A model generated the notes under the pieces. The model did not search any database. It was given only the letters and a program-made list of their open reading frames with translations, and was not told the DNA's origin. Positions 1 to 32,257 of a DNA stretch of 32,257 bases are shown piece by piece. The stretch spans positions 1 to 32,257 of the forward strand of contig JALTAZ010000129.1 in NCBI GenBank assembly GCA_027075555.1, written 5' to 3'. The translations under genes were made by a program, and so were the position numbers. The stretch is from Micavibrio sp. Its GTDB lineage: Bacteria; Pseudomonadota; Alphaproteobacteria; Micavibrionales; Micavibrionaceae. Positions within the stretch are counted from its first letter, which is position 1. Every line of letters starts with the position of its first letter.

Positions 1-11
1 ATGGTAATATA

Positions 12-257
12 ATGATGGTAAGTGATACGCCTCTTCCTGATATTGTTTGTCGAGTTGAATATTATCGTGAGCAACGTATCTTCATGGTCGTTTATGGTGA
101 TGAAGAACAAACAGAAGAAATGATGCACTATGAGATACCTGATAATATGACAACTCCTATTGAAAATACTCCTAATATCATGATTTACTCACTCTTTCCT
201 GATCATGAGCCCATTGGTTATAAGGTTCCTCTGATACAAGTTGGTCACGTTTTATAA
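12..257 (+). CDS. hypothetical protein (81 aa)
   Basis: Complete ORF from the track, same strand as the following tRNA; no family recognised. Confidence 0.55.
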   Translation: MMVSDTPLPDIVCRVEYYREQRIFMVVYGDEEQTEEMMHYEIPDNMTTPIENTPNIMIYSLFPDHEPIGYKVPLIQVGHVL

Positions 258-326
258 AATTACATGCTTTTATGCTTGCATTTAATTTATAAATATATAT
301 ATTTTCCCTCACTTGAAATGCATTAC

Positions 327-401
327 GCGAGTGTAGCTCAGGGGTAGAGCACAACCTTGCCAAGGTTGGGGTCGAGGGTTCGAATCCCTTCACTCGCTCC
401 A
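327..401 (+). tRNA. tRNA-Gly (anticodon GCC)
   Basis: gcgagtg acceptor arm pairs with cactcgc; D-arm gctc..gagc; anticodon arm caacc-ttGCCaa-ggttg; T-arm with ggttcgaatccc; CCA encoded at 399-401. Confidence 0.96.
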
Positions 402-526
402 TTATATAATCCTTTATTAAACGCTTTTATGTGCTTGTCGCCATTATGGTAATATTTTACCCTTATCAATTTTAATAAAATATTTTCTGTAATATAGTAC
501 ATATATACATATGTCTGGAGATACCC

Positions 527-1363
527 ATGAAAACTATATTGCTAGCGACCGATCTTAGCGCAAATTCTGATCGCGCTTTAGAGCGTTCATTAAAAATTGC
601 AAAAGAAGACAGTTATTTACTTCACATTTTATATGTTGTTACAGATATCGAAAATACAAAAAAATATTATAATAAAATAAAGAATTATATAAATAACTAT
701 AAAAACATCGATAGCTTAAATATAATTATAGACGTTGTTCAAAGCGATAAACCATATTTAAAGATCCCAGAATTTGCACTAGAAATAAAGGCTGAGATTA
801 TAATCATGGGCATGCACAAACGCGCAAAATTTAGTGATTTGTTTCTAGGAACAACAATAGAGCGTGTTTTAGTTAACGGCTCAACGCCGATCTTAATGGT
901 AAAAAATAAGCCTACTAGCTCATATAAGAAAATTCTTTGTGGTATTGATTTTGCCCCAGCATCAAAAAAAGCATTCAGAACAGCGATAAATATTGCCCCT
1001 AAAGGAGCTTTTGAGATAATTCATACATACATTAATATGCCAACCTATCCAAATCTTCAGCTAATAAATACTATGAGCAAATATAAAATGAATAAAGAAG
1101 AACGAATGAAGGCTATGGATGATTTTATAGAAGAAGAGCAAAAATATTTTGAAGAAAACTTTAACAGCGAAAAATTAGAAATAAGTTACGAATTTATAAA
1201 TGCAGATCCATATTACGCACTAATACAAGAATCTGAAAAAAGAGAAGTTGATTTGATATGTGTAGGAGCGTACGCTGATCCATCAGAAAAAATAGGCGCT
1301 GTAGCTGATAGCATTATAGCCGACCCGCCTTGTGATGTCCTAATATCAGGAGCTGAAAGATGA
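527..1363 (+). CDS. universal stress protein with two UspA domains
   Basis: Starts MKTILLATDLSANSDRAL; second domain starts KKILCGIDFAPASKKAF; GMHKRAK..LGTTIERVL and VGAY.. motifs typical of UspA. Confidence 0.9.
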   Translation: MKTILLATDLSANSDRALERSLKIAKEDSYLLHILYVVTDIENTKKYYNKIKNYINNYKNIDSLNIIIDVVQSDKPYLKIPEFALEIKAEIIIMGMHKRAKFSDLFLGTTIERVLVNGSTPILMVKNKPTSSYKKILCGIDFAPASKKAFRTAINIAPKGAFEIIHTYINMPTYPNLQLINTMSKYKMNKEERMKAMDDFIEEEQKYFEENFNSEKLEISYEFINADPYYALIQESEKREVDLICVGAYADPSEKIGAVADSIIADPPCDVLISGAER

Positions 1364-2088
1364 GCAAAGTTACAGATTTAATTTCCAGTAGAGAAAAAAT
1401 TATTTCTATAAAACAACCTCATTGGATTTACCTGTTTCAGGGGTTTTTATGGTTTTCTTTCTTCCTTATTATAGGGTTGATAATTGACCATTATCTTTAT
1501 CTATATGTCGGATCCAAAATAACACACGGTCACAGCTATAACCTTGGAGGAGTATTTATTCCACCAGATTTATTTGATATAGACCTATATTTTGTAACAT
1601 TTAATGAGGAATTCACCCCTATCCCATGGTTGTTCGGTGGCGTTGGTATGGCTATATTATGGCCATATTTTCTGATATATATATCACATGAAATTGCTCT
1701 AACAAATAAGCAGATTATTCATAAAAAGGGCATTATTTTTGTTGATATACACCAAGTTGATCTTGATGATATAAGAGGCGCGCATGTAGAGCATGGAGCC
1801 ATGGGCTGGTTCATTGGCTATGGCAGTATTCATTTAGATTGTCGCTTTATTGACGATGTTTTCCTGCCTGCTATTGGTGAGCCTTATCAACTTGTCAAAG
1901 CCTTACATAACGCGCAATATAAACACCCAGATATCGAATATGGTGAAGAAGAATTCATTGATAATATCAATGACATAGATGAGCGCAGGGTAAATGCTAT
2001 GCGTAAAGAAAAAAAACGCAGGTTAAAACAAAAAGCTGCTATGGATTTTCGTAAAACACAAAAAGAACTGAGAGATAATAATGGTTAG
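1360..2088 (+). CDS. PH (bPH2/YdbS-like) domain membrane protein
   Basis: Hydrophobic segments followed by 'EIALTNKQIIHKKGIIFVDIHQVDLDDIRGAHVEHGAMGWFIGYGSIHL', a bacterial PH-domain pattern; ATGA overlap with the preceding gene. Confidence 0.75.
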   Translation: MSKVTDLISSREKIISIKQPHWIYLFQGFLWFSFFLIIGLIIDHYLYLYVGSKITHGHSYNLGGVFIPPDLFDIDLYFVTFNEEFTPIPWLFGGVGMAILWPYFLIYISHEIALTNKQIIHKKGIIFVDIHQVDLDDIRGAHVEHGAMGWFIGYGSIHLDCRFIDDVFLPAIGEPYQLVKALHNAQYKHPDIEYGEEEFIDNINDIDERRVNAMRKEKKRRLKQKAAMDFRKTQKELRDNNG

Positions 2089-2215
2089 TATAACCACAAA
2101 CAATATTATATATGCATTTACTTCATTCGGTAAAGTGTATATGTTCCTGAGACTTGTGCGTAGATCAAGTTTGTAATTATGTGTCTATGTATTTTATTTA
2201 AGAATTATATTAAAT

Positions 2216-3031
2216 ATGGATAGAATGAAAAAACGCATTGCTGTTCTTATGGCTTCTTACAATTCTGAAGATACCATAAACAGGGCTGTAGAAAGTGTAA
2301 TGGACAGTAATGTTCCCGTGGACTTATATATAATTGATGATGGGAGTAAAGTACCAGTTTCTGATATTCTTCTTAATACCTCAGATAATATTTTCATATA
2401 TAGGTTGAATAAAAATGGTGGTTTGCCCGCGGCATTAAATTTTGGGATCAAAATATTATTAGAAAAAAATTATGAATTCATAGCTCGCTTTGATGCTGAC
2501 GATTTTTGTTATCCTGAGCGGTTCGAAGTTCAACTTGATTATTTTGATAACCACTCTGATATACAAGCTATTGGTTCATGGGCGAATGCCGTTGATGATA
2601 ACCCAGATAAGCCACTTTTTACTATAAGACATCCAGAACACCATAAAGACATTATTAAAGCAATTTGTTACAATTCCCCGTTTGTGCATCCCACTATGAT
2701 ATTTCGTTCTGAATCTATACGTAATATGGATAAGTTGTACGATGTAAATTACAAAATTGCTCAAGATTATGAGCTTATGTCTAGATATACTAAAAAATTT
2801 AAAACTGCCAACGTTCCACAAGTGTTAATAGATTATTCATACAAATCTGAGATATCATCAACAAAAAAAAGACGTAAGCAATTATATGCACGACTATCGG
2901 TTCAATTATCAAACTTTACTTTTTTTAATATACATTCATGGCTTGGTATAGTGAAAACTTTGATTTTCTTTATCACTCCAATGGCTTTGATAACTAGAAT
3001 GAAAAAAATTATATTCATTATAAATAAATAA
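2216..3031 (+). CDS. family 2 glycosyltransferase
   Basis: GT-A fold motifs: VLMASYNSEDTINRAVESV, DLYIIDDGS, NGGLPAALNFGI, FIARFDADDFCYPERF. Confidence 0.92.
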   Translation: MDRMKKRIAVLMASYNSEDTINRAVESVMDSNVPVDLYIIDDGSKVPVSDILLNTSDNIFIYRLNKNGGLPAALNFGIKILLEKNYEFIARFDADDFCYPERFEVQLDYFDNHSDIQAIGSWANAVDDNPDKPLFTIRHPEHHKDIIKAICYNSPFVHPTMIFRSESIRNMDKLYDVNYKIAQDYELMSRYTKKFKTANVPQVLIDYSYKSEISSTKKRRKQLYARLSVQLSNFTFFNIHSWLGIVKTLIFFITPMALITRMKKIIFIINK

Positions 3032-3047
3032 GAGACATAATCTAAAA

Positions 3048-4523
3048 ATGTTAATTGGCAAAAAAGATGAATTAGAGGTTCCTAAAGAAACACAATATAG
3101 TTTCTTTATTTTTATATTTGCTATAGCTGTTTTTTTACTACCAATTGATTGGATTAAAGGTATTTCCATATTCGGAGAGTTTTCTATTATGTCAAGCTTT
3201 TATGTATTTTTTATGCTTGTTATAATGTCTTTTCCATTTTTATTATTTAACAAAAATAAGATAGCACCAGAGTTAATATGGTTTATAGGCCTTATTACAT
3301 TTGCCGTAGTTGTAGGATTTGTAATTAACGTGGAGAATATTTTATTGTCTAGTTTAAAGGGTAGGTCTGGAATACATAAATTTTCAACAACTATAATTAC
3401 TTTATATTTCGGTATTGCATTGATGTATATAACCGCAAAATTATCTCAAAATGAGTTATTTATAAAAAAAGTTATTTTAAAGCCAGTTGTTCTAAGTATG
3501 ATTTTAGTTCTAACAGTAAGCTTTATAGAAATTCTTGGATGGTACTCAGGTTTTATGCATGGTTTATATCTCAAATTATCTAGTTTTTTTAGAAGTGGCT
3601 ATCCCGTATCAAGCGTAATTGATGGTCGTATTAGAGGAGTATCAGGAGAACCTGCTAGTATGGCTATATTTTTAGGGTTTGCTATAATATGGATAGGCTT
3701 AGTTTTAAAAACGCCGTACTTGAATAAAAAAATATTAACAAAAACATTTATGTATTCATTGCTTATAGGAGGTTTAATTTTATTTTTTCTTACAAAGGCT
3801 CGAACAGGATATGTTATACTGCTTGGCTTGGCTTTGATGAAGTTGGCTATTCCTATTATATTAAAATTTCCCGCTGGTAACAATTATAAACCATTTTCTA
3901 TAAATATGGTTTTGATGTTTAGCATTGTTTTTACAGTGATTGCATATTTAAGTCAAAGTGAGGCAATATCCAGATACGTAATTGAAGGAGATAGCTGGTC
4001 CAATTTAAGCCGATATGCCTCTAATTATACAGCATTTAGTATATTTATTGAAAACCCGTTATTTGGTAAAGGTGCTGGACAATATGCCTTTAATGCAAAA
4101 AACTATATGCCAGAATGGGGGTGGGAGAGTTGGGAAATAAGGAATTGGTTTACAGATCCAACAAAAATATGGCCACCAGTATTCTCATTACCAGCTCGTC
4201 TTGCGTCTGAATTAGGAGTTGTTGGTGTTGCTGCTTGGTATATACCTATATTACAACTTTTTAGCAGATTATTATATGTAGTACGTAAGGAAAAGCAGAG
4301 ATTGAATAGAGTTCCAGCTCTTGGAACATCTCTTATACTAGCAATGGTTTATGCCTTATTACAAGGAATTGCACAAGAAAGTTTTCGGTTTTTTGAATTT
4401 TGGATTATTCTAGGAATTGTTTCTTCATATACAATGACAAATAACCCAGAAACTAGATTTTTCAATGTGCAGCATGAAGGTAGTTTAAGAGAAACATTAA
4501 CTTTAAATATTGTAAAAAGCTAA
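3048..4523 (+). CDS. O-antigen ligase/polymerase-like (Wzy-type) multi-TM protein
   Basis: About 10+ hydrophobic segments; 'FFLTKARTGYVILLGLALMKL' and 'NPLFGKGAGQYAF' match Wzy/WaaL-type proteins; sits in an EPS gene context. Confidence 0.8.
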   Translation: MLIGKKDELEVPKETQYSFFIFIFAIAVFLLPIDWIKGISIFGEFSIMSSFYVFFMLVIMSFPFLLFNKNKIAPELIWFIGLITFAVVVGFVINVENILLSSLKGRSGIHKFSTTIITLYFGIALMYITAKLSQNELFIKKVILKPVVLSMILVLTVSFIEILGWYSGFMHGLYLKLSSFFRSGYPVSSVIDGRIRGVSGEPASMAIFLGFAIIWIGLVLKTPYLNKKILTKTFMYSLLIGGLILFFLTKARTGYVILLGLALMKLAIPIILKFPAGNNYKPFSINMVLMFSIVFTVIAYLSQSEAISRYVIEGDSWSNLSRYASNYTAFSIFIENPLFGKGAGQYAFNAKNYMPEWGWESWEIRNWFTDPTKIWPPVFSLPARLASELGVVGVAAWYIPILQLFSRLLYVVRKEKQRLNRVPALGTSLILAMVYALLQGIAQESFRFFEFWIILGIVSSYTMTNNPETRFFNVQHEGSLRETLTLNIVKS

Positions 4524-4537
4524 GGTATTTTGATTAT

Positions 4538-5875
4538 ATGATCATTGATAACATGAAAAATAAATTTCTAATAATTTCATATTTTAAGTCATCAGTAATT
4601 TTACTAACTGTTCTTATGTTTTGTAATGATGCTTTTTCATCAGAGAAAGAAAAGATTAAAGATAGCTTTTTTTTAGGTGTGGGAATACATTTGGGGCAAA
4701 AGGAAAATAAAACTTATAATTCCCCAGAGGACGTGAAGACTAGATTGTTACATCTAGGCGTAAATTCTACGCGTGACGATCTACCATGGAGTGTGTTAGA
4801 GGCATCTAATGTTGACGACCTAGATAAAGCTATAGGGAAGATGTACTATGGCCTTAATAATATTGATGCGGTTCCAGTAGTTATATTAAAAGGTGACAGA
4901 AAAGTAATACCAAATATTCAACCTTCAAATGATACCGAAATAAAGGATTATTTGAAATTAGCAGAACATTCGGCAAAGATACTTAAAGCATATAACCCTA
5001 TATTTGAAATATGGAATGAGTGGAACTTGGCATCACGAAAAGACTATAGGCTAGGTTCTGCAGAAAAATATGTTGAGCTTTTAAAGCAGGTTTATCCAGT
5101 AATAAAAGAAAATTATCCTTCTGGAACCGTGCTTGCTGGTGCTTCAGGGGATGATAGGCATTGGGAATGGACACTTAAAATAATAGAATTAGGGGCACTA
5201 GATTATTCTGATGGTATTTCTGTTCATCCTTATAATTATTGTGATCTTATTATAAGAAGAACAGGTTGGAATGTTCTTTACTCTGTAAAATTGTTAAATA
5301 AGCAATTAAGAGAAAAATTTCCTAATAAAAATATACCTATATACATAACGGAAATTGGTTGGCCTGATATGGATAGGGAATGTTCAGGACTTCCTCAAAA
5401 GGATATAGCCGACAATTTTATGCAAATTATTCTTGAAGCGCCAACACTTAAATGGTTAAAGGGGGTTTGGATATATGAGCTTTTAGATCAGGGAATAGAC
5501 ATTAATAACAGAGAACACCATTTTGGTTTATATGACCGCAGACAAGAACTAAAATTGGCGGGGTGTAGTGTAAAAACAGCCTGGAACTTTATATCAGATA
5601 CATATTCACCGATTTTGTATAGCCCTTATCCAAAAGTTAATTATGTCATTTATAACACAGACACGAATATAAAGCGATATGCGTCATGGAACATGAACAA
5701 TTCAACCAATACTATATGGATAAGGTTTCCAGAAACAACAAATTTTGTATCAATATGTGGAGCTAAAATCCCTAATACAGAATCTTGGATCAAGCTTGGT
5801 AAAACGCCGATTCTTGCAGAATTACCAAAAGATGACATTTCTAAAGTCAAGTTTAAGAGGGGACTTACACCTTAA
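4538..5875 (+). CDS. secreted PslG/GH39-like glycoside hydrolase
   Basis: N-terminal signal-like hydrophobic stretch; 'FEIWNEWNLAS' (candidate acid/base Glu) and 'IPIYITEIGWPD' (candidate nucleophile Glu) fit a clan-A TIM barrel. Confidence 0.78.
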   Translation: MIIDNMKNKFLIISYFKSSVILLTVLMFCNDAFSSEKEKIKDSFFLGVGIHLGQKENKTYNSPEDVKTRLLHLGVNSTRDDLPWSVLEASNVDDLDKAIGKMYYGLNNIDAVPVVILKGDRKVIPNIQPSNDTEIKDYLKLAEHSAKILKAYNPIFEIWNEWNLASRKDYRLGSAEKYVELLKQVYPVIKENYPSGTVLAGASGDDRHWEWTLKIIELGALDYSDGISVHPYNYCDLIIRRTGWNVLYSVKLLNKQLREKFPNKNIPIYITEIGWPDMDRECSGLPQKDIADNFMQIILEAPTLKWLKGVWIYELLDQGIDINNREHHFGLYDRRQELKLAGCSVKTAWNFISDTYSPILYSPYPKVNYVIYNTDTNIKRYASWNMNNSTNTIWIRFPETTNFVSICGAKIPNTESWIKLGKTPILAELPKDDISKVKFKRGLTP

Positions 5876-7102
5876 ATGACTATTCAGTCAAAAAACAAAA
5901 GCCTGAAGAAGAATACGGCGTGGATGATATTAGGTAACACTTACTATGCACTATGTCAGTGGCTTGTTCTTATGATACTTGCCCGTGTAGGCGGAGCTGA
6001 AGATGTAGGAATTTTTACTCTTGCTTTAGCTATTACCGGGCCAATAATTATTTTTTTTGAATTAGGTATACGTACAATTATTGCTACAGATGTTGATAGT
6101 GAAAATGACTATACTGCATATTTTATGGTAAGGTCTATTGCATCTTTTGCAGGGATTACACTTTGTTTTATATTTGCTTTATTTTATGAGAATTATATTT
6201 TTTGGACTGTGATAGTTGTTGCTTTGTTTAAAGTAAGCGAGTCATTTTCACAAATGTATTACGGGTATGCTATTAGGCAAGAAAAGCTAAACAGAATATC
6301 TATTTCACTAATTTCTAGAGGTACCTTGAGTACAATAATACTTACAATTTCATATATATTAACAAAAAACATACCTATATCGGCAAGTGCTTATATGATA
6401 AGCTGGGTTGCTGTATTGATATTTTATGATCGGTATAATATATCAGAAAGACTTCATATTATAAATCAAAGAACTTTAGAAAGCTCCTATAGAATACTCT
6501 TATCTGGATTACCTTTAGGGATAACATCTCTTCTGGGAGTTCTTGGAATATATATTCCCCGATATTTCCTAGAAAGCACACATGGTTTGGCAGAGCTGGG
6601 CATATACTCAAGCATGGCATATTTTATAACGATTGGAAACATAGCAGTTTATGCATTTGGGCAGTCGATGATTCCTATACTTTCAAAATATAATGCCAAC
6701 AATGAGTACAAAAAATTTAATAAAATGGTCTTTCAAGCTTTTTTACTAGTATTGATTATGGGGGCAGTAGGTGTATCTCTTGCTTATTTAATAGGGGATA
6801 TAGTTCTTGAGATAATGTATGGATCAGAATTTTCAGCCCATTCTGATATATTACCAATAATTGCAATATCCGCTTCAATAACTTATTTAGCTAATATCTT
6901 TGGTTATGCCATAAATTCTAAGAGAATTTTTATGGCACAAGTTCCTGCACAATTATTAGTTATAGTAGTAAGTTGTCTAGGATCTTGGTTTTATATACCT
7001 ACATACGGTATTGATGGAGCAGCATACGTATTGGTTTTAAGCTCGGTTACTATGTTTTTCTCTCTATTAGTAGTTTTATTTATACACACGGATAAACGAT
7101 GA
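5876..7102 (+). CDS. polysaccharide flippase (Wzx/MATE-like)
   Basis: Multi-TM protein; N-terminal 'NTAWMILGNTYYALCQWLVLMILARVGGAEDVGIFTLALAITGPI' is typical of Wzx/PST transporters. Confidence 0.88.
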   Translation: MTIQSKNKSLKKNTAWMILGNTYYALCQWLVLMILARVGGAEDVGIFTLALAITGPIIIFFELGIRTIIATDVDSENDYTAYFMVRSIASFAGITLCFIFALFYENYIFWTVIVVALFKVSESFSQMYYGYAIRQEKLNRISISLISRGTLSTIILTISYILTKNIPISASAYMISWVAVLIFYDRYNISERLHIINQRTLESSYRILLSGLPLGITSLLGVLGIYIPRYFLESTHGLAELGIYSSMAYFITIGNIAVYAFGQSMIPILSKYNANNEYKKFNKMVFQAFLLVLIMGAVGVSLAYLIGDIVLEIMYGSEFSAHSDILPIIAISASITYLANIFGYAINSKRIFMAQVPAQLLVIVVSCLGSWFYIPTYGIDGAAYVLVLSSVTMFFSLLVVLFIHTDKR

Positions 7103-7185
7103 TTTTTGCTCATTCACACTCAAAAGATTATCCTTATGCGCGTATTAAAATTTTGCTTCTCATAATTATTCAACTGCTTAGGTTT

Positions 7186-7863
7186 TTATGAAACGGAATT
7201 TAATACTGTTCCAAGCACTTTGGAAGATGAAAGAATATCGATACAGCGTTTAATCTCATAAGTTGTGGTTACGCCTTCTTTAATAACAAGTAGAGCGGCA
7301 TCAACATGAGGTAAAAATACAAGCGGGTCATCTTGTTCTAATAATGGTGGCATATCGTATATTACAAGGCGATCTGAATATCTTTGTGCAAGTTCTTTGG
7401 CAAGATTTTCCATTTGAGGAGAGCCAAGAGTCTCAGAGGATTCATCAATTGAGTGTCCAGCAGGAAATACAGAAAATCTTTCAAATGGCGTTTTTACTAA
7501 GCAATTTTGCACTGTTGCTTTGCCTTCAAGATAATCAGTTAGACCATATTTGGCATTAAGGCCTAAGAATTTATGAATTGATGGAGTTCGCAAATCAAGA
7601 TCGACCAGAAGAACACGTTGTTTCAGATCTTGTGATATACTAACGGCAAGATTAGTGGCAATAGTTGTTTTACCATCATCGTAATTAGGGCTACTGACTG
7701 CAAGAGTTTTAAAACCTTCTTTATTCATGGTTTGAAGAATCTTTGTACGCAAAAAACGGAAAATATCAGCATTCTTATTACGTACACGATGTGCAATAAT
7801 GCGGTGTTCTTCTAATGATTTTTTAAAAGCGTCAATTGTAATTTTATTTTGTGAGTTACCCAT
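7186..7863 (-). CDS. CpsD/CapB-like P-loop ATPase (BY-kinase family)
   Basis: 'LAVSSPNYDDGKTTIATNLAVSISQDLKQRVLLVDLDLRTPSIHKFLGL' (Walker A/A') and 'LVIYDMPPLLEQDDPLVF'; lies next to a Wzz-like gene. Confidence 0.85.
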   Translation of the reverse strand: MGNSQNKITIDAFKKSLEEHRIIAHRVRNKNADIFRFLRTKILQTMNKEGFKTLAVSSPNYDDGKTTIATNLAVSISQDLKQRVLLVDLDLRTPSIHKFLGLNAKYGLTDYLEGKATVQNCLVKTPFERFSVFPAGHSIDESSETLGSPQMENLAKELAQRYSDRLVIYDMPPLLEQDDPLVFLPHVDAALLVIKEGVTTTYEIKRCIDILSSSKVLGTVLNSVS

Positions 7864-7901
7864 AATTTTCTCTTTTTTTACTTAATTTTATTCAATTTTA
7901 T

Positions 7902-9671
7902 TCAAAGTCCAATATGTTGCAGTATAACCGCCCATAAAACATCAAGAGGCATAACAGATTGAGTAAAAATAATCAGGCTAATTATTATCAATATAAAGGC
8001 TAAACAAAACATAATATAGCTAGTAATTTTACGGCGTTTTGCTTCGCTTGGAGTTCTTATATTAGGAATAGTTACAAGCGGTGCGACGCCTATCAATGAT
8101 TCAAGGTGAGATGGACCAATAACGCTACGACTCATTATATGGAACGCAAAAACGCTAGCCAATCCCCCTATAATAGAAAATATGAATCCCGCTAGAATAA
8201 ATATTATTCGTGAAGGGTGAGTTTTAAGCGGTAATTCTGGTGAGTTTATTACAGAAAGCCGGCGACCGCTTCTGTCTTTTTCAATTGCTTCATTCATATC
8301 TGCGGCTAGTTTACGAGCCTTTAATTCACGATAAAGCATTAGGGAGTTTTCATAATCTCGTGTCAATACGGCTAGTTGCTGTTCTACTGCGGGGTTTTCT
8401 TTTATGGCGTTACTATAGCTTTCTTGTCGTTGCTTTAATTCATCTCTTTGTTTTTTTAATGCTTCTTGCTGTTTTTTAGTTGCTTCTATTTGTGCAACTA
8501 TTTGTAAATATGCAGGGTTATCGGCATCACGCTTGATTTTTGTTGAAGAATTTCCAATATTTTTCTTTAGCTCATTATTTAGCTGATTTTCTAACTTATC
8601 AACTTGCCTTTGAAGTGAAATAACATCGGGGTGCTCATTGCCGTATGTATTTTTCAGTGCATCTAATTTTGTAGAAATATCTGTAATTTTTGCTTTAAGG
8701 CGTGCTACATGCCCTGTTGGGTTAATATCAGATTCTAAAGTTGCGATTTGGCGCGCTATTTTTACAATATCGGGGTGTTGCATTCCATATTTAGCCATCA
8801 ACGTAGCATATTGCGATTTTAAAGCTCTTAACTGTATTGATGGAGTAGTTAATATTTCCCCATCTTCAATAATTCTAGAATAGGGATCAGTTTGCGCTAA
8901 TTGTGATCGTAGAGCGCCTTCTAGCCCGATATTTGATATAATTTGATTTTCTATATTTTGAAGTTTTGTTGTTAATGCGGCTGCTGCTTGTTGATTGAAT
9001 GCAAGCGCATCAGGCAATATATCTCCATTAGCGGCGCGAAATTCTGCAATTTTTTTCTCTTGTTCTTCTAATGATTTAGAAAGCGACTTAATTTGGGCTT
9101 CTAAAAATTCAGATGTTCTTTTGGCTGTATTACGACGCTCTTTTAAGTCCTCATCAAGAAATCTTGATACTAGCTCATTGACAGTTTGTTGAGTAAGCAA
9201 GGGGTCGCTATACTCAAAGCTAATTATAAAGGCAATAGCAGATAATTGGGTAATAGAAGCTTTGCGCGCAGAGGCAGAATTTGCAAGAGAGGTGCTAAGT
9301 AGTTGCAGCCTTATTTTCTTTCTCATGCTCTCAGCAATATAAGCAACAGGAGTTTTCTTTCTTGCTTCTGGATATAGGTTGAGCTTATTTATTATTTCAA
9401 CCAAAGAGTTTGTTGAAAGCACTTTTTGTCTAATTCGGCTAATTTGCAAATCAGCCATAGCCTCAACTGTTGCAGAATTTAGCCCTGATGTTTCAATTAT
9501 ATCAATAGATATTTCAGGTTGTTTCACTTCTACGGTGGCAAAGGCGCGATAATTTGACCATCTAAGAGAAAATATAACTGAAACAGAGAAAATAACAAAA
9601 AATACCAGCAGAAATATCTTCTTTTGGCGTTTTAATACGGATAAATATTCATACGGGTTTGGTGTACTCAT
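7902..9671 (-). CDS. Wzz/GumC-like polysaccharide co-polymerase (GNVR-type)
   Basis: N-terminal and C-terminal TM segments, long coiled coil; 'EYSDPLLTQQTVNELVSRFLDEDLKERRNTAKRTSEFLEAQI' and 'SPELPLKTHPSRIIFILAGF'. Confidence 0.9.
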   Translation of the reverse strand: MSTPNPYEYLSVLKRQKKIFLLVFFVIFSVSVIFSLRWSNYRAFATVEVKQPEISIDIIETSGLNSATVEAMADLQISRIRQKVLSTNSLVEIINKLNLYPEARKKTPVAYIAESMRKKIRLQLLSTSLANSASARKASITQLSAIAFIISFEYSDPLLTQQTVNELVSRFLDEDLKERRNTAKRTSEFLEAQIKSLSKSLEEQEKKIAEFRAANGDILPDALAFNQQAAAALTTKLQNIENQIISNIGLEGALRSQLAQTDPYSRIIEDGEILTTPSIQLRALKSQYATLMAKYGMQHPDIVKIARQIATLESDINPTGHVARLKAKITDISTKLDALKNTYGNEHPDVISLQRQVDKLENQLNNELKKNIGNSSTKIKRDADNPAYLQIVAQIEATKKQQEALKKQRDELKQRQESYSNAIKENPAVEQQLAVLTRDYENSLMLYRELKARKLAADMNEAIEKDRSGRRLSVINSPELPLKTHPSRIIFILAGFIFSIIGGLASVFAFHIMSRSVIGPSHLESLIGVAPLVTIPNIRTPSEAKRRKITSYIMFCLAFILIIISLIIFTQSVMPLDVLWAVILQHIGL

Positions 9672-9718
9672 TTTATTTTTGTTCCATTTGTTCCATAAAT
9701 TATTTTTGCTCTGGTTTA

Positions 9719-10882
9719 TTATCTGTAATTTAAAGGTTTATATGATAGTCCAACCCTTACAATATTTTGCTCTGCCTCATTGTCTGAGCCTGTTAACGTT
9801 TGTTTTTTATACTTGTAAGAGGTTGTTATATTCCATTGCTTTGACTTTTTATATGTAAGAGTTGTCCCTCCACTTAATATTGTGTCAAGATTTCCTGCGC
9901 TGTTATCGGGTAGCTCGTTAAATTGGTATTTTGCATTCGTATCAAGTGATAACCTTTCGTTAAAATTATAAATATCTTTGATAGACAAAGAGGTTAAAAC
10001 AGATTCCGTGCCATTTGAAAAGGGGCGGCGCGATCTTGTAGCGGAAATATTTAAACTATTTTTCTGACTACTATATAAAAGAGCCGCTGAAAATATATCA
10101 TTCCAGACCATATTCTGGCTTAATATCCCATCTCCGCGCGTTTTTGATCCTATAATACCAACAGATAACTGCGCTGTTAATCTGGGGGTGATTGACGCGC
10201 TCCAGCCAATAGAAGGACCAATACTATCAATATAGAAATCTCGACCTTCCATAGATTGATAGCGCTGAGCTTGAATTGACAATATGGCTTGTTGTGTCGG
10301 TGATATATTATAAATAAATGACGGGATTAAAGATAATGTCTTGAAATCATTTAAAAAAGCAGAAGCAGCATATCTGGATTTTGATATATAGCCAGAAATT
10401 TCTATCTTACTGCGTGGTGATGTCATGTAAGATATCTTAGGGCTCAGTAGGTAAGATATGCGACGCACTGCGCCAATATTTTTACCAAAAGTTGTTATCT
10501 CACTTGTGCGTGTTGTGTCATAATTCAGCGATCCATCGAATGATATTTCCCATCTTGAGGAATTCCATGAAACCCCAACTAACCCTTTAAAATCAGATGA
10601 GCTAAATTCAGAAAGATTAAATTGATTACGAGTGCCTGAAAATGTTGTGCTTAGCTTGCGGTTTTGCATTTTTTTAATAGCACTTAAAGATGCTGTTGTT
10701 GTTGATCCGTATAATGCTTTTTCATTTTTAGACAGCAATGTCGGATTTGAATCCCACACGGCTTTTTCACTAAAATCTATTTGCAAGTCTACATTTTTTG
10801 AAAATGCCGAAGCGGAAAAGACCACAAATAAAGCGGTCGTTAAGATTACTACTTTTGTTGAATATCCTGACAATTTATTCAC
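9719..10882 (-). CDS. outer-membrane beta-barrel protein of the EPS locus
   Basis: Signal peptide (ALFVVFSASAFS), alternating amphipathic strands throughout, C-terminal 'QNIVRVGLSYKPLNYR'; lies between Wza-like and Wzz-like genes. Confidence 0.75.
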   Translation of the reverse strand: MNKLSGYSTKVVILTTALFVVFSASAFSKNVDLQIDFSEKAVWDSNPTLLSKNEKALYGSTTTASLSAIKKMQNRKLSTTFSGTRNQFNLSEFSSSDFKGLVGVSWNSSRWEISFDGSLNYDTTRTSEITTFGKNIGAVRRISYLLSPKISYMTSPRSKIEISGYISKSRYAASAFLNDFKTLSLIPSFIYNISPTQQAILSIQAQRYQSMEGRDFYIDSIGPSIGWSASITPRLTAQLSVGIIGSKTRGDGILSQNMVWNDIFSAALLYSSQKNSLNISATRSRRPFSNGTESVLTSLSIKDIYNFNERLSLDTNAKYQFNELPDNSAGNLDTILSGGTTLTYKKSKQWNITTSYKYKKQTLTGSDNEAEQNIVRVGLSYKPLNYR

Positions 10883-10912
10883 TTTGTTAATTTAAGGATT
10901 TAAGTCATAATC

Positions 10913-11485
10913 TTAAAATAGTCCTGATGTTGGAACAAAAATCACATCACCGGGTTTTAAATCTATGTCTTTGTTAAGGTTTTTGCCTTTTGTAATATCA
11001 TCATATGGATATTTAATGGATTCCTTACCTTTTTCGGTTCGGCGTATGATTACTATATCATCATCATCTGCATATGGGGTAAGTCCTTCTGCTTGGCTAA
11101 TAGCTTGAAGAACGCTCATATTGCCGCTCATAACTATGGTTCCAGGTTTTTTTACTTGCCCTAAAATGCTAACTGTATGCCCAAGGGGAGAGTTAATAGC
11201 AACCGTAACAACAGCATCAGGAATAAAGGGCTCAAGTTTTTCTTTTATGGAATTTTGCGTGTTTGCAAGAGTGGAGTTTTTGACATCTATCGTACCCACT
11301 AGCGGAAAGGTAATGGTTCCATCTGGTAAGACTAAAACTTCACGATCCATGCCCTCTTCTTTCCAGACACTTATATGTAATATATCGCCTGGTTGAATTG
11401 TAAATTCATTATCATCAGCATTTACAATTTGAGTAGACATTGTAAAAACTGTTAGCAGCAGCCAAAACATTGGAATAAAACGCAT
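10913..11485 (-). CDS. Wza-like polysaccharide export protein (Poly_export + SLBB)
   Basis: 'FTIQPGDILHISVWKEEGMDREVLVLPDGTITFPLVGTIDVKN' and 'VSILGQVKKPGTIVMSGNMSVLQAISQAEGLTPYADDDDIVIIRR'. Confidence 0.93.
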   Translation of the reverse strand: MRFIPMFWLLLTVFTMSTQIVNADDNEFTIQPGDILHISVWKEEGMDREVLVLPDGTITFPLVGTIDVKNSTLANTQNSIKEKLEPFIPDAVVTVAINSPLGHTVSILGQVKKPGTIVMSGNMSVLQAISQAEGLTPYADDDDIVIIRRTEKGKESIKYPYDDITKGKNLNKDIDLKPGDVIFVPTSGLF

Positions 11486-11536
11486 TTATGCCTCGTATTT
11501 GTAAAATTAATAATGTATAAATTGAAAAACGCAGTC

Positions 11537-11545
11537 TGTGGATAA
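11537..11545 (-). promoter_or_regulatory. DnaA-box match (TTATCCACA on minus strand)
   Basis: Plus strand reads TGTGGATAA, exact complement of TTATCCACA, in the divergent wza-like/cnoX-like intergenic region. Confidence 0.4.
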
Positions 11546-11580
11546 GTTCATAATATATTACATTTGGTTAATAGCAAGGA

Positions 11581-11606
11581 TTTAAGTATATTTAAGTATA
11601 TTTAAG
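11581..11606. repeat. 10-bp tandem repeat TTTAAGTATA x2.6
   Basis: tttaagtata tttaagtata tttaag in the divergent intergenic region. Confidence 0.85.
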
Positions 11607-11671
11607 ACTTTAAACTTTGCTTTTCTGTTGGGAGTGATATAGTCTGCGCAAATAAAACAGGAGAAGTTATA

Positions 11672-12607
11672 ATGTTATTGGGCGCATCAAATAATAAGCA
11701 AGTTTCAGTTGCTGATGGTGATTTATCCCAGATAATTTTCGATGTGGGTGCGTGGGATTTTGAACAGCGTGTAATGGCGGCTTCTATGCAAGTTCCTGTT
11801 ATAGTGGATTTTTGGGCGCCTTGGTGTGCTCCATGTAAACAGATTATGCCAGTTCTTGAAAAGGCTGTAACAAATGCCGGTGGTAAGGTTTTGTTGGCAA
11901 AAGTTAATCTTGATGAAAATCCAGAACTTGCACAGGCTTTGCGTGTTCAATCTGTGCCAACTATATTTGGTTTTTTTCAAGGACAGCCAATAGATGCTTT
12001 TATGGGCGTGCAGCCCGAGAGCAAAATTCAAGAATTTATTACAAAATTGATTAGCGCAGCCAATAGCGTGCAACCTAATGCTATTGATATCCCAGAAGCG
12101 CTAAAAGGGGCGGCGCAAGCCTTATCCGAAGGTGATGCTCAAGGCGCCCACGCTATCTATTCGCAAATTCTTCAACAAGATCAGTTAAATGCCGATGCCT
12201 ATGTTGGTATGGTGCGGTGTTTCTTGGATATTGGTCAAATTGAGCAAGCAGAAGCTATGGTACAAAATGCCCCTGAAGAAATATCTAAAATTTCTGCTTT
12301 TAGACAGGCTAAATCCGCGCTGGAGCTTGCAAAAAATCAACCTGTTGGCTCAATTGATGATTTAAAAGCGCAAATAGAAGGTGATGCAAATAATCATCAG
12401 GCACGCATTGATCTTGCTTTAGCGCTTTTTTCAAATGGAAACAAGGAAGAAGCAACTGAGATCTTGCTGGAATCTATTGAAATTGATTCTAAGTGGAATG
12501 ATGGGGCTGCACGCAGGGAATTGCTTAAACTATTTGAGGCTATGGGCAATTCTGATCCTATTACCTTAAAGGCACGACGCAAATTATCTTCAATTTTGTT
12601 TTCTTGA
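11672..12607 (+). CDS. cnoX: CnoX/YbbN-like thioredoxin-TPR co-chaperone
   Basis: 'VIVDFWAPWCAPCKQIMPVLEKAV' thioredoxin active site (CAPC) followed by TPR-like helices to the C-terminus. Confidence 0.87.
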   Translation: MLLGASNNKQVSVADGDLSQIIFDVGAWDFEQRVMAASMQVPVIVDFWAPWCAPCKQIMPVLEKAVTNAGGKVLLAKVNLDENPELAQALRVQSVPTIFGFFQGQPIDAFMGVQPESKIQEFITKLISAANSVQPNAIDIPEALKGAAQALSEGDAQGAHAIYSQILQQDQLNADAYVGMVRCFLDIGQIEQAEAMVQNAPEEISKISAFRQAKSALELAKNQPVGSIDDLKAQIEGDANNHQARIDLALALFSNGNKEEATEILLESIEIDSKWNDGAARRELLKLFEAMGNSDPITLKARRKLSSILFS

Positions 12608-12630
12608 TAATTTAAGGGTAGAATGAAATT

Positions 12631-12810
12631 ATGAGCGCAGAAATTGATTCAAAATTGTTAGAAATTCTTGTGTGTCCTTTGACAAAAGGCCCCCTTGCCT
12701 ATGACCGTGAAAAGCAAGAACTTATATCAGAACAAGCTAAGCTGGCTTATCCAATTCGTGATGGAATTCCGATTATGCTAGTTGAAGAGGCGCGGGAGAT
12801 TGATGTATGA
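12631..12810 (+). CDS. Trm112 family protein (59 aa)
   Basis: Not in the ORF track. Translation [59 protein letters not shown] matches the Trm112/YcaR pattern ([14 protein letters not shown]..[11 protein letters not shown]). Confidence 0.93.
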
Positions 12811-13004
12811 GCAAGCAGATAAGTGATGATAATAGTAAGATATTAGAGCCTGATGAATTTAGACCTAAGGATAAAAGTGGGATATGGCGCCGTAATTCAA
12901 AGGGTGATTTTGATCAGATAAAGGAAAGAGGGGATACGTATAATAAGAATGGAGAACCAGATTATAATCCTATAAGCCTTCCAGAACTTGACGTTGATGC
13001 TTAA
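12807..13004 (+). CDS. small hypothetical protein (65 aa)
   Basis: ATGA overlap with Trm112; hydrophilic; no family recognised. Confidence 0.6.
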
Positions 13005-13023
13005 AATTTGTTAGTTATGAGCT

Positions 13024-13083
13024 ATGAATCCAAAGCAAGCAAGTACATTACTGCTTCTTAATATTTTGCTCATGTGCCCCTAG
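13024..13083 (+). CDS. putative leu leader peptide (19 aa: MNPKQASTLLLLNILLMCP)
   Basis: ATG AAT CCA AAG CAA GCA AGT ACA TTA CTG CTT CTT AAT ATT TTG CTC ATG TGC CCC TAG; six Leu codons within eight, upstream of leuA. Confidence 0.82.
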   Translation: MNPKQASTLLLLNILLMCP

Positions 13084-13176
13084 GCGAGCATGAGGCATTC
13101 TTGTATGTCTGCGCTTTAGGGGAGTTAAATCCAAACATTGATAAAATAACAAAAGCGCGATAGAAATTTATGCGCT
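13068..13176 (+). promoter_or_regulatory. putative leuA attenuator (alternative RNA pairings)
   Basis: CTCATG(13069-13074)/CATGAG(13089-13094); CCCCTAGG(13077-13084)/TTTAGGGG(13115-13122); GCGCTTT(13111-13117)/AAAGCGC(13152-13158); AGCGC(13154-13158)/GCGCT(13172-13176). The second and third share 13115-13117. Confidence 0.6.
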
Positions 13177-13178
13177 GA

Positions 13179-14774
13179 ATGAATATAGATATAAGGAATT
13201 TAGCCATGAGTAGAGCATTTGATATAGTTAGAAATAATCCTAACCGAGTCATAATATTTGATACTACCCTTAGAGATGGAGAGCAATCTCCTGGTTGTGC
13301 CATGAATTTAGAGCAAAAGCTTAAAATGGCAAATATTCTTGATTTAATGGGCGTTGATGTAATAGAGGCGGGGTTTCCAGTGGCCTCACAAGGTGATTTT
13401 GAAGCTGTAAATGAGATTGCCAAAATAGTAAAAAATGCCACTATCTGTGGTTTATCACGAGCAAAAAAGGGGGATATAGAGGCCTCTGCTGAAGCTATAA
13501 AGCCAGCAAAATATAAAAGAATACATACATTTATTTCAACCTCACCTTTGCATATGAAACATAAATTGCAAATGTCGCCTGATGATGTTTTAGAAGCAGT
13601 AAAAAATAGTGTTACGTTTGCATGTAAATTTACCGATGATGTAGAATGGAGCGCGGAAGATGCATCGCGTACGGAAGATGATTTTCTGTGCAAATGCGTT
13701 GAAGTCGCAATTGAATCTGGGGCAAGAACGGTTAATATCCCTGATACAGTTGGCTATGCTATGCCTGTGGAAATGTCGGCTATTATTGAGATGTTGTTCA
13801 ATAGAGTTCCAAATATAGATAAGGCGATAATATCAATGCACTGCCATAATGATTTAGGCGTTGCTGTTGCTAACTCTTTGGCAGGAGTATCCAAGGGCGC
13901 GCGTCAAATTGAGTGTACCATAAACGGTATTGGAGAGCGCGCGGGCAATGCTGCTTTAGAAGAAGTTATAATGGCTTTGCGTACGCGCCATGATTTAATG
14001 CCATATGATACCAATATTGATACTACTCAAATAACCAAGGCATCGCGCACCCTATCAACAATTACAGGATTTTCAGTACAGCCCAATAAAGCGATTGTTG
14101 GGGCTAATGCTTTTGCCCATGCCAGCGGTATTCACCAAGATGGTATGCTTAAAAATGCTGATACGTATGAGATTATGACACCTGAATCTGTTGGTCTTAC
14201 GGAAAGCAAACTTGTTATGAGTAAACATTCAGGTCGTCATGCATTTCGTGAAAAATTAAAGGAACTGGGTTTTGAGCTTGGAGATAATGCTTTAAATGAT
14301 GCCTTTGCTAGGTTTAAAAATCTAGCAGATCGGAAAAAAGAAGTATTTGAAGACGATTTAATTGCCCTAGTCGAAGATGAAATAATCAGCAAAGATGACG
14401 CCATTCAATTTGTATCACTGCAAGTAATGGCAGGAACTTCGGGGCCTCAAAGTGCAGATTTATGTTTAAATATTGATGGTAAGAAAATATGCAAAAAAGT
14501 TAAGGGCAACGGCCCTGTTGATGCAATATTTAAGGCTATTCGGGCAATATGCCCGCATGAAGATGCTAAGTTACAGCTATATCAAGTGCATGCGGTAACT
14601 GGTGGTACAGATGCACAAGCTGAAGTTACTGTGCGCTTAGAAGAAAATGGGAAAATTATCAGTGGATCAGGTGCAGATGCAGATACTCTTGTAGCTAGCG
14701 CGCGTGCATATATCCACGCGCTTAATAAGCTTATAAACAGGCGTGAAGCGGTAAATCCGCAAACTGGTTTATAG
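13179..14774 (+). CDS. leuA: 2-isopropylmalate synthase
   Basis: 'NRVIIFDTTLRDGEQSPGCAMN', 'STSPLHMKHKL', 'SMHCHNDLGVAVANSLAGV', 'SGIHQDGMLKN'. Start at 13206 (MSRAFDIV, preceded by aaggaa) is likelier than 13179. Confidence 0.95.
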   Translation: MNIDIRNLAMSRAFDIVRNNPNRVIIFDTTLRDGEQSPGCAMNLEQKLKMANILDLMGVDVIEAGFPVASQGDFEAVNEIAKIVKNATICGLSRAKKGDIEASAEAIKPAKYKRIHTFISTSPLHMKHKLQMSPDDVLEAVKNSVTFACKFTDDVEWSAEDASRTEDDFLCKCVEVAIESGARTVNIPDTVGYAMPVEMSAIIEMLFNRVPNIDKAIISMHCHNDLGVAVANSLAGVSKGARQIECTINGIGERAGNAALEEVIMALRTRHDLMPYDTNIDTTQITKASRTLSTITGFSVQPNKAIVGANAFAHASGIHQDGMLKNADTYEIMTPESVGLTESKLVMSKHSGRHAFREKLKELGFELGDNALNDAFARFKNLADRKKEVFEDDLIALVEDEIISKDDAIQFVSLQVMAGTSGPQSADLCLNIDGKKICKKVKGNGPVDAIFKAIRAICPHEDAKLQLYQVHAVTGGTDAQAEVTVRLEENGKIISGSGADADTLVASARAYIHALNKLINRREAVNPQTGL

Positions 14775-14780
14775 ATATAG

Positions 14781-14882
14781 TAACTTGCATTTATTTTGTG
14801 ACTTTGTTGCTGCGTTTTTCACGTAAAGTTACTGGTGCTTTGTTATTTGCGCCTTGTCCTAAAATAAAGCTAAATCACTATA
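14781..14882. repeat. dispersed inverted-repeat element, copy A
   Basis: taacttgcat...aaataaagctaaatcactata aligns with 24554-24674; arms TTTATTTTGTGAC (14790-14802) / GTCCTAAAATAAA (14856-14868). Confidence 0.85.
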
Positions 14883-14920
14883 GCAATATTTAAAATTTAA
14901 AAATTGCTGGGTCATAACTT

Positions 14921-15667
14921 TTAAGCCCTTTCACATAAAAAACTATGTGATATATTCATCATAGGTATGTTAGCCATATTATATATGCTTAATATCAATT
15001 TTCTTTTTGGAATCCATCCTGAGGCACTAAGAATTTCTTGAAAATCCTTGGTTGATCTAAATTTTGCTATGGATTTGTTATTCCAAAATGCAGAAGGATA
15101 TCCATCTATTATAATCAGTTTTGCTTTGCCTTTGCTAATATTAAACAGATTATAAAGGCATTCTTCTAATTCTTGGACATAACAAAAGGAATTTACCGCA
15201 AATATTATATCTGGTTTTTGGGGTAGATCGTCAATTGTTAGTTTTTCAATTCTTTTAACTATAAAAGAGGCGCGGTTTAAGGGCTTTATGTATTTTTTAG
15301 CATCTTTTACTATATCCACTCCCATATATTCCCACATATAGTCATTGGCTCTTAACCAATAGCAAACTGAGGCAGGGCCACAGCCGAGATCAAGCGCGAG
15401 TATATCCTTTGTATTTGGTATTTCAGATAGATCAGCTTCATAGTGATATATCGGGTTTAAATACCACTCAATAGTTCCATCAATATATGAATTATATAAA
15501 TTATCAGTAGCATATCTTTGTCTAAATCCTTCAATTATTTCGGCATCTGATTGTTTTTTGGTAAAAGCTCTAATTACATTTAATTTTAATTTTGCTGAAT
15601 TTATGAATAAGCGCGTTACTGATTTTCTATAATGTCGTGGGATTGTGATATATGTTGTATGTGTCAT
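14921..15667 (-). CDS. class I SAM-dependent methyltransferase-like protein
   Basis: 'DILALDLGCGPASVCYWLRANDYMWEYMGVDIVKDA' (SAM motif I) and 'KPDIIFAVNSFCYVQELEECLYNL'. Confidence 0.8.
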   Translation of the reverse strand: MTHTTYITIPRHYRKSVTRLFINSAKLKLNVIRAFTKKQSDAEIIEGFRQRYATDNLYNSYIDGTIEWYLNPIYHYEADLSEIPNTKDILALDLGCGPASVCYWLRANDYMWEYMGVDIVKDAKKYIKPLNRASFIVKRIEKLTIDDLPQKPDIIFAVNSFCYVQELEECLYNLFNISKGKAKLIIIDGYPSAFWNNKSIAKFRSTKDFQEILSASGWIPKRKLILSIYNMANIPMMNISHSFLCERA

Positions 15668-16314
15668 TCGTATATTAGTATTTTTTTCACTTCCCTAAAA
15701 ACACTCTCGAACATTTCTGTGCTAAGGCGTCCTGTATTGGTATTGTAACGAGAACAATGATAAGAATCTATTAACGCCAGGTTTTTATTAAGGTTATGTA
15801 TATGGCAATGCCCAAATTTAAAGACAGATTGTCTGCACTTTGTTGCTTTTAAAACCGCATTATGAGAAACAAGCCCAAGACTTAGTATAACTTTTAAATT
15901 TGGCATGGTTGCTATCTCAGTTTTTAGAAATTGCAAGCATGTATTTATTTCCTGACCAGTTACTTTATTTTGTGGGGGAACGCATTTAACCGCATTTGTT
16001 ATGCGCGCATTTATTAACTCTAAATCATCATCTTTTTTTGCTTTATACTTTCCTTTAGCAAAACCAAATTTTAAAAGTGTGCCATAAAGCAGATCTCCTG
16101 CATAATCTCCTGTAAAGGGTCTGCCAGAGAAATTTGCCCCCTTTAGTCCCGGGGCAAGTCCAACTATTAGTAGTTCTGACTCTTTTGAACCAAAAGATGG
16201 CACAGGTGCGTTATATTTGTCAGGGAATTTCTTTCGATTTTCATCAATAAAAGATTTTAAACGCGGGCATAAATCGCAATCAATATTAGGAAGCAGTTCA
16301 TACATTATATCCAT
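15664..16314 (-). CDS. uracil-DNA glycosylase, family 5 (UDGb)-like
   Basis: 'LLIVGLAPGLKGANFSGRPFTGDYAGDLLYGTL', 'ITNAVKCVPPQNKVTGQE', 'LIDSYHCSRYNTNTGRLS'; Cys pattern fits the Fe-S type. Confidence 0.88.
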   Translation of the reverse strand: MDIMYELLPNIDCDLCPRLKSFIDENRKKFPDKYNAPVPSFGSKESELLIVGLAPGLKGANFSGRPFTGDYAGDLLYGTLLKFGFAKGKYKAKKDDDLELINARITNAVKCVPPQNKVTGQEINTCLQFLKTEIATMPNLKVILSLGLVSHNAVLKATKCRQSVFKFGHCHIHNLNKNLALIDSYHCSRYNTNTGRLSTEMFESVFREVKKILIYE

Positions 16315-16354
16315 ATATCCATCATGGAGAAGAAAATATTTTCGTCAAGCAATC

Positions 16355-16942
16355 TTATAATGTTTCAACATTAAAATCATGTTCTGATTGCGCAGAGGTG
16401 GAACTATCCCTTTGTATATAGGGGGCAAGTACATCTAAATCCAAAAAGTGATCAGCTTGCCTGCGTAAATCATCTGAAACCATTGGGGGCGTAGATTTTA
16501 TTGTACTTACTACAGTTACGCGAACACTCTTACGTTGAACCGCTTCTATAAGGCGACGGAAGTCTCCATCACCAGAAAATAAAAGTATATGGTCAACTTT
16601 ATCTGCCATTTCCATCATATCAATGGCAAGTTCTATATCCATATTACCTTTTATTTTTTTACGACCCTGAGAGTCTGTAAATTCCTTGGTTGGCTTTGTA
16701 ACCATAGAATAACCATTATAATCCAACCAATCCACTAAAGGTCTTATTGGTGAATATTCTTGCTCATCAATCAGTGCTGTATAATAAAATGCCCGCACTA
16801 AACGACCATTAGATGCCATCCATTCCAATAATGCCTTATAGTCAATATCAAAATCCAGCGCCCGCGACGCAGAGTATAAGTTTGATCCGTCAATAAAAAT
16901 GGCTACTTTTTCATCTTTATAAAAAGGGATATTATTTATCAT
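16355..16942 (-). CDS. NYN domain (LabA/DUF88) protein
   Basis: 'VAIFIDGSNLYSASRAL', 'DIELAIDMMEMADKVDHILLFSGDGDFRRLIEAVQRKSVRVTVVS'. Confidence 0.9.
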   Translation of the reverse strand: MINNIPFYKDEKVAIFIDGSNLYSASRALDFDIDYKALLEWMASNGRLVRAFYYTALIDEQEYSPIRPLVDWLDYNGYSMVTKPTKEFTDSQGRKKIKGNMDIELAIDMMEMADKVDHILLFSGDGDFRRLIEAVQRKSVRVTVVSTIKSTPPMVSDDLRRQADHFLDLDVLAPYIQRDSSTSAQSEHDFNVETL

Positions 16943-17189
16943 TTATTATCCTTAAAATACACAAGAGTTACCCGAGAAAAACTTTAATAAAACTCAAATA
17001 TTAGTTTTTATTTATATTAGCACTTCTATATTGTGAATATATAAAATTCAAGCGATTTATATCTTCATAAATTAAGTTTTTAGAATTTTTAAGGGCTTTA
17101 TTATAATTATTTTTATTAAGGTTGTTGATTTTTGGCTTATCACAAACTATAAACGCAGGTTATATGGCATGTAAGAATAAGGTTTTATA

Positions 17190-17597
17190 ATGGCACGTGT
17201 AACAGTAGAAGATTGTCTTGATAAAGTAGAAAATCGTTTTGAGCTTGTTTTAATTGCATCTCAGCGCGCTAGGAAAATTGGCACAGGGGCTGCTTTAACG
17301 GTGGATCGTGATAATGATAAGAATACGGTTGTGGCGCTTCGTGAAATTGCAGAAGAAACAGTCAGCGTTGATTCTCTTAAGGAAGAGATGATACAAAGTT
17401 ATCAAAGATATCTTCCCCAAGATCAAGAAGACGATATTGTTGATCTTATGGATGGTGAGAAAGAATGGGAAGAAATTTCTAAAACATCTGCTGCTGGTAT
17501 ATATGCGAGTGAGGAAATTGGTGCGCCTAGTTCTGATGAAGATGATGGAGATGAAATAAAAGGCGATCCTTCCTTAGGGGATATTGTTGGAATTTAA
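17190..17597 (+). CDS. rpoZ: DNA-directed RNA polymerase omega subunit
   Basis: '[58 protein letters not shown]'. Confidence 0.97.
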
Positions 17598-17603
17598 TCT
17601 GTG

Positions 17604-17640
17604 ATATCACTTTTTAGTGATATAAAAGCTTAGTGATATA
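17604..17640 (+). repeat. hairpin plus direct repeat after rpoZ
   Basis: ATATCACT-tttt-AGTGATAT (17604-17623), and TTAGTGATATAAAA repeated with 16-bp period. Confidence 0.7.
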
Positions 17641-17666
17641 AAAACCGGGTGTTCAGCTCGGTTTTT
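17640..17666 (+). terminator. Rho-independent terminator of rpoZ
   Basis: AAAAACCG-ggtgttcagct-CGGTTTTT stem-loop with T-rich 3' arm. Confidence 0.85.
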
Positions 17667-17776
17667 GTTGTCTTATTCATCTGTTATATAAAATATATTT
17701 GGTAGCACTAATAAACCATGCTAGCCTTGAACAAAATTGTGCACTGCAATGGGGTTATGGTTATATAAGGGAATAT

Positions 17777-19933
17777 ATGGATCATCTCAAAAAACTAGAA
17801 GATACTATAGCAAAATATCAGCCTGATTTTGATCGTCAGGTAGTTAAGGAGGCTTGTAACTACGCTAAGGAAATGCATGATGGGCAGTTTCGCTCTTCTG
17901 GAGAGCCCTATTATACCCACCCAATAGAGGTTGCTATAATCCTAGCCGATATGAATATGGACATTACCACTATTATAACGGCTATATTACATGATACCGT
18001 TGAGGATACTGATGCAACATTTGAGGATTTAGAGAATAAATTTGGTAAAACTGTTGCCGATCTTGTTAATGGCGTTAGTAAGTTAACGCGAATTGAAAGT
18101 CAGACTGTAGAGGGTAAGCAAGCAGAAAATTTTAGGAAACTGCTTTTGGCTATGTCAGAAGATATTCGCGTATTATTAGTTAAGTTGGCAGACCGATTGC
18201 ACAATATGCGAACAATAAGCGGTATTAAAAAACCAGAAAAACGCAGGCGTATATCACTGGAAACACTTGAAATATACGCCCCCTTAGCAGAACGAATTGG
18301 TGTTCACAGAATTAAAGAGGAGCTTGAGGATTTATGTTTTGAGCAGATAAACCCCGAAGCACGTGAGAGCATAACTAATAGGCTGTCATATTTGCGTAAA
18401 GAAGGGCACGACGTTGTTAAGGCAATTATTGATGAACTAGAAGGGGTGCTTAAAGATTCTGGTATAAAAGCACAAGTTACAGGAAGAGAAAAAACCCGTT
18501 ATTCAATTTGGAAAAAAATGCAACGTAAGAAAGTTGCGTTTGAACAATTATCAGATATCATGGCTTTTCGCGTTATGGTTGATGATATAGAAGAATGTTA
18601 TGTAGCGCTGGGTATTATACATGGTAAATATCACAGTGTTCCAGGCAGGTTTAAAGATTATATCTCAACGCCAAAGCCAAATGGTTATCGTTCTATTCAT
18701 ACAACAATTATGGGACCGCGTCGACAACGTATTGAGGTGCAAATAAGAACTCATCAAATGCATGCCGAAGCAGAGCTTGGAGTTGCCGCTCATTGGGCAT
18801 ATAAGGGCGGAAGCCAGCCAACTAAACGTGATGTTACTAAATATCGTTGGCTTCGAGAACTCCTTGAGATATTAGAGCAAGAGCAAAAGCCTGAAGATTT
18901 TTGGGAAAATACTAAACTCGAGCTATTTGAAGATCAGGTTTTTGTGTTTACTCCAAAGGGGGATCTGATAGAACTTCCTAGCGGCGCTACGCCAATAGAT
19001 TTTGCCTATGCCATTCACTCAGATATTGGTGATAGATGCGTTGGAGCAAAAATAAACGGAAGGATAGCACCGCTAAATTCACGCTTATCTAATGGCGATC
19101 AAGTAGATGTTATTACCGCTAAAACTCAAAACCCCTCACCAACTTGGGAAAGGTTTGTGGTAACAGGCAAAGCGCGCTCTCATATTAGAAAATATATAAG
19201 AAACCAGCAGCGCGATGAATTTATTATTCTTGGTAAGGCTATGATACAAAAGGTTTTTCGTCAAGAGGATTACGAATTTACAGAAAAAGCCATATCAGGT
19301 ATATTAGGCCAATTTAATGCAGAAAATATTGAGGATATTTACGCTAAAATAGGTTCGGGCGTTATTGTTGCTCGCGATGTATTTAAGGCAATTTTTCCTG
19401 CACATAAAACAGAAATGGCGCAGCGCCCTTCAGAGCTTATGGATATAGTATCAAAGGCGCGCAAGCCCGAAGATGTTGGTCCGATGCCAATTAAGGGATT
19501 GATCCCTGGCATGGCAATGCATTTTGCGCGTTGTTGTCACCCCTTACCAGGGGATAGAATTGTAGGAATTGTTACAACTGGTAAGGGCGTTACTATACAT
19601 ACTATTGATTGTGATACTCTTGAGACTTTTGCAGATTCACCAGAGCGTTGGCTTGATGTTTCATGGGGCGATCAAGGCAATTCCCCTGAATCTCAGGTTG
19701 GTCGCCTGGTTATGACTTTTGCAAATGAAACCGGCGCTCTTGGGACGATTACAACTGTTATAGGCAAAAATGGCGGTAATATCACGAATTTAAAAATCAC
19801 AAATCGTTCACTTGAATTTTGGGATATTACGATAGATATTTTCGTAAATGATACCAAGCATTTAAATAATATTATTGCTGCTTTGCGTGCGACACCTTGC
19901 ATTATCTCGGTTGAAAGAGCAAGGGGCGGTTAA
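17777..19933 (+). CDS. rsh: RelA/SpoT (Rsh) bifunctional (p)ppGpp synthetase/hydrolase
   Basis: HD domain 'ILHDTVEDT', synthetase 'STPKPNGYRSIHTTIMGP', TGS 'VFVFTPKGDLIELPSGATPIDFAYAIHSDIGD', C-terminal ACT. The track's TTG start at 17699 gives a weak extension; ATG at 17777 preferred. Confidence 0.96.
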   Translation: MDHLKKLEDTIAKYQPDFDRQVVKEACNYAKEMHDGQFRSSGEPYYTHPIEVAIILADMNMDITTIITAILHDTVEDTDATFEDLENKFGKTVADLVNGVSKLTRIESQTVEGKQAENFRKLLLAMSEDIRVLLVKLADRLHNMRTISGIKKPEKRRRISLETLEIYAPLAERIGVHRIKEELEDLCFEQINPEARESITNRLSYLRKEGHDVVKAIIDELEGVLKDSGIKAQVTGREKTRYSIWKKMQRKKVAFEQLSDIMAFRVMVDDIEECYVALGIIHGKYHSVPGRFKDYISTPKPNGYRSIHTTIMGPRRQRIEVQIRTHQMHAEAELGVAAHWAYKGGSQPTKRDVTKYRWLRELLEILEQEQKPEDFWENTKLELFEDQVFVFTPKGDLIELPSGATPIDFAYAIHSDIGDRCVGAKINGRIAPLNSRLSNGDQVDVITAKTQNPSPTWERFVVTGKARSHIRKYIRNQQRDEFIILGKAMIQKVFRQEDYEFTEKAISGILGQFNAENIEDIYAKIGSGVIVARDVFKAIFPAHKTEMAQRPSELMDIVSKARKPEDVGPMPIKGLIPGMAMHFARCCHPLPGDRIVGIVTTGKGVTIHTIDCDTLETFADSPERWLDVSWGDQGNSPESQVGRLVMTFANETGALGTITTVIGKNGGNITNLKITNRSLEFWDITIDIFVNDTKHLNNIIAALRATPCIISVERARGG

Positions 19934-20144
19934 GTGGGGCAAGCAGAGCTTGCATTAATGATTGGAAGGTTAATGTCATAAAAATTTATATCTTCATTTA
20001 TAAAAATTTTGAACAATTCCAATATAATAAATAAGTATCATTTATATTATTCTTAATAATCTTATATTAAAAAGTTCTTTTATACATAGCATATACTGTA
20101 TAATGTATCACACGGGTTAAAGACCAAGAGTTGATGTATGGATA

Positions 20145-20720
20145 ATGTTTAAGAGGCGCAAACCTTTAACGCTGTATCAGACGGCTAAGCAGTTTTTTTT
20201 TCCTGCAATGGGGTGGAAGCGCTCATTGATTTATATGAAGCATCGTCTTTTGCGCGTTGCTGATACTACGCACCGTATAGCTTTAGGTCTTGCTATTGGG
20301 TTTGGGGTTTCATTTACCCCTTTATTAGGTACTCATTTTATTCAAGCAGCGATCATTGCCATTATTTTGCGTGGTAACGTAATTACTGCAATGATGGGAA
20401 CTTGGATCGGTAATCCGTGGACCTTTCCATTTTTTTGGTGGGCTGGTTTTTCGTTTGGTAGCTTCTTATTCGGCTTTTTTGGAATTGAAGGCGCTACAAG
20501 TATACCAGAGCATATAAGTATTTCTATTATTTATAATAGTTTTTGGTCACTTTTCATGCCGTGGATGTTAGGCGGTTATATATTATTGATTATTAGTATC
20601 ACGCCAAGCTATATCATATATTATAAAATAATAGAAAGCGCAAAGAAAGCTAGGGATAAGGCTAAGTTATTGCGCATAAAAGAGCGCAAAGACGCGCGAG
20701 AAAAGGCATTAAAAAAATGA
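20145..20720 (+). CDS. DUF2062 domain membrane protein
   Basis: 'HRIALGLAIGFGVSFTPLLGTHFIQAAIIAIILRGNVITAMMGTWIGNPWTFPFFWWAGFSFG' is characteristic of DUF2062. Confidence 0.92.
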   Translation: MFKRRKPLTLYQTAKQFFFPAMGWKRSLIYMKHRLLRVADTTHRIALGLAIGFGVSFTPLLGTHFIQAAIIAIILRGNVITAMMGTWIGNPWTFPFFWWAGFSFGSFLFGFFGIEGATSIPEHISISIIYNSFWSLFMPWMLGGYILLIISITPSYIIYYKIIESAKKARDKAKLLRIKERKDAREKALKK

Positions 20721-21118
20721 TTATTGGCATTGGCAATGATATTGTTGATATAAGGCGAATAGAAAAAATTTTAAATAATCACGGCGCTCGTTTTGAAAAG
20801 CGTTGTTTCACTAGCCTAGAGCGTAAAAAAGCAAGAAGTAGAAAGGCATCAGGAACAAATATACATGTATATGCAAAGCGATTTGCGGCAAAAGAGGCTT
20901 GTTCTAAGGCTTTAGGTACAGGTTTTTCAGGATCAATTTATATGAAAGATATAGGCGTTGTCGAAGATAAAAATGGCCGCCCTTTTTTAGAGCTTAAAAG
21001 AGGGGCATTAGAGCGTCTTTATGAAATAATACCTAAGGGAAAGAAACCAATTTTGCACCTATCTTTAAGTGATGATCCCCCATTTGCTCAGGCTTTTGTT
21101 ATTATAGAGGCATTGTAG
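20717..21118 (+). CDS. acpS: holo-[acyl-carrier-protein] synthase
   Basis: 'MIIGIGNDIVDIRRIEKILNNHG', 'FAAKEACSKALGTGF', 'HLSLSDD'. Confidence 0.96.
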   Translation: MIIGIGNDIVDIRRIEKILNNHGARFEKRCFTSLERKKARSRKASGTNIHVYAKRFAAKEACSKALGTGFSGSIYMKDIGVVEDKNGRPFLELKRGALERLYEIIPKGKKPILHLSLSDDPPFAQAFVIIEAL

Positions 21119-21221
21119 GTAGTGTAAGTGGGTAGTGTAAATTATTTTCTGCTGTTTGTAATAATAATTTTTGTGGATTCTTCGCTGGTATTTTATTCGT
21201 TTTTACTGTAAATCGGTTTAC

Positions 21222-22055
21222 ATGTCAGAAAAATTAGAAAATACCGTAGAAGATGCTCCTAAAAAGCCAGATGGTGATAAGGAACCTGTGTTGCTCAAAA
21301 AAGGAGAGCTTAGCGAGTTTTTTAAAACCGCATTAATAGCAGTCTTAATTGCTTTATTTATAAGGTCAGTCTTTTTTGAGCCATTTAACATTCCCTCAAG
21401 CTCTATGAAGCCAACTTTGTTAATTGGTGATTATTTATTTGTTAATAAGCCAGCTTATGGATATAGCAAATATTCATTTCCTTTTGGTATTGCTCCTATG
21501 GAAGGACGGGTTTGGGAGAAACCTCCACAACGTGGTGACGTGGTTGTCTTTGCATTACCTTCTAATACAGGAATAGATTATATTAAGCGAGTTATTGGAT
21601 TGCCAGGTGATACTGTTCAGGTGCGTAGGGGGCGTTTATTTATAAATGGTCAACTTGTTCATAGAGAGCTTGTAGGCACTACAGAAATAAAAGAAGATGG
21701 GGGCAATGTTCAAATAGTTAATGAATATATTGAAACCCTGCCTGGTGGAGCAGTACATAGAATATATGAAGAGTCTGATTTAGAGCATCTAGATAATACA
21801 GAGGAATTCATAGTTCCTGATGATCACTATTTTATGATGGGAGATAATCGTGATAATTCTGCTGATAGCAGGGTTATGGGTTTTGTACCATTTGAAAATA
21901 TTATTGGCCGCGCTGATTTCCTATTTTTCTCAACTAATGGATATGCTCGTTTGTTTGAAATGTGGAAATGGCCGTGGAGCATTCGCTATGATCGCCTTTT
22001 TATGGATATTGATCCAGTAAGACAAAAAGAAGAACATAATAATTCTGATAATTAA
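21222..22055 (+). CDS. lepB: signal peptidase I
   Basis: 'FNIPSSSMKPTLLIGDYLFVNK' (catalytic Ser), 'DYIKRVIGLPGDTVQVRRGRLFINGQ' (Lys), 'YFMMGDNRDNSADSR'. Start at 21222 preferred to 21171. Confidence 0.96.
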   Translation: MSEKLENTVEDAPKKPDGDKEPVLLKKGELSEFFKTALIAVLIALFIRSVFFEPFNIPSSSMKPTLLIGDYLFVNKPAYGYSKYSFPFGIAPMEGRVWEKPPQRGDVVVFALPSNTGIDYIKRVIGLPGDTVQVRRGRLFINGQLVHRELVGTTEIKEDGGNVQIVNEYIETLPGGAVHRIYEESDLEHLDNTEEFIVPDDHYFMMGDNRDNSADSRVMGFVPFENIIGRADFLFFSTNGYARLFEMWKWPWSIRYDRLFMDIDPVRQKEEHNNSDN

Positions 22056-22069
22056 GAGGGCTCTACTAT

Positions 22070-22756
22070 ATGACTAAGCCTATAGAAGAACTTCAACAAA
22101 AGCTGGAATATAAATTTAAGGATTCAACGCTTTTGCAAATGGCTCTTACTCACTCAAGCACCGGAGAGGTAGATAATTATGAGCGTTTAGAATTTCTAGG
22201 AGATAGAGTTCTTGGCTTGGTGATTGCATCTTTATTATTCAGGCGTTTTCCTGATGAAAAAGAAGGCGATATGGCAAAACGCCTAGCGTCTCTTGTGCAA
22301 GGGCAGACAATAGCAGATATTTCACATGGCATTTCTCTAGGAGAGTTTATTTTATTTTCTGAAGCTGAGGCAGCTTCTGGCGGGGCGCAAAATGATCATA
22401 TACTGGCCGATGTTTTTGAAGCTGTTATCGGGGCGATTTACCTTGATGGTGGGTTCGAAGAATGTAAAAAATTGATTGAAAAACATTGGCAAGATGTTCT
22501 ACATACTATGCGTCGTCCTCCTCAACACCCAAAAACTGCAATTCAAGAATGGGCGCAGTCCATGGGATTGCCACTGCCCGTTTATGATATAGTAGGGCAA
22601 AGCGGTCCCGATCATGCGCCTGAATTTGAGGTAAGGCTTACCATTAAGGGGCATTCGCCAATATATGCAAAGGGTCGTTCGCGCGCCGAGGCAGAAAAGC
22701 AAGCTGCATCAGATTTTATGGCAGGAATAAGGAATAGCAGCTTAAATGTGCAATAA
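22070..22756 (+). CDS. rnc: ribonuclease III
   Basis: 'NYERLEFLGDRVLGLVIASLLF', 'ILADVFEAVIGAIYLDGGFE', C-terminal dsRBD. Confidence 0.97.
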   Translation: MTKPIEELQQKLEYKFKDSTLLQMALTHSSTGEVDNYERLEFLGDRVLGLVIASLLFRRFPDEKEGDMAKRLASLVQGQTIADISHGISLGEFILFSEAEAASGGAQNDHILADVFEAVIGAIYLDGGFEECKKLIEKHWQDVLHTMRRPPQHPKTAIQEWAQSMGLPLPVYDIVGQSGPDHAPEFEVRLTIKGHSPIYAKGRSRAEAEKQAASDFMAGIRNSSLNVQ

Positions 22757-23669
22757 TAATAAAAAAAAATCTAAATGTGGTTTTGTAGGTGTTATAGGAC
22801 TTCCTAATGCGGGTAAGTCAACGCTTGTTAATTCGTTGGTTGGTAACAAGGTTTCTATAGTTTCTAGAAAAGTTCAAACAACGCGCTGTAGAATTTTGGG
22901 CATTGCGTTACATGGCGTGTCGCAGATTATTTTGATGGATACTCCTGGGATTTTTAAGCCTAAGAAAACTTTAGAAAAGGCAATGGTTACAGCGGCTTTA
23001 TCAAGTTTTGATGAGGCTGATTATATTATCCATATAATTGATGCCGCAGTTAGCAATTTCTTAGATGTCAATAATGTTGTTCTAAATTCATTATCTGATC
23101 AAAATGCCAAAAAAGATAATGTTATTTTGGTTCTAAATAAAATTGATCGTATATCAAAACCAGAATTATTGACCATATCTCAAAAAATGAACGAAGTTTT
23201 TCCATATATTGCAACATTTATGATAAGTGCAATATCAGGTAAAGGGGTAGATGATCTTTCACATTATTTGGCAGAAATATTACCAGAAGGAGATTGGTTG
23301 TATCCCGAAGATCAAATAACTGATATGCCTATGCGTTTAATGGCTGCTGAAATTACGCGTGAAAAGATTTATGATCAACTTCATCAGGAAATACCATATT
23401 CAATATTCGTTCATACAGAAGATTGGGAAAATTTTAACAATGGAAGTATCAAAATATCTCAAATTATATATGTTCAAAAAGAAAGTCAAAAAGGTATAGT
23501 TCTTGGCAAAGGTGGTAGTAAGATTAAAGCAATTGGCAAAGCTGCTCGTGAAGAGTTAGAAGAAATTCTTGCTACATCGGTGCATTTGAAAATATTTGTT
23601 CGTGTACAGGAAAATTGGGCAGAGAGATCTGAAAATTATGAGATGTTCGGTCTTGATATTCCAAAATAA
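22746..23669 (+). CDS. era: GTPase Era
   Basis: 'GVIGLPNAGKSTLVNSLVG', 'DTPGIF', 'NKID', C-terminal KH domain 'KGIVLGKGGSKIKAIGKAAREELEE'. Confidence 0.97.
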   Translation: MCNNNKKKSKCGFVGVIGLPNAGKSTLVNSLVGNKVSIVSRKVQTTRCRILGIALHGVSQIILMDTPGIFKPKKTLEKAMVTAALSSFDEADYIIHIIDAAVSNFLDVNNVVLNSLSDQNAKKDNVILVLNKIDRISKPELLTISQKMNEVFPYIATFMISAISGKGVDDLSHYLAEILPEGDWLYPEDQITDMPMRLMAAEITREKIYDQLHQEIPYSIFVHTEDWENFNNGSIKISQIIYVQKESQKGIVLGKGGSKIKAIGKAAREELEEILATSVHLKIFVRVQENWAERSENYEMFGLDIPK

Positions 23670-23728
23670 ACAAAAGTGGAATTGTTTCAGTATTATAGTA
23701 CAAATATAATTACGGTTATATTTTGCAA

Positions 23729-23737
23729 TGTGGATAA
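23729..23737 (-). promoter_or_regulatory. DnaA-box match upstream of gcrA (TTATCCACA on minus strand)
   Basis: Plus strand TGTGGATAA, about 145 bp upstream of the gcrA ATG. Confidence 0.45.
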
Positions 23738-23820
23738 AGCATTATTTTTAAATTTATCGCTTGGCATTTTATCATTCTTGCTGTTAGATTGTATTCATAA
23801 TCAATAACTAGAAAATGCGT

Positions 23821-23849
23821 TTAAAATCAATCGTTTGTATTGATTTTAA
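23821..23849. promoter_or_regulatory. perfect 11-bp inverted repeat upstream of gcrA
   Basis: TTAAAATCAAT-cgtttgt-ATTGATTTTAA, ending 31 bp before ATG 23881. Confidence 0.7.
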
Positions 23850-23880
23850 CCCGTATTTATTTCAAGGCTGGAGGGAATTA

Positions 23881-24453
23881 ATGAGCTGGACTGATGAACG
23901 CGTATCTCTGTTAACTAAGCTTTGGGGAGAGGGGCATACTGCTGCTGAAATTGCGAAAAAGCTTGGTGGTGTGACTAGAAATGCAGTAATTGGTAAGGCG
24001 CATCGTTTAAAGTTGTCTAGTCGTATATCTCCTATTCAGCAAAATAAAAAGCCTGCAAATAAGAATGTTGATAGAAAGGCTAAGAATAAGGCTTCTGTTT
24101 TGCCTTCTGATTCAGCTCCTATTCAGGTTTTGGCTGTAGAAAAGGAAAAGGAAAAGCCTAAGATTTCTAAGGTCGTTTCAGTGCCTAAAGACGAAGTAAA
24201 AAAAGATGGTCTTTATAATCTAATGGATTTAAAGCCACGTATGTGTCGTTGGCCATGTGGTGATCCAAAACATGAAGATTTCGGTTTTTGTGGAGGTAAC
24301 TCTATGCCCGGACTTCCATATTGTGAAGATCATGCGCGTATAGCTTATCAGGCTGCTACTCGTAATCGTATATTTAATACAGATAAAGAGGTGAAAAAGA
24401 TTAGGGAGCAGTTAGAGGCATTTGAGGAAACTAAGAAAGTTGCCTCTAATTAG
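23881..24453 (+). CDS. gcrA: GcrA cell-cycle regulator
   Basis: 'MSWTDERVSLLTKLWGEGHTAAEIAKKLGGVTRNAVIGKAHRLKLSSR' and C-terminal 'CRWPCGDPKHEDFGFCGG..PGLPYCEDHARIAYQ'; ggaggg upstream of ATG 23881. Confidence 0.96.
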   Translation: MSWTDERVSLLTKLWGEGHTAAEIAKKLGGVTRNAVIGKAHRLKLSSRISPIQQNKKPANKNVDRKAKNKASVLPSDSAPIQVLAVEKEKEKPKISKVVSVPKDEVKKDGLYNLMDLKPRMCRWPCGDPKHEDFGFCGGNSMPGLPYCEDHARIAYQAATRNRIFNTDKEVKKIREQLEAFEETKKVASN

Positions 24454-24511
24454 TTATAGTCAATTATTAACACGCTGTTATTGTGGTGTTATCCCTAAAA
24501 TCACAAAGCAA

Positions 24512-24547
24512 AGAGCCTTATTACTGTTTTAAGGCTCTGTTTTTTTT
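24512..24547 (+). terminator. Rho-independent terminator of gcrA
   Basis: AGAGCCTTA-ttactgttt-TAAGGCTCT followed by gttttttttg. Confidence 0.92.
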
Positions 24548-24553
24548 GTACAT

Positions 24554-24674
24554 TAACTTGCATTATTTCATTATTTTATGACTTTTATTTTATGATTTTG
24601 TTGCTGCGTTCCTCACATAGGTTACTACCCTTTATCACTTGTGCCTTGTCATAAAATAAAGCCAAATCACTATA
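24554..24674. repeat. dispersed inverted-repeat element, copy B
   Basis: Aligns with 14781-14882; arms TTTATTTTATGAT (24584-24596) / GTCATAAAATAAA (24648-24660); left arm tandemly duplicated. Confidence 0.85.
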
Positions 24675-24678
24675 TTTC

Positions 24679-25968
24679 TCATTGTACTTCACAATTATTG
24701 CTTGTATCACAGCAATAAATGTTGCCTTGGTTTGAAAAGCCTCTTAAATATGATGTATTTCCATTTGAAAGAGCCACGCATTGTTTGGCGCTGTTCCAGC
24801 TCCATGTAACAGGTCTACATTCAATCTGGTTATTTCCTATGGCATATGCTACTTCGCCAGAAGGGCATGGCGGAACGCTATTACCTCCAATAAATTCAGG
24901 ATCAACACAATCTGTTCCGGCCTGATTACAAAAAGATGCATTTCCTGATATTGCAGCTTTTTCTGCTTCTATACTGCCCATAACGTGGAGTTTTTCTGAA
25001 GGTGTATCTGTACCTATACCCACATTTCCTAGATTTGTATTATATATATAGGACTCACCTACGGGGCTGGTTATTTGGCGTTTCCAAAGCGGAGTCATAC
25101 CCGTTGCAATATATACTAATATATCATCATTATAAAAATCATTGTCACCAAGAGATCGTATTCCTTGTTCAAAAATGGCATCATTATTATCACAGTTTTC
25201 AATTTCAAGTTTTATTCCTGCTACTGTAATTGGACCAGGGGCTGGTGGAGCTGGTGGAGCACTACCAAGGGAAACCATACAATTACCATTTCTATCTCCG
25301 GAAATAGAATATCCGCCAAGTCTGTTTTCTCCATGTGAGAAAACTACAAAATGAGCAGATGCATCGGGTATGGTAACGCTACGACGGTTTTCATCTTCTA
25401 CTCTTATTGCCCCTGTCTTTGGGTTTACAGGATTTGCAAGACTATGAATATTTGTATTTGTCATATGTTCAGTTACAGCATAGCTAAATAGTGATCCATA
25501 ACCGTCGACTCTGTGATATTCTCTAAATGGGGTATCAACAACACCGTCAGTTAATGTTTTGAAGGGAATAACACCGATCATAACAACATCCTGCGCGCCA
25601 TTATCATCGCCATCTCTGCTTCCTACAGTGGTGCAGGTAATATTGAGAGGGACATTGCTACAGTTATCAGGGTCAAAAGATCCTGATACATAATCACGGC
25701 ATTGTGCAACCCCGTAATTTGCATCATTGGGACTTAATGTTGGGTCTGCTGGGCATGGATAAACTCCATTCAATCCTACATATTCCTGTAGGGCTGTTTT
25801 TACCATTTCAATATTTTCATTGGTCTTTATAAATTCGCTATCAATTGTGTATTGCTTTACAAAATTTGCAACAATCATCATTATAAAACCGGATATAAGC
25901 AAGACTATTGCTATCTCTACAAGGGTAAAGCCTTTATTAGATGATATTACTTTTTTAAAGCTATACAT
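24679..25968 (-). CDS. prepilin-like surface protein (N-methylation motif, VGIGT motif, Cys modules)
   Basis: 'NKGFTLVEIAIVLLISGFIMMIVANF' type IV prepilin signal; 'YPCPA', 'VGIGTDTPSEKLHVMGSIEAEKA'; paralogous to the next two. Confidence 0.85.
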   Translation of the reverse strand: MYSFKKVISSNKGFTLVEIAIVLLISGFIMMIVANFVKQYTIDSEFIKTNENIEMVKTALQEYVGLNGVYPCPADPTLSPNDANYGVAQCRDYVSGSFDPDNCSNVPLNITCTTVGSRDGDDNGAQDVVMIGVIPFKTLTDGVVDTPFREYHRVDGYGSLFSYAVTEHMTNTNIHSLANPVNPKTGAIRVEDENRRSVTIPDASAHFVVFSHGENRLGGYSISGDRNGNCMVSLGSAPPAPPAPGPITVAGIKLEIENCDNNDAIFEQGIRSLGDNDFYNDDILVYIATGMTPLWKRQITSPVGESYIYNTNLGNVGIGTDTPSEKLHVMGSIEAEKAAISGNASFCNQAGTDCVDPEFIGGNSVPPCPSGEVAYAIGNNQIECRPVTWSWNSAKQCVALSNGNTSYLRGFSNQGNIYCCDTSNNCEVQ

Positions 25969-25983
25969 AAATTTTCCCTTATT

Positions 25984-28470
25984 TTAATTATCTTGTACTA
26001 CGCACGGGCAACCACTCCAAATGCTGTATTTTGCGCCAGCAAATGCATGACATAAAGTCGCAGGAGGTGATCCGCATGAACATGTATCACCTTTGGGAAC
26101 TCCATAAGCGAAATCTTCAAGGGTTGGAGATCCAGTTGGTGCCTGCCATGCACAGCTATCGCAGTTATTGGCGATAAGATCCCATTCTGATTGTGGTTCC
26201 CAGTCGCCTAGCCCGCCATTTAATGTACAATCCCATTCTTTTTTATAAATAATCCCTGAACCTTGCTGACCAGTAGGGCATGATAAAGTTACATTTTCTG
26301 TTAGTGAAGAGTCACAGGTACATGCAGGGATTGGGCTATATGGCGTTGGGCTTCCCCAGCTTCCAGGATCAGGAAGACCTCCTGTGCTTGTTCCAGGGCA
26401 TACCCAATCTTGAGTGCTAAGAGTTGCCACTCCTGTTTCGTTTCCTCCTGTCCAGCTCCAGCTATTTGTAAGACCTGTTGGGCAATAAGTTCTGTTAACA
26501 ATTTGAGACTTACTTGGACATGCACACTGAGACGTATCTATATTGCTTGGGGTCGTATCTGTAACAGGAACTCCTGAAACACAGTTGATGTCAAATGTTT
26601 TTATAACTGTTCCAGTTAAACCTGTTGTTCCCGAAGTTCCATTAACTTCGTCATAATAAGAGTTACAGCTTTGGTTAATTGTCGTTGTACCAGAAGCACA
26701 TGCACAAAATGCATCGGAGGTTAATATATTTGTCCATTGGTGGCTGGTTTGGGGGCAGGTATGTTTTTCTATGATTATTCTATTTCCTGATAACCCACCA
26801 GGGCAACTTGTTACGCGGGCTCTATAATCTTCACGACACCAGCAATCATGGTTATATTGATTATTATTGGGATCAGTAGTTGAGTCATTCCAAGTTTCCG
26901 CAGGCCAAGGTGATGATCCTGATACAGGATTACTTGGATATGATGACCAAGGGTGATTTTTTTCATGAGCTCTGACCGAGTTAGTGCTAAAAGTTCCGTT
27001 TGTGCACAGCCACGCATCGCGAACTTGCGAATCTGCTGGACTGGTATCACAATTGACAATTGTTCTTGGCTGTAAATTGATTAAATTTATAATAGATTTT
27101 ATTTGATTTGGGTTAGTTAATACCGAAATAATCGACGAAAAATATGAAGCGTCATAATTTGTAATTTTACGACATTCCCCGGTATATGTAGTTGCATACG
27201 CACCATCAATAGCAGCAGGAACATTAACTGTATCGCCGCATGTTGCTGTTCTTGTTGTTGAATCACAGCTCGCTCCGGGAAGGGTTGCACATACAATATT
27301 TCCATTATCAATTTCGCTTATAAATTGGTTGTCCGCACAAGTTACAAAAATCTCATCAGAACAAACAAGATCGTTATTTTCTATTGCTACCATATAATCA
27401 CCAGAAGATGAATTATTACAGCTCATTCCTGTTCCAGTCGTTGTTACAATACACTGATCCGATCCACCACTACAATCAAGAGTTCCTGCTATTAGCTCAG
27501 GTCTAAAGCAATTTCCTGTGCTTTCATCACATATTTGCTCAGAATAAAAATTCTGAGATGATCTAATTATACCTGATCTTGATGTTGATCCTACGGTCTT
27601 AACTAACGCAGCTTCTTCGCCGGCAAGATTATCGGTTATATTGGCGCCAATAGCTGAGCTATTGGTATTTTTCAGGGTAATGGCCTCTGCTTGAGCTTCT
27701 GATTCCTGCCATTCTGATTCTTGTACTGGGCTAAAGAAATTTATTCGGTCATCAAATGTTATTGCATCGTAATCACCAGAGGCAAAAACAGTATCAGCAT
27801 CACAATTTTCCTGTTCGGCAAGTGATCCTAATGTACAATTTTCAGAAATTATTCCAGCTCTTGTATAGGCTCCATATTTATTTTTACCATGAGAAATAAT
27901 AACAAAATGGGCACTATTGGGGGGAGAAACTAATGATTGTGCAGGATTATTCTTGTCAACAATATTGATTCCACCCCCATTAGAGTTATATGTCGTATTG
28001 CTTGTTAAGGGTAGCGTTACGGCATAAGTTATCCTACTTAGTGAAGAATCATAAGCTTGTTTTTCTGTAAGATTAAGTATCTTAAAGGGTACAGTTCCAA
28101 CAAGAATATTTACCCCTGATCCATTTGAATAAGTGCAAATACCACCAGAGCATGTTCCAGGGGCAGGAGCGCTTGTCTGGCAATTGCTTAGCTCATGACC
28201 ATAATCAATATCCCCAGGGACAGCGGTCACTGACGCGGGGCATGGGTATCTTCCATAAACATTGCGAAAGCCACCAATAGCAAATTTAATATCATCAATA
28301 TTATATTCGGTTTCATTCCAGTCTTTATTTACGCGATATTGATGATACATCTGGATAGCCGGCGTCATAATAAGCCCGACTAGCAACAATACAAGAGCAA
28401 TTTCAATAAGGGTAAAACCCGATTGATGTTCATTGCTTATTAATGTCATTTCTTTCCCTATGGCGCGCAT
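25984..28470 (-). CDS. large prepilin-like protein with C-terminal Cys-rich repeats (828 aa)
   Basis: 'QSGFTLIEIALVLLLVGLIMTPAIQMY' prepilin signal; 'YPCPA', 'SHGKNKYGAYT'; C-terminal CxC...CPxG...C repeats. Confidence 0.85.
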   Translation of the reverse strand: MRAIGKEMTLISNEHQSGFTLIEIALVLLLVGLIMTPAIQMYHQYRVNKDWNETEYNIDDIKFAIGGFRNVYGRYPCPASVTAVPGDIDYGHELSNCQTSAPAPGTCSGGICTYSNGSGVNILVGTVPFKILNLTEKQAYDSSLSRITYAVTLPLTSNTTYNSNGGGINIVDKNNPAQSLVSPPNSAHFVIISHGKNKYGAYTRAGIISENCTLGSLAEQENCDADTVFASGDYDAITFDDRINFFSPVQESEWQESEAQAEAITLKNTNSSAIGANITDNLAGEEAALVKTVGSTSRSGIIRSSQNFYSEQICDESTGNCFRPELIAGTLDCSGGSDQCIVTTTGTGMSCNNSSSGDYMVAIENNDLVCSDEIFVTCADNQFISEIDNGNIVCATLPGASCDSTTRTATCGDTVNVPAAIDGAYATTYTGECRKITNYDASYFSSIISVLTNPNQIKSIINLINLQPRTIVNCDTSPADSQVRDAWLCTNGTFSTNSVRAHEKNHPWSSYPSNPVSGSSPWPAETWNDSTTDPNNNQYNHDCWCREDYRARVTSCPGGLSGNRIIIEKHTCPQTSHQWTNILTSDAFCACASGTTTINQSCNSYYDEVNGTSGTTGLTGTVIKTFDINCVSGVPVTDTTPSNIDTSQCACPSKSQIVNRTYCPTGLTNSWSWTGGNETGVATLSTQDWVCPGTSTGGLPDPGSWGSPTPYSPIPACTCDSSLTENVTLSCPTGQQGSGIIYKKEWDCTLNGGLGDWEPQSEWDLIANNCDSCAWQAPTGSPTLEDFAYGVPKGDTCSCGSPPATLCHAFAGAKYSIWSGCPCVVQDN

Positions 28471-29732
28471 ATTAAGCCTCCGCTTGCATCAATTCCTATT
28501 GCACTTTTTCCGATTACGGCACAATTTTGATTGCTAAAAGTTGATGATGGTACATCTATTACTTCATCACATGTAACTGCGCTATTACCGATAGCAGTTA
28601 CTACTCTATTTATACTTGTTGAAGTATCTCTACAATCCATGCTTGGTACTGCTGTTGGCGCAGTTATTAAATTTGGAGAAAAACAATCACTTGAATCATT
28701 ACATATATCAGCAGTGATGATATTGCCATCGGGGCTTCCTCCACCTGTTGGTTCTGCTCTTACTGATCCTACTACATCAAGCGCATATTCAGGATTTGCT
28801 GTTCCAATTCCAACTCTAGTAGCTAATGTCATTGCATAGTTCATGCTATTTTCATTTTTAAACCAAGTCGTTATGGGAGGAGCTTCTTGTGCCATGGTCC
28901 AGTCATCGAAATAATTAGCTCCGAATGTATCAGATCTGATAGATGCATCATTATCAGGGTTTTCATCAATGAAAAATACATTGTCAAAATTACAATTTTC
29001 ATATTCATATCCACTTGAAGCATCGCCACAGGTCGTTGTTTCAATTCCATCTTTGGTATAGCCGCCATTACCGTTATATCCTGTAGAAAATATAAAAATG
29101 TCATATAAGCTACTAATTTGGTTTGGAATTCCATCTTCTGCACCCAGAGCAACTAATACGGGATCATCAGCGCCCATAATTCTAATTTGACCGGCATTTG
29201 TTACATATGTAGTGTTGTCGGTCTGAGTTTGTGTAACCGCATATATTAATTTATTACCCCAATAATCTAGAGCTTCTTCTTGTGGCATTCCTAACGTAGC
29301 AAAAGGTATTCCACCAATAATTATCGCATCTGTCCCATTGCTGGTTTTACAAATGCCTTCCGTAGTTTTCCAAGCAGGGTCTGTGCATAATTTTACATTG
29401 GAAATGGTGCAATCTCCAGATACACCAAAATTTGTATCGCCTTCACCAAGAATCAAGCTAGCAGGGCATGGATACGCTCCATTTCCTGCTTCGAAATATT
29501 GATTTATACCATCTATTGAATTTTGAATTGCGCCATAATTGACTTGGCGAATTTTTTTAACGACTTCGTATTTTTGAGCTTGAATAATAGGCATTATAAT
29601 CAACCCTAAAACAATCAAGCCTATGGCTGCCTCAACTAGAGAAAGTCCATCTTCCTTTAAAATTGATTGTTTTATTTTGTTTAATAATACGCCAGAAATA
29701 CCAAAATAATTGGTACTCACCTTATCTTTCAT
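28458..29732 (-). CDS. prepilin-like surface protein with VGIGT motif
   Basis: 'EDGLSLVEAAIGLIVLGLIIMPIIQAQK' prepilin signal after a long leader; 'YPCPA', 'RVGIGTANPEYALDVVGSVRAEP'. Confidence 0.83.
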   Translation of the reverse strand: MKDKVSTNYFGISGVLLNKIKQSILKEDGLSLVEAAIGLIVLGLIIMPIIQAQKYEVVKKIRQVNYGAIQNSIDGINQYFEAGNGAYPCPASLILGEGDTNFGVSGDCTISNVKLCTDPAWKTTEGICKTSNGTDAIIIGGIPFATLGMPQEEALDYWGNKLIYAVTQTQTDNTTYVTNAGQIRIMGADDPVLVALGAEDGIPNQISSLYDIFIFSTGYNGNGGYTKDGIETTTCGDASSGYEYENCNFDNVFFIDENPDNDASIRSDTFGANYFDDWTMAQEAPPITTWFKNENSMNYAMTLATRVGIGTANPEYALDVVGSVRAEPTGGGSPDGNIITADICNDSSDCFSPNLITAPTAVPSMDCRDTSTSINRVVTAIGNSAVTCDEVIDVPSSTFSNQNCAVIGKSAIGIDASGGLICAP

Positions 29733-29892
29733 GAAGATTCACCAAATTTTTTCAAAATCTCAAAACTAACCAAGCTAGATATTATCATAGTTTTAGTTAA
29801 AATTTTATGAAAGTGGGTAATGAAGGTTTTAAACAGCTAATACCATTTTGGTTTATTTCAATAATCAGGGCAAAAAAACTCTCAAATAACTA

Positions 29893-30405
29893 TCAAATAA
29901 TTTTTAGATCTACGGCTTCACGCCCCTTATCTACAATTTTCAGAGTAACTCGCACTCTTTGACCTGCTTCAAGGCCATCCATTTCCAACTTATCTAATAA
30001 CGTCTTATGTATAAAAACATCTTTCATGCCATCATCGGGAATTATGAAACCAAATCCTTTTTCAGGCTTGTACCATTTAACTATCCCCCCCATGGTCACA
30101 GTGCCTGTTTCCTCGTCCATTTCAGGCATAGTGCTTAGATTCCCTTTATCAATTACTTCAACCACTTCCCTTACTTGCCGCCCTTTATCACCATTAAATA
30201 CCTTGCACATTAAAATTGCACCTTCTCCAATTGAGTGAAGACCTGCTTGTTGTAGCGTTGTAATATGCAAAAAGGCATCATAGGATTCATCTTCGGGCAT
30301 AAGAAAACCAAAGCCTTTAGCTCCATTAAACCATTTAAGATGTAATCTATCTAAGGATATATTTTCTTCGGGGGAGGTAGATTCATGAACATTATTTTGC
30401 AACAT
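29893..30405 (-). CDS. cold-shock protein with two cold-shock domains
   Basis: 'LKWFNGAKGFGFLMPEDESYDAFLHITTL' and 'VKWYKPEKGFGFIIPDDGMKDVFIHKTLL'. Confidence 0.94.
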   Translation of the reverse strand: MLQNNVHESTSPEENISLDRLHLKWFNGAKGFGFLMPEDESYDAFLHITTLQQAGLHSIGEGAILMCKVFNGDKGRQVREVVEVIDKGNLSTMPEMDEETGTVTMGGIVKWYKPEKGFGFIIPDDGMKDVFIHKTLLDKLEMDGLEAGQRVRVTLKIVDKGREAVDLKII

Positions 30406-30507
30406 ATAAAACGCCTTTACTTAGTGGGGTACTTAACTGAATAGTTACTCAAGTGGACGGAACATAGAAAATTCCACGCTAATAATGCCCCATTTTTTAT
30501 ATAAAAT

Positions 30508-30549
30508 CCAGAGTATTTTTTTATCCTTATTACCAGAGTATGTTTTTTT
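30508..30549. repeat. direct repeat CCAGAGTATnTTTTTT, about 25 bp apart
   Basis: ccagagtattttttt at 30508 and ccagagtatgttttttt at 30533. Confidence 0.6.
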
Positions 30550-30586
30550 AAAGAGTATATTGTAGTTATAATAAGGTCATTATTTA

Positions 30587-30595
30587 TGATATAAT
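30587..30595 (+). promoter_or_regulatory. putative extended -10 promoter of the acyl-CoA ligase gene
   Basis: TGATATAAT (TGn-TATAAT), 25 bp upstream of ATG 30621. Confidence 0.45.
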
Positions 30596-30620
30596 TTTTC
30601 CGGTTAATTAAGGGATATAT

Positions 30621-32257
30621 ATGTCAGATATTCAACATTTATGGATTGAAAATTATCCCGATATTCTTGAGTGGGATATTGGAATAGAGGCTAAACCAGC
30701 CTTTTATATGTTACAAAGTGCCGCTGATAGATTTCCAAAAAATCCAGCTTTTGACTTCTTGGGAAAAAAATATAATTGGTCTGAAATATATGGTATGGCA
30801 AAGAAATTTGCCAAAGGATTGCAGGATAAAGGCATTAAAAAAGGCGATAATGTTGGGGTATTTCTGCCTAATAGTCCTTATTTTGTAATATCATATTATG
30901 GTGTTTTAATGACTGGGGCTACGGTTGTTAATCTAAATCCTTTATATGCAGATAATGAATTATATAACATTATAGAAGATAGCGAAATCGAAGTTGTTAT
31001 ATCTTTGGATTTAAAATTATTGCATAATAAAATGGTAAAGATGCTGCATGCTACGCGTCTTAATCATCTGATAGTATGCAAATTTATTGATATATTGCCT
31101 TTTCCAAAGAATATTCTATTTCCTATATTTAAACGCTCTGATATGGCATATGTAAAAGCCGGTAAACACATTTCTTATTTCCATGATATTATTGATAATA
31201 ATGGCGGAATAGAAATCCCCGAGATTGATCCAGAAAATGATATCGCTATTTTGCAATATACAGGTGGAACAACAGGAACTCCTAAGGGGGCAATGCTTAC
31301 TCATAAAAATGTGTATTCTAATGCTATGCAGGCAAAGGAATGGTTTTATAAAGTTGAGGAAGGAAAGGATAAAATGCTAGGGGTGTTGCCTTTTTTTCAT
31401 GTATTTGCCATGACCGCAGTTATGAATTTTAGTGTTATAAACGGTCTTGAAATAATTGCCCTACCAAGATTTGAGCTAAAAGATGCTTTGAAGTTAATTC
31501 ATAAGAAGAAAATTACACTCTTTCCCGCTGTGCCAGCAATTTATAGTGCGATAAATAACTCTTCTTATTGTGATAAATATGATTTATCATCTCTAAGATT
31601 TTGCTTGTCGGGGGGGGCTCCTTTACCTGTAGAGGTAAAACGTAAATTTGAGGAAAAGACAAGTTGCGTTGTGATTGAGGGCTATGGTCTTACAGAAAGC
31701 TCTCCTGTTGTGTGCGCAAATCCGATTGAGGGAGAGAATAAGCCAGCTTCTATTGGCTTGCCCTTTCCTGCAACCATTATTGAGATCATAGATAGGAAAG
31801 ATCGCAAAACTCCAATGCCAATTGGCAAACGCGGAGAGCTGTGTATTCGCGGCCCTCAAGTTATGAAGGGTTATTGGAAAAAACCCAAGGCTACAAAAGA
31901 TGTTTTGCGTAAAACAGTAGAGGGGGATTTACGCCTTCATACTGGCGATGTGGCAATAATGGATGAGCAAGGTTATGTTTTTATTGTTGATCGTATGAAA
32001 GATATGATAATTACTAACGGTTACAACGTGTATCCGCGCAATGTTGAAGAGGCAATATATCAGCACCCTAATGTAGAAGAATGCATCGTCGCAGGAATTC
32101 CCGATCAAAGTCGCGGTGAAATTGTTAAGGCTTGGATTAAGCTTCGTCAGGGGTGTAAGCTTACAAATGAAGATTTGAAAAAGTTTTTGAGAGATAAAAT
32201 CTCGCCTATGGAAATACCAAAGCGTATAGAATTTCGTGATGAGCCATTGCCCAAAAC
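30621..32257 (+). CDS. fadD: long-chain fatty-acid-CoA ligase (AMP-binding), 3' truncated by window end
   Basis: Open frame, absent from track because no stop in window: MSDIQHLWIENYPDILEWDIGIEAKPAFYMLQSAADRFP..., 'ILQYTGGTTGTPKGAMLTHKN', 'VIEGYGLTESSPVV', 'LHTGDVAIMDEQGYVFIVDRMKDMIITNGYNVYPRNVEEAI'. Confidence 0.9.
   Translation, partial: MSDIQHLWIENYPDILEWDIGIEAKPAFYMLQSAADRFPKNPAFDFLGKKYNWSEIYGMAKKFAKGLQDKGIKKGDNVGVFLPNSPYFVISYYGVLMTGATVVNLNPLYADNELYNIIEDSEIEVVISLDLKLLHNKMVKMLHATRLNHLIVCKFIDILPFPKNILFPIFKRSDMAYVKAGKHISYFHDIIDNNGGIEIPEIDPENDIAILQYTGGTTGTPKGAMLTHKNVYSNAMQAKEWFYKVEEGKDKMLGVLPFFHVFAMTAVMNFSVINGLEIIALPRFELKDALKLIHKKKITLFPAVPAIYSAINNSSYCDKYDLSSLRFCLSGGAPLPVEVKRKFEEKTSCVVIEGYGLTESSPVVCANPIEGENKPASIGLPFPATIIEIIDRKDRKTPMPIGKRGELCIRGPQVMKGYWKKPKATKDVLRKTVEGDLRLHTGDVAIMDEQGYVFIVDRMKDMIITNGYNVYPRNVEEAIYQHPNVEECIVAGIPDQSRGEIVKAWIKLRQGCKLTNEDLKKFLRDKISPMEIPKRIEFRDEPLPK

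Follow-up and report, generated by a model that had tools for sequence, protein, structure and literature searches.

Three tandem modular prepilins with a shared distal part, candidate minor pilins of a type IV pilus in Micavibrionales

The Micavibrio sp. DNA analysed here (32,257 nucleotides of contig JALTAZ010000129.1, assembly GCA_027075555.1; hereafter the window) contains three consecutive genes, A, B and C, that read as type IV prepilins with long C-terminal parts. The locus raises the question of which filament these proteins enter and what their distal parts contribute to it. The window itself holds no pilus machinery, as the initial annotation had stated. Comparison with the rest of the genome and with relatives in the order, here given its GTDB name, Micavibrionales, suggests that A, B and C are minor pilins of a type IV pilus encoded elsewhere in the genome.

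Prepilin core and distal modules of the trio

The description of the locus as three consecutive minus-strand prepilin-type paralogs is borne out by coordinates, leaders and homology. The ORFs lie head to tail (Table 1), and the 13-bp overlap of A with B and the 15-bp gap between B and C make a single operon likely. Direct reading and alignment identify in each protein a class III leader with Gly-1 and Glu5, continuing into a hydrophobic helix, and BLASTP relates all three pairs (A/B, E=1e-30; A/C, E=5e-20; B/C, E=3e-30) at 26-31% identity. At the level of sequence, A, B and C are thus confirmed as tandem homologous type IV prepilins, and the core motifs reported as common to them are present at the positions given for them. 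Prepilin models, proposed as a check, recognize two of the three: the N_methyl/GFxxxE models of Pfam and NCBIfam match B and C, and A, which has no match to the prepilin models of either collection at E<=1, is recognized by direct reading and alignment only.

Table 1. Positions in the window of the three prepilin genes and of their predicted parts
Feature	Coordinates	Strand	Residues	Details
Gene A, short minor prepilin	28458..29732	minus	424 aa	G^LSLVE; core profile E=2.2e-28
A, PCPA pilin core	28893..29648	minus	29-280	core-profile alignment limits
A, GIGTxxPxxxLxVxG capping-loop module	28749..28814	minus	307-328	motif and profile
A, distal Cys modules up to C-terminus	28461..28724	minus		
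Gene B, long minor prepilin	25984..28470	minus	828 aa	42 Cys; G^FTLIE; core profile E=1.5e-37
B, PCPA pilin core	27724..28419	minus	18-249	core-profile alignment limits
B, distal Cys modules common to A and C	27277..27552	minus	307-398	A/C distal profile 1.6e-10
B, Cys-rich extension	25987..27276	minus	430 aa	28 Cys; no Pfam match; kept in orthologues
Gene C, short minor prepilin	24679..25968	minus	429 aa	G^FTLVE; core profile E=4.3e-33
C, PCPA pilin core	25105..25932	minus	13-288	core-profile alignment limits; AF2 pLDDT mostly >90 at about 20-220
C, GIGTxxPxxxLxVxG capping-loop module	24958..25023	minus	316-337	motif and profile
C, distal Cys modules up to C-terminus	24682..24948	minus		

The AF2 models of B and C agree with each other and with the architecture of type IV prepilins, in line with the shared fold that had been anticipated: a long alpha1 helix (residues 21-72 in B, 16-67 in C) is followed by a beta-rich head consisting mainly of strands. 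Foldseek found no significant fold match in the PDB for either model, a null result that says nothing about the fibre part, because the distal segment of C is modelled with low confidence. The only results of Pfam, NCBIfam and PHROG scans of the trio were the pilin motif at the N-terminus and weak matches of tail-fibre type.

A profile made from 47 short pilins of groups other than Micavibrionales covers nearly its entire length in A, B and C (E from 2e-28 to 1e-37), by which measure their pilin part is a member of an unnamed family, here called PCPA. Elsewhere, in beta- and gammaproteobacteria, Magnetococcales and other alphaproteobacteria, the PCPA proteins are short minor pilins, homologous to the core of the trio over its full length, and several of their loci adjoin KGQELIENAK-type pilins and MshE-like ATPases. 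Unlike the trio, these proteins, mostly of 200-350 aa, terminate soon after the core, in the DD...W region (...FDD[IL]V.W.SP...LP), and none of their few longer members has the GIGT module; the Micavibrionales proteins continue.

The continuation comprises a GIGT module and distal Cys modules. The VGIGT motif reported for A and C is present in both; no recognizable GIGT motif occurs in the B protein of the window, and profile searches detect the module in several B orthologues. The profile, built partly from 14 of the family sequences counted here, matches 49 of the 61 family proteins, certain B orthologues and fragments included, and, at E<0.01, none of 62 PCPA members outside the order. In a class-wide alphaproteobacterial sample, a profile of the distal part matches 3 of 289 genomes, all within the taxonomic family of the window. 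Since the cores found elsewhere end early and both profiles are so restricted, it appears that this lineage extended an older minor pilin by the distal part. The final Cys module (C...G[FI].x.G...C) ends both A and C, and in B it precedes the 430-aa extension; simple divergence, as reported, is thus not a full account of the C-termini of A and C.

Searched against the PDB, the GIGT profile matches Bdellovibrio Bd2133 (8ond) at 7e-13, other MAT fibres at about 6e-5 and MYRF weakly; the same stretch also matches phage tail-fibre families. Capping loops of trimeric beta-helices, shared with S74 phage fibres, are formed in MAT proteins by a motif of this kind (V-G-G/N-pi-X-X-P-X-X-X-L; PMC10769870); in the form VG[G/N]xxxPxxxL it is found in A and C. 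The likeness is limited to this element, for MAT proteins are not pilins, whereas the trio has a pilin N-terminus in place of the MAT N-terminal domain, a single copy of the motif, no S74 domain in Pfam, and Cys-rich distal modules instead of any solved MAT tip. In the monomer AF2 model of C, pLDDT falls below 50 at residues 313-345, which include the GIGT segment; this would fit an obligate trimer rather than demonstrate one.

A pilus operon associated with the trio

The genome search that had been proposed located PilB (MshEN-type), PilC, a prepilin peptidase, two PilT-type ATPases, a secretin and a KGQEMI-type major pilin on another contig (C123). The genome thus possesses both the prepilin peptidase and the assembly machinery that type IV prepilins require. 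The same operon encodes an ABC transporter, a TPR protein and proteins in the PilM/N and PilO positions, labelled by position only, as they have no Pfam match. An ABC ATPase, a permease, a 245-aa protein and an AraC-type regulator lie inside the operon (L104/L105; L139-L143) and are kept in a sister family (f3); they are reminiscent of pilGHI of Myxococcus.

Two observations associate the trio with this operon. In the family of the window the trio lies away from the pilus operon, and in the sister family f3 trio-type genes adjoin, or sit within a few kb of, the operon for the major pilin, AraC, secretin, PilT and PilD (L139-L143). Furthermore, among 95 genomes the trio family and the C123-type secretin occur together in 81 and are both missing from 12; none has the secretin only, and the two with the family only, in which no C123-type secretin was detected, are both incomplete assemblies (Fisher 1.7e-13, which overstates independence because relatives share ancestry). 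Together with the homology of the three proteins and the presence of a type IV pilus operon, this linkage and co-loss support the initial annotation in regarding the trio as a minor-pilin set made by duplication.

Searches of the whole genome found only four GFxxxE-type pilins, namely the major pilin and the trio. A search of the genome for PilY1 gave no match, a weak negative given that control genomes yielded almost no positives, and no HIJK-like tip gene was found in it. From the four pilins and the missing PilY1, the C123 pilus probably has no minor pilins other than the trio.

Both the C123-type secretin and the trio have been lost in G047, G049, family f2 and most of family f7, many of which keep a second type IV filament-like locus. 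In the genome of the window this locus is on contig C133 (L106:4088-14493) and encodes a secretin, an ASH/HYDIN Ig-like protein, a GspE-type ATPase, a weak T2SSF protein, a short A24 peptidase and two pilin-like ORFs (250 and 245 aa), neither of which has a Pfam or NCBIfam match; it is widespread in the order, independently of the trio.

A possible trimeric tip and its alternatives

The explanation that we consider likely is that A, B and C are modular minor pilins of the C123 pilus and form its trimeric, probably adhesive, tip. As inner-membrane prepilins they would be cut by the C123 prepilin peptidase, their hydrophobic alpha1 helices would be inserted into the filament that the MshEN-type PilB and PilC assemble, and the filament would pass through the C123 secretin and be retracted by the two PilT-type ATPases. 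An ancestor in this order would have added to a PCPA pilin head a distal part consisting of a fibre-type trimerizing beta segment with the GIGT capping loop, followed by disulphide-rich modules, to which B adds its further 430-aa Cys-rich extension. A, B and C would then cap the pilus as a fibre-like trimer that binds a surface, possibly that of another cell.

Each element of this proposal has its own basis. Bulky C-terminal parts suit the tip of a filament, and by this analogy A, B and C most likely cap the pilus; the GIGT motif points to a trimer; the modular architecture, together with the trimeric-fibre motif, suggests adhesion; and the ligand may be carried by another cell. That each protein joins a pilin part to added Cys-rich parts, with tail-fibre-like ones in at least two, and that the three-gene set is retained in an order with predatory members, points to a sticky tip built into the pilus. 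Against a tip location stands the presence of Glu5 in all three proteins, as the capping subunit of HIJK-type tip complexes lacks Glu5 (PMC10191384), a subunit of which the trio has no counterpart.

Several known systems are comparable. In modular pilins, such as PilB and PilC of S. sanguinis and the wider class, a pilin module carries an extra C-terminal part thought to be exposed at the tip and adhesive (PMC8179133), and S. sanguinis has three minor pilins in place of HIJK (PMC10191384). Like the extra modules of this class, that of the trio is not specific to type IV pilus biology, its capping-loop motif occurring also in MAT and phage fibres and in MYRF. In the trio, by contrast, each member is a homologue of the other two, the same grafted distal part, with neither a Pfam domain nor S74, recurs in all of them, and the set has been retained throughout an order. 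No database domain signature was found in the extra module, Pfam giving N_methyl only; such a signature was the search criterion of the modular-pilin survey and excludes nothing, CofB-like pilins being treated as modular without one (PMC8179133). TcpB and CofB of type IVb pili are large minor pilins with beta-rich C-terminal domains that form a trimer at the pilus tip (PMC9565799), but they are single genes producing homotrimers, as opposed to three paralogues served by MshEN-PilB and PilT machinery; of the TCP and CFA/III pilins, PDB profile searches matched the major ones only, via the N-terminal helix, and neither TcpB nor CofB. GspH/I/J/K and PilH/I/J/K complexes likewise place a small set of different minor pilins or pseudopilins at the expected tip, yet GspH/I/J/K models match the trio at the N-terminus only, below cut-off, and there is no sequence relation beyond it, no member without Glu5 and no PilY1.

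Modular pilins, TcpB/CofB tip trimers (PMC9565799), replacement of HIJK by three minor pilins (PMC10191384) and fusions of pilins to S74 tail-fibre peptidase domains, listed in the modular-pilin survey (PMC8179133), are already known. The new element is a set of three homologous modular pilins that is found throughout the order, has a fibre-type distal part common to its members and is assigned to a specific pilus; a search of the open literature, outside which most subscription journals fall, found no papers on the pili of Micavibrionales or on minor pilins of tail-fibre type. Proteins for which family models offer no name past the N-terminus thereby receive a functional class and a machine, and a group with epibiotic predators among its members gains candidate genes for attachment by pili. 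In Micavibrio aeruginosavorus, four pili-related genes, with GMV0902/0903 in their number, have been reported as highly expressed in the attack or attachment phase (PMC3189940). If the tip is trimeric, a motif of phage and Bdellovibrio recognition fibres would be linked to a retractable pilus.

An attractive but speculative extension, which we consider unlikely as a whole, is a single A:B:C heterotrimer at the tip of the retractile pilus, a tail-fibre-like spike with which these partly predatory alphaproteobacteria would grip other cells, and which would be convergent with the recognition fibres of phages and Bdellovibrio. The 1:1:1 stoichiometry is suggested by the number of paralogues, each with one beta-segment position, and by the three chains of a beta-helix; clusters of four or five genes, and the lack of a recognizable GIGT motif in the B protein of the window, argue against it.

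Alternatively, A, B and C might be spread along the shaft as accessory minor pilins that alter adhesion or aggregation, without forming a tip complex, as PilV, PilX and ComP of N. meningitidis are distributed (PMC10191384). Conservation of Glu5 in all three, and the relationship of their core to stand-alone short minor pilins, would suit such a location. The bulky C-terminal modules favour the tip, as was argued for PilB (PMC8179133), and the genome offers no HIJK-like or PilY1-like gene to occupy it, leaving the shaft an improbable place for the trio.

Somewhat more doubtful is a role in a type II secretion-like pseudopilus or in pilus-driven secretion, in which the distal parts would handle secreted cargo. 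The best named-family matches of the N-termini are GspG and GspH pseudopilin models, all far below cut-off; a type II secretion system without GspCGHK has been reported in Micavibrio aeruginosavorus, with type IV pilus proteins suggested as substitutes (PMC3189940); and TcpB binds a secreted protein (PMC9565799), TcpB and CofB handling TcpF and CofJ. The C123 operon, however, includes two ATPases of PilT type, and a separate GspE/GspF set was not encountered in the genome, where the five other T2SSE matches over cut-off are the two PilTs, one on contig C28 with two adjoining T2SSF genes, one on C133 and a partial one on C100.

Conservation and age of the three-gene set

The likely tip proteins A, B and C belong to a family detected in 83 of the 95 genomes searched from the order that contains Micavibrio-named MAGs. 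The short-long-short set occurs in the same order in L025-L028 and L030, where the long gene has only 487 aa; in L029 and L031 the first gene is cut at the contig end or the start of the stretch. Exactly one long and two short genes are present in 26 of the 31 clusters with >=3 listed genes, and some clusters hold four or five genes. Certain relatives have two long genes per cluster or two clusters per genome (G016:C29, G057:C16, G011, G023:C72). Four orthologues can be aligned with B from end to end, at 34-47% identity, and in a tree of 57 proteins B forms one clade across families (support 100/98). The duplication that gave rise to B predates the order. The A and C lineages are also old in this tree, in which their split may have occurred more than once; the labels A and C in family f3 denote gene order only, and the tree sets the f3 'A' nearer C. 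The trio is an old operon, usually of two short genes and one long gene, and no local duplication burst; recent local duplication is rejected by the single B clade and the order-wide retention of the set.

The tip diversification proposed by the initial annotation does not agree with this history. Tandem duplication followed by rapid change of the tips, under pressure from prey or phage for example, would account for the different lengths and mutual identity of only 26-31% of A, B and C within one genome. Across genera and families, however, orthologues retain their positions, sizes and distal modules, and the one protein that differs, B, does so by a conserved extension. Identity between orthologues is 36-39% in the distal modules, which have more indels, 34-48% in the linker and 36-47% in the pilin helix and head; the closeness of the distal values to those of the pilin parts argues against hypervariability at this depth. 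Hypervariable tips are rejected at the genus level and above, and diversification as an explanation of the trio is very improbable.

Least probable of all is assembly of the trio by the C133 secretin system or the Tad-like C28 system, which are both present, each with its own A24 peptidase, since the linkage in f3 is to the C123-type operon and, for C133 only, the phyletic pattern rejects the assignment: the C133-type secretin, used as a control, gives strong matches in 8 of the 12 genomes without the trio family, and 29 of those with the family have no strong match to it (p=1.0).

A gene for a double cold-shock-domain protein upstream (29893-30405) and gcrA downstream (23815-24453) flank the trio, and both are syntenic in L025 and L027. 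The closest named relatives of the genome are Micavibrio sp. and alphaproteobacterial MAGs. GcrA is an alphaproteobacterial regulator; the NCBI taxonomy puts the genus Micavibrio under Bdellovibrionota.
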